Source: Gammaproteobacteria bacterium (GTDB taxonomy: Bacteria > Pseudomonadota > Gammaproteobacteria > Eutrophobiales > Eutrophobiaceae). Taken from it: DNA of 64,000 bases. Each line of letters starts with the position of its first letter. Position 1 is the stretch's first letter. The notes under the pieces are model-generated. The model did not search any database and was not told the origin of the DNA. It worked only from the letters and a program-made list of their open reading frames with translations. The stretch spans positions 1 to 64,000 of the forward strand of contig JANQNX010000003.1 in NCBI GenBank assembly GCA_028279365.1, written 5' to 3'. The position numbers were made by a program, and so were the translations under genes. Of this stretch, positions 1 to 64,000 are shown piece by piece.

Positions 1-112
<112 letters not shown>

Positions 113-152
113 TCAATGAATAGTTAGTTAATAAAAAATCAAACAATATAAA

Positions 153-228
<76 letters not shown>

Positions 229-265
229 AATTTCAATCCGTTCCTGCACCTTTCTGCCTCGTTAA

Positions 266-339
266 TGGAGCGGGTGATGGGAATCGAACCCACGTGTTCA
301 GCTTGGAAGGCTGACGTTCTACCATTGAACTACACCCGC
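266..339 (-). tRNA. tRNA-Gly (TCC)
   Basis: A 74-nt minus-strand tRNA. The acceptor stem is GCGGGTG/CACCCGC with T and encoded CCA. The anticodon stem is TCAGC/GCTGA with loop CTTCCAA, giving anticodon TCC. The T-loop GGTTCGATTCC is present. It is the middle member of the Tyr-Gly-Thr cluster. Confidence 0.97.
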
Positions 340-480
340 CTAATCTCACCCTGCGCCATATTCTTTCAGGCGTTATATTGCTGAAGTCATTGTATTGACA
401 ACAACTCCACAGTTTTAACAATTTAAAGTTACAATTTATGTAAGCCAGCTCAACCAGACCTAATAAAAAGAACCTGCGTT

Positions 481-565
481 TGGTGGAGGGGGTAGGATTC
501 GAACCTACGAAGGCTGAGCCAACAGATTTACAGTCTGCCCCCGTTGACCGCTTGGGTACCCCTCC
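481..565 (-). tRNA. tRNA-Tyr (GTA)
   Basis: An 85-nt minus-strand class II tRNA with a long variable arm. The acceptor stem is GGAGGGG/CCCCTCC with A and encoded CCA. The anticodon loop CTGTAAA gives GTA. It is first in the cluster; the 141-nt spacer to tRNA-Gly contains nothing else I can identify. Confidence 0.97.
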
Positions 566-583
566 AAAAAATTCAAGCCGACC

Positions 584-612
584 ATTTTGTTTCAATCAAT
601 GACCTGTGTCAA
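584..612 (-). promoter_or_regulatory. Sigma-70 promoter of the tRNA-tuf cluster
   Basis: On the minus strand a perfect -35 box TTGACA (607-612) is followed after 17 nt by CAAAAT (584-589) as the -10 box. Transcription would start about a dozen bases before the 5' end of tRNA-Tyr, as expected for a stable-RNA promoter. No GC-rich discriminator is obvious. Confidence 0.7.
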
Positions 613-738
613 TAAACCATTGAGTTCGTTTGGGTATTTTTTTGAGTCGCCGGAACAGTCGCAGAAAACAGGCAAAAAAGCTTTCAGCAAGGTTCGCGGT
701 AATAAATTTAAATATAGAAAACTAATCAAAACACCAGA

Positions 739-3063
739 CTAGCTGGCTTTGCGCGTCGTTTTTTTCTTGGCGCGCTTCTTTCTGGCCGGCGCCGCCGCGA
801 TCAATTCCTTACATTCCTCCAGGCTGAGACTGGCAGGCTCTTTATCTTTCGGGATTTTCGCGTTCTTTTTGCCATCCGTGACATAGGGGCCATAGCGACC
901 ATTTAGTACCGAAATGTTGTCTTCTTCAAATATTTTGATTTGTTTTTCAGCGTCGGCCTTCTTTTTCTCTGCAATTAGCTCCAACGCTCGCTCCAGCGTC
1001 ACCGTATAGGGATCATCTTCTTTTTTAAGCGAGACGAATTTACTCCCATAACGAATATACGGGCCAAACCGACCGACACTGGCCGCCACTTCCTCACCTT
1101 CTTCGGTCTCACCGAGCGCACGAGGTAATTTAAATAATTCCAGCGCTTCTTCCAGCTCAATGGAATCCAATTTTTGACCCGGCCTCAAACCGGCAAATTT
1201 CGGTTTATCCTCGTCATCTTTGGTACCAATTTGCGCATAAGGACCATAGCGTCCAATCCTGACGGAAACTTCCTTGCCAGATTTAGGATCGGTACCCAGC
1301 ACTCTTGCTTGCGCAACCTCGCTGCGGCTAACATTTTCATCTTTATCCTGGACTTGCTTAATAAAAGGGGTCCAAAAATCTTTCATCAACGGCACCCAGT
1401 CCTTCTCACCTCGAGAGACCGCGTCCAATTCATCTTCCAGTTTTGCCGTGAAATCGTAATCCACGTAGTCTTTGAAATGATTAGTCAGGAAATTGTTTAC
1501 GATTTTACCAACATCGGTAGGATAGAATCGCTTACTTTCCAGCTCTACGTATTCCCTGTTTTGCAGGGTAGAAATAATACTGGCGTAAGTCGAAGGTCGG
1601 CCAATTCCATATTCCTCTAATGTCTTCACCAGACTGGCCTCGGAATATCTGGGGGGCGGCTCGGTGAAATGCTGCTCATTGCGAATCTCGACTAGTTTTA
1701 TTTTTTCTCCTTCTTCCAACTGCGGCAGCATTTTTTCATCATCTTCTGCGGCATCAGCATCATCTTTACCCTCAAGATAGACTTCCATGAAACCAGGGTC
1801 AGCAATACTGGAACCATTAGCTCGGAAGTTATTACCTTCGCCACACGACATGTCTACCGCCACAGTGTCGATGGTAGCATGCTGCATCTGTGAGGCCATC
1901 GCACGTTTCCAGATCAATTCATAAAGCTTAAATTGCTCCGGGGTTAAACTACCTTTAATGTCTGCAGGCACGCGCTTCACCGAAGTAGGTCGAATTGCTT
2001 CGTGCGCCTCTTGCGCATTTTTTGACTTGGTTTTGAAAGTTCTTGGGCTATTCGGTAATGCTTTATTGCCGTAACGCTCTTCAATAAAACTGCGTATTTC
2101 ATCAATAGCTTCTTTGGCGAGGTTGACTGAATCGGTTCTCATGTAAGTAATTAACCCTTCTGCGCCTTCTCCTACATCGATACCTTCATAAAGTTGTTGT
2201 GCGATACGCATCGTCCGCTGTGCGGTAAAGCCAAGTTTTCTTACCGCTTCCTGTTGCAGCGTTGAAGTAATAAAAGGTGCGGCCGGTTGGCGCTTACGTT
2301 GTTTTTTGGTGACCTTATCAACATGCAGTTCGCCGTCCGCGGCCTTTAACAAGGTTGATTTAACTTTATCGGCCTGCTTCTCTGAGGTAACAGTAAACTG
2401 TTTTAACTTCTCACCTTCAAAAATATTCAGCTTGCCCAGGAATTTGCTCTTTTTATGTTCTAAATCAGCTTCTATCGTCCAGTATTCTTTTGGTTTAAAC
2501 GCCTCGATTTCCGCCTCACGCTCAACAATTAATCGAAGCGCTGGAGACTGGACACGTCCGGCCGAAAGACCGCGCTGAATTTTTTTCCACAGTAACGGTG
2601 ATAAATTAAACCCGACCAGATAGTCCAATGCCCGCCGTGCCTGTTGAGCGTCAATCAGATCTGTTGCCAGTTCGCGGGGATGCTCAATAGCTTCCTGAAT
2701 TGCAGACTTGGTCACTTCATGGAATACGACTCGGTGTACCTGCTTGTCCTTTAATACGCCTTTCTCTTTCAATAATTCGTATAAGTGCCAGGAAATGGCC
2801 TCACCCTCGCGGTCCGGGTCAGTAGCAAGATAGAGGGTATCGGCCTTCTTCAAAGCCTTGGTGATGGCATCAACCGCCTTGGCACTTTTTTCAATGGCTT
2901 CGTATTTCATACTGAAATCATTTTCCGGGTCGACCGCTCCGGTTTTAGGTAATAGGTCACGAACATGGCCATAAGACGCCAAAACCTTGAAGTCTTTGCC
3001 AAGATAGCGCTCCAGGGTTTTTGACTTTGCGGGAGACTCTACGATAACTAGTGAATTAGGCAT
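739..3063 (-). CDS. topA: DNA topoisomerase I
   Basis: Type IA topoisomerase that relaxes negative supercoils by breaking one strand. The N-terminal Toprim domain is clear (LVIVESPAKSKTLERYLG; the metal-binding DPDREGEA motif). The catalytic tyrosine lies in ITYMRTDS, followed by conserved EAHEAIRPT and GIGRPSTYASII motifs. The protein is 774 residues, shorter than the E. coli enzyme. Instead of C-terminal four-cysteine zinc ribbons it ends in three glycine/tyrosine repeats of the type GRYGPY (about residues 600-740) and a lysine/arginine tail, the known zinc-free C-terminal architecture. ATG start; smg lies 43 nt upstream in the same direction. Confidence 0.97.
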   Translation of the reverse strand: MPNSLVIVESPAKSKTLERYLGKDFKVLASYGHVRDLLPKTGAVDPENDFSMKYEAIEKSAKAVDAITKALKKADTLYLATDPDREGEAISWHLYELLKEKGVLKDKQVHRVVFHEVTKSAIQEAIEHPRELATDLIDAQQARRALDYLVGFNLSPLLWKKIQRGLSAGRVQSPALRLIVEREAEIEAFKPKEYWTIEADLEHKKSKFLGKLNIFEGEKLKQFTVTSEKQADKVKSTLLKAADGELHVDKVTKKQRKRQPAAPFITSTLQQEAVRKLGFTAQRTMRIAQQLYEGIDVGEGAEGLITYMRTDSVNLAKEAIDEIRSFIEERYGNKALPNSPRTFKTKSKNAQEAHEAIRPTSVKRVPADIKGSLTPEQFKLYELIWKRAMASQMQHATIDTVAVDMSCGEGNNFRANGSSIADPGFMEVYLEGKDDADAAEDDEKMLPQLEEGEKIKLVEIRNEQHFTEPPPRYSEASLVKTLEEYGIGRPSTYASIISTLQNREYVELESKRFYPTDVGKIVNNFLTNHFKDYVDYDFTAKLEDELDAVSRGEKDWVPLMKDFWTPFIKQVQDKDENVSRSEVAQARVLGTDPKSGKEVSVRIGRYGPYAQIGTKDDEDKPKFAGLRPGQKLDSIELEEALELFKLPRALGETEEGEEVAASVGRFGPYIRYGSKFVSLKKEDDPYTVTLERALELIAEKKKADAEKQIKIFEEDNISVLNGRYGPYVTDGKKNAKIPKDKEPASLSLEECKELIAAAPARKKRAKKKTTRKAS

Positions 3064-3106
3064 AACACTGCATCAAAATATAATTATCTATGGGTTAAAC
3101 GAGTAA

Positions 3107-3583
3107 CTAATGGATAATCGCTTGAATATCATCCATCAGAATGTCTTCCATCCAGGTAAACTCTGCTTCTTTGCCAGGACGATTAAATAACACCATTAAT
3201 ACTACCCATTTCAATTGCTGAAGTTCAATGTACTCGGTTTCCAGCGCCATAACACGATCAATAACCAGTTCTCTATCTTCACAATCTATGACACCGGTTT
3301 GTTCCAGGAATAATAGAAAACCCTTGCACTCAGCGTCCAACTTTTCATTTTCTATATCATTAAATATCCGAATGGAACGAGAGCAAACAGGATCTTGTGT
3401 TAACTCATCTTTTTGCAAGGATAAGGACTCCAGCCAATCAATGGCCTTATTGACCTGTATATCGGTAAAACCAGCATCGGCCAACTGGGATTTCAGACCT
3501 TCCTGGTCAGGAGAGATGTCGATTTCCTCCTCAACGTAGTGATCGAATAAATAAATAAGTACATCCAACACTGATTCTTTCAT
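3107..3583 (-). CDS. smg: Smg family protein (DUF494)
   Basis: A protein of 158 residues matching the Smg/DUF494 family, whose biochemical role is not established. Typical family strings are VLDVLIYLFDHYVEEE at the N-terminus, FLLFLEQTGVID in the middle and LKWVVLMVLFNRPG near the end. I chose the ATG at 3583, which gives the usual short family N-terminus; the frame also opens at a TTG three codons upstream. A GGAG lies close to the ATG. The gene follows dprA, its usual partner in gammaproteobacteria, by about a dozen nucleotides, and topA follows it, so dprA-smg-topA may be one transcript. Confidence 0.9.
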   Translation of the reverse strand: MKESVLDVLIYLFDHYVEEEIDISPDQEGLKSQLADAGFTDIQVNKAIDWLESLSLQKDELTQDPVCSRSIRIFNDIENEKLDAECKGFLLFLEQTGVIDCEDRELVIDRVMALETEYIELQQLKWVVLMVLFNRPGKEAEFTWMEDILMDDIQAIIH

Positions 3584-3595
3584 AAACTCCAATCT

Positions 3596-4705
3596 CTATA
3601 CACAGCGACAATATTTTCCTCCTTGTCTGGTTTCAATCAGTCCTTTTAGTTCAAGTGTTAACAGCATGGAGGAAACTGCATCAGCCGTCAATCCTGATAA
3701 ATTTATCAATTCATCCACACCAATATCATCATATCCCATATGTTCAAGGAAGTTTTTGGCATATTGATCCAGATCCGTTAATGGATCGTGATTGCTTACT
3801 TTGTGACTTTTATCTTCAAAGGCTAATCCAACCAATGGGGCCAATTCCTCAAGGATATCTTCGACTGTTTCTACCAGTTTGGCTCCCTGTTTGATTAATT
3901 TATGTGTCCCTTTTGCCAGTGGGTTGTGAATGGAACCCGGTATGGCAAAGACTTCGCGTCCTTGTTCAAGTGCATATTGCGCAGTAATTAACGAACCACT
4001 TTTCATCGCGGCCTCTACCACCAACACGCCAACACTCATGCCGCTAATGATTCTATTACGTTGGGGAAAATTACCGGGGGATGGCTTTGTGCCTGGAGGG
4101 TATTCAGAGAGTAACAAGCCTGATTGACTTATCTGCTGCGCCAATGACTTGTGTTTGGCAGGATAGATCGAGTTCAAGCCATTGCCCATTACTGCGACGG
4201 TTGTGGCATTAGCCTTTAAAGCGCCGACATGACCATGATAGTCAATACCCAATGCCAGACCACTGCAAATACTGAGCCCTGTTTCAGCAAGTAAAGAAGC
4301 AAATTCTTCGGCAAGTTTGCGGCCGGTTTTAGTTGGGTTGCGACTGCCAACAATGGCAAATTGTATATGTTTGATCGCTTCAATCTGCCCAATGGCATAT
4401 AAAACTGGGGGCGGTGCGTATATTTCCTTTAGTAAGCTCGGATAAACCTCATCGTCTATGGTAATGATGAAATGTTCCGGTTGTTCTAACCATGCCAACG
4501 CTTTATCAAGTTGCGCTGAACTAGTAGCACGTAGCGCATTTATTATGGCGGTTTTAAATCCGAGTTGCGTCAGCTCGCTTGATTCTGCAGAGAACACACT
4601 GGCTGGAGATGAGAAATGGTCGAGTAAAGCCCTACACTGAACAGGACCGATACCCTTAGTTAAAGTAAGCCGTAACCAATCCTTGTGCTGTTGCTTAACA
4701 TCCAT
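3596..4705 (-). CDS. dprA: DNA-processing protein DprA/Smf
   Basis: DprA binds incoming single-stranded DNA during natural transformation and loads RecA. The Rossmann-like core is evident: VGSRNPTKTGRKLAEEFAS, then SGLALGIDYHGHVGAL and FPQRNRIISGMS, then EVFAIPGSI. An N-terminal helix-hairpin part precedes it (residues 10-70). A C-terminal winged-helix module follows (about 300-369, with the string LSGLTADAVSSMLLTLELKG). Length 369 residues is normal. ATG start. The LysM gene upstream and smg downstream share the strand. Presence of dprA alone does not show that the organism is competent; type IV pili are nevertheless encoded nearby. Confidence 0.95.
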   Translation of the reverse strand: MDVKQQHKDWLRLTLTKGIGPVQCRALLDHFSSPASVFSAESSELTQLGFKTAIINALRATSSAQLDKALAWLEQPEHFIITIDDEVYPSLLKEIYAPPPVLYAIGQIEAIKHIQFAIVGSRNPTKTGRKLAEEFASLLAETGLSICSGLALGIDYHGHVGALKANATTVAVMGNGLNSIYPAKHKSLAQQISQSGLLLSEYPPGTKPSPGNFPQRNRIISGMSVGVLVVEAAMKSGSLITAQYALEQGREVFAIPGSIHNPLAKGTHKLIKQGAKLVETVEDILEELAPLVGLAFEDKSHKVSNHDPLTDLDQYAKNFLEHMGYDDIGVDELINLSGLTADAVSSMLLTLELKGLIETRQGGKYCRCV

Positions 4706-4776
4706 ATTTTCATATCTACAAGCATTGACATCGTTGAATTAATGCAATCACACATCCCTGCTACTACCTCATAACA

Positions 4777-6000
4777 CTACAAACTCTTCACTGCATCCAG
4801 GACGTGAACTGCACCATGCGTCTCCATCACCAGCGCGTAGCTGATCTTGCTAAATGTACGAAATACCATGGCTACGCCCACATATTCTTCAGGCAGCGTA
4901 ACCTGTTCAGTTTTAGCCTTCTTATTAGCAATATACGGGAGTGTTTTGTCAAATGCATCAATTGTCTCACCCATCGCATTCACAATCTGTCGAACTGCAC
5001 GACTAGCATGACCAGGGTTGGTATCCAAGAACTCAGCTTCTCTGGCAGCTTTCTCGGCCGGACGGTCAGCCAGATTTGGACCAAAACGATCGGTCACGAC
5101 CTTACCACTTTGATATATGCCCAGGACATTACCGGGTTCTATGCCTTGCTCATCCCCAAGGTTCAATACAACTATTTGATATTGACCTATCTGCGAGACA
5201 CCATCGACAACAGACAGTATCTGCCCGTCAACCTCACGGCTGGTTGAACTGGGAATAAACTCGGAACTAATATCTTCATTTGATTGCGCTACCAGGCGAT
5301 CACCGGTTAATACTTCTCTGTCTACACTGGTAATCACGGCAGAGGCAGGATCACCCAGTTTTTCAATGATGGCATCGCCGACATAAATGGCTTCATAGCC
5401 AAGAATCACTTTTTGTCCCTGCTTGGCAGCTTTGGGATCGATGTAGGGCTCACCTTGTCGATAAATAGAGTAGCGTTTGTTATCGTCGCCTTCAGGTATC
5501 CCTCTGACGTAGATTGTATTTCCGGTTGCAGCAATCAAATGCTGGTCATAGCTGGATACCACATAGGGCCATTGCTCCAGCTCATTATCGTCCAGTACCA
5601 GCGGACGCTCTAGGAACTGTTGAATCGCATCGACAGGAATTGTTTGAATCGCATCGACATTATCAGAGCTACGGATCTGCGGAGACAGTTTGACCGTCCT
5701 GCCAGACACGACCTGGCCGGTTCCGCGCTCGACATTTAATACCGGCATACCATCCTGGTAGCTAAGAGAAATGATATCACCGGGGTAAATAAGATGCGGG
5801 TTCGCGATCTGCGGGTTTACATTCCAGATTTCCGGCCAGCGCCAGGGTTGTTCCAGAAATCGGGCTGAAATATCCCATAGAGTATCGCCTTTAGTCACGG
5901 TATATTTGCCAGGATTATCCGGGTTAATCGCCAATTCATCCGCTGATGGAGCCAGCGAAAACGCAAATAAAGCGATTAAAATCAGAATTTTATTTAACAT
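4777..6000 (-). CDS. Exported LysM-domain protein
   Basis: A 407-residue protein with a signal peptide (hydrophobic MLNKILILIALFAFSLAPS) followed by a LysM peptidoglycan-binding module at about residues 32-80, containing YTVTKGDTLWDISARFLEQP and IYPGDIISL. The remainder has no motif I recognise; it is a conserved partner domain seen in LysM proteins encoded beside dprA/def in Pseudomonas and relatives. It should act in the periplasm at the cell wall. It is divergent from def across 152 bp that must hold both promoters. Confidence 0.85.
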   Translation of the reverse strand: MLNKILILIALFAFSLAPSADELAINPDNPGKYTVTKGDTLWDISARFLEQPWRWPEIWNVNPQIANPHLIYPGDIISLSYQDGMPVLNVERGTGQVVSGRTVKLSPQIRSSDNVDAIQTIPVDAIQQFLERPLVLDDNELEQWPYVVSSYDQHLIAATGNTIYVRGIPEGDDNKRYSIYRQGEPYIDPKAAKQGQKVILGYEAIYVGDAIIEKLGDPASAVITSVDREVLTGDRLVAQSNEDISSEFIPSSTSREVDGQILSVVDGVSQIGQYQIVVLNLGDEQGIEPGNVLGIYQSGKVVTDRFGPNLADRPAEKAAREAEFLDTNPGHASRAVRQIVNAMGETIDAFDKTLPYIANKKAKTEQVTLPEEYVGVAMVFRTFSKISYALVMETHGAVHVLDAVKSL

Positions 6001-6084
6001 GTTTGCTACCTTACATGATTTCCTTAATGTAGATTAGCAAAAAGTCTAGCAAAATGTTAGCAGGTAAACCATTTTATTGTTGTA

Positions 6085-6113
6085 TTACTGCAACTTGTTG
6101 ATTTTTCTATATA
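6085..6113 (+). promoter_or_regulatory. Possible promoter for the def operon
   Basis: TTACTG (6085-6090) and TATATA (6108-6113) are separated by 17 nt, followed about 40 nt later by the def start with GAGAG as a weak ribosome-binding site. The boxes are imperfect but this is the best spaced pair in the divergent gap. Confidence 0.3.
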
Positions 6114-6152
6114 CTAATACGAAATAATTGTAATCTTACGAGAGATATTCAC

Positions 6153-6665
6153 ATGGCTACATTTGAAGTTTTACATTTCCCCGATGAAAGGTTGAGGAAA
6201 AAGGCCGTTCCGGTTGAAAAGATAAATGATCAAATTGTAACCATCGCAAAAAATATGCTCGAAACCATGTATGACGAGGGTGGTATTGGCCTCGCCGCTA
6301 CCCAGGTCAATATTCAAAAACGGATTGTTGTCATCGATTTATCAGAAAACAGGGACGCACCACTCTTTTTGATTAATCCCGAAATACTGGAAAAAGATGG
6401 CATCGAAACCATGCGGGAAGGCTGCCTGTCAGTACCGGATTACTTTGAAGTGGTAGAGCGAGCGGAGACAATCAAATATCAGTATACCAATCTTGATAAC
6501 CAACTTGTGGTCGATACCACCGACGGACTTCTCGCTGTTTGCATACAACATGAGATCGACCATTTAAATGGTAAGCTATTTATCGACTACTTATCCCCCC
6601 TAAAAAGGCAACGACTTAAAAAGAAGATCGAAAAACAAGAAAAATTACAGCACAACGTGCTGTGA
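6153..6665 (+). CDS. def: Peptide deformylase
   Basis: Removes the formyl group from the initiating methionine of nascent proteins. All three family motifs are visible: motif 1 [11 protein letters not shown] (residues about 45-55), motif 2 EGCLSVPD with the metal-binding cysteine (about 90-97), and motif 3 QHEIDHLNG with two metal-binding histidines (about 133-141). Length 170 residues is typical. Its stop overlaps the fmt start as GTGA, so the pair that removes and adds formyl groups is translationally coupled. First gene of the long plus-strand operon. Confidence 0.98.
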
Positions 6666-7594
6666 GCGCAAAAAAGTTACGCATCGCTTTTGCTGGCACC
6701 CCTGAAATCGCCAGCCATATTCTGCAGGCGATCATTGATAGAGCTGAGCAAGATATATCGTTGGTGTTAACCCAGCCAGATAGACCGGCCGGGCGTGGCA
6801 GAAAACTCAAACCTTCCGAAGTTAAAGCATGCGCACTCGAGCATTCGCTGCCAGTGATGCAACCAGCGAATAAACAGGAATTGGAGCAAGTCGCGCTTAA
6901 TGACGTCGATCTATTATTAGTCGTCGCTTACGGCATCGTCATCTCGGCCGATGTCATCAATACGCCAAAACTAGGTTCGGTTAATGTACATACTTCCCTG
7001 TTACCAAGATGGCGCGGCGCAGCTCCGATTCAACGCTCGATAGAAGCAGGCGATCAGCAAACCGGAATCAGTTTTATGCAGATGGATGCAGGTCTGGATA
7101 CCGGCCCTGTCATCTCACAACATGTTTGTGCTATCGATTCGAATGAGACAGCGGGTTCCCTGCATGACAAATTAGCGAGACTAGCAAGCGAAAACATTCA
7201 CGAATTATTAACTAGTATCGCTAATGGAGATAGCCAGGCGACGCCTCAGACCGAATCGCTTAGCTGTTATGCAAGAAAGATCAGCAAAGCAGAGGCTGCG
7301 CTGGACTGGAACCAACCAGCCAAGTTGCTTGAAAGAAAAATCAGGGCCTTTAATCCTTTTCCCGTTTGTTATACCACGTTAAACGGATTAGCTATGCGTA
7401 TCTGGCAAGCAACATGTAAAGACTATTCTGGCAACCTCGACGTTGGTCAGGTCATTAATACAGACAAACATTCTATCGATGTCATTACCAGCGACGGCAT
7501 ATTGGCCATCAATAAACTGCAATTACCCGGTAAACGTCCTGTGACAGTCGCCGACTTTCTTAATAGTCGACCGGATTTTTTCCATACTGCTTAA
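6662..7594 (+). CDS. fmt: Methionyl-tRNA formyltransferase
   Basis: Transfers a formyl group from 10-formyl-tetrahydrofolate to initiator Met-tRNA. The folate-binding and catalytic core is clear: [19 protein letters not shown] at the start, [20 protein letters not shown] carrying the catalytic Asn/His region, and the Asp-containing [13 protein letters not shown]-terminal OB-like domain follows from about residue 205 ([19 protein letters not shown]). It starts at GTG inside the def stop codon region (GTGA overlap). Length 310 is normal. Confidence 0.97.
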
Positions 7595-7607
7595 ACTGAC
7601 TGGTTCC

Positions 7608-8900
7608 ATGACAGCTAGATTCATCGCAACTCAGATACTGGGCAATGTCATAGAAAAAAAGATGCACTTATCGTTTGCGCTGGAACAGCAAGCCTTGCTT
7701 AAAGCCAACGATAAAGCACTGGTCCAGGAATTATGCTACGGAAGTTTACGTTGGTTCCTGCAACTTAATGCGATTCTCGATGCGTTACTTGAAAAGCCGA
7801 TCAGAAAAAAAGATAGCCTGATTAAATACCTGATCATTATCGGCTTATACCAATTGAAATACATGCGTATCCCTAACCATGCCGTGGTCAGTGAAACAGT
7901 CAAGGTCTGCAAGAAAATAAAAAAAGAGTCGGCCAAGGGATTGGTTAATGCAATATTAAGGCGCTATCTTCGTGAACAGGATGAATTAAACGCCATGCTC
8001 AATAGGGATGATAATAGTTTACATGCACACCCCGATTGGTTAATTGATGCGCTGCAAGCCGACTGGCCCTTGGAATGGCGCAGCATCGTTAAGGCCAATA
8101 ATCAAAAACCGCCGATGTATCTTCGTGTCAACCAACAGAAAACAACACGAGAGGCTTATCTGAAAAAACTATCCGATGCAGGTCTGGAAGCTGCTAGCAC
8201 GCCTTTCTCTAAGCAGGGAATTAAACTGAATAATGCATGCCAGGTCGAGGACTTGCCCGGCTTTTACCAGGGTATGGTCTCGGTGCAGGATTTATCAGCG
8301 CAGTTAGCATGCCAATATCTCAAATTACAACCGGACTTAAATATACTAGACGCTTGTGCAGGCCCAGGTGGCAAAAGTGCACATATACTTGAATCGCAAC
8401 CATTACTGCAACGGGCAACATTGATAGAAAAAGTACCCGCTCGTGCAAAAAAAATTGAGCAAACTTTACAAAGAGTAGAGCTTAACGCCGAATTAATTAT
8501 CGATGATGTCTGTCATATCGATAGTTGGTGGGATGGTGAACACTATGATCGCATCTTGTTAGATGCCCCTTGCTCGGCATCAGGCGTAATCCGACGTCAT
8601 CCCGATATTAAGCTGCTTCGTACTCAGGAAGATGTAGAAAAAATTAATCACCTGCAATCAACCATGCTACAGAAGCTATGGAACGTGCTAAAACCGGGAG
8701 GCATACTGTTATACGTGACCTGTTCAGTGTTAAAAATTGAGAATACAAAGACAATCGAAAACTTTATTAAACAACATAATGATTGCGAGTTAGATGTGAT
8801 TAACGATAGTTGTGGTGCCGATACCGGCTATGGTTTACAAATCTTGCCCGGCGATGATGATATGGACGGTTTTTTTTATGCCCGTCTGAAAAAAAACTGA
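7608..8900 (+). CDS. rsmB: 16S rRNA (cytosine-967-C5)-methyltransferase
   Basis: RsmB (Sun/Fmu) methylates C967 of 16S rRNA. Residues 1-140 form the NusB-like RNA-binding domain (LVQELCYGSLRWFLQLNAIL). The SAM domain follows with LDACAGPGGKSAHILE. The two catalytic cysteines of m5C methyltransferases are present in LLDAPCSASGVIRRHPDIKL and LLYVTCSVLKIENT. 430 residues is the usual size. It follows fmt after 13 nt, as in E. coli and Pseudomonas; its stop overlaps the next start by one base (TGATG). Confidence 0.97.
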   Translation: MTARFIATQILGNVIEKKMHLSFALEQQALLKANDKALVQELCYGSLRWFLQLNAILDALLEKPIRKKDSLIKYLIIIGLYQLKYMRIPNHAVVSETVKVCKKIKKESAKGLVNAILRRYLREQDELNAMLNRDDNSLHAHPDWLIDALQADWPLEWRSIVKANNQKPPMYLRVNQQKTTREAYLKKLSDAGLEAASTPFSKQGIKLNNACQVEDLPGFYQGMVSVQDLSAQLACQYLKLQPDLNILDACAGPGGKSAHILESQPLLQRATLIEKVPARAKKIEQTLQRVELNAELIIDDVCHIDSWWDGEHYDRILLDAPCSASGVIRRHPDIKLLRTQEDVEKINHLQSTMLQKLWNVLKPGGILLYVTCSVLKIENTKTIENFIKQHNDCELDVINDSCGADTGYGLQILPGDDDMDGFFYARLKKN

Positions 8901-9463
8901 TGATTAAAGCAAACGCGAATAATTTGAGCCTCTATATCACGCTCTTGCTACTGACCAGCATGCAGCTGGCCAAAGCTGATGTCATGCTGGCATCATTAGA
9001 TCCTTATATAGAAAACAATCAACACTTTATTGACGCCAGCTTTGACGTCGAATTAACCGATGAGATAACCAAAGCCTTGTTACAGGGTATTCCCATTGTC
9101 CTCAATACAGAAATACAAATATTGAAAAAAAGGAAATGGTTTCCAGACAAAAAACTCAAGACCATTAACTTACGTTACGAACTCGAACACCGCCCGTTGA
9201 CGCAGGATTACTTCACATTCAATTTCAACAACGGCAACAGCCGTTCTTTTGATGACCTTGATTCAGCATTAAAATATATTGGCACCATTAATCATTTTGC
9301 CGTACTGGATGAAAACCTTTCTTTACCTGACAGTAATCTTAGCGGACGAATTCGCAGTTATCTCGACCTTGATGCGCTTCCAACTCCGATGAAACCGCAG
9401 ATATATTTTTCACGCGAATGGCAATTGAATAGTGATTGGCAAAACTGGGAATTGGGAAAATGA
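8900..9463 (+). CDS. DUF4390 exported protein
   Basis: A 187-residue protein with an N-terminal signal sequence (hydrophobic LSLYITLLLLTSMQLAKA) and a beta-rich body. Strings such as FDVELTDEITKALLQGIPIV, RKWFPDKKLKTINLRYELEH and IYFSREWQLNS match the DUF4390 family, whose function is unknown. The family is regularly encoded directly before ntrY, as here, suggesting a role in envelope sensing by NtrY; that is inference from context. It starts one base into the rsmB stop and overlaps ntrY by four bases (ATGA). Confidence 0.85.
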   Translation: MIKANANNLSLYITLLLLTSMQLAKADVMLASLDPYIENNQHFIDASFDVELTDEITKALLQGIPIVLNTEIQILKKRKWFPDKKLKTINLRYELEHRPLTQDYFTFNFNNGNSRSFDDLDSALKYIGTINHFAVLDENLSLPDSNLSGRIRSYLDLDALPTPMKPQIYFSREWQLNSDWQNWELGK

Positions 9464-11661
9464 AACGCGGTATCAAGTTAATCACCTTTGCCGGTTTTAG
9501 CCTGTTCCTACTGATGCTGGGCTCGTTGTTGCTAATGAGTCACTCGCTGCAGAACCCGGAATTGTTTGATCAATATTATTCCATTCTGTTCATTCTTAAT
9601 GTTATCGGATTATTCAGCCTGATTGTGTTAATCGCGATAAATTTCAGGCGTTTGTTCAGACAAGCAAAACATCAGGTGATTGGTTCAAAAATGGCCATAC
9701 GCCTGGTCATGATTTTTTCACTACTATCGGTAACGCCGGTGTTGGTTGTGTACTATTTTTCGCTCGATTTTCTTCACCGCGGCATCGATAGCTGGTTCGA
9801 TCTTAGAGTAGAACAGGCACTGGACAACTCACTCGAGTTAAGTCGGTTGGCGCTGGATGTGCGTATGCGCGAACTGCTGAAAACCACAGAACAAACTGCC
9901 AAGGAACTGAGCGAATTTCGGGATGCAGTATTACCATTTGAAATTGACCAGTTTCGTGAGCAAATTGTTGCCAATGAATTGACCTTATTTAATGGCAAGA
10001 AAACCATTATTGCTTCCAGTTCCAACGATACCAGCAGCCTGGTGCCGGATTTACCTGGCGATAATATCTTGTTGCAATTACAACAAGGCAACAGCTATAT
10101 CGGATTGGACGTGATTAAAAATGCCGAATTGTTAATTCGAATCGTTACGGCTGTGCCTCAGTTTGATATTGAAAAAGAAACGCGTGTGCTACAAGCACTA
10201 TTCCCTATTTCGGAAAGGATGAATCGACTGACAGAAAGTGTGCAGTCTTCTTACATTAAATATAAAGAACTGTCTTATCTCAGAGAACAACTTAAAGTCA
10301 GCTTCATTATTATTCTGACGCTGGTGTTATTATTTAGCATCTTTAGTGCAGTATGGGCTGCCTTTTATTCATCGGCTAATCTGGTCGCACCCGTCAAAAA
10401 TCTGGCCAAAGGTACGCGTGCCATTGCCGAAGGTAATTATGATACGCGCTTACCGGTGCCCAGCAATGACGAGCTTGGTTATCTGGTCGCATCGTTTAAC
10501 GATATGACAGATCGAATTGAACAAGCCCGGAACAATGCAAGTGCCAGTCAGCAAGAGGCGGAAGAACAACGACGCTATCTTGAAACGGTGCTATCACGGC
10601 TCTCCTCCGGTGTGTTGGTCATTAACCCGTCAGGCTATCTTGAGAAAATAAACGTGAGCGCTGCTTTGATCTTGCAGATCGATGATGCCAGCCTGGAGAA
10701 ATACGACCTGATCACATTATCAGATGAATATACAAGGCTCACGCCCTTCTTCGAATGTATATCGAACAATATTGACGAGCACAATGATGAATGGCGTGAG
10801 CAAGTGACGATCCAGGATAATACCGGCGAACAGTTTCTTATGATTAGCGGAGCCTTGTTAACAAATAACAATAAAGATGTCATTGGTCACGTCATCGTGT
10901 TTGACGAAATTACAGCATTAATTAAAGGTCAACGCGACGCCGCCTGGAGCGAAATGGCAAGGAGACTGGCACATGAAATTAAAAACCCGTTAACGCCGAT
11001 TCAATTAGCAGCAGAACGTTTGCGGCATAAATATTTGCCTGGCATGGAGTCCACGCAGTCTGACACAATGGACAGAATGACAAACACCATAATTCAGCAA
11101 GTCGATACCATGAAAGATATGGTAAACAGTTTCTCTGATTATGCCCGTGCACCAGAATTCAATCCCGATAAACTCGACATCAAAAAATTATTACAGGAAG
11201 TCATCGATTTATTCAGTACCATGGACTACGGCAATAAAGTTGAGATTGAGATTGAACAGAACCTCCCTGATATTTACGGTGATGAGAAAAAACTCCGCCA
11301 GGTGTTCAACAACCTGTTGCGAAACGCGGTCGATGCCAATGCCTCTGATGAAGATAATTATTTGCACATCACGGCCGGACTCATCAGCAAAAATGATCAG
11401 GATATGATCGAAATCAGAATTATCGACCGGGGTCCGGGTATAGACAGCAGTATAGTGAATAGCCTGTTTGAACCCTACATTACGACTAAACAAAAAGGTA
11501 CCGGACTCGGACTACCGATTGTCAAAAAGATTATCGATGAACATAATGGTGTCGTTTGGCTGGAAAATAATGAAAACGGTAACGGTGCTACCGCAGTCAT
11601 TCGTTTACCGGTATTTCACTCTGCTTACGACTTTAAACAAAACAAACGTCAGATATCATGA
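9460..11661 (+). CDS. ntrY: Sensor histidine kinase NtrY
   Basis: A 733-residue membrane kinase. Two N-terminal membrane helices (about residues 5-60) and a third at about 75-100 precede a periplasmic sensor region. A further helix lies near 285-310, then HAMP (about 315-370), PAS (about 385-490), the dimerisation/phosphoacceptor domain with the histidine in RRLAHEIKNPLTPIQLAAER, and an ATPase domain with NNLLRNAVDA, DRGPGID and GTGLGLPIVKK. I use the ATG at 9460, which gives an ATGA overlap with the upstream gene; a TTG eight codons earlier is also in frame. NtrY phosphorylates NtrX and has been linked to nitrogen and redox/respiratory control; which signal acts here is not visible. Confidence 0.93.
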   Translation: MKRGIKLITFAGFSLFLLMLGSLLLMSHSLQNPELFDQYYSILFILNVIGLFSLIVLIAINFRRLFRQAKHQVIGSKMAIRLVMIFSLLSVTPVLVVYYFSLDFLHRGIDSWFDLRVEQALDNSLELSRLALDVRMRELLKTTEQTAKELSEFRDAVLPFEIDQFREQIVANELTLFNGKKTIIASSSNDTSSLVPDLPGDNILLQLQQGNSYIGLDVIKNAELLIRIVTAVPQFDIEKETRVLQALFPISERMNRLTESVQSSYIKYKELSYLREQLKVSFIIILTLVLLFSIFSAVWAAFYSSANLVAPVKNLAKGTRAIAEGNYDTRLPVPSNDELGYLVASFNDMTDRIEQARNNASASQQEAEEQRRYLETVLSRLSSGVLVINPSGYLEKINVSAALILQIDDASLEKYDLITLSDEYTRLTPFFECISNNIDEHNDEWREQVTIQDNTGEQFLMISGALLTNNNKDVIGHVIVFDEITALIKGQRDAAWSEMARRLAHEIKNPLTPIQLAAERLRHKYLPGMESTQSDTMDRMTNTIIQQVDTMKDMVNSFSDYARAPEFNPDKLDIKKLLQEVIDLFSTMDYGNKVEIEIEQNLPDIYGDEKKLRQVFNNLLRNAVDANASDEDNYLHITAGLISKNDQDMIEIRIIDRGPGIDSSIVNSLFEPYITTKQKGTGLGLPIVKKIIDEHNGVVWLENNENGNGATAVIRLPVFHSAYDFKQNKRQIS

Positions 11662-13016
11662 GTAAACGCAGCATACTTGTCGTCGATGATGAACCGGATA
11701 TTAGAAATCTTGTTCAGGAAATTCTGGTCGATGAAGGTTTTTCCGTCACTGCGGCTGAAAATGCTGAACAGGCCAAACAACGCATTGGCGAATTCCAGCC
11801 GGATCTGATCCTGCTTGATATCTGGATGCCGGATATCGACGGCATTACCTTACTTAAAGAATGGAAAGAACAAGACAATATTGATGCAGCTGTCGTGATG
11901 ATGTCCGGCCATGGCAATGTCGAAACGGCTGTAGAGGCGACCCGACACGGTGCCTACGACTTTATCGAAAAACCGCTTTCTATCGCCAAATTACTTCTCA
12001 CAATAAAACATGCACTGGAGACAACCTCACTACAGCAGGAAAATCTGCAACTCCAACATTCAGGTTTTAACAAAATACAACCTATTGGAAAAAGTCCGCA
12101 AATTAATCAGCTACGCGATCAATTAAGACGCATCGCCAGTCACGACACGCCGGTTATTATGCTGGGTGAATCCGGTACGGATAAGGAATTGTACGCGCGC
12201 TATCTGCATTCTATTAGTCCCAGAAAAGATGGGCCATTCATCACAATTAGCGTTTCAGCCTTGAATAAAGATCATGCTGAAAATGAACTGTTTGGTATTG
12301 AGACAGATAACCAATTACAGCCGGGTTACCTCGATCGCGCCCAGGGCGGCGCACTGTTCATCAAGGACATTGCTGAACTTAACAGCCAACTTCAATCCAG
12401 GCTGCACGACGTACTGGAAACAAAAAGCTTTAGCCATGTTGGCGGTACTGATGCCATTAATCTGGATACCAGAATCATCTCTGCCACCCGTTACGATATT
12501 GAGCAGCTGATTAATGACGGTAAATTCAGGGACGATTTGTATTATTTGTTAAATATATTGCCGGTGAATATACCGGCCTTACGTGAACATTTTGAAGATG
12601 TGCCGGCTATACTCGAATATTACGTAAACTTTTTTATAGAGACTGAAGGTCTGCCTTATCGCAGATTTAGCGTGGCTGCACAAAACAGATTACGAACTTA
12701 CAACTGGCCGGGAAATATTCGCGAACTGAAAAACCTGGTGCAGCGAATGCTGATAATGGGCACGCAGGAGACTATCGAAATCGAGGAAGTTGAGACGGCG
12801 CTCGGTAATATTGACAATAAAACCACTGCTTCCAATTCTGGTTCATTTAATTTTGATCTACCCTTACGCGAGGCCAGAGAAAATTTTGAAAAAGCTTATC
12901 TGGAGTATCAACTTGAAAAAGCCAATGGCAGTGTCAGTAAAGTTGCTACCATTGTCGGCATGGAAAGAACTCACCTGTATCGAAAACTGAAGACGCTTGG
13001 AATCGAATTGAAATGA
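11658..13016 (+). CDS. ntrX: Response regulator NtrX with degenerate AAA+ domain
   Basis: A 452-residue regulator. The receiver domain (1-120) is intact, with acidic pocket VDDEPD and phosphoacceptor Asp in LILLDIWMPDIDG. The C-terminal Fis-type helix-turn-helix (about 410-450) is intact (VSKVATIVGMERTHLYRKL). The central domain is recognisably of the sigma-54 activator type but damaged: Walker A reads GESGTDKE instead of GESGTGKE (about 169-176), the GAFTGA loop is absent after ELFG (about 210-225), Walker B reads GGALFIKDI, and the second arginine of the R-finger segment is leucine (FRDDLYYLLN). It probably cannot remodel sigma-54 polymerase and more likely acts as a DNA-binding activator or repressor. 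Overlaps ntrY and trkA by ATGA. Confidence 0.93.
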   Translation: MSKRSILVVDDEPDIRNLVQEILVDEGFSVTAAENAEQAKQRIGEFQPDLILLDIWMPDIDGITLLKEWKEQDNIDAAVVMMSGHGNVETAVEATRHGAYDFIEKPLSIAKLLLTIKHALETTSLQQENLQLQHSGFNKIQPIGKSPQINQLRDQLRRIASHDTPVIMLGESGTDKELYARYLHSISPRKDGPFITISVSALNKDHAENELFGIETDNQLQPGYLDRAQGGALFIKDIAELNSQLQSRLHDVLETKSFSHVGGTDAINLDTRIISATRYDIEQLINDGKFRDDLYYLLNILPVNIPALREHFEDVPAILEYYVNFFIETEGLPYRRFSVAAQNRLRTYNWPGNIRELKNLVQRMLIMGTQETIEIEEVETALGNIDNKTTASNSGSFNFDLPLREARENFEKAYLEYQLEKANGSVSKVATIVGMERTHLYRKLKTLGIELK

Positions 13017-14386
13017 AAATCATCATACTCGGAGCGGGTCAGGTCGGTATCTCTGTTGCCGCCAACCTGGTCAATGAAGATAACGACATTACACTGGTGG
13101 ATAACAATCCTGCGGCTTTGCAACTGGTCAGTGAACGTTATGACCTGAGGACGGTTACCGGCGTTGCCTCACACCCCTCGGTATTGGAAAAAGCCGGTGC
13201 ACGTGACGCCGATATGATCCTCGCCGTCACCAATAGTGATGAAGTCAACATGATCGCATGTCAGGTAGCTTATACGCTTTATCATACGCCTACCAAGATT
13301 GCGCGTATAAGAGAGCAAGCCTACCTGGCAAATAATGCATTATTTGCCCAGGAGGCACTGCCTGTCGATGTGCTAATCAGTCCGGAAAAACTGGTAACTG
13401 AATCGATTCAACGTTTGATTCAACACCCCGGCGCACTGCAGGTTGTTGACTTCGCCTCCGGCAAGGCACAGATCGTTGCTATTAAAGTCGCTTATGATGG
13501 CAAGTTAGTCAGTCACTCAATTCGCAATCTCAAGAACGAACTGGCCAATATCGATTATCGCATTGTGCTGATATTCAGAGATGGGAAACCGTTGATACCT
13601 GATGGTGATACCGTTATCAAAACCAACGACGAATTATTTTTTCTCAGTTCATCAGATTCGATCGACCGTCTTTTACAAGTCATTCGCAATAATGAGAAAC
13701 CGTTAAAAAATATCATTATTGCTGGTGGCGGTAATATTGGCTTGCGACTGGCAAAATCACTCGAAGATAATTACAAGGTAAAAATGATCGAGATGGATCC
13801 GGTCAAAGCACGTTTTGCCTCAGAGGAATTGAATAATACTGTCGTACTAAACGGTGATGCGGCTGATGAAGAATTATTGGTCGAGGAAGACATTGAACAT
13901 ACTGATGTCTATTGTTCATTAACCAATGCGGATGAAGCGAATATTATTTCATCTATGCTTGCCAAGCGGCTTGGGGCACATAAGGTTATGGCTTTAATCA
14001 ATCGCGCCGCTTATGTGGATCTGATGCAAAGTAATACCATCGATATTGCTATCTCACCACAACAGGCAACAATAGGCAGTCTGTTAACGCACATCCGAAA
14101 AGGCGATGTCGCAGCTGTACATTCACTGCGCAGAGGCGCAGCCGAATCGATCGAGGCCATTGCACATGGCGATAAAAGTTCATCAAACGTAGTCGGAAAA
14201 AAGATCAATGATATTGCGCTTCCAGAAAGCGCAACCATCGGCGCGATAGTCAGAGGTGATAAAGTGATCATTGCTGATAGCAACACTGTGATCGAAGCCG
14301 AAGATCACGTCATCATTGTTGTTGCTGATAAACGCGATGTATCCGCTGTAGAGAGTCTGTTCCAGGTAGGCATCACGTTTTTATAA
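13013..14386 (+). CDS. trkA: Trk system potassium uptake protein TrkA
   Basis: Peripheral regulatory subunit that gates the TrkH channel by binding nucleotides. Two tandem RCK units are visible: the first NAD-binding fold opens MKIIILGAGQVGISVAANL and the second at about residue 235 has IIIAGGGNIGLRLAKSLE. Each is followed by a TrkA_C domain (about 140-220 and 365-455). 457 residues is the usual full length. It starts in the ntrX stop (ATGA). trkA after rsmB is the ancestral arrangement in E. coli and Pseudomonas; here DUF4390-ntrYX sits between them. Confidence 0.96.
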   Translation: MKIIILGAGQVGISVAANLVNEDNDITLVDNNPAALQLVSERYDLRTVTGVASHPSVLEKAGARDADMILAVTNSDEVNMIACQVAYTLYHTPTKIARIREQAYLANNALFAQEALPVDVLISPEKLVTESIQRLIQHPGALQVVDFASGKAQIVAIKVAYDGKLVSHSIRNLKNELANIDYRIVLIFRDGKPLIPDGDTVIKTNDELFFLSSSDSIDRLLQVIRNNEKPLKNIIIAGGGNIGLRLAKSLEDNYKVKMIEMDPVKARFASEELNNTVVLNGDAADEELLVEEDIEHTDVYCSLTNADEANIISSMLAKRLGAHKVMALINRAAYVDLMQSNTIDIAISPQQATIGSLLTHIRKGDVAAVHSLRRGAAESIEAIAHGDKSSSNVVGKKINDIALPESATIGAIVRGDKVIIADSNTVIEAEDHVIIVVADKRDVSAVESLFQVGITFL

Positions 14387-14412
14387 CTCATCAGGGCGAC
14401 GGAAATACGATT

Positions 14413-15864
14413 ATGCAACTGGGTGTGATACAGCGAATCCTTGGCATCTTGCTGTCATTATTCAGCTTTACGATGTTTCCGCCGCTTATCGTCGCACTGA
14501 TGTATAAAGACGATACCATCATGCCGTTTTTATCGGCATTTGGCCTGATTCTCACGATTGGATTAACGCTGTGGTATCCGGTTCGTACTATTAAAAAAGA
14601 ACTGCGATTCCGGGATGGCTTCATTATTGTCGTATTATTCTGGGCCGGTCTTGGGTTGACCGGGAGCGTGCCATTGATCCTTGCCGACACGCCTGAATTA
14701 TCCATCACTGATGCCGTGTTTGAATCAATTTCCGGACTGACCACCACCGGCGCAACCATCATGACCGGACTTGATGTACTGCCTAAATCCATTCAATTTT
14801 ATCGCCATGAACTGCAATGGCTGGGCGGCATGGGGATTATTGTATTGGCGGTAGCAATTTTACCGATGTTAGGTATTGGTGGTATGCAGCTTTATCGTGC
14901 TGAAACGCCGGGCCCGGTGAAAGACACCAAACTGACGCCACGCATTACCGAAACAGCCAAAGCACTATGGTATATTTATTTAAGTATGACTATTGTTTGT
15001 GCCGTGGCGTATTGGTTGGCAGGCATGACCGGTTTTGATGCCATTGCGCACAGCTTTTCAACGGTATCAATTGGTGGCTTTTCTACGCATGATGCCAGCA
15101 TGGGCTATTTCCAAAGTCCGGTGATTGAAACCGTCGCCATCGTTTTCATGTTGCTATCAGGAATAAACTTCAGCCTGCATTTTATTTCATGGCGTAATAT
15201 TACGGTTCAACCTTACTGGCAGGATTCTGAATTAAAAGCCTACCTGAGTATCGTGTTTTTCATTACCTGTATCATTGCCAGTTATCATGTCTATACCAAT
15301 GGCTATGCCTCGTTTGGTAAGGCGTTTGAAGACAGCCTGTTTCAAACCGTATCCATCGCTACTACCACAGGCTTTACCACGGCTTCCTACCAAAGCTGGC
15401 CCAGCTTCATGCCGGTATTATTGTTATTTTCGAGTTTTATCGGTGCCTGTGCCGGCTCAACCGGAGGCGGGATAAAAGTCATACGTATATTATTGTTGTT
15501 TAAACAGGGCATGCGCGAGATTAAAAGACTGGTACATCCTAACGCAGTGTTCATCATCAAGGTCGGCAATAAACCGATACCGGAACGCATTATTGAAGCG
15601 GTCTGGGGATTTTTTGCCGCTTACATTGCCGTGTTTGTGTTCTTACAATTGGCGTTGATGGCAACGCAAATGGATCAAGTCACAGCATTTTCAGCGTTGG
15701 CTGCCTGTATCAATAACCTGGGACCTGGCCTTGGCGATGTCAGTTATCACTATGGCAACATCAGTGATGTTTCCAAGTGGATACTCTGTTTTGCAATGCT
15801 GTTAGGACGACTTGAGATCTTTACTTTGCTGGTCATTCTGACACCCACATTCTGGCGACGATGA
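14413..15864 (+). CDS. trkH: Trk/Ktr potassium channel subunit TrkH
   Basis: Integral membrane potassium-translocating subunit with four M1-P-M2 repeats. Selectivity-loop glycine motifs are visible, for example SISGLTTTGATIMTGL, FSTVSIGGFSTHDAS and VSIATTTGFTTASY, then the IGACAGSTGGGIKVIRILL segment broken by loops. About ten or more membrane helices fill the 483 residues. It lies 26 nt after trkA and forms the TrkAH pair. Its end overlaps the next start by four bases. Confidence 0.96.
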   Translation: MQLGVIQRILGILLSLFSFTMFPPLIVALMYKDDTIMPFLSAFGLILTIGLTLWYPVRTIKKELRFRDGFIIVVLFWAGLGLTGSVPLILADTPELSITDAVFESISGLTTTGATIMTGLDVLPKSIQFYRHELQWLGGMGIIVLAVAILPMLGIGGMQLYRAETPGPVKDTKLTPRITETAKALWYIYLSMTIVCAVAYWLAGMTGFDAIAHSFSTVSIGGFSTHDASMGYFQSPVIETVAIVFMLLSGINFSLHFISWRNITVQPYWQDSELKAYLSIVFFITCIIASYHVYTNGYASFGKAFEDSLFQTVSIATTTGFTTASYQSWPSFMPVLLLFSSFIGACAGSTGGGIKVIRILLLFKQGMREIKRLVHPNAVFIIKVGNKPIPERIIEAVWGFFAAYIAVFVFLQLALMATQMDQVTAFSALAACINNLGPGLGDVSYHYGNISDVSKWILCFAMLLGRLEIFTLLVILTPTFWRR

Positions 15865-16448
15865 GTCAAGCTGACAAAGAGAAATGGGAACAACGCTATC
15901 AGGACAAGGTATCTGTATTACCTGAACCCGCCAGAGTATTAAGCGAAAATCTACATTTGTTACCGACTCATGGTGATGCGCTGGATCTTGCCTGCGGACG
16001 CGGTGGTAATGCCCTATGCCTGGCGAAGCAAGGACTTGATGTGACAGCATTCGATATTGCGGAAACTGCACTTAAGCAACTGCAACAGGAGGTAACAGCA
16101 CAGGGACTCAGCATTAAAACAATTTGTGAGGATGTCACAGAGTCACTACTGAACCCGGATAGTTTCGATGTCATTGTTGTTAGCCATTTTCTTCAACGTG
16201 ATTTATTTGAGCACTTAAAGGCGGCGGTTAAACCAGGCGGTCTGATTTTCTATCAAACATTTATTGCCGATAAACCTGATAATATAGGGCCTTCAAACCC
16301 GGCATACTTGCTCAATAACAACGAACTGCTAAAACTTTTCCTGGATTGGTATGTATGCGTATATCGAGAAGAAGCAAAAACAGGAAAACTCGATAAGGGT
16401 TTTCGTAATGAAGCCTACATCATTGCAAAAAAAGCAAGTGAGAGATAA
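15861..16448 (+). CDS. Class I SAM-dependent methyltransferase, TehB-like
   Basis: 195 residues with a class I SAM-binding fold: motif I LDLACGRGGNALCLAKQG (about residues 40-58), acidic residue in VTAFDIAETAL, and a post-motif VKPGGLIFYQTFI. The start MSQADKEKWEQRY resembles TehB/thiopurine-type methyltransferases. The substrate is unknown; tellurite or small-molecule detoxification is only suggested by similarity. It overlaps trkH by ATGA and the following TPR gene by one base (TAATG), so it belongs to the operon. Confidence 0.8.
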   Translation: MSQADKEKWEQRYQDKVSVLPEPARVLSENLHLLPTHGDALDLACGRGGNALCLAKQGLDVTAFDIAETALKQLQQEVTAQGLSIKTICEDVTESLLNPDSFDVIVVSHFLQRDLFEHLKAAVKPGGLIFYQTFIADKPDNIGPSNPAYLLNNNELLKLFLDWYVCVYREEAKTGKLDKGFRNEAYIIAKKASER

Positions 16449-16759
16449 TGAGTATCATCAATAACTTTGAAACCATGCTGGAAAACGGAAATGACAGCTC
16501 ACTATTACGCTACAGTCTCGGTAATGAATATTACAAATTAAAGGAATATACCAAAGCTATCGAACACCTTGATAAGGCGATTGAACAACAGCAGGATTAT
16601 TCCGCTGCCTGGAAACTCTACGCGAAGGTATTGGCTGAATCAGGAAAAACAGAAGAAGCGGTTAAAGCTTATGCACAAGGTATCAGCGTCGCAGAGAAAA
16701 ACGGCGACAAACAAGCTGTGAAAGAGATGACGGTTTTTCTAAAACGCCTGAAAAAATAA
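16448..16759 (+). CDS. Small TPR-repeat protein
   Basis: A 103-residue soluble protein built of about two tetratricopeptide repeats: LRYSLGNEYYKLKEYTKAIE then AAWKLYAKVLAESGKTEEAV, with typical alanine/glycine/tyrosine spacing. TPR units mediate protein contacts; the partner is unknown. It starts in the methyltransferase stop (TAATG) and is the last gene of the plus-strand operon. The convergent pyrD gene ends two bases away, with no visible terminator between them. Confidence 0.75.
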   Translation: MSIINNFETMLENGNDSSLLRYSLGNEYYKLKEYTKAIEHLDKAIEQQQDYSAAWKLYAKVLAESGKTEEAVKAYAQGISVAEKNGDKQAVKEMTVFLKRLKK

Positions 16760-16760
16760 G

Positions 16761-17720
16761 TTATTGATGTAATTCAAGCGTTCCGACTAACTCAGAAATG
16801 TGTTGCATGCCAGCTTTATTCAGATAGTCGACAATCCCTTTGTTAAGCTTGGGACAAACAAGCGGTTCATAAAACAACGCGGTACCTATACCCACTGTTG
16901 ATGCACCGGCGATGATGAACTCAATCGCATCTTCTACTGAAGTTATGCCGCCTTGACCGATAATAGGTACATTATGCTGTTTAGCGACTTGATAAACCTG
17001 ATGCACCTTTAATAATGCAATCGGTTTAATTGCCGGGCCGGACAAGCCGCCTTGATTATTACCGATGATTGGCTGCCGTTTATCGATATCTATCGCCATA
17101 CCCATCAAGGTATTAATCACTGCAAAACCATCAGTGCCCGCCTCAATACAGCGTCGCGCATTTTCTGCGATGTCTGTTTGATTCGGCGATAATTTGGTGA
17201 TAATCGGTTTAGATGTTGCCCTTCGACAGACTTCCACTACCCGTGCTGACATATCGGGATCGTTACCAAATGCAACGCCACCTTCTTTTACATTGGGGCA
17301 GGAAATATTAATCTCCATCGCATCAATCGGCGAATCGTCAAAGATACGTGTGACTGCTTCGTACTCTTCAACCGTTGAACCTGAGAGATTGGCAATAAAA
17401 CGCGTTTCATTAAAATCCAGATTAGGAAGATATTCGTCGACGACAATTTTGGATCCGGGGTTTTGCAAGCCAATGGCGTTTAACATACCCATATAGGTTT
17501 CAGAAATACGATGTGGCGGGTTGCCCAGCCGCGGCTCCAGGGTAGTGCCTTTCAAACAGATCGCGCCAACATCGGTATTAGAAAAACCATCAATGCGCGT
17601 ATACTCTTCGCCAAAGCCGACACAACCAGATAGCAATATCAGCGGCGTATTGAATTTCAATCCACAAAAGTCAACGGCTATTCGCTGTTTATCTTGATCC
17701 GAAAGTGCGTAATTTTCCAT
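16761..17720 (-). CDS. pyrD: Dihydroorotate dehydrogenase, class 1B type
   Basis: FMN enzyme oxidising dihydroorotate to orotate in pyrimidine synthesis. Class 1B features are visible: KGTTLEPRLGNPPHRI, GMLNAIGLQNPG, the catalytic cysteine in INISCPNVKEGG (class 2 enzymes use serine), TKLSPN, and the FMN-phosphate loop with GQGGI and GASTVGIGTALF. 319 residues and no N-terminal membrane extension also fit class 1. Class 1B enzymes normally pair with the iron-sulfur/FAD subunit PyrK, which is not in this window. ATG start at 17720; trmL is divergent 36 nt away. A related pyrimidine-type dehydrogenase cannot be fully excluded. Confidence 0.88.
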   Translation of the reverse strand: MENYALSDQDKQRIAVDFCGLKFNTPLILLSGCVGFGEEYTRIDGFSNTDVGAICLKGTTLEPRLGNPPHRISETYMGMLNAIGLQNPGSKIVVDEYLPNLDFNETRFIANLSGSTVEEYEAVTRIFDDSPIDAMEINISCPNVKEGGVAFGNDPDMSARVVEVCRRATSKPIITKLSPNQTDIAENARRCIEAGTDGFAVINTLMGMAIDIDKRQPIIGNNQGGLSGPAIKPIALLKVHQVYQVAKQHNVPIIGQGGITSVEDAIEFIIAGASTVGIGTALFYEPLVCPKLNKGIVDYLNKAGMQHISELVGTLELHQ

Positions 17721-17756
17721 GCTGATTATTATCGTTTGGCGCTATACAATCTGTTT

Positions 17757-18218
17757 ATGTTTAATATCGTGTTATTCGAACCCGAAATACCACCTAATAC
17801 CGGCAATATTATGCGCCTTTGTGCAAACACAGGTAGCGAGCTTCATTTAATCCACCCGCTTGGATTCGATATTAATGAAAAAAGCCTGCGTCGGGCCGGA
17901 CTCGATTATATTGATGATTCTATTGTACATCACTATGAAAACTATCAAGACTATTTCGAAAAGAATAATACGCAACAACTCTATGCCATAGAGACCAATG
18001 GCATAAAGCGTTATACCGATTGCCATTTTAGCAAGGGCGTCAGTTTTATGTTTGGTCCGGAAACACGCGGACTACCGATTCATATTCTTGATTCAATACC
18101 AAAAGATAACGTTTTAAGAATACCGATGCTTGAAAATAGCCGTAGTCTAAATCTGTCTAACTCAGCAAGTATCGTTGTTTATGAAGCTTGGCGACAAAAT
18201 AATTTTGAATCAAGTTAA
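17757..18218 (+). CDS. trmL: tRNA (cytidine(34)-2'-O)-methyltransferase
   Basis: SPOUT-family enzyme (TrmL/YibK) that methylates the wobble ribose of leucine tRNAs. The start at 17757 gives the family's canonical N-terminus MFNIVLFEPEIPPNTGNIMR and keeps the gene clear of the divergent pyrD start; the longer frame upstream is unlikely. The SAM-binding trefoil knot is seen in FGPETRGLP and SRSLNLSNSASIVVYEAWRQ. 153 residues is normal. Its TAA stop interlocks with the convergent mshP stop at TTAA. Confidence 0.96.
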   Translation: MFNIVLFEPEIPPNTGNIMRLCANTGSELHLIHPLGFDINEKSLRRAGLDYIDDSIVHHYENYQDYFEKNNTQQLYAIETNGIKRYTDCHFSKGVSFMFGPETRGLPIHILDSIPKDNVLRIPMLENSRSLNLSNSASIVVYEAWRQNNFESS

Positions 18219-18655
18219 GGGGCATCAGTGATAGAAATATTAATCTGGCGGGAAACATAAGCTAAATCGCCAGCTGCTCCTCGTGTTGCCCTGGATGTCA
18301 GTTGAAATACATTATAATTACCAATACCGGATTCATTAAACATCGTGGCCGGCGACGGCAACATCGCACAGGTTAAGGTCACACTATATCCATCACTACT
18401 TCCACCGGATAAATTTATCGTTGTTGGTGAGGCAATGCATGCCCCAGGGGCTGCAACGATAATTTGTCGAACCGCCCATTCAATACCGCTACGTGCTGCA
18501 AACCATGCCTGCGTCGTGCCCGCTGACACAGTGGTATTTAGTGACGACACACTGGTCAGTGTCGACATATAACCACCAATCAATGCCAACAGCACAATCA
18601 AGATAACGGCGACAATAGCACTGAAACCTTGCTGACGTTTTTTTAAACGTATCAC
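18215..18655 (-). CDS. mshP: MSHA biogenesis protein MshP (PilX-like)
   Basis: 146 residues. A basic leader (IRLKKRQQGFSAIVAVIL) leads into one hydrophobic helix, a pilin-like start with glycine before phenylalanine but without the usual glutamate at position 5, typical of PilX/MshP proteins. The rest is a small periplasmic domain. It begins with GTG overlapping the mshO stop (GTGA). Assigned as MshP from its position after mshO at the end of the locus and the PilX-like start. It would act in pilus assembly or as a minor pilin-like component. Last gene of the locus; mshQ, which follows mshP in Vibrio, is absent here. Confidence 0.75.
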   Translation of the reverse strand: MIRLKKRQQGFSAIVAVILIVLLALIGGYMSTLTSVSSLNTTVSAGTTQAWFAARSGIEWAVRQIIVAAPGACIASPTTINLSGGSSDGYSVTLTCAMLPSPATMFNESGIGNYNVFQLTSRATRGAAGDLAYVSRQINISITDAP

Positions 18656-19485
18656 GGCTGATTATCCACGTGTGCCTGTTGCAATAAGGTGACGCTGGCA
18701 CCAGTCAGGCTGGTATCTTGAATCGTAATATTGAGCGTGACCAATGCCGCCCTTGTCGCTGAACCCGGGTCGTAGGAAAAACTACACGACGCTACCTGAT
18801 TCACCAATAAGTTGCCGGCACCAACCGCCCCGCCTACCGGGTAATTGTCATGCCGGTTTATCTCATTTCCTGAGCAAACAAAACTGACTGGCGTGTCGAC
18901 GATAAAAAAACGCTGCCGCGGCGACTCAAACGGAAAAGGAGGAGCGCCAGTAAACGTCACTGAGTTTGTCGTCACACCGGTAATATCAGCCAGATTATCA
19001 TCGTTATACGCATTGGCCCCTAATTGCCCGGTATTGAAAATAACCAGACAATCAGATGTGCTGGCGAGACAGGTGCCGCCGGTTTGTATATTAGCAACCG
19101 TCGTCGCATTGAGTAAGCCCATGACTTCGAAACAATCGGCAGTCGATGCAAAATCAAGCCTGTCATCTACAACTGCGCCGCCACAAACCGATACAGCACC
19201 ACCTGGAAACGTTCGATAACGACCGCCATCAAGTGTACGTAAGAATTCAATCGTAGTGCCGCCAGTCACACGAATACTATTGGGTAAAGCTAAACGTATC
19301 TCACGTGTCATTCGCTGCAAGGCCGTATCTGCAATATCAACCAATCGAGCACGTTTTTCTACATCAATAAACGCTTGAATTGGGCCACGGAGTACCAGAA
19401 ACAACACACCGGATAATATGCCGATCACGAGTATCACCACGATCAATTCGATCAAAGTGAAGCCTTTTTTATTCAACGCTCTCAT
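18652..19485 (-). CDS. mshO: MSHA minor pilin-like protein MshO
   Basis: 277 residues with a type III/IV prepilin start: leader MRALNKKG, cleavage before FTLIELIVVILVIGILSG, including Glu5 of the mature protein. The long periplasmic domain has several cysteines (CGG, ADCF, GTCLASTSDCL, FVCSG, ASCSFSY), suggesting disulfides. Large prepilins of this size and order (after mshD, before mshP) are MshO in the Vibrio locus; they resemble PilW or GspJ tip components. ATG start; the mshP start overlaps its stop. Confidence 0.82.
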   Translation of the reverse strand: MRALNKKGFTLIELIVVILVIGILSGVLFLVLRGPIQAFIDVEKRARLVDIADTALQRMTREIRLALPNSIRVTGGTTIEFLRTLDGGRYRTFPGGAVSVCGGAVVDDRLDFASTADCFEVMGLLNATTVANIQTGGTCLASTSDCLVIFNTGQLGANAYNDDNLADITGVTTNSVTFTGAPPFPFESPRQRFFIVDTPVSFVCSGNEINRHDNYPVGGAVGAGNLLVNQVASCSFSYDPGSATRAALVTLNITIQDTSLTGASVTLLQQAHVDNQP

Positions 19486-19492
19486 ATCAACA

Positions 19493-20059
19493 TCAAAAAT
19501 TGGCTTTAAAGCTGCTTAAGCTAGTTGTTGTGCCTGTCGTGTGCGTCACATCAATATCAATCCGCACAACCTGGCCTGCATTGGCATTAAGTCCATTTAA
19601 CATAGTGCCATTATCCGCCACCGCAACATTAACCGTGTAATCTCCTAATGTTCCAATAGGATTACCATTTTGATCTTGCGCACCGACATCATTCAATCCG
19701 TTGTAATCACAGACATCATCAAACACCGCACGACCGGCTTCGGCACCGCCAACCGCATTGATACCGCCACAGGCATTAGGTGCTGCTGTACTGCATGCGG
19801 AAACAGAACACTCTGCTGCACAATCTGTTGCTGGATCACCATCAGGATCGAAATCAGGTTCACAAAAACGGGTCAGCATTACCTCTTCCATGTACGCCCT
19901 GGCAATCGCATTGGCCTGCACGCGTATTTGTGGATCAATACTATTCTTACCGGCGTTAATAATTAATGTTAAAAAAGCCGTGACACCAATTGACAAAATG
20001 ACAATGGCGACAACCAGTTCAATCAAACTAAAACCGGCTTGATTTGCCTTAGGGCTCAT
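19493..20059 (-). CDS. mshD: MSHA minor pilin-like protein MshD
   Basis: 188 residues with a prepilin leader MSPKANQAG and mature start FSLIELVVAIVILSIGVTAF. The periplasmic part begins with a helix (ARAYMEEVMLTRFCEPDFD) and then holds a cysteine-rich stretch (six Cys within about 40 residues). The PilV-like helix and the place between mshC and mshO fit MshD. I chose the ATG at 20059, which overlaps the mshC stop by 11 nt; a TTG two codons upstream is also in frame. Likely a priming or tip minor pilin. Confidence 0.8.
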   Translation of the reverse strand: MSPKANQAGFSLIELVVAIVILSIGVTAFLTLIINAGKNSIDPQIRVQANAIARAYMEEVMLTRFCEPDFDPDGDPATDCAAECSVSACSTAAPNACGGINAVGGAEAGRAVFDDVCDYNGLNDVGAQDQNGNPIGTLGDYTVNVAVADNGTMLNGLNANAGQVVRIDIDVTHTTGTTTSLSSFKANF

Positions 20060-20525
20060 ACGCAAAGCCGGTTTCAGTTGCTACGATTATCGTTCGTGAC
20101 CCTAAAACTAGTGAGAGATCTCCAGCAGTAGCAGTGGGACGGCCAATATTGTCGAACTGTATTGTTGTTGGGAGGTCCGCAGTAGCCTCAGGTGTACTGT
20201 TATCACAGAAATTATTTTGTCCGGTAGCAGGATTGATAATAGTAGTTGCAGCAGCAGGACAACCGGCATTGACTGGTGCAGCAAACTGAACGCTACAATC
20301 TACAGCCGTAATCGAAACGCTCACTTCACAACCGGAACCAATCGCCTGCTTTTGAGCAAAACGAATCGCCGCAGTCGTTTGCTGTACAAAGCCTGTTTGC
20401 CTAAAACCATCCAGGTTGAGTCTTGGGGCCACATAAGTCGCCAGTATCCCCAACAACAAAATAACTACCACTAGCTCAATCAGGGTAAAACCCGAATAAC
20501 TCAATGTTGTATTTTGAAGTTTCAT
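20049..20525 (-). CDS. mshC: MSHA minor pilin MshC
   Basis: 158 residues. Prepilin leader ends SYSG and the mature protein starts [20 protein letters not shown], followed by the helix RFAQKQAIGSGCEVSVSI typical of GspH/FimT-like minor pilins and MshC. Three further cysteines may form disulfides. The frame extends upstream to a TTG, but the ATG at 20525 gives a normal leader length. In Vibrio mshC follows mshA directly; here a ligase gene intervenes, with its stop 45 nt before this ATG. Confidence 0.8.
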   Translation of the reverse strand: MKLQNTTLSYSGFTLIELVVVILLLGILATYVAPRLNLDGFRQTGFVQQTTAAIRFAQKQAIGSGCEVSVSITAVDCSVQFAAPVNAGCPAAATTIINPATGQNNFCDNSTPEATADLPTTIQFDNIGRPTATAGDLSLVLGSRTIIVATETGFAYEP

Positions 20526-20570
20526 TTTATCGATTACCAAGTGTCTGGCTTCATTATCCTGACAACCCGA

Positions 20571-22448
20571 CTAAGGTTTCAAGTAATCAATATAATTCGG
20601 ATCCACATAACCCGGGTAGTTTGCTGCTTCCACTTCCACATTTTTGAGAAACACCGAGTCAGGGTTCTTCTCAATAAAAAGATTCAACTGTTCTCTTGCC
20701 AGATTGACATTCCCTGACAGTAATAGTGTTCTGACATACTCTTCTTGTAATTTTTGATCGTTAGGCAACCACTGCATCGCTGATTCCAACCAGCTTAATA
20801 CTTCCTTAATAGTTGCCGGTTTTTGCAACAATTTGGGCATGTCCCGATGTAGCATTGCACGCCAAAATAGACTCTTCACACTGTATGGATTTGCCAGGTC
20901 CCCTTTTATATATAGCGCATCTGACCTGTTTGCTGGTTCGGGTTTACCTGTTGCTTTGGCTGCATGCAGCCAGATGTCTGCCTCAACCAAATAATAATCT
21001 TCATGATACGGTGCAAAACGTCTGGCTAATTCATAATTTTTTAGCGCTGATTTTATATCCAGTTTTTGTTTATCCCGGTTAGCTTTATCAAAATACAGTT
21101 GCGCCACTGCCGGTTGTGACAAATATCCTATTAAACTGATCCCAACTAAACATTTAATAATAACCGGGCGAGTATTGATTCGCCTTAAATAATCATCTAA
21201 CGCTATCGTTTTATTTGAGAAACGATTAAATATCTGGTTGATATAACCAAGATAAGCACCGAACAACAATAATAGAAATGGTATGTAAAATAAAAAATCA
21301 ACCAAACCATGTATGTAGAATGTGAAAATAGCAGATAGCATTGCAAGTACCGCAATCACTTCATATTTTTCTAGTCGTTGTCGATTTACATATAGCAAGC
21401 AAATGATGGCGAATGGTATCGAAAGAAAAAGTAGTAAACCGAATATACCGATTTCCATCCACAGCTGTAAAAAATCGTTATGTACAAAACGCGTTTTATT
21501 GCCGATATAAGGTTCTTGCTGATCACGCGTTTGAAAATATTGGTAAGTATGCAGCCCATGACCCAATAATGGTTTCGCTTTAATCTGCTGCCATGCAATA
21601 TCGAATAATTGAAATCGATGCTGCAAGGTTGAAACTGCTGATTCATGTCGAATGATATTATTCAGATTGCTTCCAAAAGGTTGACTTGTAGTGCTGACCT
21701 CAAATTTCAAGTTATTATTGATAGCAAAACAGAAAAAAATTGCTGCTATGCCTATCAGTAATGATTTCATTCGCTTTTTGTGTATCTCGAGTGAAAATAA
21801 TTTAATAAAAAGAAAAATGAAACTCGCAGTAGCAACAAACGAAATCCAACCACCACGACTTTGTGAAACAATTAGAGCTGCAGATAAAGTATAAATAACG
21901 AATAATAAAGATCTTCTATTTTCACTTAATAGATAAAATATAATTAAAGGTAATAACGACATATTTATGCAAGCGGCATAAGTGTTAGGGGTATAAAAAA
22001 TGGTATTGGCCCTGTTACCCGTATGAATAATATAAGCTGCTCCGGTAAGGTATTGAATTACTCCCCATAACGCGAGTATAACAACAATGCCATTTAGTAC
22101 TTTAAAACTGTTTATGGCAAAAATAGTATTGACAGAACTAAATAGTAGAAATCCTGCAGATAGAAAAGTAATAAGATAGATTGCATCCTGATATGGAACC
22201 GGACGAACAAACACGACATTGGTAATGAGTAAAACAAAAAATGATATTAAGATAATTAATAAGAGATTAATTGGTAACTTAAAATCAAAATAATAAATAA
22301 ATAATGATAGTAAAACTGAAACACTGGCCCACCACAATATATACCCATTAATAATTGAAATAACTAAAGCTAATATAATAGCAATGCAGATAAAAAAAGA
22401 GGGCCAAAAGGCCCTCTTAAAACTGATAACTATCAAACTTTTATCCAC
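20571..22448 (-). CDS. O-antigen ligase-like membrane protein (candidate pilin glycosylation ligase)
   Basis: About 625 residues with 11-12 membrane helices and a Wzy_C (O-antigen ligase) signature: [40 protein letters not shown] and [14 protein letters not shown], the latter carrying the conserved H/N of the large periplasmic loop. After the last helix (about residue 455) comes a soluble tail with TPR-like helices. Family members transfer lipid-linked glycans to lipid A core or to pilins (PglL, TfpO). Its place between mshA and mshC suggests pilin glycosylation, an inference. The start is uncertain: no ATG fits, and I use the GTG overlapping the mshA stop by 8 nt; an ATG at 22496 would overlap mshA by 56 nt. 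The gene is visibly AT-richer than its neighbours, hinting at separate acquisition. Confidence 0.75.
22392..22418 (-). terminator. Intrinsic terminator after mshA, inside the ligase frame
   Basis: On the minus strand a perfect 9-bp stem AAGAGGGCC/GGCCCTCTT with a TTTT loop (22397-22418) runs into seven T residues. It begins 23 nt after the mshA stop. This is a textbook Rho-independent terminator, expected to make the major pilin transcript abundant and to limit transcription of the downstream ligase and minor pilins. It lies within the 5' end of the ligase reading frame. Confidence 0.9.
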
Positions 22449-22857
22449 TACATAAAGAAGCTGAGAGATTACCGGTGGCACTCGAACCATCAACATTAAC
22501 AGTTATACCTGTTGGGTCAGCGTTACAAGTTGCCGTTCCAGCAAAAGCTGTTCCTCCAGCATTAATTGTATGTACTCCAGCTCCAGCGGTAATTGTGGTT
22601 CCAGTAGGAATACTAGAAAAATCAGCAGCTGTAATTATAGTATTTAACGTTTGCGCAGTTCCTGAGAATTCACCTAACTGAATTACCGCAGATGAAGATA
22701 TAGTTCCTAGAATACCTTGCGCAACAGCAGTATTAGCGTTTGCAGTTAAATTCGCAAAACGCGGTACAGCTGTTGCTGCCAAAATACCAAGAATTACGAT
22801 GACTACAACCAATTCAATCAGAGTAAAACCCTGATTCTTTTTCTTTGTCATTTTCAT
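22441..22857 (-). CDS. mshA: MSHA major pilin MshA
   Basis: 138-residue type IVa-like prepilin: basic leader [10 protein letters not shown], mature start [20 protein letters not shown] with Glu5, then an alpha-helical spine ([19 protein letters not shown]) and a Ser/Thr-rich globular head. Cys111 and Cys136 can form the C-terminal disulfide loop typical of major pilins. A good ribosome-binding site (GGAG, 9 nt before ATG), the following terminator and the position in the locus mark it as the major subunit. The 214 bp upstream may contain its own promoter; I could not pick one confidently. Confidence 0.88.
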
Positions 22858-23071
22858 GAGATTGCTCTCCTATTATTGAACCGCAGTTCTTTGATCATTA
22901 CCCATCCTGTCAGTCGCAACTTTCAGTCATTCCATTCATCGGACAGAAAACCGGTTCCATTCCAGTTTATTACTGGCAAGGCCAGATTCATTTTAATTAA
23001 TGACTAATTTGTAAATGTAGACTTTAATATCATAAATTACAAGTAATATGCTTTATAAACCATTGTTTTAA

Positions 23072-23674
23072 TTACTTTATCAGTGGAATTAAGCTCCAGA
23101 TAATGTAAATTGCGGCCAAAATCACTATGAGACCAAAAACTCTCGGGTTTCCCAGTAATATTTGATCGGGTAAGTCTTGATTTTTGTCCAATACTTTCAA
23201 TGGCTCATCAGAATCTATCCACCTATTCGCGACGGACTCGATGTTTTTGAGGCTGCTGGGTCGTACAAAAATGAATATACTAATGACAATAGCGATGAGC
23301 AGTGCCATTATTAACATGTTATATAATACGATAAATAGCCATTTCTCAAATTCCGAGTCAGCGAGTTTAATCACATAAGAATGAACGGTTTCATATCCCA
23401 GATAAAACGTCAGCATATAAAAGCAGCCGATACCGATAATTGAGAATGTAAGACCAAATAATCGGTGGTGACGATAGAAAAACCGTTCTCGATAAATAGG
23501 CTGGTTAATCTTTTGAAAAAATGAATCGGTAGAAACCCATTTATTCAAGCTGGATGCCCACTGAAATACTTTATTTGGAATGAATAAAAATCCAAAACCT
23601 ATCGGAACCAATATTAGACCAATTACGAATAAAAATTGTAAAAACCAGACTGTCAACTCATTAGTAATATTCAT
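23072..23674 (-). CDS. Unrecognised four-helix membrane protein in the MSHA locus
   Basis: 200 residues that I cannot assign to a family. Hydrophobic segments lie at about 9-30, 75-95, 112-135 and 178-198. Between helix 1 and 2 is a basic loop (QPIYRERFFYRHHRLFG); between helix 3 and 4 a charged loop ends ILLGNPRVFG, a motif also seen near the last helix of some small membrane proteins. No prepilin leader is present, so it is not MshB, although it occupies the place where mshB lies in Vibrio. It follows mshF by 11 nt and is in the same orientation, so it is probably expressed with the assembly genes. AT-rich. Confidence 0.7.
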   Translation of the reverse strand: MNITNELTVWFLQFLFVIGLILVPIGFGFLFIPNKVFQWASSLNKWVSTDSFFQKINQPIYRERFFYRHHRLFGLTFSIIGIGCFYMLTFYLGYETVHSYVIKLADSEFEKWLFIVLYNMLIMALLIAIVISIFIFVRPSSLKNIESVANRWIDSDEPLKVLDKNQDLPDQILLGNPRVFGLIVILAAIYIIWSLIPLIK

Positions 23675-23685
23675 TTTATTTGTAT

Positions 23686-24294
23686 CTATGACTTCCAGTC
23701 ATATGTGTTTTGTGCCTGGATCTTAACTGAATTAATCTCATCAACAACCGCTTCATAACTACCATTGTTGTTCTTATCAAGATAATTAACATTCGTTTTG
23801 AATATTATTCGGGGTTTGCCTTTCAAAGCTGTCGTAAATAACTCAGGATTACTCACGAGATAAATAAGTAATTTCTGTTCTTGATCAAAGTACCAATTTC
23901 CTTCTTCCATTGTATCTTTGGTAAAGCGATTAATTTCACCTGCATAGTTGGCAGGTGAAAAAAAACTAAGAGTGGAATCCGTGCTTTCAAGTAAATCCTC
24001 GATATCAGACTGATAGTTTATAGTAGCGGCTGATTGTAAATAACTCATAGGATTCATATCTTCCATCAAGGCCAACTGTTCATATTCACCATTTAATTGG
24101 TAAAAAATAGCTTGATACTGCAAAGCGGCATTAATGTTAATGACAGTACTTTCAAACATGCGCTTTTCTGCCTGTGAAAATAATTGCAGCGAATAGCGCA
24201 TAAACGAACTTAACAAAACCGCAAGAATGATAATCGACATAAATAACTCGAGCCGGGATAAATCGCGACTGATCCACCGGGGTGCTAACCTCAT
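23686..24294 (-). CDS. mshF: MSHA biogenesis protein MshF-like
   Basis: 202 residues. One N-terminal membrane helix (LFMSIIILAVLLSSFMRYSL, residues about 17-36) is preceded by arginines and followed by a long helix (QAEKRMFESTVININAALQY) and a periplasmic domain. This is a pilin-like shape without a classical prepilin site, and the position after mshG is that of mshF in the Vibrio locus. The ATG at 24294 overlaps the mshG stop by one base (TGATG). The precise role of MshF is not known. Confidence 0.7.
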   Translation of the reverse strand: MRLAPRWISRDLSRLELFMSIIILAVLLSSFMRYSLQLFSQAEKRMFESTVININAALQYQAIFYQLNGEYEQLALMEDMNPMSYLQSAATINYQSDIEDLLESTDSTLSFFSPANYAGEINRFTKDTMEEGNWYFDQEQKLLIYLVSNPELFTTALKGKPRIIFKTNVNYLDKNNNGSYEAVVDEINSVKIQAQNTYDWKS

Positions 24295-25514
24295 CAATTA
24301 ACAACTTTCGCTAAATCCCACATCGGCAAAAATACTCCCAGCGCCAGTATTAACACCATTATACCAATGGCAACAATCAAAACAGGTTCAATCGATGCAC
24401 TCAGGTTTTTGATGTCATAGTCCACTTCGCGATCATAATACTCCGCCACCTCTTCCATCATGTCATCAACCTGGCCGGTCTCTTCCCCCACTGACAACAT
24501 TTGCAATACTAACGGTGTAAACATTTTCGTCTGTGTAGCGGTACGTGTAAGCGATTCACCTCGCTCTATGCCATTACGCATGCCCAATATTTTGTCACTC
24601 ACATACTCATTATCGACTGAGCGTGACACGACCGTCATTGCCTGGATCAGTGGTACACCTGATTTTAAACCCATCGAAAACGACCGTGCGAAACGAGATA
24701 GCGTCGCACGATAAATAATATCGCCAACAATGGGTATTTTTAGTTTGTATCTATCCCACTGGAAGTGACCATTTTCAGTTTGAATATATAACTTTGACGC
24801 CACGATAGCTCCAATAATACCAACCAGTAATGTTGGCCACCATTCAACAAAAAAATCAGACGTTGCCATCAGTAATCGGGTTTGCCAGGGCAATTCTGCA
24901 CTGGCTTTTTCAAATAAGCCGGCAAATGCCGGAATGACAAAAATATTAATGATGGCTATGGCAATCGCGATAGCAACGATAACGAAGATGGGATAACGCA
25001 GCGCCGCTTTGATTCTTTCTCGCGTTTCTTTTTCCCGGTTTAAATATTCGGATATTCTAAAAAATGACTCTTCCAACCGGCCGGTCTCTTCACCGACTCT
25101 GACCATGCTGATATACAAAGGAGAAAAAATAGCAGGGTGTCTTGCTAGTGAACTTGATAAATCACGACCTGATTCGAGATTATCGAGTATTTCTCTTAAT
25201 GCCTGAATGATTTTGAAATTACGTGACGATTGGATTAAGCCAGTAATGGACTTGATCATTGGCACGCCGGATTTCATCAAGGTATACATTTGTCGGCTGA
25301 ATAAAATTAAATCTTCCAGGCTCGGTCTTTTGTTATTAATATAATTTGCTATAGAAATATCCGATCCGCTGACTTGCTTTTTCTGGATGATATCTATCGG
25401 CGTAATACCGGTATTGAATAGCTGTGACGCCACTAAATCAGACGTGCCTGCATCCATCTCACCCTGAATCAAATTACCACTTGCGTTACGACCTTTATAA
25501 GCAAACAACGGCAC
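24294..25514 (-). CDS. mshG: MSHA inner-membrane platform protein MshG
   Basis: 406-residue GspF/PilC family protein, the polytopic platform on which the assembly ATPase acts. Two T2SSF domains are evident (about residues 68-190 and 270-395), each with a motif such as MVRVGEETGRLEESF or MLSVGEETGQVDDMM, and three membrane helices (about 170-195, 220-240, 375-400). N-terminus LFAYKGRNASGNLIQGEMDA is typical. Starts with GTG overlapping the mshE stop as TAGTG. Confidence 0.95.
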   Translation of the reverse strand: MPLFAYKGRNASGNLIQGEMDAGTSDLVASQLFNTGITPIDIIQKKQVSGSDISIANYINNKRPSLEDLILFSRQMYTLMKSGVPMIKSITGLIQSSRNFKIIQALREILDNLESGRDLSSSLARHPAIFSPLYISMVRVGEETGRLEESFFRISEYLNREKETRERIKAALRYPIFVIVAIAIAIAIINIFVIPAFAGLFEKASAELPWQTRLLMATSDFFVEWWPTLLVGIIGAIVASKLYIQTENGHFQWDRYKLKIPIVGDIIYRATLSRFARSFSMGLKSGVPLIQAMTVVSRSVDNEYVSDKILGMRNGIERGESLTRTATQTKMFTPLVLQMLSVGEETGQVDDMMEEVAEYYDREVDYDIKNLSASIEPVLIVAIGIMVLILALGVFLPMWDLAKVVN

Positions 25515-27262
25515 TATACGCTTACCTCTTCACTTGCATTATCGATCTCTTCATCGACAACGCTATCAATATCAGCAGAGATACGTATCACCTCATCCAT
25601 TGTCGTAATACCTTCTACCGCATACTGCAGCGCCACCATATTTAGCGGCCTGAAGTGTCGAGATTGTCTGGCTTTTTCAAGAAACACACCGGTATCACCA
25701 TAGGCCAGCGCGTTGGAGAGATCTCGATCAAACTCGAGCAATTCATACACACCGATGCGACCCTGATAACCGGTATAATTACAATGTGCACAACCAATAC
25801 CGTGCTTGAAAGTGACATTAAAATTATCTTCGTTAACAAAACTGTTTAACCACGCCTTTTGTTGATCATTTAACTCTGCTGGCTGCGCACAACTTTCACA
25901 AACACGTCGTACCAAACGCTGTGCCAAAATCGCATGCAGAGCAGATGCCAATAAGTAATTTTTAATGCCAATATCCATTAAACGATTCACCGTGCTGACA
26001 GCATCGTTAGTATGCAAGGTAGATAGCACAAGGTGACCGGTCATAGCAGCACGCAAGGCAATCTCGGCCGTTTCTTCATCACGCATTTCACCAATCAGGA
26101 CAATATCAGGATCCTGTCTTAATGCAGAGCGTAAAACCTTGGCAAAACTAAGACCAATATCGGAATTGATCTGTACCTGATTAATCCTAGGCAACTTGTA
26201 TTCGACCGGGTCTTCAACAGTAATGATTTTTTTCTCTGCTACGTTCAGCTTTTGTAATGCAGCATAAAGCGTGGTTGTTTTACCGCTGCCTGTAGGACCG
26301 GTCACAAGTATCATTCCATGTGGACGCTGAATTAATTGTTCAAATCGATCCAACATCGTTTTTGGCATACCAATGCGGCTTAAATCCAGCGTACCTCCGG
26401 TTTGGTCTAACAAACGCATGACTACAGATTCACCATATTGAACCGGCATGGTCGATAAACGTACATCGATATTATGATCTTTTATCCTGACGCTAAAACG
26501 CCCATCCTGCGGTAAACGTTTTTCTGAGATATCCAGACCCGCCATCAGTTTCACGCGTAAGACTAACGCCGGTGCAATACGCACCTCATCCATAGTATGT
26601 TCCTGTAACACACCATCAACCCGCTGACGGATACGCAGAACCTTTTCATCCGGTTCAATATGTATGTCAGAAGCTTTAATCTGTATGGCATCTTCAAACA
26701 ATGAGGCTAATAATTTAACCACTGGCGCATCAGCTACATCGGCATCGGCCAACATCGCACCTAGATCGATATCACCTTCAGTTAATTCTTCATTTAACTG
26801 TTCAGCAAAGCCGCTTATCTGTTCGGTCTTTCGGTAAACGGTATCAATAGTCCTTAATAAGTCACTTTCCCTGACCACCGCCATTCGAATCGGCTGCTTC
26901 AATATTTTTGACAATTCATCATAAGCAAAAATATTGGTCGGGTCTGCCATGCCGACAAGAATGCCGTTATCATCTGACGTCAAAGCTACTGAACGAAAAC
27001 GTCGAGCCTGTATTTCCGGAATCAGTTTGACCACTTCAGGATTAAACTTGTAATGCAGCAGATCGACAAACGGTATTTTTAACTGTCTGGATAAGGCATC
27101 GAGCATTTGATCTTCGGTTAAATAACCATCATCAATCAACACCCTTCCAAGTTTTTGCCCGGTGCGTTTTTGATCCGTCAGCGCCTGATTCAACTGATCC
27201 GATGTGATTACTTGGCTTTCGACCAGTAAATCACCCAATCTGACTTTCTTACGAGGATTCAT
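25514..27262 (-). CDS. mshE: MSHA pilus extension ATPase MshE with MshEN c-di-GMP domain
   Basis: 582-residue GspE/PilB-type ATPase powering pilin polymerisation. The catalytic half has Walker A GPTGSGKTTTLYAAL (about 328-342), Asp box, Walker B VLIGEMRDEETAEIAL and His box TGHLVLSTLHTNDA. A four-cysteine zinc site follows (CESC ... CAHC, about 455-505). The N-terminus carries two tandem 24-residue MshEN motifs: RLGDLLVESQVITSD with QLNQALTDQ, and KLGRVLIDDGYLTED with QMLDALSRQ. This fold is known in Vibrio MshE to bind c-di-GMP. ATG lies inside mshN (14-nt overlap). Confidence 0.96.
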   Translation of the reverse strand: MNPRKKVRLGDLLVESQVITSDQLNQALTDQKRTGQKLGRVLIDDGYLTEDQMLDALSRQLKIPFVDLLHYKFNPEVVKLIPEIQARRFRSVALTSDDNGILVGMADPTNIFAYDELSKILKQPIRMAVVRESDLLRTIDTVYRKTEQISGFAEQLNEELTEGDIDLGAMLADADVADAPVVKLLASLFEDAIQIKASDIHIEPDEKVLRIRQRVDGVLQEHTMDEVRIAPALVLRVKLMAGLDISEKRLPQDGRFSVRIKDHNIDVRLSTMPVQYGESVVMRLLDQTGGTLDLSRIGMPKTMLDRFEQLIQRPHGMILVTGPTGSGKTTTLYAALQKLNVAEKKIITVEDPVEYKLPRINQVQINSDIGLSFAKVLRSALRQDPDIVLIGEMRDEETAEIALRAAMTGHLVLSTLHTNDAVSTVNRLMDIGIKNYLLASALHAILAQRLVRRVCESCAQPAELNDQQKAWLNSFVNEDNFNVTFKHGIGCAHCNYTGYQGRIGVYELLEFDRDLSNALAYGDTGVFLEKARQSRHFRPLNMVALQYAVEGITTMDEVIRISADIDSVVDEEIDNASEEVSV

Positions 27263-28724
27263 CCTTGATCAATCCAGTTAATTGAGATATCCGCTGCATA
27301 ACAAATTGGCGAGACTCTGTTGCCAGAGCAGGGTTATTATACGCTTTTTGGTAAGCATAAAGCGCATCCTGGTAACGCTTTAATGATTCTAACGAGATCC
27401 CCAGGCCCATCCACCACACTGACTTGGCAGGATTAATCTGCAACAAGTTCCGATATAGTCGGGCAGACTCATCATGCTGGTTTAATTTCTGCATGATGGC
27501 AGATAACAGTGCAAAGTATTCAGTATGGTTCGTAATCTCAGGTGTATGGCGAAGCATCACTTGTTTTGCTTCCAATACTTTTTCTTCGCCAAGCAATAAA
27601 CGAGCATAGACTTTTATCCAGTCAGTTTGCTCTGGATTCTGAATCAAGCCTTCATTTAAAATACTGTATGCAAGTTCATTGTGACCTTGTTTTGATAATA
27701 TTAATGCTAATGTTGAACGCGCATTGACGTGTAGAGGGTTCTGATCCAGTACTCGATTTAACTGTTTTAAACTTTTGGTAACATCACCACTTTGATAAGC
27801 CGCATAGGCCGCTTTAAAAAGATTATCAGAATAGGCATCGCTATTTTTATTCACCCAGTTTTTAGTTAATTCGCCTTTAAATACGATCTCCTTTTCAGTT
27901 TGCACCTGATGATCAACCGCTTGCGAAATCACTGCCTGCTCTTGCTGAGGATCGTCTTGCCATGCTGAATGCATTTGCACCACCAGGTTGTGTTTATTGT
28001 TCTGTTGGTTACTGATGCTCTTTCTAATTTGCAAAGACTGCTCTGACTCCAACACCAGTTTAAAACGATTATCTTTATTGATTGAATAACGTACCGCAAC
28101 AATTGGTTCGATGGGTTCAAACTGTTCTAGTGGAAAGCCTAATTCAGCCTGATTTATTTCAACAACCACGCGGCTTGGATTGCTTAAACCATAGACCAGA
28201 TAGTCGATATCTTCCGGCATCTGCATGACTAAACTGATTTCATTATCGTTCCTTTCCAGGTAGATATCTTCAATTCGATTAAGTTTATTGCCTAGTATTG
28301 AATTCGCTTCGACTATCTCTTGCTGAGTTTCGATGAATAAGCTTTCATCCAGTTTCAAATTAGGTATTGGTGTTATGTCCGGTTTTGTTGCGACAAGCTC
28401 TTCGGCATTGTCCTTCACCGGCGTTGAGGCAGTAGCAGTTTGTTGCATTGTTTGACTGATATTTATCTGTTTAATAGTCTCATGGCTGGCAACTCGTGGT
28501 TCTGGTCCGAACTCATAATCCAATAAATGATAAGAGGCTATTCCTACTGCAACCAAAAACAGACTTATGATTAAAACAACATTCAGACTATGGGATTTTT
28601 GACGTGTATTTAATTCAACGTCATAAGCCGAATATAAACCGTTAAGCACAGTATTCTCTTTTTCGTAGAGAAACGCATCGCGCTTCTCCAGATCATTCAA
28701 CATTTTATTGACCAGACTCACCAT
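27249..28724 (-). CDS. mshN: MSHA biogenesis TPR protein MshN
   Basis: 491 residues. The family N-terminus SLVNKMLNDLEKRDA is followed by a membrane helix (about 44-66, VVLIISLFLVAVGIASY), a periplasmic AMIN-like beta region (about 150-260, VVEINQAELGFPLEQ) and C-terminal TPR repeats (about 300-480, for example AAYAAYQSGDVTKSLKQLNR and AYSILNEGLIQNPEQ). MshN is thought to help connect the secretin and inner-membrane parts. It starts one base into the mshM stop (TAATG) and overlaps mshE by 14 nt. Confidence 0.88.
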   Translation of the reverse strand: MVSLVNKMLNDLEKRDAFLYEKENTVLNGLYSAYDVELNTRQKSHSLNVVLIISLFLVAVGIASYHLLDYEFGPEPRVASHETIKQINISQTMQQTATASTPVKDNAEELVATKPDITPIPNLKLDESLFIETQQEIVEANSILGNKLNRIEDIYLERNDNEISLVMQMPEDIDYLVYGLSNPSRVVVEINQAELGFPLEQFEPIEPIVAVRYSINKDNRFKLVLESEQSLQIRKSISNQQNNKHNLVVQMHSAWQDDPQQEQAVISQAVDHQVQTEKEIVFKGELTKNWVNKNSDAYSDNLFKAAYAAYQSGDVTKSLKQLNRVLDQNPLHVNARSTLALILSKQGHNELAYSILNEGLIQNPEQTDWIKVYARLLLGEEKVLEAKQVMLRHTPEITNHTEYFALLSAIMQKLNQHDESARLYRNLLQINPAKSVWWMGLGISLESLKRYQDALYAYQKAYNNPALATESRQFVMQRISQLTGLIKDESS

Positions 28725-29599
28725 TAGCTCCCAATCGACCAGCGCATGAATTCAGGTACCAGTGAAGATAGCCATGATTGCCGTTTGGATCTCGTATGCT
28801 CCATATCCTCGGCTGCCAGTTTGATATGTTTGTGCGTGACTTTGTCTCTACCCTCGCCGTAAGCGCTGATTAATGCCTTATGGCATAAAATATTGATCAA
28901 ACGCGGAATACCGTTACTATTTCGATAGATTGATTCATAAGCACGACGTGTAAATATAGTGCTACTATGACATCCCGCAATCTGTAAGCGGTGACGAATA
29001 TAGGCTTGCATCGCCAGCTTGTTTAATGGCAATAACTGATAAGAAAAGGTAATCCGCTGTTTTAATTGTCTGACTGATGGCAAATCCAGCAATGCATCCA
29101 GTTCCGGCTGACCAAACAAAACAACCTGAATCAGTTTGCGTTTTTCCGTTTCAAGGTTAGTGAGTAAGCGCAATGATTCCAATGTCTGAACTGGCATTGC
29201 CTGCACTTCATCAAGACATACGACAACACGTTTACCTTTTCGATGACTATCCAGTAAAGCCAGCGTAATCATCTTCATTAACACATGCTGGGAGATAGAA
29301 TCTTTGTATTTAATGCCCAGTGCATCAGCAATCGCAAATAAAAGACTGTCCGGTTTAATATAGGGGTTATGTATATATGCAGTAACGAATTCTTTGTTGA
29401 TTGCCTTCATCAACGTCCGGCACAGTATCGTTTTACCAACCCCGACTTCTCCAATGACCTTGACAAACCCTTCTCCACTTCTTAGTGCAACCGTTAATAC
29501 GTTTAACGCATCCTGATAACCAGCACGATTCATAAAGAAACTGGTATCAGGTGTAATACTGAAAGGCAGCTCAGTTAGGCTAAAATGTTTTAGATACAT
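28724..29599 (-). CDS. mshM: MSHA biogenesis ATPase MshM (ExeA-like)
   Basis: 291-residue AAA ATPase. Begins MYLKHFSLTELPFSITPDTS, as in ExeA/GspA and MshM, with Walker A GEVGVGKTILCRTL (about 50-63), Walker B VVVCLDEVQAM (about 125-135), sensor segment VVLFGQPELDALL and the C-terminal lid GIPRLINILCHKAL. ExeA-type proteins remodel peptidoglycan binding of secretins to help insert them, so MshM is likely to assist MshL. It lies 13 nt after mshL. Confidence 0.9.
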   Translation of the reverse strand: MYLKHFSLTELPFSITPDTSFFMNRAGYQDALNVLTVALRSGEGFVKVIGEVGVGKTILCRTLMKAINKEFVTAYIHNPYIKPDSLLFAIADALGIKYKDSISQHVLMKMITLALLDSHRKGKRVVVCLDEVQAMPVQTLESLRLLTNLETEKRKLIQVVLFGQPELDALLDLPSVRQLKQRITFSYQLLPLNKLAMQAYIRHRLQIAGCHSSTIFTRRAYESIYRNSNGIPRLINILCHKALISAYGEGRDKVTHKHIKLAAEDMEHTRSKRQSWLSSLVPEFMRWSIGS

Positions 29600-29612
29600 A
29601 ATATTTTCTCAA

Positions 29613-31367
29613 CTAGATATTATCGTTTGCGAACAAATCATCCAGAAACGTATCCGGCGGTGGTTCGTTCATCACACCCCTGATCTCTTTCAAACTCTTT
29701 CTGCTTTTGATTAATTCATCATTCCAATCATCAATGCCACCTACCACGACAGGTTTCAGCAGAATAACTAATTCACTTTTCACCGATGCCTGACGTTTAT
29801 GATTGAAAAGATTACCGACTCCAGGCAAGTCACCTAGAAACGGTGTCTTGGCATCCTGATCATTGATGGTTTCCTGCATTAATCCACCAATAACAATGAC
29901 TTGTCCACTTTTCGCCCTAACGATACTGTCAGATTCCCTGACTGTACTTAGCGCCAGTGGTAATTGTTGAGTAACATTTCCGACCGTGACTGTCTTTTGT
30001 TGGTCAACGACTTCACTAATAGAAGGGTGTACATGTAGAGTAACATCACCCTTTTGGCTGATTTGTGGTGTTACATCCAAAGCAATACCTGAAAAGAAGG
30101 GGGTTAAAGTAATATCTGGATTTATTGTTGCATTGTTAGCAGAGATTGTATTAACTGCTGAGACATCTGTGACAAAAAATTCATCAGTACCGACTTTAAT
30201 CACTGCCTTTTGATTGTTCATAGTTGAGACCCTGGGACTGGATAACACTTGAACATTACCCTGAGTTTTAAGCAGTTCAATAAATGCGGTAAAGTCACCG
30301 AGATTTAAAGCCAACGAAAACACGCCACCGAATGCTGCTGCAGTAGCTCCGGATATAGCTGAAAAGTTAGCGGGATCCAAATTACCTGCATTACCTGCTG
30401 TACCACTAAAGCCGCTCTCACCAATCAATATTGAGCCACCCCCAACATTTGAAGCAGTAATTGAATTATCACCCGGAGTCAATAAACTGCTCCAATTAAT
30501 ACCTGACTGAAAATTTTCATCCAGACGTACTTCAATAAATTTTGCTTCCAATACTACCTGACGTTGGACTATGAGTTGAGTTGCCTGAAGATAAGCTTCA
30601 ACCTCACGCAACTCATTAGGTAACGCGCGGACCACGACAACTCCTGATTGCGGATTGACAACAACACTGCGACCATCTCCCGTACCCACTATTGCCTGGA
30701 CGGAATCCTGCAGTTCTAACCAAAATGAATTTAATGTCTGACTAGTTTGAATGTTAGTACCTTGTAAAGACGAAACTGATGGGTTTGTTGCATTATTATT
30801 GACGTTACCTGATGTACCGCCACTTTGTGTCAATGAACCAGAACTCACGGAAGTTTGAGAGTTTCCAGAACGCTCAATATTTAGATAATTAATCTGGTAA
30901 ATCCTGGCACGTAATCGACCCGGCAAAACCTGGAAACCATATGCCGTGCTAATAAATTCATAACCATAGACATCCCGAGCAGCTTCCAAAACATCAGGTA
31001 TTGTCACATTGCGAAGATTTAATGTGATCGAACCTGTGACTTCAGGGTGAATCACCATATTGTAATCTGTACCATCAACCAAGCTAAGAAAAAACTGATC
31101 GGCTGGAACTGCATTCACCGATATATCAAACCGCTCTTCATCCTCAATTGTAGGCACAGTCGCGGTGTCAAGATTGATTGTCGGAATTAGTGAATCAGCC
31201 ACGTTGTCAGGAACCGAAGCCTGATTGGCATTATTACTAACCGAGTTATTAACTACTCCCTCGGCGGCATCAACGACAGATTGCCTGACCGTTTGATCCT
31301 GACAGGCAAGCAATGTCAGAAATATTAATGACAGGGTAGTTTTTTTGAACAGTATTATATTATTCAT
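29613..31367 (-). CDS. mshL: MSHA outer-membrane secretin MshL
   Basis: 584-residue secretin forming the outer-membrane channel of the pilus. A lipoprotein signal (LIFLTLLACQDQ; lipobox LLAC, Cys22) is present. An STN/secretin short domain lies at about 78-140 (FDISVNAVPADQFF, GSITLNLRNVTI), an N1-type domain at 220-270, and the secretin domain at 285-565 with ALPNELREVEAYL, VLSSPRVSTMNNQKAVIKVG, VTLHVHPSISEV and VIVIGGLMQE. It overlaps mshK by ATGA. Confidence 0.95.
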   Translation of the reverse strand: MNNIILFKKTTLSLIFLTLLACQDQTVRQSVVDAAEGVVNNSVSNNANQASVPDNVADSLIPTINLDTATVPTIEDEERFDISVNAVPADQFFLSLVDGTDYNMVIHPEVTGSITLNLRNVTIPDVLEAARDVYGYEFISTAYGFQVLPGRLRARIYQINYLNIERSGNSQTSVSSGSLTQSGGTSGNVNNNATNPSVSSLQGTNIQTSQTLNSFWLELQDSVQAIVGTGDGRSVVVNPQSGVVVVRALPNELREVEAYLQATQLIVQRQVVLEAKFIEVRLDENFQSGINWSSLLTPGDNSITASNVGGGSILIGESGFSGTAGNAGNLDPANFSAISGATAAAFGGVFSLALNLGDFTAFIELLKTQGNVQVLSSPRVSTMNNQKAVIKVGTDEFFVTDVSAVNTISANNATINPDITLTPFFSGIALDVTPQISQKGDVTLHVHPSISEVVDQQKTVTVGNVTQQLPLALSTVRESDSIVRAKSGQVIVIGGLMQETINDQDAKTPFLGDLPGVGNLFNHKRQASVKSELVILLKPVVVGGIDDWNDELIKSRKSLKEIRGVMNEPPPDTFLDDLFANDNI

Positions 31368-31747
31368 GGTGTGTTATCCCTGGAATCGTTTAGGGAGTGG
31401 TACTCTTTAACAATCTGAGTATTAAAAAGTCTGACAATCAATTGTTTTTCTTCATATTCGATAATGACCGAATGCGGTTTAATTTCGATAAGTTTGGCCG
31501 GACCAATAGCATCACCCTCTCTTGCCAACTTTCCATTAAGAATGACGCTTTTATCAGAGTCAGAAATTCGAATAGCCGATAAGGTCCAGCTAAGCTGATC
31601 TTTGACAATGACATCCTCAACAAACACAGGCTCAAACTTTTGCTCCTGATAACTTGCCGGACGAGTCGGGTCAGGCAAATTGGTATTTGCGAATGATATA
31701 GAAGGGGTGATCAAAACAAGAAAAGCAAGCGTTGTCGTCAGGTTCAT
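31364..31747 (-). CDS. mshK: MSHA biogenesis protein MshK (PilP-like)
   Basis: 127 residues with a signal peptide (LAFLVLITPSISFA) and a short beta domain starting DPTRPA, then LSAIRISDSDKSVILNGKL and EGDAIG...KLIEIKPHSVIIEYE, typical of MshK/PilP/GspC-like proteins that link the inner-membrane complex to the secretin. Position between mshJ and mshL agrees. It lies 4 nt after mshJ. Confidence 0.87.
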   Translation of the reverse strand: MNLTTTLAFLVLITPSISFANTNLPDPTRPASYQEQKFEPVFVEDVIVKDQLSWTLSAIRISDSDKSVILNGKLAREGDAIGPAKLIEIKPHSVIIEYEEKQLIVRLFNTQIVKEYHSLNDSRDNTP

Positions 31748-31751
31748 TTGC

Positions 31752-32453
31752 TCACACCCCTATCCATTTTTCATCCAGACTCAGGGTGAAAATCTCAATC
31801 GCGATATTGGAAACCGGATAGTCCTGTACGGAGAGACTAAAGTTATCCCAGAAAAAACCCCATTCCAATTGCTCAAGATTTTTTAGATATTCCAATGTCG
31901 TAAAATAATCACCTTCGATCTCAATACGGATACCATGCCGATACGCATTATCGATATTCTCTGCGGTAAGCGTTTTATCTGATGCGTCGACGACATCAAC
32001 CAACTCATCCGAGTCGCCTTCAGCTTTGGCAACGATAGGCTTTACACCCAGGCTTTTTAGATTGCGTAAGGTAATACCATCAGTTTTGTATAGCACCGTT
32101 TCCAGCACCTTTGGCATGTCGCCAGGCGTCACCAGGTTTTGCGTTGATGATTCCAGGTTTGCCTGCACATCGATCAGTTTTGAACGTAACGATTGTAATG
32201 TTGCTAAATTATCTGCGTCCGGATCGTTGCTGTTTGTTTTCATCAATTCCTGAAACTGTGTTACCAGTGTCAGACGTTCTGCATTTTTCTGATTCAGGTT
32301 TGCAATAAGTTGCTTTTGCTCGACTTCCAACGGTGACATCAAGTACCTATCCCAGATAGTAAATATCACAAACACTATGCCGATAAACACAATCGCCCTC
32401 TCTCGCACGCTCAAGCTGTTGATTTTTTCGGCCAGTTTTTTTAATTGTTCCAT
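31752..32453 (-). CDS. mshJ: MSHA biogenesis protein MshJ (PilO-like)
   Basis: 233 residues: cytoplasmic start MEQLKKLAEKINSLSVRERA, one membrane helix (about 22-40, IVFIGIVFVIFTIWDRYLM), coiled coil (about 45-110) and a ferredoxin-like periplasmic domain with IRIEIEGDYFTTLEYLKNLE and WGFFWDNFSL, as in PilO/GspM. I start it at ATG 32453, 4 nt after the previous gene; the longer frame reaching 32510 would overlap that gene and lacks family support. Confidence 0.88.
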   Translation of the reverse strand: MEQLKKLAEKINSLSVRERAIVFIGIVFVIFTIWDRYLMSPLEVEQKQLIANLNQKNAERLTLVTQFQELMKTNSNDPDADNLATLQSLRSKLIDVQANLESSTQNLVTPGDMPKVLETVLYKTDGITLRNLKSLGVKPIVAKAEGDSDELVDVVDASDKTLTAENIDNAYRHGIRIEIEGDYFTTLEYLKNLEQLEWGFFWDNFSLSVQDYPVSNIAIEIFTLSLDEKWIGV

Positions 32454-32457
32454 AAGA

Positions 32458-33051
32458 CTAATTGGTACTGATATAAAAGTTAATCTGGGACTCAGCGTCT
32501 TCCGTTTCAACTCGCGCTATTTCCATGGTGTTAAAAGACGAACCATCAAGACTCTCTTCATCAGCCAACTGCTGTATGTAAAGCGGCACCAGTTCTGACG
32601 AAAGCGTTTTACCTTTTAACCCTAATGCGGCTCCACCCTGGCTAATACTAATATCAGTCAGCCATGTGCCGGATACATGGCCTCTGGCAAACGACTCAAG
32701 CAAAGCAGAAAACCCGTTTGCATTACCAAAATTCCGGCTTGAAAGTATTGAAGAAATGCGTTCACGTTTATTCAGTTGTTCAGTCAGTTTTTGAATTTCA
32801 TTTTCCAGCAGTTTACTTTTGCCTTTGTTTTGTTTGGCTTTTAATTGCGCAATCTGCGTTGCCAATTGATTTATCTCATTATCAATCTTGCCCAGCTGCA
32901 TACTGTACGGAGATATTTGTGACAACTGATAAAAATAGATACCACTAAACATCACCAGAAAAAATACACCGACCTGAAGCATGGTTACGGCAGAAAAGAC
33001 GACCTTTTGTTTTTTCAACATCGGCTGATAAAGGTTTATCTGCTGCTTCAT
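32458..33051 (-). CDS. PilN-like MSHA assembly protein (MshI2)
   Basis: 197 residues, beginning MKQQINLYQPMLKKQKVVFS, the PilN-like INLY motif that docks onto the PilM-like protein. A membrane helix lies at about 21-43, then a coiled coil rich in Gln/Lys (about 55-100) and a PilN-type periplasmic domain. ATG at 33051 overlaps the mshI stop (ATGA), choosing it over the upstream frame. Called MshI2 in some annotations. Confidence 0.85.
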   Translation of the reverse strand: MKQQINLYQPMLKKQKVVFSAVTMLQVGVFFLVMFSGIYFYQLSQISPYSMQLGKIDNEINQLATQIAQLKAKQNKGKSKLLENEIQKLTEQLNKRERISSILSSRNFGNANGFSALLESFARGHVSGTWLTDISISQGGAALGLKGKTLSSELVPLYIQQLADEESLDGSSFNTMEIARVETEDAESQINFYISTN

Positions 33052-34007
33052 AACGCAACTGCCTCCTCTCTCAACGCTGTCCCAATGGCCAGTAAACAAC
33101 GCGACTGGACGTCGTTAGGAATCACTTCAGGCACATCTATGATTTCATTCACATCCAATATGCGAGTCGAAATTTGTAATTGTTCATTGAGGTACTCGAC
33201 TAGGCCAGGCATCTCTTTACCGATTGGGGAAATGACCAGTGCGGTAGGCTGTGGCTGTGAGAAATGACTCTCGTAGTAATCCATTGAGCGTTGCACCTCA
33301 ATCACGATAGTATCCAGCCACCTCTGACAATCTTCATCATCCATAACGCTAAGAATTGATTCCGGTAATGATGCGATGCCGACATTGATACTGCGTGAAA
33401 GATAGAGTTCAGACTGTTTGGTAATGGTAATCAAACCCTGATGCTGGCCAACATAAACTAACGCGACGCCACCGACATCCTCAGGCAACATGGCAGCAAT
33501 GTTTCTTAATGCGAGTTCCGGGATATCGACAATATTGAGATTCAAACCCGCGTTGTTAAGCTGATCGACCACTTGCCTAACGCGTGCAGCTTTTGCGACC
33601 ACCGCATAGACCATTTTGTCCCGGTTTGATTTTTTACCCGTTGGTACTTCAAACACATCCACAACGGCATCTTCAATATTGAAATCAATCAGGTCTTTCA
33701 CGCGCCAACGAATCGCCGCGCGAACTTCGTCAGCAGGAACATCAGGCGCTTCCACCATGATCAGGTTGTAGTCACCTAACTCAAGTGTGCTCAAACAGGC
33801 ATAGTCATCCAATTGATGTTGTTTATTTAAGCGGACGATCTCGGCATCACGAATAGAGATGTTTTCTATCTGCTGACATTCACAGACTTCTAACGCAGGC
33901 GGTAAGGATTTTTCGCGGCGGATTCGGGCTACAGCAATCGCATCATCTTCAGTGCAGACTGCGACTATTGCATCTTTCTTAATCTTTTTTTTGAAAAAGT
34001 TCAGCAA
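33048..34007 (-). CDS. mshI: MSHA biogenesis protein MshI (PilM-like)
   Basis: 319-residue actin-like protein: IRWRVKDLIDFNIEDAVVDV, AALVYVGQHQG-type nucleotide-binding turn (GGVALVYVGQHQGLITI) and IVIEVQRSMDYYESHFSQP are shared with PilM/MshI. It should form the cytoplasmic platform with the PilN-like protein. The only suitable start is TTG at 34005-34007, with AGGGG seven bases upstream as ribosome-binding site. It is first of the assembly gene run, 330 bp after mshQ. Confidence 0.87.
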   Translation of the reverse strand: MLNFFKKKIKKDAIVAVCTEDDAIAVARIRREKSLPPALEVCECQQIENISIRDAEIVRLNKQHQLDDYACLSTLELGDYNLIMVEAPDVPADEVRAAIRWRVKDLIDFNIEDAVVDVFEVPTGKKSNRDKMVYAVVAKAARVRQVVDQLNNAGLNLNIVDIPELALRNIAAMLPEDVGGVALVYVGQHQGLITITKQSELYLSRSINVGIASLPESILSVMDDEDCQRWLDTIVIEVQRSMDYYESHFSQPQPTALVISPIGKEMPGLVEYLNEQLQISTRILDVNEIIDVPEVIPNDVQSRCLLAIGTALREEAVAL

Positions 34008-34337
34008 GCTATTACCCCTATTGAAATTTTAGTTGTCTATCACTCCTAAAATTTTGTCGCTAAAAAAAGACGATATTACGCCTATATTTTAATATTACAC
34101 TGGAGTTTTTCACTGTAAGTTATTAATGTCAAATAGTTTTATTAGATTTTATCTATATAAAACAGACATTTTTGCATGCCAGCCATTTAACATCGAAATT
34201 AAAAAGATAGTAGAAATGAAACAAAGGTCATCAATCAAGACCGGAAAGTGGTTTGTATTTGGACTTCCAGACCGGCCCGGCAGCGTTAACCTATTGTTTT
34301 TAATTGAATTAAAATAAGTCTGTAGGTGCTTACTTAG
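34008..34337. other. Gap between mshQ and mshI
   Basis: 330 AT-rich bases without a gene I can support. The minus strand has a TTGACA box (34127-34132) that could belong to a promoter for mshI, but no good -10 box is correctly spaced. A perfect AT-only inverted repeat TTTTAATT-G-AATTAAAA lies at 34298-34314, about 24 nt downstream of the mshQ stop; it has no GC stem and is not a convincing terminator. A plus-strand frame of 63 codons (34126-34317) has no family resemblance. Confidence 0.5.
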
Positions 34338-37300
34338 TTACCATGGCTCACGTATATAGATAATTTCATCCGGTCCGGAGAAGATGCCCCAAGTAACCCG
34401 GCTGCTTGGATCATCATCATAAGGACCGTCACCCATCATATCGGCATCGTCCCAATCATATCGCAACCAGTCTTGGGCACTGATATTCAGTGTGACATCC
34501 ACGCTACCAACCTCAGTTAAGCTATTAGAAATAAGTAGTGGATTTGCATCATTATCGACACCATTTACCAATGTACCACTGTCACTAGCAACCAGGTTCG
34601 CACCATTTGTGACACCATTTTCATTACTAAAACTGATATTTGCTGAGTCATATGTTGTGCAGGTATCTGCGGTATTGATGATAAATCCACCCGTCGTAAA
34701 ATACTCTGCCCTGATCGGGATTTCTACGGGTAAGAGCTCAGAACCAAATCCATTACTCAGCACCATCCTTCCCCAACGTAGTTCAGTTCCCTGAATCATA
34801 ACGTAAGTGAAACCATTACAAGTCCCATCATTCGTACTGTCATAACATACCGGATTCATCGCAGTATGGTCAGTATCCTGGAACCCGGCCGCCTGGAATG
34901 TTGCATCAACATCCGCGTTGAAAGCCGCTTCCTCTAAACCCTTTTGATACATGAACGCATCTGCAGACGTCCCAGCATCTAATGCAAGCGTACCGATACC
35001 ATCAAAATCTGTTTCCCCTGCTAACGTCACAGCACCCGCTATCGTAGAGAAAAAAGTGGCATTAGGGGCAACAGCAGAACCGTCAATATAACTCCTCGGC
35101 AATGTACTTGAGGTTAATTTCCAGAAACTGCCACCATAATTATTAGTAGTTATGCCGTTACTGTTTAATGCTTCTATTTGCAAAACTGGTGCAACACCAT
35201 AATAAAAAGGCTGATCGATATAAGTAAAACCAGAACAACTATCAGCAAACGCTGGAGTATTTTGCATCGTGACATTAAACCGATCTGGATAAAAACGGCC
35301 TATGTTGGCGCTCGTCGATGCCGCAATCGTTTCTCCGAGATAAGCAGGAGGCGTTGCAGTAATTGTAAATACACCCACTTCGGATATAGCCTGGTTAGCT
35401 TCGGTATGGGCGCCATCAGCAGCAGCAAGAATATCTAAAGAAGACACTGACAGGCTTCCTGTCTGGGAAGTACCTCCAACAGGTGCGATCTTGGAATGAC
35501 TTAAGGCAATACTATTTAATTGAAAATTTGGCGTTGTTGCATTAGTGCCAGAACAAAAATCACTGTCTGTCTCACCTGTTGTTTCCCAAGTCACGCCTCT
35601 AACCGTCAAATTAAAGAAGTTTTCAGTATCAACTGAACCCGCCTTTCTAAATGCGCTACAAGTCCCATCGCCACTGGCGCAATCAGAATTAGTGTCTGTG
35701 CTCTCTACACATAAGCCCGCAGGCCTAACGACAAAACTATTGGAAGCACCGAATACAGTAATAACTGGATCAGGATCGACTGCAGCCAGCGTCTGTCTTG
35801 CAAAAAGCTGAATCTGCCCGGCGTCATTAAAATCGAAGCTAAGTGTCGCGGTGCCCGTTACTCCGAAATCAAGTGTAACGCTATCATAATTACCCGTTAC
35901 AGCATCAACCGTAGCTGCATTATCATTTCCCGGAGTAATATCAAACGTTGATGCAGCTGAATTTTCTATCTGGACCCTCGTCGCTGTTGCTGAGGTTTCG
36001 CAAGTCGTCGGATTATTGCATTTATATGCCATATCAATTGCTGTTGAGCCTGTAATACGTGTTTCACATGCCATTGTTGTTGAGTTTGTTATTACCGAAC
36101 GTAACTGGATTGTTTGCATGTCGGGATTAATATCTGACTCTTTGCCTGCAATCTGTGTACCGATGCCTTCACCCGTACCATCAGCAAAAAATCGAAATAC
36201 GGCATCAGCAAACTCGATATTGTCATCTTCAAACACACCATCAAGATCAGTTGATGTACCATCTGTCACATCAATATCAATATGCGGAACTGTTGTTGCT
36301 GTTGTTTCAGTTAACCAAAAATCAACAAAGGTCTCTACACCATCAAACGTATATTGGTTCGGTGGGATAAACGTTCCACCGCCAGCTCGTAATGCCCAAC
36401 CATCAGCCGCTGGTGATTCAGAGAGTGTTATTGTCGTCGTATTACTTGGCGCGACTATATTGGCATGATCGCTTGCATCGCCATGCGCAGTGATACGCAC
36501 AGCCAACGCTTCACAGGTTACACCCGGCGTACCTAGAGGATAGCTTATTGCATAATGATCGACTAAAGGTGGAGTGAAAGGCGCAGTGGTTAATGTTAAC
36601 GCATCGATATCTTCCCCACCCGAAGTAAAATTTGATTCTGAAAAATAAATCGATGCGGTACTATTAGCACGATCATAAAGAACAACATCACCGTCAAGTA
36701 CTGCCGTTGTTAATATCGTATTGTTTGCCGCCAAGCTAAATAAAATCAGATCATCATTGTCGTTTAATAGATGTACACCAACGATATCTTCATCGCCGCC
36801 TGCGTTTGGAATTAGATTTCCGGTAGTACTTTCATCGAGAAACATCGTGGCACAAGTATTAGTGATATCCCATTCAACCAGATCATCATCACTAAAATTT
36901 AAAGTACCACCACCACATTGTGGCAAACCGGCAGGGGAGTCTGTAGATAATATGATATTACCGTTATCACGAACATAAACGGCATTGACATCCTCATTCC
37001 CAACAAAGTTACTTTCGTCAAATAGTGTTCCAACAAAACTATAAACACCGGTGGTAGCTGTTGGCGCAACGATAATAATGTCACCATCCGTAATTACGTT
37101 GCCATCAATATTGGCATTCCCGTTAGTAGAGATAGCAAGATTACCCGTATTAAAAACATGAATTGCATCTAAGGTTTCATTATTAGCAAATGTGGCATCA
37201 TCAAAAAACAAAGTCCCAGTATCAGATATCACGTTATATTCGACGGCCTCATCTTGATCGATCGCCTGCCCACCAAGGGTTGAATTATTATTAGTGCTGA

Positions 37301-39389
37301 CAATGATATCGTTGAGGTCGACATACCATAATTCAGAATATTGACATCTTGTTCCGTCAGACACTGACGTCGCAGCTACCTGCGACATTGTCAAATTGCC
37401 AAAGGTAACACTTGAAACACTTATCCCGCCACATGCTGCATCGACTCTATAAGTCACTCCAACGATCAATTTTGTATTAAAGGTTGTTGATGTAGAAAAA
37501 GTATGCGTCCAGTTAAGCGTCGTACTATTACTAACAGATGCACTTGCAACTGCGTCAAAAGTTGCTGTTGAACTTCCATCCACTGGCGCTATCGATACAA
37601 CTGCTTGAGCATTTCTGCGTGTTGCATTTGAATGTGTCTGTGTCATGGAATCTGAAGCAGCACTAACTTGTTTAGTGCTCATCGCACCCGTTGCTCCATT
37701 ACCATTGCCAGCAAGCTCATTATCCCAACGCTCGATCTGACCTGCACCCGGAGTATATGTATTATCGCCACGAGGCTTGCCAACAATATCTATCAACAAG
37801 GCATTATTTGTTAACGTGGGTCCAATATTTGTCGTAATAGCAGCACTGTCCCCACCATTTACATTCGTCGCGGAAAGTTCGGGCGTACCTAATGCTGCAT
37901 CAGTGACACTTATTGAGCCTGCAAGAATACGCCTTGGTGCAGCCGAAAACGTTACTGTGATGCCGCTACTGATGACCGTAGGTGTTAATGCAACTATCTG
38001 TGCCACACCAGTATCTGCATTTGCTCCTACCGTTGCTGTGATATTTCCGGTTGCCCCTGCAGTCGCTTGTATGACATCAAACATACCCAATGAAATACCA
38101 TCAGCGGGCAATGTCCCTGCTGAAGTAATATCGACCTGCTCAGTCATACCTGCAGGTGAAACGGGTGGAGTCCATGCCTCAGATGAACTAAAGCTATGAA
38201 TACTCACCACCATAGTATTCGCAACCGTTGTATTTATACTATTTGCCTGGTGACTAAGGCTCGATGCAGTCGTATTACCACCCGAGGCATCAATCGGGCT
38301 AGCCGTATCAACACCACGATAAGTAATAATCCCGCCAGCAGTACCTGATATTGCACCACCTGAAAACGTCCAGGTATATGAGGCAGGTTCAGAAGATGTC
38401 GCAATACGATAATATACGGCCTGGGAATTACTCGTTGCTGCTGCCTGATCAACCCGATTAATTAATGTCCAACCAGCCGGCGCCGCAATACCTGTCGTAG
38501 ATGGTCCAACAGCAATCGCTGCCAACATGACATCATCTGTTGTTGTCCCTGCAGGCACATTAATAGTAACAGCCTCAGTCGTTGGATCGGGTGTAAGTGC
38601 GAATAACACCCCAATACTTTCATCTGTTCCGAGCGTTTGCGCCCAGGTAAACGGACCTTTTGCACCCGCTGTTGTTTCTTGCCGATAACTTAAAGAGATA
38701 GCACTATCTCTACCTGTGTTTGAGGGAGAATCAAATGACTCGGTAAAACTATCTGCAGTAGTCACAGTCGCATTATCATTAATGAACGTGACTGCGATGG
38801 ACATCGCATTTGCAGTCGTCGTGGTCTCGGTACCGGTTGTTACATTTGCCGTATTTTGTGTGCTTGAATTTCCGGCAACGATGGGATCGGTTTCAAATGG
38901 TGATGCCGTATCAACACCAGTAAAACGAGAGACTTGCCCAATGAGGGAGCGACAGTTTCCCGTTCCGCCAGAGGTCATTGTGGCTGTGTCGGTAGCGGTG
39001 TTATCTGCGATACGATAAAAAATATATGCTTCTAAATCCTGATTGCCACCAACACCATGGTTCTCTGTATAGTAGAGCGTCCAACCTGCTGGCATGGTGA
39101 CAGTGGCATTGGTTTCCCTTACAGTAGCGACAGCAATTAATAAATCACCAACACTGCCCGCAGGCGTTGAAGGCGTAATATTGCCGCAATTATTTCTGGT
39201 CGCTAATGTGCCTGCGCCAACATGTGAAGGATTACCCGCTACCGTTGCGCCACTTTGCTCTGATGCAACGGCCGATATCGCTGCTAGTGAAAAAGAAGAA
39301 TAAAAAATAGATAGGCAGATAGAGAAACAAAGCGAAATTCTGCTTGGTATATCATTTCTTTTTTTAAAAAATAAACTATCTGAAATCAT
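34338..39389 (-). CDS. mshQ: Giant exported MshQ-like protein (DUF6701)
   Basis: 1683 residues with a signal peptide (SLCFSICLSIFYSSFSLAA). The C-terminal part (about 1100-1683) has MshQ/DUF6701 hallmarks: RFYPDRFNV, ELRWGRMVLSNGFGSELLPV, IPIRAEYFTTGGFIINTADT, then SAQDWLRYDWDDADMMGDGP and VTWGIFSGPDEIIYIREPW. The N-terminal half is unusual: two copies of a 200-residue beta domain (about 55-268 and 270-470), a diverged third, and four shorter repeats (about 705-935). Ser/Thr/Asn-rich and almost Lys-free in long stretches, as in adhesins. It is probably surface- or pilus-associated. It precedes mshI rather than following mshP, the classical order. ATG start; only a weak purine-rich ribosome-binding site. 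Confidence 0.85.
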   Translation of the reverse strand: MISDSLFFKKRNDIPSRISLCFSICLSIFYSSFSLAAISAVASEQSGATVAGNPSHVGAGTLATRNNCGNITPSTPAGSVGDLLIAVATVRETNATVTMPAGWTLYYTENHGVGGNQDLEAYIFYRIADNTATDTATMTSGGTGNCRSLIGQVSRFTGVDTASPFETDPIVAGNSSTQNTANVTTGTETTTTANAMSIAVTFINDNATVTTADSFTESFDSPSNTGRDSAISLSYRQETTAGAKGPFTWAQTLGTDESIGVLFALTPDPTTEAVTINVPAGTTTDDVMLAAIAVGPSTTGIAAPAGWTLINRVDQAAATSNSQAVYYRIATSSEPASYTWTFSGGAISGTAGGIITYRGVDTASPIDASGGNTTASSLSHQANSINTTVANTMVVSIHSFSSSEAWTPPVSPAGMTEQVDITSAGTLPADGISLGMFDVIQATAGATGNITATVGANADTGVAQIVALTPTVISSGITVTFSAAPRRILAGSISVTDAALGTPELSATNVNGGDSAAITTNIGPTLTNNALLIDIVGKPRGDNTYTPGAGQIERWDNELAGNGNGATGAMSTKQVSAASDSMTQTHSNATRRNAQAVVSIAPVDGSSTATFDAVASASVSNSTTLNWTHTFSTSTTFNTKLIVGVTYRVDAACGGISVSSVTFGNLTMSQVAATSVSDGTRCQYSELWYVDLNDIIVSTNNNSTLGGQAIDQDEAVEYNVISDTGTLFFDDATFANNETLDAIHVFNTGNLAISTNGNANIDGNVITDGDIIIVAPTATTGVYSFVGTLFDESNFVGNEDVNAVYVRDNGNIILSTDSPAGLPQCGGGTLNFSDDDLVEWDITNTCATMFLDESTTGNLIPNAGGDEDIVGVHLLNDNDDLILFSLAANNTILTTAVLDGDVVLYDRANSTASIYFSESNFTSGGEDIDALTLTTAPFTPPLVDHYAISYPLGTPGVTCEALAVRITAHGDASDHANIVAPSNTTTITLSESPAADGWALRAGGGTFIPPNQYTFDGVETFVDFWLTETTATTVPHIDIDVTDGTSTDLDGVFEDDNIEFADAVFRFFADGTGEGIGTQIAGKESDINPDMQTIQLRSVITNSTTMACETRITGSTAIDMAYKCNNPTTCETSATATRVQIENSAASTFDITPGNDNAATVDAVTGNYDSVTLDFGVTGTATLSFDFNDAGQIQLFARQTLAAVDPDPVITVFGASNSFVVRPAGLCVESTDTNSDCASGDGTCSAFRKAGSVDTENFFNLTVRGVTWETTGETDSDFCSGTNATTPNFQLNSIALSHSKIAPVGGTSQTGSLSVSSLDILAAADGAHTEANQAISEVGVFTITATPPAYLGETIAASTSANIGRFYPDRFNVTMQNTPAFADSCSGFTYIDQPFYYGVAPVLQIEALNSNGITTNNYGGSFWKLTSSTLPRSYIDGSAVAPNATFFSTIAGAVTLAGETDFDGIGTLALDAGTSADAFMYQKGLEEAAFNADVDATFQAAGFQDTDHTAMNPVCYDSTNDGTCNGFTYVMIQGTELRWGRMVLSNGFGSELLPVEIPIRAEYFTTGGFIINTADTCTTYDSANISFSNENGVTNGANLVASDSGTLVNGVDNDANPLLISNSLTEVGSVDVTLNISAQDWLRYDWDDADMMGDGPYDDDPSSRVTWGIFSGPDEIIYIREPW
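36584..37250 (-). repeat. Four protein-level repeats in MshQ
   Basis: Residues about 713-935 contain four units of 40-65 residues. Each opens with an acidic D-x-D turn (DQDEAVEYN, TDGDIIIV, SDDDLVEW, DGDVVLYD), continues with FFDDATF / LFDESNF / MFLDEST / YFSESNF and closes with NETLDAIHV / NEDVNAVYV / DEDIVGVHL / GEDIDALTL. The order of strands recalls propeller or solenoid blades; the fold is inference. Confidence 0.7.
37979..39239 (-). repeat. Tandem duplicated beta domain in MshQ
   Basis: Two protein domains share an aligned set of anchors: PAGSVGDLLIAVATV / PAGTTTDDVMLAAIAV, then PAGWTLYYTE / PAGWTLINRV, YIFYRIA / AVYYRIA, and FTGVDTASPF / YRGVDTASPI, ending ALTP in each. Boundaries are about residues 50-268 and 270-470. 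A third, shortened copy may follow (about 490-600). Confidence 0.75.
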
Positions 39390-39441
39390 AATAATGATTC
39401 TCTTTGATAGAGTATAAGTGAATATCTATCTATTACGTCTT

Positions 39442-39447
39442 ATTATA
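39442..39447 (-). promoter_or_regulatory. Possible -10 box upstream of mshQ
   Basis: A perfect TATAAT occurs on the minus strand about 55 nt before the mshQ start, in a 112-bp gap after gpsA. No good -35 box is found 16-18 nt upstream of it, so the assignment is weak. Confidence 0.25.
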
Positions 39448-39501
39448 ATGACGATTTGAACACAAATTCAGGGCAGTGTGGAGATTTGACTAAGTTAATT
39501 T

Positions 39502-40503
39502 CTAACTTAACTCAGAACGAGGTTCGCGAGTTAGTAAAGCATGTACCGCTTGTTTAGGGACAATATCACCATTTAATACTCCAATCACCTGATCCGTTAT
39601 CGGCATTTCGATATGATATTTTGCAGCCAATGCGCCGACTTCATAAGCGGTTTTAATACCTTCGATTGCCTGACCAATCTTGTCACTGGCTTGTTGTACC
39701 GATAATCCTTCGGCAAGAAAGAGACCTAGACGTCTATTACGTGATTGGTCATCGGTACAGGTTAGAATCAAATCACCTAATCCCGATAAACCCATAAACG
39801 ATTCCTGTCGCCCGCCCATTGCCAGACCTAACTGAGTGATCTCGTTTAAGCCACGTGTGATCAATGCAGAACGCGTATTAGCACCAAACCCGAGTCCATC
39901 AGCAATGCCAGCGGCAATCGCCATGACATTTTTTACTGCGCCCCCCACCTGCACACCGATAATGTCATCATGACTATAGATACGGAAAAAATCATTATGA
40001 AAATAATCCGCAAACTGTTGCGCATGAGCCATATCTTTTGAAGCTATCGTAACGGCTGTCGGGATGTCGCCCTTTGCCACTTCCTTGGCAAACGATGGGC
40101 CTGATAAAACACCAACAACAGCGTGAGTTAAGACTTGTTCAACAACCCGATGATTGAGTTCCTGCGTGCCGGGTTCGAAACCTTTACAAGCCAGACAAAC
40201 TGGTTGGTTGTTGTAGTTTGGTAATAGTTCAAGACAGCTACGTAAGGCATGGCAGGGCACTGCCATTAAATATAGATCAATCTCAGGACTAACATCATCA
40301 ATGGCAGCAATAACATGAAGATTTTCAGGAAATAGCACCCCGGGAATAAAACGCGAATTCATTCCCTCATTTTGTATATTGGAAATTAATTCTGTATTGA
40401 TATCCCATAACAACACATTGTATTGATTTCGCGCCAGCACCAGCGCCAGCGCGGTACCCCAGGAACCGGCACCCAACACCATCACTGTTTTTTTATTCGA
40501 CAT
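39502..40503 (-). CDS. gpsA: Glycerol-3-phosphate dehydrogenase [NAD(P)+]
   Basis: Reduces dihydroxyacetone phosphate to sn-glycerol 3-phosphate for phospholipid synthesis. The N-terminal Rossmann motif VLGAGSWGTALALVLARN is followed by SGPSFAKEVAKGDIPTAV, the catalytic lysine region GGAVKNVMAIAAGIADGL and FMGLSGLGDLILTCT. I use the ATG at 40503 (MSNKKTVMVLGAG), which gives 333 residues and a 4-nt gap to secB; the 35-codon extension of the frame overlaps secB and is not family-like. secB-gpsA adjacency is common in gammaproteobacteria. Confidence 0.97.
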   Translation of the reverse strand: MSNKKTVMVLGAGSWGTALALVLARNQYNVLLWDINTELISNIQNEGMNSRFIPGVLFPENLHVIAAIDDVSPEIDLYLMAVPCHALRSCLELLPNYNNQPVCLACKGFEPGTQELNHRVVEQVLTHAVVGVLSGPSFAKEVAKGDIPTAVTIASKDMAHAQQFADYFHNDFFRIYSHDDIIGVQVGGAVKNVMAIAAGIADGLGFGANTRSALITRGLNEITQLGLAMGGRQESFMGLSGLGDLILTCTDDQSRNRRLGLFLAEGLSVQQASDKIGQAIEGIKTAYEVGALAAKYHIEMPITDQVIGVLNGDIVPKQAVHALLTREPRSELS

Positions 40504-40507
40504 GGAT

Positions 40508-40981
40508 TCAGTGTGTAGTTTTATTCTCGGCCTGTTCTGCTGCCTGTTGTTGCGCATAAAGCGCATCGAAATTAACCGGGGATAGTAATAATTGTGGAAA
40601 GCCACCACGGGTCACAATATCGGCCACCGCTTCGCGCGCAAACGGGAACAGAATATTCGGACAGGCCGTTGCCAACATGCGATTAATCAATTCCTGCGGA
40701 ATATTCTTGATATAAAATATACCCGCCTGATTCACCTCTGCAAGATACGCCACCTTGTCAGCGACTTTGACAGTCAGCGTAATAGATAACACGACATCAA
40801 ATAAATCCTGTTCCACCGGCTTGGCTTCATTGGTCATGTGCAAATCGACAACCGGTTTCCACTCTTCTTTAAATATTAATGGTGAATTAGGCGTCTCGAA
40901 TGATACGTCCTTAATGTAAACTTTCTGAATCGCAAACTGCGCATCGTCGGGTAGCTGCGGTATTTTTTCCTGTTCTGCCAT
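40508..40981 (-). CDS. secB: Protein-export chaperone SecB
   Basis: 157-residue tetrameric chaperone that delivers precursors to SecA. Characteristic strings: QKVYIKDVSFETPNSPLIF, FDVVLSITLTVKV, AYLAEVNQAGIFYI, the LATACPNILFPFAREAVADI segment and GGFPQLLLSPVNFDALYAQQ. The length is normal. Lies 32 nt after the rhodanese gene and 4 nt before gpsA. Confidence 0.98.
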   Translation of the reverse strand: MAEQEKIPQLPDDAQFAIQKVYIKDVSFETPNSPLIFKEEWKPVVDLHMTNEAKPVEQDLFDVVLSITLTVKVADKVAYLAEVNQAGIFYIKNIPQELINRMLATACPNILFPFAREAVADIVTRGGFPQLLLSPVNFDALYAQQQAAEQAENKTTH

Positions 40982-41013
40982 ATTGATACCTGATCAGATT
41001 GGAATGAATGAAA

Positions 41014-41445
41014 TTATGCTTTGCCTTTGGTCAAAGGCAGGCTGGCATTTTGCCAAGCTAGAAGACCGCCCTTTAACGCGTAGACTTTGGGATAACCCTC
41101 ATTCATCAACTTTCTCGCTTCCTTGGGTGATAATGAACCACTATGACAAACCAGAACCACACCGGCGTCTTTAAATTTTTTCAATTTATCCAGCTGCTCG
41201 CCAAGTTGATCAATATGTATATTGATAGAGTCTATAATGTGTCCTTTATTGAAATCACCCTCGCTACGAATATCGACCACTTTTGCATCTTCGTGATTAA
41301 TCAGGCGTGTCACCTCTGCAGGGCTGATCATCTTTACACCGCTTAGAATATCGCCAAACAGGTTCCACATTAACAAGGTTAAAATCGCAATCAGTAATGA
41401 GAACAAAAACACATGATTGGCAACAAATTCAGGGATACGCTCCAT
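41014..41445 (-). CDS. yibN: Membrane-anchored rhodanese-like protein (YibN type)
   Basis: 143 residues: one N-terminal membrane helix (about 12-32, FLFSLLIAILTLLMWNLFG) and a rhodanese domain (about 38-138) with VVDIRSEGDFNKGHIIDSIN and the catalytic cysteine in VLVCHSGSLSPKEARKL. The active cysteine suggests sulfur transfer or thiol chemistry at the inner membrane; the substrate is unknown. Its place beside secB and gpmI matches yibN in E. coli. Confidence 0.9.
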   Translation of the reverse strand: MERIPEFVANHVFLFSLLIAILTLLMWNLFGDILSGVKMISPAEVTRLINHEDAKVVDIRSEGDFNKGHIIDSINIHIDQLGEQLDKLKKFKDAGVVLVCHSGSLSPKEARKLMNEGYPKVYALKGGLLAWQNASLPLTKGKA

Positions 41446-41714
41446 AGGGCTTTCAAATTCCGGTGCTGGTTAATTTGGCTGGCATCATACGTTATATCGC
41501 TTGCTGAAAAAACTCCGTGACCGATTAAAAAACAGTGACATCAACAACGTGAAGAGGGAAACAATTTCATGATACTATTCGCGCAGCTAAAATGTGGGTC
41601 ACAAAGACAAAATTACCCGATTTCATCTCGGTAGAGATAACGCTTACATGATTTTCTTCAACCTAATTTGAATTTTTCCATCGATATTCCTCTTTAAACA
41701 AGCAACAACGACTA

Positions 41715-43304
41715 ATGCAAGTGGCACACAAACCTACAACCCTGATCATCCTTGATGGCTGGGGCCATACTGATAACACGGTATACAACGCCATTTATAC
41801 TGCCAATAAACCGGTCTGGGACAAACTCTGGGGGGAGTATCCGCACACGCTCATCAGCGCCTCAGGCATTGACGTTGGCTTACCTGCTTCTCAAATGGGG
41901 AATTCCGAGGTCGGACACATGAACCTGGGATCCGGTCGCGTTGTTGATCAGGAATTTACCCGCATCACACATGCTATCCGGGACGGCAGTTTTTTTGAAA
42001 ACGAAGCGTTGACCCGCTCATTCAAACAAGCTGTGGAAAATGACCGGGCCATTCATATATTAGGCTTACTCTCACCAGGTGGGGTTCATTGTCATGAAGA
42101 TCATATCATGGCGCTGATGGAACTCGCAGCTCAAAGCGGAATAAAAAAACTCTACCTGCACGCCTTCCTTGATGGTCGGGATACACCGCCTAAATCAGCA
42201 ATGGAATCATTACACAATGCTTATATAAAAATGCAGGAGTTAGGCGTAGGCAAATTCGCGTCATTGATAGGCCGGTTTTATGCGATGGATCGAAATAAGC
42301 GCTGGGATAGAACCGAGCTCGCCTATGACTTGATCAGTCAAGGTATAGCAAAATATACCTGTAATGATCCATTCATTGGTCTGGATATGGCCTATGATCG
42401 CGGTGAAACCGATGAATTCGTCGAACCTATTTCGATTACGCCTGATAATGAAGCACCGGCAAAAATCGAGGATGGCGATGTCATGGTATTCGCGAACTAT
42501 CGTGCTGACCGGGCGCGACAACTGGCGCGGGCTTTTACCAAACCGGCATTTCAGGCATTTAATCGTAAACATTTTCCGAAGCTGGCTGCGTTTGTTAGTT
42601 TGACTTCATATAAAGCCAACTACGAATTTCCGGTCGCGTTTCCACCGATGAAACTAAAAAACGTAATGGGTGAGTATCTTTCCGGGCATGGCTTGAAGCA
42701 GCTACGCATTGCCGAGACAGAAAAATACGCACATGTCACTTTCTTCTTCAACGGCGGTGAAGAACGCGTGTTTGAAGGCGAAGATCGCATACTGGTGCCA
42801 TCGCCACATGTTAAAACCTACGACCTGAAACCGGAGATGAGCGCGGCTGAAGTGACTGAGAAACTGACCGCAGCTATCCTCAACCGGCAATATGACTTTA
42901 TTGTCTGTAACTTTGCGAATCCCGATATGGTTGGCCATACCGGTAATTTCAAAGCGGCGGTCGCCGCAATCGAAACGGTTGATCATTGTTTGGGCCAGAT
43001 CGTCGATTGCTCACAACAAGTTGGTGGAGAAATACTCATCACCGCTGACCATGGTAACGCTGAACAGCTTCGCACCTACACCACTGAAAAAATAAAATCG
43101 CAACCGCATACCGCGCATACCAGTAATCTGGTACCTCTGGTGTATGTCGGCCGACCAGCCAAATTCAAGCCCAGGACAGGCTCATTGTCAGACATTGCAC
43201 CAACGCTATTATCAATTATGGGTATTCCACAGCCCCAGGAAATGACCGGACACTCACTGATCACACTAAAAAATCAAGAAGCCCCAGCGGTGGTTGGAAA
43301 ATAA
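41715..43304 (+). CDS. gpmI: 2,3-bisphosphoglycerate-independent phosphoglycerate mutase
   Basis: Interconverts 3- and 2-phosphoglycerate in glycolysis using two manganese ions. LIILDGWGH (metal-binding Asp), the phosphoserine motif SQMGNSEVGHMNLGSGRVV, HAFLDGRDTPPKSA, RADRARQLARAF and the second metal site ITADHGNAEQ are present. 529 residues, close to the family norm. The 269-bp gap to yibN should hold promoters of both divergent genes; no consensus pair stands out. The stop overlaps the envC start (TAATG). Confidence 0.97.
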   Translation: MQVAHKPTTLIILDGWGHTDNTVYNAIYTANKPVWDKLWGEYPHTLISASGIDVGLPASQMGNSEVGHMNLGSGRVVDQEFTRITHAIRDGSFFENEALTRSFKQAVENDRAIHILGLLSPGGVHCHEDHIMALMELAAQSGIKKLYLHAFLDGRDTPPKSAMESLHNAYIKMQELGVGKFASLIGRFYAMDRNKRWDRTELAYDLISQGIAKYTCNDPFIGLDMAYDRGETDEFVEPISITPDNEAPAKIEDGDVMVFANYRADRARQLARAFTKPAFQAFNRKHFPKLAAFVSLTSYKANYEFPVAFPPMKLKNVMGEYLSGHGLKQLRIAETEKYAHVTFFFNGGEERVFEGEDRILVPSPHVKTYDLKPEMSAAEVTEKLTAAILNRQYDFIVCNFANPDMVGHTGNFKAAVAAIETVDHCLGQIVDCSQQVGGEILITADHGNAEQLRTYTTEKIKSQPHTAHTSNLVPLVYVGRPAKFKPRTGSLSDIAPTLLSIMGIPQPQEMTGHSLITLKNQEAPAVVGK

Positions 43305-44467
43305 TGATGCTGGGCAAGGCGATACCAACATTACTTGCCTGTTTGTTAATCTCGGTTTTCATAGCGCCAGTCTGCTATGCAGAAACCGATGAGCAAGCTG
43401 CCCAGACGTCTGAGCTTGAGAACATTCGCGTTCGTATCAAAGATGTGGAAACCCGGATAAAAGGTGCAAAGGACGAATCCGATAAACTGCGCAAAGAGTT
43501 ACGCGATAATGAGATCAGTACCGCACAGGCATTAACCAGACTGCATGACATCAAGCTCAGCATCTCCAAGAAAAAAACCGAGCTGGAAGATCTCCAATTT
43601 GAACAATATGAACATGAACAATCATTGAATCAGGAAAAACAACAGTTGGTTCAACAGATCCGCGCGGCGTATCAAGTCGGCAGAAATGATTACGTCAAAT
43701 TACTCTTAAACCAGGAAGACCCGTCACGCGTCGGTCGAGCCTTGGCCTACTACGATTATCACAACCGTGTTCGTACCGAACGTATTGTTCAGGTCAAACA
43801 AACACTGTCTGATATCAGCAAAATAAAAACCGAGATTGAATCGGAAACCCAACGTCTCGAGACATTCAAAAGCGAACATGAGGCCAAACTCAGTGAATTC
43901 CATCGTTACCGTGCATCACGAAGAGACATTATCGCCAGATTACAAAGCTATATAGAAGAACAAGACGTTGAGCTTCACACCTTGCAGGAAAACGAACGCA
44001 AGCTGGGCGAACTGTTGTCTGATTTGAAAGAAGAAAAAGCGGTAACAGTCGAAATGTTTGAAGATATGCCGCCATTCGATACATTACGCGGCGGTCTGAA
44101 ATGGCCTGTCGCGGGAAAACTGATACAGCGCTTTGGTTCAACAAAAAAAGGTGGCAACCTGAAATGGCAGGGAGTATTAATTGACGCCGAATCAGGCACA
44201 TCTGTTAATGCTATCAGCACAGGGAAAGTCGTGTTTGCCGACTGGTTTCGTAATCTTGGACTATTAATCATCCTCGATCACGGTGATGGTTACATGAGCC
44301 TTTACGGGCATAATCAGAACCTGTTAAAAAATACTGGCGATTGGGTACTGGCCGGCGAGAAAATTGCTACCGTTGGTGACAGCGGTGGGCAAAGTGATAC
44401 CGCACTCTATTTTGAAATACGCAAAGGCGCGGAACCGCTCAACCCGTCAAAATGGTGTAGAGGCTAA
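43304..44467 (+). CDS. envC: Murein hydrolase activator EnvC
   Basis: 387 residues: signal peptide (LLACLLISVFIAPVCYAE), two long periplasmic coiled-coil segments (about 30-115 and 150-245) and a C-terminal LytM/M23 domain (about 265-385). The LytM zinc ligands are not conserved: the first-motif His is replaced (WQGVLIDA) and the last motif reads LYFEIR instead of LHFEIR, as in E. coli EnvC, which activates amidases AmiA/AmiB at the septum instead of cutting itself. gpmI-envC-ctpA-yibQ is a conserved block. Confidence 0.93.
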   Translation: MMLGKAIPTLLACLLISVFIAPVCYAETDEQAAQTSELENIRVRIKDVETRIKGAKDESDKLRKELRDNEISTAQALTRLHDIKLSISKKKTELEDLQFEQYEHEQSLNQEKQQLVQQIRAAYQVGRNDYVKLLLNQEDPSRVGRALAYYDYHNRVRTERIVQVKQTLSDISKIKTEIESETQRLETFKSEHEAKLSEFHRYRASRRDIIARLQSYIEEQDVELHTLQENERKLGELLSDLKEEKAVTVEMFEDMPPFDTLRGGLKWPVAGKLIQRFGSTKKGGNLKWQGVLIDAESGTSVNAISTGKVVFADWFRNLGLLIILDHGDGYMSLYGHNQNLLKNTGDWVLAGEKIATVGDSGGQSDTALYFEIRKGAEPLNPSKWCRG

Positions 44468-44480
44468 CACCTTGCTTTGC

Positions 44481-44510
44481 TTGTCATGAACATACTCAGA
44501 AAGGTATGCT
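44481..44510 (+). promoter_or_regulatory. Possible sigma-70 promoter of ctpA
   Basis: TTGTCA (44481-44486) and TATGCT (44505-44510) are separated by 18 nt in the 122-bp gap before ctpA. This would leave a leader of about 70 nt. A CGGAG ribosome-binding site follows just before the ctpA ATG. Confidence 0.4.
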
Positions 44511-44589
44511 AGTCATCATGTATCAAGGAACCCGTGCGTAATCATACAGTCTAGATTTACTGCGCCTTCCATGCTTATCGGAGCAATCA

Positions 44590-45909
44590 ATGTTTAAAAC
44601 TAAAATTATCATATCTTCATTTATTCTTTTGCTGGCTGGTTTGAATCTGTCATACGCCAACACTGAGTCTGAATCAGACAAAAATCCATTACCCTTAGAC
44701 GAATTGCGCACCTTCACTGAAGTCTTTGCCAAGGTAAAAAATGACTATGTTGAAAGTGTCAACGACCGTGAATTACTGGAAAATGCCATTCGCGGTATGC
44801 TCGAAGGATTGGACCCACACTCCGCCTACTTAGACAAAGAAGACTACAGAGACTTGCAGGAAGGTACGACCGGTGAATTCGGTGGTTTGGGTATTGAAGT
44901 GGGTATGGAAGATGGGTTTGTGAAAGTCATTTCACCGATTGATGATACACCGGCATCTCGCGCTGGCATTATGGCCGGTGACGTGATTATTCGACTGGGC
45001 GACAAATCCGTTAAAGGCATGAGCCTGAATGAAGCCGTGACCTTAATGCGCGGCAAACCCGGCAGCGATATTATTCTGACCATTGTGCGCGAAGGTGAGG
45101 AAAAACCACTCAAGTTAACCGTTACCCGAGACATTATTACTGTCAAAAGCGTTAGAGGCAGAATCCTGGAACCCGGTTTTGGCTACGCGAGAATCTCTAA
45201 CTTCCAGTCCCACACAGCAGAAGACCTGCGTAAAGCCATCGAAAAATTAAAAAAAGAAAATGAAGAAGAACTGACCGGATTGATCCTGGATTTGCGTAAC
45301 AACCCGGGCGGTATATTGAATGCTGCGGTCGGTGTGTCAGATTTATTTCTGGATAGCGGTTTGATTGTTTACACCGAGGGACGTATCAAAGACTCAAAAC
45401 TGAAATTCACTGCCAAACCATCAGACATACTTCGCGAGGCACCGATTATTGTATTGGTAAATGGCGGTTCTGCTTCTGCTTCCGAGATTGTTGCCGGTGC
45501 ACTACAGGATCATGAGCGCGCGATTATTATGGGCGAACAAACCTTTGGCAAAGGATCAGTACAAACCATTTTACCCATGAATGATGAAGCGGCATTAAAA
45601 TTAACCACCGCTCGTTACTACACACCCTCTGGGCGTTCGATCCAAGCCTCAGGGATCAAACCTGATATCATTATTGAAAATGTTCGCTTTCAAAGTAAGG
45701 TTGATACCAAGACAGGTATTGTCAAGGAATCCGATCTCAGCGGTCATCTGGATAATGGACAAAAGCAACAGGATAAAAAGTCATCATCAAAAAACGATAA
45801 GAAAAAAGATGACGATGAAGAGCCATCCCTGGTTGAAACGGACTATCAACTTTATGAGGCGTTAAACGTATTGAAAGGCTTGGCCATACATATGAAAAAA
45901 GTCGGTTAA
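44590..45909 (+). CDS. ctpA: Carboxy-terminal processing protease (S41)
   Basis: 439-residue periplasmic tail-specific protease. After the signal peptide (IISSFILLLAGLNLSYA) come an N-terminal helical part, a PDZ domain (about 95-180, FGGLGIEVGMEDGFVKV and PASRAGIMAGDVIIRLGDKS) and the S41 domain with LDLRNNPGGILNAAV, the catalytic serine in NGGSASASEIVAGALQDH and the lysine in GEQTFGKGSVQT. A lysine/aspartate-rich linker precedes a final helix. It likely trims envelope proteins or cell-wall hydrolases; encoded beside EnvC. Confidence 0.95.
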   Translation: MFKTKIIISSFILLLAGLNLSYANTESESDKNPLPLDELRTFTEVFAKVKNDYVESVNDRELLENAIRGMLEGLDPHSAYLDKEDYRDLQEGTTGEFGGLGIEVGMEDGFVKVISPIDDTPASRAGIMAGDVIIRLGDKSVKGMSLNEAVTLMRGKPGSDIILTIVREGEEKPLKLTVTRDIITVKSVRGRILEPGFGYARISNFQSHTAEDLRKAIEKLKKENEEELTGLILDLRNNPGGILNAAVGVSDLFLDSGLIVYTEGRIKDSKLKFTAKPSDILREAPIIVLVNGGSASASEIVAGALQDHERAIIMGEQTFGKGSVQTILPMNDEAALKLTTARYYTPSGRSIQASGIKPDIIIENVRFQSKVDTKTGIVKESDLSGHLDNGQKQQDKKSSSKNDKKKDDDEEPSLVETDYQLYEALNVLKGLAIHMKKVG

Positions 45910-45916
45910 TACCAAT

Positions 45917-46729
45917 ATGGTTTCAAGGCTAAAAACACTCATTAGATTTAGCCTGTATCTGTTTATTATTAACCTCGTTTTTATCAGCAATACCAATGCC
46001 GAAAACAATACGACACCAAGCATATCAATCATCATTGATGACATTGGCTATCGCCTGAAAGATGACCTACGCGCGCTCGCATTACCGGGCCCGGTTGCTT
46101 ACGCGATACTGCCACATGCGCCTCATACTGAAAAAATGTCGATGATGGCCAACGAAAAGGGTAAGGAAATTCTGCTGCATCAACCCATGCAAGCACTGGA
46201 TAAAAATAAATATCTCGGTCCTGGCGCGTTAACTCTCAACATGACTCGACAGGAGTTTGTTGAAACACTTAACATCAATATGCGTAACGTCCCAAACCTG
46301 ATCGGTGTCAATAACCACATGGGCAGTTTACTGACTAAACATCCCGGACATATGCAATGGCTGATGGAAACCTTAAAGCTAAAAGGACAAATATATATTG
46401 ATAGTTTGACCAGTGAAGGCAGTGTCGCTGGCAAGGTGGCAAAAGAGATCAATATTCCTTACCTGACACGGGACGTGTTTCTCGATCACGAACAGCAACC
46501 AAGTTATATTCGTAAACAGTTTAAAGAATTAATTCGGGTTGCAAAACGTAAAGGATCTGCTCTCGGTATTGCACACCCTCATCCTTCTACTGTACAGGTA
46601 TTATCAGAAGTGTTGGTGGATGTTGAACAATACGGTGTGAACTTGATCGGGATTCGTTCTTTGTTACAAAAACGCACAATACATAAGGCCTATGCCAAAC
46701 GTCCTGATACCTCTCGCGCAGGGATGTGA
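45917..46729 (+). CDS. Divergent polysaccharide deacetylase (YibQ family)
   Basis: 270 residues with an N-terminal signal/anchor (FSLYLFIINLVFISNTNA) and a NodB-like barrel: ISIIIDDIGYRLKDD carries the metal-binding Asp pair, then VAYAILPHAPHT, LLHQPMQALD, GVNNHMGSLL and ALGIAHPHPSTV. The family (DUF610) is encoded with envC and ctpA in many proteobacteria and is expected to act on envelope polysaccharide; the substrate is unknown. Its last 38 bases overlap the next gene. Confidence 0.9.
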   Translation: MVSRLKTLIRFSLYLFIINLVFISNTNAENNTTPSISIIIDDIGYRLKDDLRALALPGPVAYAILPHAPHTEKMSMMANEKGKEILLHQPMQALDKNKYLGPGALTLNMTRQEFVETLNINMRNVPNLIGVNNHMGSLLTKHPGHMQWLMETLKLKGQIYIDSLTSEGSVAGKVAKEINIPYLTRDVFLDHEQQPSYIRKQFKELIRVAKRKGSALGIAHPHPSTVQVLSEVLVDVEQYGVNLIGIRSLLQKRTIHKAYAKRPDTSRAGM

Positions 46730-47234
46730 AGAACTTGAGGCCGTCACCGTCATCGATCTGCTGAGACGTGCTGACATCCATGTTGTCACGGCCGGGCTAG
46801 ATAAACAGCCGGTCACCTGTAGTCGAAAAACTATTTTAATACCAGATACCGATCTGGATACCGCACTACTTGACGAATATGACATGGTAGTCCTACCCGG
46901 TGGTTTACCGGGCGCTGATCACCTGGATAATGACCCACGTATAAAAGAGCTACTGATCAAACTCGTCAATAGCGAAAAGTTTGCTGCTGCAATATGTGCT
47001 GCACCTAAAGTACTAGTCAGCGCAGGATTACTAAAAAATAAACAAGCGACTTGCTATCCCGGCGTTTTGAAATCGGATAACAATATGACAGTAACAGACA
47101 AAGCTATCGTCGTAGATAAAAAAGTCATCACCTCCAGAAGCCCGGGCACGGCAATGGACTTCGCATTAACACTGATCGAATTATTATTAGGAAAAGATAA
47201 ACGAGATGAAGTAGAGAAGGGGTTAGTCAGGTAA
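46692..47234 (+). CDS. DJ-1/PfpI family protein (YajL-like)
   Basis: 180 residues with the DJ-1 fold: PNVLIPLAQGCEELEAVTVI (conserved Glu of the active site), DMVVLPGGLPGADHLDN, and the reactive cysteine in AAICAAPKVLVSAGLL, then ATCYPG and SRSPGTAMDFALTLIELL. Length and motifs match YajL/DJ-1 chaperone-like proteins implicated in stress protection. The canonical N-terminus requires the ATG at 46692, which lies 38 nt inside yibQ in another frame. Confidence 0.92.
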   Translation: MPNVLIPLAQGCEELEAVTVIDLLRRADIHVVTAGLDKQPVTCSRKTILIPDTDLDTALLDEYDMVVLPGGLPGADHLDNDPRIKELLIKLVNSEKFAAAICAAPKVLVSAGLLKNKQATCYPGVLKSDNNMTVTDKAIVVDKKVITSRSPGTAMDFALTLIELLLGKDKRDEVEKGLVR

Positions 47235-47354
47235 TCAATATTACTCGCGCCAAAAGGCTTCAGTATATTTTAACCCCAAATATACTCACGCCATTTTTAA
47301 TACAATCGTAATCTTTCACTGTGTAGCTCATGTTATTCTCAAGTCAAAACATTG

Positions 47355-48041
47355 ATGAATGATATGCTTAAAGATCAACTATTAAATAATGAATTTGAAC
47401 TAGATATCCCTTTATCCAAACAGACTTATTTTTATTTGGAAAGGAAAATTGGCTCGGCCTTCTTTAATAGCAAACCACCCATTGTTGATAAAGACAATTT
47501 ACTTAACCTGGGCTGCGGCACATTGATTTATGATGGCTGGATCAATGCAGATGACTTTGCCTTTAAACGTGCGCTACAAGAAAAAAAATTTAGACCAAAC
47601 TGGCGGCTGGATATTGGAAAAACCTGGAATTGCAACGACAACCATTGGGATGGTATTTTTACTCAGCATGTTATTGAGCATCTGCCCTACTCATCAGCAG
47701 TGTTTGTATTAGGCGAATGTTTTAGAACATTAAATTCGGGAGCATGGCTAAGACTTAGCGTTCCTGATCTACGAAAGTATGTTGATTTCTACGAAGGTAA
47801 ATCAATCGATGAGTTTTTCCAGCCATTCCAGCAAAAAGCGCTAGCCATCTCTTTCCTCACCCAAATGCACACGCATCGATCAACCTGGGATGTAAATTTA
47901 ATGATCCAACTACTCACTGAAATTGGTTTTGTACAGTCAAAAGAGGTCGAGTTTGGTGAAGGAACAGATCATAGACTTATAAAAGATCAAGAATCTAAAG
48001 CGGTAGAAAGTTTATATATTGAGGCACAAAAACCTAATTAA
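47355..48041 (+). CDS. Predicted SAM-dependent methyltransferase
   Basis: 228 residues. A class I methyltransferase fold is suggested by NLLNLGCGTLIYDGWINAD (motif I), the WDGIFTQHVIEHLPY segment and WLRLSVPDLRKYVDFY, which is common in methyltransferases encoded with glycan clusters. I start at ATG 47355; TTG at 47352 is adjacent, and another ATG is at 47367. No clear ribosome-binding site. The gene is visibly AT-richer than its flanks and stands alone between the yajL-like gene and convergent ubiB, so it may be a recent arrival. The substrate is unknown. Confidence 0.75.
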   Translation: MNDMLKDQLLNNEFELDIPLSKQTYFYLERKIGSAFFNSKPPIVDKDNLLNLGCGTLIYDGWINADDFAFKRALQEKKFRPNWRLDIGKTWNCNDNHWDGIFTQHVIEHLPYSSAVFVLGECFRTLNSGAWLRLSVPDLRKYVDFYEGKSIDEFFQPFQQKALAISFLTQMHTHRSTWDVNLMIQLLTEIGFVQSKEVEFGEGTDHRLIKDQESKAVESLYIEAQKPN

Positions 48042-48109
48042 ACTTTTCTTTAAGTATATTTAATCTTGATTTATTTCTTTATGTGTATTTCTACTCTCTC
48101 TATAGATGC

Positions 48110-48134
48110 CTACTTTACCTTCAAAAGAAAGTAG
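48110..48134. terminator. Possible bidirectional terminator
   Basis: CTACTTT (48110-48116) pairs with AAAGTAG (48128-48134) around an 11-nt loop, followed on the plus strand by ATTTTA. It lies between the convergent methyltransferase and ubiB genes. The stem is short and AT-rich. Confidence 0.35.
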
Positions 48135-48144
48135 ATTTTAACAA

Positions 48145-49803
48145 TTACTTCTCTTGCCAGGAAAGATACAACAACATCATTCCGGCAAAACCCAATAACC
48201 AGGAGACTATTGGTACTGAAAGAAACTCACCGTGCGTGCCCTTATCCAACGCATAAATAATGGAAGACGAAAGCAAAAAACCCGAACCCACCACAGCCAA
48301 GACCGTGCGTCGATTGTAGGATTTCATCTCATGTCGCAGTTCGTGGATTTCCTGCGACTTATTTTCCATCTCAATCTTGCCGTTATTAATACGGTCAATC
48401 ACATCGATAATCTTGTTGGGTAAACCGGGCATACGATCAATCAGCTTCGGTATATGCTGCTTGGCATCTTTAATTAAGCCTTTGGTTCCGATTCGTTCAT
48501 CGCGCCAGCGTTCAAGCTGTGGTCTCGCCGTCTTCCAAAGATCCAACTCCGGATATAGCTGGCGACCAATACCTTCAATATTAATGATTGTCTTTTGCAA
48601 CATAATTAACTGGGGCATGATCTCGACATTAAAGCTACGCGCTATCTGTAATAAACGTTGTAACAGTTCGCCAAAGGAAATCTCATGCATGGGTCGATCA
48701 AGTAAAGGTTCGCAGACCGAACGAATCGCCGATTCCAGTTCATCCATACGAGTACCACGTGGCACCCATTCCGACTCAATGTGCAAGGCGGCAACACGAT
48801 GATAATCACGATTTAAAAATGCCATAAAGTTCTCGGCAAGATAGCGCTGATCAAACTCGGTTAATGAACACATGATGCCAAAATCAATGACCTTAACCAT
48901 CGCAGGTTTACCCTGCTCTGGTGGTGTCACGAAAATATTCCCGGGATGCATGTCTGCATGAAAGAAATTATCGCGAAATACCTGCGTGAAAAACACTTCG
49001 ACACCATATTCAGCCAACCACCTCAGGTCTATGCCTGCAGCTTTCAATGCATCGATATCACGAACAGAGACACCTCTGACCAATTCCATCACTAAGACGT
49101 TACGCTTGGTTAATTCCCAGTTTACCTCGGGGACGAAGTATTGTTCTTCCTCCCGGAAGTTACGTCTTAGTTGTGAGGCATTAGCCGCTTCGCGCTGTAA
49201 ATCCAGTTCGTTTAATAATGTCTTTTCAAACTCATCAACAACACCGGTAAACCGTAATGCACGTCCTTTGCGATAGTATTTCTCTGCCTTTTCAGCCAAC
49301 AGGTGTAACAAGGCCAGATCATTTTTAATCAAGCGTTCGATATCAGGCCGTATGACCTTAACAATAAATTCTCGACCATCTTTTAATACTGCACGATGCA
49401 CTTGTGCAATCGATGCTGATGCCAATGGCGTTTCATCAAATTCTAAAAAGACATTTTCCAACTTTTCCTGATAGGCTTTTTCGATGATCGATCTGGCAAC
49501 TTCACCTGAAAAAGGCGCAACGTTATCCTGAAGTTTGGCAAACTCATTGGCGATATCTTCTGGCAACAAATCGCGACGCGTAGACAATATCTGACCCAGC
49601 TTGACATAAATAGGACCCAAATCTTCCAGCGCCGAGCGCATTCGAACCGCACGCGGACCCGTTTTACGACCAAACCAGTTCCAGGGAAGAATAAAATAAA
49701 TAAAACGAAACGGACGGAATAAATGCGTCGCAAATACAAATTCATCCAGCCCGTGTTTGATTAATACACGCTGTATCGTTAGTAGTCGGAGTATCTGCTC
49801 CAT
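48145..49803 (-). CDS. ubiB: Ubiquinone biosynthesis kinase-like protein UbiB
   Basis: 552-residue atypical kinase/ATPase of the ABC1/ADCK family needed for ubiquinone synthesis. Visible are the KxGQ motif (GPIYVKLGQILSTRRDLLP), alanine-rich loop region ASASIAQVHRAVL, catalytic-loop FHADMHPGNIFV, metal-binding VIDFGIM, and two C-terminal membrane helices (about 500-545) that anchor it in the inner membrane. Third of the ubiE-ubiJ-ubiB run, 3 nt after ubiJ, as in E. coli. Confidence 0.97.
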   Translation of the reverse strand: MEQILRLLTIQRVLIKHGLDEFVFATHLFRPFRFIYFILPWNWFGRKTGPRAVRMRSALEDLGPIYVKLGQILSTRRDLLPEDIANEFAKLQDNVAPFSGEVARSIIEKAYQEKLENVFLEFDETPLASASIAQVHRAVLKDGREFIVKVIRPDIERLIKNDLALLHLLAEKAEKYYRKGRALRFTGVVDEFEKTLLNELDLQREAANASQLRRNFREEEQYFVPEVNWELTKRNVLVMELVRGVSVRDIDALKAAGIDLRWLAEYGVEVFFTQVFRDNFFHADMHPGNIFVTPPEQGKPAMVKVIDFGIMCSLTEFDQRYLAENFMAFLNRDYHRVAALHIESEWVPRGTRMDELESAIRSVCEPLLDRPMHEISFGELLQRLLQIARSFNVEIMPQLIMLQKTIINIEGIGRQLYPELDLWKTARPQLERWRDERIGTKGLIKDAKQHIPKLIDRMPGLPNKIIDVIDRINNGKIEMENKSQEIHELRHEMKSYNRRTVLAVVGSGFLLSSSIIYALDKGTHGEFLSVPIVSWLLGFAGMMLLYLSWQEK

Positions 49804-49806
49804 GAT

Positions 49807-50439
49807 CTAGGTTTGCTTTTCCTTACGTTTCGCTTCCAGCTTTGCGACACGCTGTGTCATCCTGTCTACATCTTCGCGTAGTTGATCGACATCGTCACAA
49901 AATTCTTTTACCAATAGCGCATCCGGCAACAGCTCGCTCTCAAATCGAAGGTATTCGCTGATATCATTAGCCAGTGTATTGGTCGTGTCTTTTGCAAAAC
50001 GATGCGTATTACGCACAAATTGTCCAAGCTGGTAAGCTGCCGTATCTCCGACGATGCGTGATAGTGGTTCCTCTAGATCGACCTCTATATTTTGCATGAT
50101 ATGTTGAAAACGCTGCGCCAGACCGATATCACCAATCAGTTCCATCTCTGATGGTAATGTGCCACTGGTGTCTTTGGCTGCCGCCAACATGTTAACAAAG
50201 TTCATGGGCGTACCTTTTATTAACACATTCGGTTTTTCTTCATAAACTGTTTTCAAATATAGGCCGCTTTCATTTGGGAATAAATACAGCTTGAGCGATG
50301 TATTAATGAATTCAAAGGCGATGACTTTTCCGCTTAAGTCGGCAAGTGATACCTGCGTTTCTTCGTCAAGTGCAATGGCCTTGTTTAATAAGGACTCGAC
50401 ATGTTCAATCCAGACCGGATGTGAGTTTGAATCGGTCAT
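49807..50439 (-). CDS. ubiJ: Ubiquinone biosynthesis accessory factor UbiJ
   Basis: 210 residues. An SCP2 lipid-binding domain (about 15-120; [34 protein letters not shown]) is followed by [17 protein letters not shown]-like helix ([19 protein letters not shown]) and a C-terminal coiled coil (about 165-210). UbiJ with UbiK organises the soluble Ubi complex and binds ubiquinone intermediates. It overlaps ubiE by ATGA. Confidence 0.92.
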
Positions 50440-51185
50440 AGTTTATAACCACGATGAATCGCGACAATGCCACCAGATAAATTGTGATATTCCACTTGTT
50501 CAAAACCAGCATCCTGCATCATGGTTTTCAATGTTTCCTGATCAGGATGCATACGAATCGACTCAACCAGATATTGATAACTGGCCTCATCCTTTGCCAC
50601 CATTTTTCCAAATTGCGGGATCAATTTAAACGAGTATTGATCATAGAGCTTATTGAACAACGGAATGACGATCTTGGAGAACTCAAGCACGACCAACTGA
50701 GAACCGTATTTCAGCTTGTCATACATCGAACGCAAGGCCTTATCTTTATCAGTGACATTCCGTAAACCAAATGCGATGGTCATGCAGTCAAAACTGTTAT
50801 TCGGGAATGGCAATACCTCGGCATTCCCCTGGACATAATTAACCCCATTTATTACGCCGTTATCGATAAAACGATTGCGACCATGTTGCAACATATCAGC
50901 ATTAATATCGCAGACGGTAATACTGCCATCCGGACCAAGTTGCTTATGAATCAATCTTGCAATATCGCCGGTACCACCTGCCAAATCCAATACCTGATAA
51001 TGGGGTTTAATTGCACATAAATGCACCGCATGCCGTTTCCACAAACGATGCACGCCCATCGACATAATGTCGTTCATCAGATCATATTCAGACGCGACCG
51101 ATGAAAAAACCTGTTTGACCCGTTGCGCTTTATCGCCGGTGGCTACGGTTTCAAAACCAAAATGGGTAGTACCGGTATCAGTCAT
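50436..51185 (-). CDS. ubiE: Ubiquinone/menaquinone C-methyltransferase UbiE
   Basis: 249-residue SAM methyltransferase acting on 2-polyprenyl-6-methoxy-benzoquinol (and demethylmenaquinol). Motifs: [20 protein letters not shown] near the start, motif [36 protein letters not shown], and C-terminal [15 protein letters not shown], the family ending. Normal length. Its start overlaps the end of the DUF971 gene by 8 nt. Confidence 0.97.
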
Positions 51186-51546
51186 TAGGGCGAATGTGTC
51201 CGGCTTGTTTCAAGGCATCAAGATAGTTCATCCAGTTATCATTCTGCTCCTCACCCAGTTCATATAAATAACGCCAGGAATAGAGTCCGGTCGAGTGGCC
51301 ATCATCAAATATCAACTTTAAGGCATAATTACCCACCGGTTCGATGGAGTCGATATTGACGTTTTCCTTTCCGACCTGCAGTACTTCCTGGCCGGGACCA
51401 TGTCCTTTTACATCCGCTGATGGCGAAAACACACGCAGGTATTCGCAGGACAATTCAAATTTTTCACCATCATCAAATTCTATTTCCAGTACCCGGGATT
51501 TTTTATGCAGACTAATCGAAATAGGTTGTGGATATTGTTCAGCCAT
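51178..51546 (-). CDS. DUF971 protein (GBBH-like N-terminal domain)
   Basis: 122 residues. [59 protein letters not shown] and WRYLYELG match DUF971, related to the N-terminal domain of gamma-butyrobetaine hydroxylase. It is often encoded between hslU and ubiE, as here; a link to ubiquinone or iron-sulfur metabolism is only contextual. ATG at 51546 chosen over an in-frame TTG three codons upstream. Confidence 0.9.
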
Positions 51547-51581
51547 AGCAATCAATAACGTCGTTTAACTCGGATTTCACT

Positions 51582-52913
51582 TTATAATATATAACGACTC
51601 AGGTCTTCATCTTCGACCAATTCGTTTAAGTGTTCATTCACATAACTGGCATCAATGCTAATCGTTTGTCCTTGTTTCTCAGATGCGCCGAAAGATAAGG
51701 ACTCAAGCAAGCGCTCCATCACTGTATGTAAACGCCGTGCACCAATATTTTCCGTTGATTCATTCACCTGCCAGGCGATCTCGGCAATACGACGAATGCC
51801 ATCATCAGCGAACTGCAGATCTACCCCCTCCGTTTGTAACAACAAAACGTATTGTTCGGTTAATGAGGCGTCCGGCTCGGTCAATATGCGGACAAAATCA
51901 TTCGTCTCTAATGCGCTGAGCTCCACCCGAATCGGCAGTCTCCCTTGCAACTCCGGGATCAAATCAGATGGTTTGGCAAGGTGAAACGCGCCAGAGGCAA
52001 TAAATAAAATATGATCGGTTTTAATCATGCCGTATTTAGTAGAAACCGTGCTGCCCTCAACCAATGGTAATAAATCGCGCTGCACGCCTTCTCTGGACAC
52101 ATCCGGCCCATTTGATTCGGAACGGCGCGTGACTTTATCCAGTTCATCAAGAAACACGATCCCGTTTTGTTCAACACTCTCAATTGCACGCGCTTTGACT
52201 TCATCTTCATTCACCATCTTGGCCGCTTCTTCCTCGGCCAGATGCTTTAATGCATCCTTAACCTTTAATTTGCGGTTTTGCTTTTTCCCAGTACCCATGT
52301 TTTGAAACATGCCCTGTAGCTGACTGGTCATTTCTTCCATACCCGGCGGCGCCATGATCTCAACGCCGATATTCGGCGCGTTTAACTCAACTTCGACTTC
52401 CTTATCATCAAATTTACCTTCCAGTATCATTTGTTTGAACTTGGTGCGAGTTGAATTGACCGATGAATTCTCATCCGCTGGCTCACCCATCATCCGCGCC
52501 GGCGGCAACAGGATATCCAGTACTCGCTCCATCGCCGCTTCCTGCGCTTCATGTTTTACCTTATCGGTCTCTTTCTCCCGGGTTTGTTTGATAGCAATGT
52601 CGGCAAGGTCACGAATAATCGATTCAACGTCGCGACCGACATAGCCGACTTCAGTAAATTTGGTCGCCTCTATCTTGATGAAAGGTGCCTCGGCTAATTT
52701 GGCCAAACGCCTGGCTATCTCGGTTTTACCGACGCCAGTAGGGCCAATCATCAGAATATTTTTCGGTGTAATTTCATTACGAACGGATTCATCAACCTGC
52801 GCACGACGCCACCGATTGCGCAATGCGATGGCAACGGCACGTTTTGCAGAATCCTGTCCGACGATATGTTTATTGAGTTCAGTCACTATCGCCTGCGGCG
52901 TTAACGTGGTCAT
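51582..52913 (-). CDS. hslU: HslU ATPase subunit of the HslUV protease
   Basis: 443-residue AAA+ unfoldase. N-terminus [20 protein letters not shown], Walker [16 protein letters not shown], pore motif GYVGRD, the I-domain insertion (about 110-240, charged), Walker [12 protein letters not shown], sensor regions and the C-terminal DLSRYIL tail that docks into HslV. It lies 88 nt downstream of hslV in the same direction. Expected to be heat-shock induced. Confidence 0.98.
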
Positions 52914-53001
52914 AATTTGTGTCTAATAAGTTAAATAATTGAATTACGCATTTCTGAAATTTACTTGCAGCTTAAACAGCCAAACCAGAACAGGAACAGC
53001 G

Positions 53002-53535
53002 TTACAGTTCCTCAATGGTTAAATTAGAATTGGTATAAATACAAATATCGGCAGCAATACCCAGACCCTTTTCGACTATTTCTCGTGCACTCAGTTCGGT
53101 ATTCTTTAATAAGGCTAATGCAGCTGACTTGGCAAAATGTCCGCCCGAACCGATAGCCATAATATTATCTTCCGGTTCAATCACATCGCCATTGCCGGAC
53201 AAAATTAACGAGGTAGTTTTATCCGCTACACACAACATGGCTTCCAACCGCCTCAACATCCGATCGGTACGCCAGTCTTTTGCCATCTCCACGGCTGAGC
53301 GCATTAGATTACCCTGATGTTTTTCCAACTTGGCTTCGAAACGCTCAAACAAGGTAAAAGCATCAGCCGTACCACCAGCAAAGCCGGCAAGAATCTGTTC
53401 TTTATATAAGCGACGTACCTTGCGCGCATTGCCTTTCATGACTGTATCGCCCAATGATACCTGGCCATCGCCACCAATCACGACATTGTCGTCGCGACGC
53501 ACCGACAAGATTGTTGTGCCTCTGAATTGTTCCAA
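53002..53535 (-). CDS. hslV: HslV peptidase subunit of the HslUV protease
   Basis: 177-residue threonine peptidase of proteasome beta type. The precursor begins MEQFRG followed by the catalytic threonine of [10 protein letters not shown]; other family strings are [32 protein letters not shown] and [19 protein letters not shown]. The start codon is TTG (53533-53535), fixed by an AGGAG ribosome-binding site 7 nt upstream. Confidence 0.97.
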
Positions 53536-53574
53536 ACTGTCTCTCCTTTGCCACTTATTTCAGGCGGGAAGCGA

Positions 53575-53603
53575 ATTGTACATGAGCAGGCAGTCAGACT
53601 TAA
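53575..53603 (-). promoter_or_regulatory. Possible hslVU promoter
   Basis: On the minus strand TTAAGT (53598-53603) and TACAAT (53575-53580) are separated by 17 nt, 39 nt before the hslV start and after the end of xerC. The overlapping string CTTAAG-N11-GCTCATGT loosely resembles a sigma-32 promoter, but matches are incomplete. Confidence 0.4.
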
Positions 53604-53619
53604 GCCTAATCACAGCGGC

Positions 53620-54528
53620 CTAGTCTGATTCCTTGCCCTGTTTACGCCGCGCTCGGGGGTGACTGTTGTCATAGACCTGGGCGAGATGCTGAAAATCAAG
53701 ATGCGTGTAGACCTGAGTGGTGCTGATATCCGCATGGCCGAGCAATTCCTGCACAGCACGCAAATCACCACTGGACTCGAGCATATGGCTGGCAAACGAA
53801 TGCCTCAACATATGCGGATGAACATGATTGGGTAATCCCTGCTTTATCGACCATTCTTTTAAGCGCTGTTGCACCGAGCGCTGACTAATACGCTTACCTC
53901 GCTGACTGACAAACAACGCGGTCTCATCGTCATTGACAAATTGTTTCCGTAAATCCAACCAGTCTTTAATCGCTTTTTGGGCATGCTTCCCTACAGGTAA
54001 GCTTCGCGTTTTATTTCCCTTGCCGACTACCGTGACTAATTTATCGGCAAAATCAATGCTGCTCAGGTTTAGTCCGGTGAGTTCAGATAAACGTAGACCG
54101 GAAGAATAAATTAATTCCAACATAGCCTTATCACGAATAGCCAACGGATCCTTGTCACTGATTTCCACCAGCTGTGCTGCTTGATCGACATCCAGCACGT
54201 TCGGTAACTTACGCGGCGTCTTCGGTGTCACAATCCCTTCTGCAGGATTAATTGTTACCTTGCCGTGCTTTAATAGATAACGATAGAACGCACGAATCGC
54301 TGACAGGTTACGTTGCAAGGAGCGTCCGCCTATCCCCTGCCGATGTCGCCACGCCACATAGCCCCGCAATTGTCGGCCGTCCAACGCCACCCAACTGGCA
54401 ATAGACTTATCGTCGCAGTATTCCAGTAATTTCGACAAATCGCGCTGATAGGCCGCGTTGGTATTAGCAGACAGGTGTTGGAGTGATTTAAAAAAATCGT
54501 CGAGCTGTTTACGATCAGCCTGATTCAA
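53620..54528 (-). CDS. xerC: Site-specific tyrosine recombinase XerC
   Basis: 302-residue recombinase resolving chromosome dimers at dif together with XerD. Catalytic residues are visible: Arg in SSGLRLSELTGL, Lys in VVGKGNKTRSLPV, HxxR in HPHMLRHSFASHML, His in LLGHADISTTQ and nucleophile Tyr in VYTHLDFQHLA. HLDFQHLAQVYDNSHPRARR and the dapF-DUF484 neighbourhood identify XerC rather than XerD. The start is a TTG (54528); no in-frame ATG or GTG lies upstream before the DUF484 stop, and no strong ribosome-binding site is seen. Confidence 0.95.
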   Translation of the reverse strand: MNQADRKQLDDFFKSLQHLSANTNAAYQRDLSKLLEYCDDKSIASWVALDGRQLRGYVAWRHRQGIGGRSLQRNLSAIRAFYRYLLKHGKVTINPAEGIVTPKTPRKLPNVLDVDQAAQLVEISDKDPLAIRDKAMLELIYSSGLRLSELTGLNLSSIDFADKLVTVVGKGNKTRSLPVGKHAQKAIKDWLDLRKQFVNDDETALFVSQRGKRISQRSVQQRLKEWSIKQGLPNHVHPHMLRHSFASHMLESSGDLRAVQELLGHADISTTQVYTHLDFQHLAQVYDNSHPRARRKQGKESD

Positions 54529-54563
54529 AACAGTGGCGTTAGCAGCAAGTGCATCAGCTAACG

Positions 54564-55274
54564 CTAATCCTCATTAATCCAGGGCTTTAATATAAAACTA
54601 AGTACTTCACCGAGGTTAGCCAATAGTTCGACTCCCATACCCGGTTGAAATCGCTCTGCATCAAAACTGCCAATGGCCAGAATACCGCCCCAGTCCTGTC
54701 CGTGTAACGGCACCATCACTGAAGACGCAATTTCATTACCGTCATCACCAAACAGAAATACCTGCTGTTGATGTTTCATACGACCGCTCAGAGGCATTCT
54801 CTTTTCAATAATCGTTTTAAACAATGACTTCTCGGGGGCATCTTTGCCGGCAAATTCATCGGTAGGAAAACTATCAACGAAGGCCGGCTCAGCAAATAGA
54901 CGTACCATCACACGGTCGGCATGAAAATTCTTCTTCAGGTTGTCGTAAATGGTGCTAAAGATAGACTTTGGATCATCGGCATCCATCAGCGTCAATGCCA
55001 ATTTGTGCATGCGCCGGGCCAGCTCTTCGTTTTGTCGGGCAATCTCGATCAATTCATGCAAGCGTTTACGCGTTTGCTGGTTTTGTTCGCGTAATACCGA
55101 TACCTGTCGCTCGACCAATGACACCGCGCCGCCATGTTCATGTGGTATCGACATCTCAGCCAATATTGAAGGGTGTTTATTAAAGAAATCCGGATTTTGC
55201 TTTAAATAATCCACCAGCATATCGTCGGTAATGGCAGTGTTTGTTTCCTGATCTTGTTCTTCTTGTGCGCTCAT
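54564..55274 (-). CDS. DUF484 family protein
   Basis: 236 residues: N-terminal YLKQNPDFFNKHPSILAEMS and the SLVERQVSVLREQNQQTR helix are diagnostic of DUF484; a coiled coil (about 55-95) leads into a GAF-like domain (about 105-230, DRVMVRLFAEP, GGILAIGSFDAERF). Function unknown. The dapF-DUF484-xerC order is conserved in gammaproteobacteria. Overlaps dapF by ATGA. Confidence 0.92.
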   Translation of the reverse strand: MSAQEEQDQETNTAITDDMLVDYLKQNPDFFNKHPSILAEMSIPHEHGGAVSLVERQVSVLREQNQQTRKRLHELIEIARQNEELARRMHKLALTLMDADDPKSIFSTIYDNLKKNFHADRVMVRLFAEPAFVDSFPTDEFAGKDAPEKSLFKTIIEKRMPLSGRMKHQQQVFLFGDDGNEIASSVMVPLHGQDWGGILAIGSFDAERFQPGMGVELLANLGEVLSFILKPWINED

Positions 55275-56098
55275 AATTCTATTGTACCCTCAAACACTGT
55301 CGTTGCCGGACCGGTCATCATCACAGGCGCATCTTCGCCCGCCCATTCCAGCGTTAAATTGCCGCCTTTCAGCTGTGCCTCTATTGTCCCTTCCAATACC
55401 CCTCGCTGGCAAGCAATAACCATGGCCGCGCAGGCGCCACTGCCACAAGCCAGTGTTTCGCCTGCACCACGTTCATAAACGCGAAGCTTGAACAACTGTT
55501 GATTCACGACCTCGATAAAACCGACATTCACACCTTCGGGAAATAAATCGGAAGACTGCACTGCCGGACCTAATAGTTCGACCGGGGTAGCGTCAACGCT
55601 GTCGACAAAAAAAACTGCGTGCGGATTGCCCATGGAAACGGCACCAAACTGGTATGTTGTGCCCTGAATATCAAGCGCATAATTCTCAGCCCGAGTCTTG
55701 GTTAGCAAAGGAATAACCGAAGGTTCAAAACCGGGCACACCCATATCAACGGTCACATCCTGATCCCGCATGCATAGCTTCAATATCCCTGCGCCAGTCT
55801 CAGCGATGATCGTGTCTTTGGAAATAATATTTTTCTGGCGTAAATACACCGCCGCACAGCGTGCACCATTGCCGCACTGCATAACTTCTCCGCCGTCGTT
55901 GTTAAATATTCGGTAACGAACATCGGCGGTATCAGATGCCGGCGGCTCTAATAACAGGATTTGATCGCAGCCAACACCAAAATGCCGGTCGGCAATCAAT
56001 CGCGCTTGTTCACGACTTAATTCCAACGACTGTGTGAAGGTATCGAATACGACAAAATCGTTACCAATTCCGTGCATTTTGGTGAAGTGATGATTCAT
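55271..56098 (-). CDS. dapF: Diaminopimelate epimerase
   Basis: 275-residue PLP-independent racemase converting LL- to meso-diaminopimelate for lysine and peptidoglycan. Both catalytic cysteines are present, in VMQCGNGARCAA and LACGSGACAAMV; the N-terminus FTKMHGIGNDFVVFD and the SMGNPHAVFFVD segment are typical. First gene of the minus-strand run; divergent from the chemoreceptor gene across 200 bp. Confidence 0.98.
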   Translation of the reverse strand: MNHHFTKMHGIGNDFVVFDTFTQSLELSREQARLIADRHFGVGCDQILLLEPPASDTADVRYRIFNNDGGEVMQCGNGARCAAVYLRQKNIISKDTIIAETGAGILKLCMRDQDVTVDMGVPGFEPSVIPLLTKTRAENYALDIQGTTYQFGAVSMGNPHAVFFVDSVDATPVELLGPAVQSSDLFPEGVNVGFIEVVNQQLFKLRVYERGAGETLACGSGACAAMVIACQRGVLEGTIEAQLKGGNLTLEWAGEDAPVMMTGPATTVFEGTIEL

Positions 56099-56176
56099 AC
56101 GTCTAGATTACCGTGAATACACTGCGAAGCAAGATTTCAATGACATCGACATCAGCTTGATATTTATCTGATTTGC

Positions 56177-56203
56177 TAAAGAAATCCGCTACCTGACCGC
56201 TAT
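56177..56203 (+). promoter_or_regulatory. Candidate sigma-28 (FliA) promoter of the chemoreceptor gene
   Basis: TAAAGAAA (56177-56184), 11-nt spacer, then ACCGCTAT (56196-56203). The flagellar sigma consensus is TAAAGTTT-N11-GCCGATAA; the first box matches TAAAG, the spacing is exact and five of eight positions of the second box agree. Chemoreceptor genes are commonly FliA-dependent. The ATG is about 95 nt downstream. Confidence 0.4.
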
Positions 56204-56298
56204 AGCCTTGCAGGAATTCGTAAATCAGGACATCGCAGAGTAAAACCTGCCAGATTTTTAACTATTTGACATCACGTAGTCAGTCAGGAGTAAAAAAC

Positions 56299-59253
56299 AT
56301 GAATTCATTCAATAATCTAAAATTGAAATGGAAACTAATCGCCATCGTACTCATACCGATATTGAGTCTCCTGTATTTTGCGCAGGCAGAAGTGCGCAAG
56401 AATTACGCAATAAAAACAGAAAATAATAAGATTCTGGTACTCTCCAAACTGGCCGTTAAAGCCAGCAACCTGGTGCATGAATTACAAAAAGAACGCGGTT
56501 TATCGTCAGCCTATCAAGGCAGCGATGGTACGGAATTTTCGACCGAGCTGACGGCACAACGCAAACAGGTAGATGAAAAGGCCAAACAGTTAAAAACCGT
56601 ATTAGCTGATTTCGATGTTGAAGAATTTGGTTCTGATTTCGTTACACAATTGCAGCTTGCATTAGACATGCACAATGAAATTGGCAATAAGCGCCAGACG
56701 GTCACCTCGCTCAGCATCTCCAAAGAAGATGCACTTGCTTACTATACCAACATGAACAGCGCCTTTTTAGGCATGATTGGCTTTTTACCCACCTTGAGCA
56801 CGGTGGGAGAACTTAGCAGCATGGGCGGAGCCTACGTCAATTTTCTCAACAGCAAGGATCGTGCAGGACAGGAACGTTCCGTACTGGCAATTGCATTTTC
56901 GCAGGATGTGTTTGATAGTGGTTTGTATGAACGTTTCAACGCGCTGGTCACGACACAGTCAGTTTACCTCAATGTTTTTACTTCACTGGCAACACGCGAA
57001 CAGATTCAATTCTATAACGAAACCATGAAGGGAGAGTTCATCGAAGAAACAGAGAACATGCGTGCAATTGCGACTGAGCGCGCTAACCTGGGCGGTTTTA
57101 ATATTGATCCAGGCTATTGGTTCGACATGCAGACGGGCAAAATAAACCTGCTCAAGACAGTTGAAGATAAACTCTCGGATGATCTGTTTTCACTTGCTAA
57201 CCGTCTTCAACAAGAAGCGAGCTCTGCGCTAATGTTTTCAATCATAACGACATTAGTCTCGCTGTTATTTACCGCGGGCTTTGTTTTCTTTATGCAACGC
57301 AAACTGGCAAGCAATGTCAATCACGCTGTCAAGATCGCCAGTAATATTGCTGAAGGTAATTTTAACAACGATATTAACAGTGACGCGACCGATGAGATCG
57401 GTGAGATGTTAACCGCATTGCAATACATGCAAACCGAATTATTCGGACAAATAAACAGGGAAAAAGAAGAAGCATTACGTATTCAGGAGGCATTAAACAA
57501 CACAACAACCAACGTAATCGTCGCCGATACAGAGCACAATATTATGTATATGAACGATACTGCCGTGAATATGTTCAATGACAATAAAACTGAATTCAAC
57601 AATGCCTTACCTGATTTAAACCTCAATGAGTTAAACGGCACAGGTATTTTTTCATTTCATAAAGATGCGTCTAAACGCAGAATGGTTTTACAAGAGCTTA
57701 ATGCTACCAACACAACTGAAATTCAATTAGGCCAACACATCTTTAACGTAGTGGCAAACCCGGTGTTAAATGAAAAAGGCGAACGACTTGGCACCGTTGA
57801 AGAATGGACCGATTTGACACAACAAAAAGTAGCCGAGCAACAAATCGAACAAGTGATCAGCGCTGCGGTAGCTGGCGAGTTAAGCACCAGGCTCGACAGC
57901 AATCGATTTGAGGGCTTTATGAAAACAATGGCCGAAGGTGTCAACCAGATGCTGGATACCATTGTTGAACCATTAAAAGTGGCCGCAGATTATGTTGACC
58001 GTATCGCCAAGGGCGATATTCCCGAACCGATCACAGCGGATTATCAAGGCGATTTCAGCTTAATTAAAAACAACCTGAATACCTGTATTAAAGCCATTAA
58101 TCAGTTAGTCAATGATGCTGAAAGTTTATCGGTCGCCGCTGTACAAGGAAAACTGGAAACACGGGCTGATGTTGACTGCCACCAGGGTGATTTCCGCAAG
58201 ATTATTGAAGGTGTAAATAATACTCTGGACGCAATCGTGATGCCGATTAATGAGTGTAAAGTCACCATGGATGCATTATCCAAAGGCAACCTCACTAAAA
58301 CTATGCAAGGTAATTTTCAGGGTGAATTTGCAGTATTAAAAGATGCCATCAACACCAGTATCAAAAACTTGTATGAGATGGTGAATAAAATTCGAAACTC
58401 TGCTGATCGAATTAACAACGCATCGGATGAAATCTCCACCGCCAGTATTGATCTCAGTCAACGAACCGAGGAACAGGCATCCTCACTTGAAGAAACAGCT
58501 TCCAGTCTTGAGGAGTTGACCTCGACCGTAGAACAAAACCGGGATAACACAAATAGCGCAAATGACCTGGCGATAGCCACTGCCAAGCGCGCTGAACAAG
58601 GTGGCGAAGTCGTCAGTGAAGCAGTAACGGCAATGGAAACTATCAACGCCAGCAGCAAGGAAATTGTCGATATTATTGGTGTCATCGACGATATCGCCTT
58701 CCAGACCAATCTATTGGCATTGAACGCTTCGGTCGAAGCGGCGCGCGCGGGTGAGCAAGGGCGTGGTTTTGCAGTGGTCGCATCAGAAGTGCGTAATCTG
58801 GCCCAGCGCAGTGCGGAAGCAGCAAAGGATATTAAGGAACTGATTAACGATAGCGTTGGCAAAGTTGAGCATGGTTCAGAGCTGGTGAATAAATCCGGTA
58901 CCACGCTGGAAGAGATTATAGCTGAAGTTAAAAAGGTCAACAGTATCATCGCGGAAATCGCTGAAGCCAGTGAAGAACAATTCGCCGGTATTAACCAGGT
59001 GAATGTTGCAATCAATCAGATGGATCAGATGACTCAGCAAAATGCGGCGATGGTTGAAGAAACCTCTGCTTCAAGTAAATCAATGGATGATGAAGCAAAA
59101 GATTTAATAAGATTGATGGAGGCCTTTAATGTCGGAAGCACTACACAGCAATCAAAACTAGAGGCTGACAATAGTTTATCCACAAATAACGACATAGAAC
59201 CAAAACCTGACTTGAAGGTAGTCGGTGGCAATGATGAGTGGCAGAATTTTTAA
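56299..59253 (+). CDS. Methyl-accepting chemotaxis protein with NIT, PAS and multiple HAMP domains
   Basis: 984 residues. TM1 at about 10-30; periplasmic nitrate/nitrite-sensing (NIT) type domain (about 45-300, with [19 protein letters not shown]); TM2 about 310-332; HAMP (335-390); PAS (about 398-510); several HAMP-like repeats (about 515-700); MCP signalling domain (about 705-950) with hairpin tip [20 protein letters not shown] and methylation helices ([15 protein letters not shown]). It ends in EWQNF, matching the xWxxF tether for CheR/CheB. I use the ATG at 56299 with an AGGAG 8 nt upstream rather than an in-frame TTG at 56266. Ligand is not shown by sequence; nitrate or nitrite is suggested by the NIT family only. 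Confidence 0.93.
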
Positions 59254-59336
59254 CAGTTAATCATTAAGCACGTTTCACAGTTGTCGCTATCAAGGTAAAA
59301 TCTGATGGTTTATTTCATTATCAAAGATAGGAAAAT

Positions 59337-59765
59337 ATGTCAGATACTATTGAAAGAAGCGGTCGCTGTCTTTGCAATTCCATACAGTTTCTAGCAAAAA
59401 CAATGCGTAAAGAAATTGGTGCCTGTCATTGTGCAATGTGCCGAAAATGGGGTGGCGGCCCGTTAATGGTAGCTGACTGTGGTCAGGATGTAGTCTTCGA
59501 AAAAAAAGATACACTAAGCATTCATGATTCATCCGACTGGGCCGACCGGGGCTTTTGCAACCAATGCGGCACCCACCTTTTTTATCGGTTTAAGCAAACG
59601 CAACAATACATGATGCCGGTCGGACTGTTTGACGATGACAGCGATCTGTCTTTTACCGAACAGGTATTTGTTGACGATAGACCGGATTATTATGCATTCG
59701 CAAACAACACCCATGAGATGACCGGAGAAGAATGTTTTGCTGCTTATAATGCAGAACAAAAATAA
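59337..59765 (+). CDS. GFA/CENP-V family zinc protein
   Basis: 142 residues. The zinc-binding cysteines of the GFA fold are present: GRCLCNSIQF, ACHCAMCRKWGGG and GFCNQCGTHLFYRF. The family includes glutathione-dependent formaldehyde-activating enzyme and other small-thiol adduct proteins; the substrate of this one cannot be told. ATG preceded by a purine-rich TAGGA. Follows the chemoreceptor gene by 83 nt, in the same orientation. Confidence 0.9.
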   Translation: MSDTIERSGRCLCNSIQFLAKTMRKEIGACHCAMCRKWGGGPLMVADCGQDVVFEKKDTLSIHDSSDWADRGFCNQCGTHLFYRFKQTQQYMMPVGLFDDDSDLSFTEQVFVDDRPDYYAFANNTHEMTGEECFAAYNAEQK

Positions 59766-59825
59766 ATCGGGATCATTTACTACTCACTCAACCAATCACT
59801 CCCAGGCAGATTTCTACTTAATCAA

Positions 59826-60947
59826 CTAAGTTTGCGAATCATTGTTTTGATGTTCACCTCGCATCAAGACACTATCAGCAATATGTAAGGTTGACGTAGG
59901 AAACGCACATTCAGCACCATTTGACTCGATGATCTTAATAATATTTAACATGACATCCTGCTTTACTTCGTGAAACCGAATCCAGTTAGTGGTCTTGGTA
60001 AAGGTATAGATAAAGAAATCCAGCGACGATGGTGCGAATGCATTGAAGTTAACAATCAAGGTCTGATTAGTATCGATATCTTTATGCTCCTGAAGCATTT
60101 TTTTAACCGCGGCCACAATCTCATCCATCTTGCCCGCATCATCATAACGAATACCTATGGTTTCCTTGATACGCCGATTCGTCATTCTTGAAGGATTCTC
60201 CACCGCAATGTTGGTAAACACCGCATTGGGCACATAAAGCGGTCGCTTATCAAAGGTGCGGATGGTAGTTAAACGCCAGCCGATCTTTTCAACAGTTCCT
60301 TCTATTTCTTTATCTGGCGAACGAATCCAGTCGCCGACATCAAACGGGCGATCAAGGTAGATCGTCAAACCACCAAAAAAATTCGCGAGCAGATCACGTG
60401 CCGCAAAACCGATGGCGATACCACCAATACCACCAAACGCCAATACACCGGAGATACTGTAACCAAGCGTTTGCAATATGACCAGACCGCCGGTGATGAC
60501 AATCGACACCCGGATTAATTTGGCAATGGCATCGGCGGTAGTGCGGTCGAAGTCTTCACCACCACTGAGCTTTTTATCAAGAATAATGCTCTCGGCCCTT
60601 GAGATAAAACGCACCAGAAACCAGACCAGAATGACAATGACCCCCACCGAACGTATCGGATCCACGGCTTCGAACAATGCTGCATTGGTTTTTAATTTGA
60701 TAATGTCGGCAGCAAAACATAATCCAATGATCCAGATTAATAATGTTGCCGGACGGTAGGCAGAACGAAGCAGCGCATAGTCCCAGGCAGTGCGTGTATT
60801 TTTAAATTTGGTCAGTAACTTGCCGACAACACGCTTTTGTATCCAGTTAATCGACGCGGTAACAAAGACAATAATAAAGACTTGCACGATCCAGGTTTCG
60901 GAACGAAATAGTCCGGCAATGGTCTTTGTTACATCATCAAAATTCAT
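59826..60947 (-). CDS. MscS-family mechanosensitive channel
   Basis: 373 residues. Membrane helices at about 18-38, 68-88, 97-120, 140-160 and 165-185; the pore helix GIAIGFAARDLLANFFGG and following GLTIYLDRPFDVGDWIRSPD are the MscS signature, then the beta domain (EGTVEKIGWRLTTIRTFDKR and VPNAVFTNIAVENPSR) and the alpha/beta C-terminal domain. It would release solutes on osmotic down-shock. It is convergent with the GFA gene and follows the TraB/GumN gene. Confidence 0.93.
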   Translation of the reverse strand: MNFDDVTKTIAGLFRSETWIVQVFIIVFVTASINWIQKRVVGKLLTKFKNTRTAWDYALLRSAYRPATLLIWIIGLCFAADIIKLKTNAALFEAVDPIRSVGVIVILVWFLVRFISRAESIILDKKLSGGEDFDRTTADAIAKLIRVSIVITGGLVILQTLGYSISGVLAFGGIGGIAIGFAARDLLANFFGGLTIYLDRPFDVGDWIRSPDKEIEGTVEKIGWRLTTIRTFDKRPLYVPNAVFTNIAVENPSRMTNRRIKETIGIRYDDAGKMDEIVAAVKKMLQEHKDIDTNQTLIVNFNAFAPSSLDFFIYTFTKTTNWIRFHEVKQDVMLNIIKIIESNGAECAFPTSTLHIADSVLMRGEHQNNDSQT

Positions 60948-60969
60948 GCGTGGTTCCTGTTAATGATAG

Positions 60970-61884
60970 TCAATATACGACAGAGACTTGATAACCCTGT
61001 CTTTCGAGTAATTCCAACACGCCTTCTTCACCACTCAGATGCATCGCGCCAATGGCGATAAATGATTTTCCTTTCGCCAGAATAGGTTGCATTCTCTCTA
61101 CCATTTTGTGATTACGGTCATTGATTAATTTTTGCATTAAATCCTTATATAGCGGTTCGTCGATCATGTCATAACGGTTTGCATGTTCAAACAAACCTGC
61201 CAGATTTCTCTCCAGATATAAGGACTTCATAACAGCAAAATCATTTTCAACCACATCATAATGACATACGGTATCAATCAATAAACGCGCCTGATCGGTC
61301 AAACTAAGCTGGTTAAATAGCTGGCCCTGCTCTTCCAATGTTTCCAGGCCGTTAACCGTCGCACCATTTTGTTGAGCGATGGAAAACAGCACCAAATCCA
61401 GCGCATCACCGGTCTCTGGTGGATAGTTCATCATTAAAAAGGCAGCCCATGGCTTCATGACAGATACCACCTCGGGCATCATGCTATATCTGGAAAGTAT
61501 TTCTGTGGCACGTTGATAGATCGCCTCATCAATGTATTCAGACAACTGTTGTCCTTCCTGAAAAAACATCATCCGTGTCATCAACATAATCTGCTCAGTA
61601 TCCGGCAAGGCTTCCATGACAAATTGTTCTGAAGAGTTTAATGCCTGACTGACCGGTTCCGGTAATGCCACAATACTCGGATCAGAGACATGAATCGTAC
61701 CGAACACATAGCTGGTCGCCTGTCCGGCTTTGTTGACCTGCCACAATAAACCTTTATCGTATTTCAGTTTTTGAGCAGGTCTGTTGTGCTCAATCAGCGG
61801 CTGGCATTGGCTGGAAAGCGCAGCGTTGGCACTGAATGACAACAACAGAGCAAACGTAATTAACAGTAATCTATACAATATCAT
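60970..61884 (-). CDS. TraB/GumN family protein
   Basis: 304 residues with a signal peptide (LLLITFALLLSFSANA) and the TraB/GumN fold: SYVFGTIHVSDP near the N-terminus, MEALPDTEQI, and KSFIAIGAMHLSGEEGVLEL near the C-terminus carry the paired GxxH motifs thought to form a metal-dependent protease-like site. It probably acts in the periplasm; substrate unknown. Its start overlaps the nagZ end by 14 nt. Confidence 0.88.
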   Translation of the reverse strand: MILYRLLLITFALLLSFSANAALSSQCQPLIEHNRPAQKLKYDKGLLWQVNKAGQATSYVFGTIHVSDPSIVALPEPVSQALNSSEQFVMEALPDTEQIMLMTRMMFFQEGQQLSEYIDEAIYQRATEILSRYSMMPEVVSVMKPWAAFLMMNYPPETGDALDLVLFSIAQQNGATVNGLETLEEQGQLFNQLSLTDQARLLIDTVCHYDVVENDFAVMKSLYLERNLAGLFEHANRYDMIDEPLYKDLMQKLINDRNHKMVERMQPILAKGKSFIAIGAMHLSGEEGVLELLERQGYQVSVVY

Positions 61885-62935
61885 CGACTCCTAAATTGAG
61901 TTCCGGTTGTGGCAACAAACGGGCAATTGCATTCGAACGCTGTTGCCAAATCCGGGTAGTTTTTAATTCGGTTAAATCCTGTTTGAACTGACCATGCATA
62001 CGAATCAATCGCGACTGTGATTCGATACTCTCTGGCAGCGTTGCCTTGTCCAGTATTTGCTGAGCACCTGCCTGATTATTACAAGCCAGTACCATATCAC
62101 AACCCGCTTGCAGCGCTGCCTCAGCGCGTTCTGGATAGCTGCCAATCACTTCCGCACCGGCCATACTTAAATCATCGCTGAATATAGTTCCCTGAAACTC
62201 CAGTTGCTTGCGTAAAATTTGCTTAAGCCAAATCGGGGAGAAACCGGCAGGCAACTCATCGACCCTGGAATAAATCACATGCGCCGGCATGATACCCGCC
62301 AAACCGTTGCGAATCATCCTTTCAAACGGAATCAAATCCAGCATTTGTATATCCTGGTAATCACGATGGTCATAGGGAATCGCAACATGCGAGTCTTCCA
62401 CAACCGAACCATGACCGGGGAAATGTTTGCCAACCGCGGCCATCCCCGCCTGCTTCATGCCGCGTACATAGGCGCGAGCTAATTTTACAATCTGTTCCGG
62501 TTCCGTATGAAAGGCACGATCACCGATGACTTCTGATTTATCGCCACCAATATCCAGCACCGGCGCGAAACTTAAATCGATACCGACCGCTAATAACTCC
62601 GAAGCCATTAACCAGCCCGTTTGCTCGGTAAGCGTCTCTGCCTCGGCGCCATGTTTTGCAAACACATCACAAGCCGGTAATAATGTAAAACCCTCTCGAA
62701 AACGTTGTACCCGGCCACCTTCATGATCGACGGCAATTAACAGATGCGGCTGACGTAATTCATGAATGGATTGCGTCAGCGCTGCAAGCTGTTCCGGTGA
62801 AGCATAATTACGCGTAAACAAAATGACGCCGCCAACTTTTGGATGTAACAACATCTCACGTTCGTCGGCTTCCATCTCCAGACCGCGCAGGTCACACATC
62901 ACCGGACCTAATGCCTGTTTCAGTTGCTTAGTCAT
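61871..62935 (-). CDS. nagZ: Beta-N-acetylhexosaminidase NagZ
   Basis: 354-residue GH3 enzyme of cell-wall recycling that removes GlcNAc from anhydro-muropeptides in the cytoplasm. Motifs: AVDHEGGRVQRFREGFT, DLSFAPVLDIGG, the conserved GKHFPGHGSVVEDSHV loop with the catalytic His, and the nucleophile Asp in TIFSDDLSMAGAEV. No signal peptide, agreeing with NagZ. It overlaps the ABC permease gene by ATGA. Confidence 0.96.
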   Translation of the reverse strand: MTKQLKQALGPVMCDLRGLEMEADEREMLLHPKVGGVILFTRNYASPEQLAALTQSIHELRQPHLLIAVDHEGGRVQRFREGFTLLPACDVFAKHGAEAETLTEQTGWLMASELLAVGIDLSFAPVLDIGGDKSEVIGDRAFHTEPEQIVKLARAYVRGMKQAGMAAVGKHFPGHGSVVEDSHVAIPYDHRDYQDIQMLDLIPFERMIRNGLAGIMPAHVIYSRVDELPAGFSPIWLKQILRKQLEFQGTIFSDDLSMAGAEVIGSYPERAEAALQAGCDMVLACNNQAGAQQILDKATLPESIESQSRLIRMHGQFKQDLTELKTTRIWQQRSNAIARLLPQPELNLGVDDIV

Positions 62936-63738
62936 GCTGTGGTTTGTTCTTTTATATCCATTGCGTCACGCAAACGATCACCAAGTAAATTAATACATAG
63001 CACCAGTGACAGAATAGCAAATCCCGGCGCGAGTACCATATGCGGCGCGATTAACAAATAGGCGCCACCATCACGAATCATACTACCCCATGAGGCCTGC
63101 GGCGGTTGAACGCCGAGGCCCAGAAATGACAAACCGGCTTCTGCAATCACTACCCCGGCAAATGCAAACGTCGCCTCAACAATCAATGGCGCCATAATTA
63201 ACGGCAAGACATGTTTAATCATGATAAATAATTCCGACGTGCCTAATGCCCTTGCCGCTAACACATGATCGCGTTCCCTAACTGTCAGCGTCTGCACTCT
63301 GGCCAAGCGTGCAAACCCCACCCAGCTGACGATAGACAATGCAAATACCGCATTCATCAATCCCGGCCCGAGTAATCCCGCTAATGCAATTGCCAACAAA
63401 ATACCTGGAAACGCAATAAATAAATCAATCACCATTACCAGCGCTCTATCCCACACACCACCTAACCATGCACCCAGGACTCCTAACACGATACCAATAA
63501 TTAATGAGATCGATACCACAATGATAGACACACTTAACGATGTTCTGGCACCCATGATCAAACGTGACGCAATCGAACGGCCCAAATCATCATGACCAAA
63601 CCACTGTTGCCAATTCGGCGGAACCAATATTTTTTCCAACGCGATCATATCGGGTTCAAGCGGAAGTAACGGCGAGCATAAGGCTAATACTAACCACGTT
63701 AACAAGATCAGAAGCGGGATAGAAATCAAACGCGCCAT
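62932..63738 (-). CDS. Peptide/nickel-type ABC transporter permease (DppC/OppC family)
   Basis: 268 residues, five to six membrane helices. The permease EAA-type motif is ALGTSELFIMIKHVLPLIMA and the C-terminal LSFLGLGVQPPQASWGSMI is typical of DppC/OppC. Substrate (dipeptide, oligopeptide, nickel or another solute) cannot be told. I use ATG 63738, which overlaps the preceding permease stop by one base; a GTG one codon earlier is possible. Partner genes lie beyond the window. Confidence 0.9.
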   Translation of the reverse strand: MARLISIPLLILLTWLVLALCSPLLPLEPDMIALEKILVPPNWQQWFGHDDLGRSIASRLIMGARTSLSVSIIVVSISLIIGIVLGVLGAWLGGVWDRALVMVIDLFIAFPGILLAIALAGLLGPGLMNAVFALSIVSWVGFARLARVQTLTVRERDHVLAARALGTSELFIMIKHVLPLIMAPLIVEATFAFAGVVIAEAGLSFLGLGVQPPQASWGSMIRDGGAYLLIAPHMVLAPGFAILSLVLCINLLGDRLRDAMDIKEQTTA

Positions 63739-64000
63739 CACTCCAGCCTCACCCTGGGATCAACCGCAACATAGATCAAGTCTGTCAGTAGATTCACTAA
63801 TACATAGGTCATACTGATCAACAACACACAGGCTTGCACGACCGGATAATCGCGCTTTTGAATGGATTCAATCAACAGTTGCCCAATACCCGGCCAAGAA
63901 AATATGGTCTCGGTAATGACCGCCCCGGCCAACAAAGCGCCAAACTGCATGCCTAATATCGTAATGATAGGTAAGGCAGCATTTCTTAATGCGTGCAATG
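63738..64000 (-). CDS. Peptide-type ABC transporter permease, C-terminal part (DppB/OppB family)
   Basis: Only the last 87 or so codons are inside the window. They contain the EAA-loop ([19 protein letters not shown]), [18 protein letters not shown] and the ending [19 protein letters not shown], which is characteristic of the DppB/OppB family. It pairs with the DppC-like gene downstream. Confidence 0.92.

Follow-up and report, generated by a model that had tools for sequence, protein, structure and literature searches.

How does an NtrX response regulator work when the AAA+ domain between its receiver and its DNA-binding domain has lost motifs expected of a sigma-54 activator (bEBP)? This question is raised by the ntrX gene of the 64-kb window, the whole stretch of DNA analyzed here. 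The gene (11658-13016, + strand; coding part 11658-13013, stop codon 13014-13016) is an open reading frame for a plrR-type response regulator of 452 aa, with Pfam matches to Response_reg, Sigma54_activat, AAA_lid_14 and HTH_8 that give the domain order receiver (REC), degenerate AAA+, lid and Fis-type HTH. It lies directly 3' of ntrY in the gene order rsmB-plrP(DUF4390)-ntrY-ntrX-trkA-trkH, all on the + strand, and thus belongs to the beta/gamma NtrYX (PlrPSR) type. The first gene of the cluster, which encodes an rsmB-type 16S rRNA methyltransferase (7608-8900), owes its name to its sequence and to synteny with the cluster in PMC13001219; trkA (13013-14386, with a 4-base overlap with ntrX) and trkH, for the potassium channel subunit (14413-15864), were also named by sequence and synteny. 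The product of plrP (8900-9463) is a DUF4390 periplasmic protein (PF14334 match) of a family described as the partner of NtrY-type kinases (PMC13001219). The plrS-type sensor kinase gene, ntrY (9460-11661), overlaps plrP and ntrX by 4 bases each, given an ATG at 9460. Because NtrY has HAMP, PAS, HisKA and HATPase domains, phospho-signalling looks intact; its H box, HEIKNPLTPI, is intact as well. In two other genomes (L250 in G076 and L280 in G354) the plrP-ntrY cluster is present and ntrX was found several kb further on (G076:C21:5196-6548; G354:C30:371665-373020), in L250 with unrelated ORFs in between.

The top NCBIfam model for the window protein was NtrX (NF051870), with a score of 465.6 bits that is under the curated cut-off of 600. 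Its assignment to NtrX therefore rests on synteny and on the tree, in which it groups with other NtrX and apart from in-genome paralogues. Its identity is 47-74% to orthologues, compared with about 31-37% to these paralogues.

The receiver (residues 5-118, 11670-12011; Pfam PF00072) has the active-site residues of a two-component response regulator, including the phospho-acceptor D54, the acidic pair D10/D11, S83 and K105, and all of these were invariant in 72 NtrX. The same was true of E436, R437, L440 and K443 in the Fis-type HTH (about residues 400-452, 12855-13013; Pfam HTH_8), whose recognition region reads ERTHLYRK. The original prediction that both domains are intact was thus borne out. 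It had also placed four alterations in the AAA+ domain, and each of them was found where it had been located. Walker A (residues 170-177, 12165-12188) reads GESGTDKE, with Gly replaced by Asp175 (codon 12180-12182) and Lys176 kept. Loop 1 (ELFGIETDNQLQPG, 12285-12326) lacks GAFTGA: ELFG (residues 210-213, nt 12285-12296) is followed directly by IETDNQLQPG, which leaves the loop five residues short of one that carries GAFTGA. Walker B (residues 230-238, 12345-12371) reads GGALFIKDI, with Asp replaced by Lys236 (codon 12363-12365) and Glu by Asp237, and in the R-finger region, FRDDLYYLLN (residues 290-299, 12525-12554), R291 is kept and the second Arg is replaced by Leu297 (codon 12546-12548). 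It should be noted that some alignments and trees used NtrX trimmed by one N-terminal residue, and the numbering there is one lower.

The wider claim, that every feature needed to drive sigma-54 is altered, went too far: the four features are changed, but Lys176, R291 and, by alignment, the sensor-II R355 are retained, and the change at the second Walker B position is conservative. Of the properties of a bEBP, the protein lacks the GAFTGA loop and the Walker B Asp/Glu and has the AAA+ fold (Pfam PF00158, 142.9 bits). In the AF2 model this fold is kept (block pLDDT 87-97), and in Foldseek searches the model matched Brucella NtrX (the best PDB matches) and bEBP ATPase domains. The four alterations are common almost throughout to the 35 other sequences of the window family, and they are therefore neither chance nor sequencing errors. 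Within the 36 sequences, the Walker A Gly occurs once (1/36), the second R-finger Arg twice (2/36), and neither the Walker B Asp nor the Glu occurs at all (0/36 each).

To place these changes, we drew orthologues from three sources, namely 58 related genomes, 120 class-level regions that lie downstream of DUF4390 matches, and 80 named loci; the outgroup consisted of six NtrX-like proteins from records titled Nitrospirae/Nitrospiraceae, Deltaproteobacteria and Rokubacteria. GAFTGA was present in 6/6 outgroup proteins, in 0/49 alpha NtrX and in 0/187 gamma NtrX. Its loss had been thought rare, a view that does not survive the absence of the motif from all 236 alpha and gamma NtrX examined; such loss is already on record in the literature for the NtrX of Caulobacter and Thioalkalivibrio, and Brucella NtrX also aligns without the motif. 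All six catalytic residues were kept in 6/6 outgroup and 49/49 alpha proteins, in 18/187 gamma NtrX and in none of the window family (0/36). Nor are the four changes one set, as had been supposed, since the loss of GAFTGA is old and the R-finger and Walker B losses are recurrent across gamma NtrX. Mapping the four sites on an NtrX alignment, a check proposed together with the prediction, thus confirmed that all are altered in the window protein but not that all are special to it. The only mark peculiar to its lineage is the pair formed by the Walker A acid and the Walker B Lys. Lys accompanied the acid in 35 of the 37 cases, and in the three cases with Asn in Walker A the Walker B residue was Asn too; few independent changes underlie this pattern, and the independent-pairs test of the coupling included only four pairs, too few for significance.

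Other states of these motifs were also observed. In L022, L024 and L028, from genomes of 1.4-1.5 Mb in the same family, the Walker A Asp and the Walker B Lys have both become Asn, and the sensor-II Arg is lost (WPGNESEL). A separate gamma branch (L061, L083, L086, L152, L158, L198, L215 and neighbours) has Arg in place of the Walker A Lys (GxGR) and Walker B losses of its own. The family f95 protein L287 (G130:C1:82473-83696) is a very eroded NtrX-like protein (GTPSSGAS, GGILVIRLI) whose genome has its plrP-ntrY locus elsewhere.

NtrX trees, which were computed with the AAA+ catalytic columns excluded, branched in the order outgroup, alpha, gamma, with an intact Acidithiobacillus-type NtrX (L084) near the gamma base. 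The gamma backbone is weakly supported, with 72 of 193 inner branches open. Parsimony on the tree, which is rough and weakly supported in parts, gave at least 28 changes of the Walker B Asp, 28 of the Glu and 20 of the second R-finger. On this rough count, the catalytic losses in gamma NtrX appear to be parallel, with dozens of them on the tree. In the window's lineage, a 46-row clade (SH-aLRT 95-96) is for the most part characterized by Walker B Lys; nested in it is a 36-37-row clade (98) characterized by the acidic Walker A, so that Lys arose first. A small-genome genus within the window's own 10-row clade carries Asn at the two positions, and there was one row with a reversion to Gly. The D/K pair itself may have arisen twice, since L188 and L261, which carry the same pair, fall outside the clade in the second tree (their group of four has a support of 93). 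The Walker A Lys was absent in 35/196 tree rows, two of which have no AAA+ domain. Two AAA-less NtrX of one family (L181 and L203) grouped with three NtrX that rank among those with the most eroded AAA+ domains (L169, L255 and L270), and this nesting suggests that the domain was lost when it was already dead.

Does the erosion reflect the absence of sigma-54? The window's own genome has sigma-54 and, besides NtrX, nine further normal-scoring sigma-54 activator domains, so erosion there is confined to NtrX. The five of these nine that were read out all have a normal Walker A, with GAFTGA in four and GAFTNA in one. Across the 64-kb window, the sigma-54 promoter pattern had 39 matches at two or fewer mismatches, practically the 38.6 expected, and is therefore uninformative. 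We then turned to genomes without sigma-54. Among 370 genomes of the class, 249 had DUF4390 and 311 had sigma-54, and comparison of the two lists by eye yielded six genomes with DUF4390 but without the sigma-54 DNA-binding domain. G074, G114 and G309 were rejected as examples because normal bEBPs are present, which makes a gap in the assembly the probable cause of the missing sigma-54; G034 was rejected likewise for its normal bEBPs. In G389, G199 and G122, searches with three Pfam domains detected no sigma-54 DNA-binding, core-binding or activator-interacting domain, and no normal bEBP was found in them. The assemblies in which sigma-54 was not detected are drafts with a completeness of 96-98%. 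NtrX of G389 has an eroded AAA+ domain (GGTLLLEDI, LREDLYHLLD), and in that of G199 both Walker A and Walker B are destroyed (GEPGCEFL, GGTLFMNPL). In G122, an unrelated ORF comes after ntrY (locus L276), and the NtrX (L289, G122:C19:12055-12432), a 198-aa protein encoded away from ntrY, consists of a receiver and a short HTH, with no AAA+ domain. The persistence of NtrX in these three sigma-54-less genomes is the strongest evidence that sigma-54 is dispensable for the function of gamma NtrX. Because such genomes keep NtrX, sigma-54 activation by the window protein is very unlikely, in agreement with the original prediction that this mode is not used.

We consider it likely that the window NtrX is a phosphorylation-controlled, sigma-54-independent DNA-binding regulator whose pseudo-ATPase is kept as a scaffold, and it very probably acts by phosphorylation and DNA binding alone. 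Judged by its sequence, which has lost GAFTGA, the AAA+ domain is unable to make the known contact with sigma-54. In bEBPs, hydrolysis stops when the Walker B acids are lost. As the window protein has lost the Walker B Asp/Glu and one R-finger, the domain very probably cannot hydrolyse ATP. With no sigma-54 contact and very probably no hydrolysis, NtrX would be expected to act on sigma-70-type promoters, as an activator or a repressor. NtrY, probably tuned by PlrP, would phosphorylate Asp54, as the intact domains and the Bordetella system suggest. Phosphorylation would alter how dimers or oligomers are arranged and, through this, how the conserved Fis-type HTH binds DNA, and the AAA+ fold would be retained as a spacer and oligomerization scaffold between receiver and HTH.

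Hypothetically, the Walker A acid and the Walker B Lys gained in this family could pair as a salt bridge within the pocket and so take the place of Mg-ATP. As a tentative and somewhat doubtful extension, this pair might lock the AAA+ domain in one state, with phosphorylation alone driving it, and gamma NtrX might form a graded series from ATP-using through pseudo-ATPase to AAA-less proteins. The best-surviving alternative is that the domain binds ATP or another nucleotide without hydrolysis, as a needed oligomerization switch at sigma-70 promoters, and that K236 could replace Mg2+. Lys176 (36/36), the sensor-II Arg (33/36) and the first R-finger Arg (30/36) are largely kept in the window family, which is compatible with retained nucleotide binding; Rhodobacter capsulatus NtrC works in this manner, needing ATP binding and not hydrolysis (PMC10274813), and structures of Brucella NtrX have been solved both with ATP and with ADP. 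However, phosphate should be repelled by an acid immediately preceding the Walker A Lys, and because other gamma lineages have lost this Lys or the whole domain, NtrX in general can do without nucleotide binding. On balance, we regard a nucleotide-dependent switch as rather unlikely.

It is very improbable that the window NtrX is a dominant-negative element of the sigma-54 system that acts through mixed oligomers with other bEBPs or by blocking sites; the preserved AAA+ fold and the coexistence of sigma-54 with the nine activator domains would suit such a role, but NtrX persists in genomes without sigma-54 or other bEBPs, and as AAA-less proteins. With regard to selection, dN/dS of the AAA+ region was 0.04-0.18 where dS was unsaturated, similar to or somewhat above that of the receiver, and the AAA/REC distance ratio was 2.3-2.4 in gamma NtrX versus 1.29 in alpha NtrX. 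The low dN/dS and the faster evolution of AAA+ than of the receiver in gamma NtrX indicate that the domain is constrained, though less than in alpha NtrX. Neutral decay of ntrX, as a pseudogene or an annotation or assembly error, could draw on this faster AAA+ evolution relative to the receiver, but we reject it as hardly credible, in line with the prediction, given an open frame, conserved synteny, purifying selection (dN/dS under 0.2 in every comparison with unsaturated dS), the confidently modelled AAA+ fold, invariant receiver and HTH residues and the same changes in 35 relatives.

AAA+ regulators are usually assumed to need ATP hydrolysis. Gamma NtrX presents many parallel natural losses of ATPase residues in one orthologue and in a largely constant gene context, with domains ranging from intact to wholly discarded. 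With this series one can test in what order residues are given up, whether there is a benefit in retaining the fold when ATP is no longer used, and by what route a sigma-54-type activator becomes a plain response regulator. For most gamma NtrX, the automatic label "sigma-54-dependent regulator" is very likely incorrect. The loss of GAFTGA in NtrX and the loss of AAA+ in beta NtrX are already known. In the open-access literature searched, we found no description of Walker and R-finger erosion across gamma NtrX; a prior mention elsewhere is possible.

Among known systems, Vibrio cholerae VspR and VpsR-type bEBPs resemble the window NtrX in having AAA+ without a requirement for sigma-54, and VpsR was among the fold matches of the model. 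VspR is said not to need ATP, and VpsR is under c-di-GMP control; unlike the window gene, neither is in an ntrYX cluster. NtrC of R. capsulatus and of Caulobacter are likewise bEBP-like proteins that lack GAFTGA and work at sigma-70 promoters, a role that is only proposed for the window protein. They represent a different orthologue, and the former depends on ATP binding and the latter has been argued to need both binding and hydrolysis, whereas the window NtrX has lost catalytic residues. Alpha NtrX is closer: that of Brucella abortus (PDB 5m7n/5m7o/5m7p), the best PDB match by sequence and by fold (39-40% identity), shares the receiver-AAA+-HTH order and the absence of GAFTGA. However, all 49 alpha NtrX retain Walker A, Walker B and the two R-finger Arg, and the window protein is changed at the Walker A Gly, the Walker B Asp/Glu and one R-finger. 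Bordetella PlrPSR, a beta/gamma NtrYX system with the DUF4390 protein PlrP, has the same six-gene order, rsmB-plrP-plrS-plrR-trkA-trkH, including the 4-base overlaps (PMC13001219). It differs in the regulator itself: beta NtrX without the whole AAA+ domain has been published, according to a statement in PMC13001219 that cites Bonato 2016, whereas in the window NtrX the domain is degenerate and retained.
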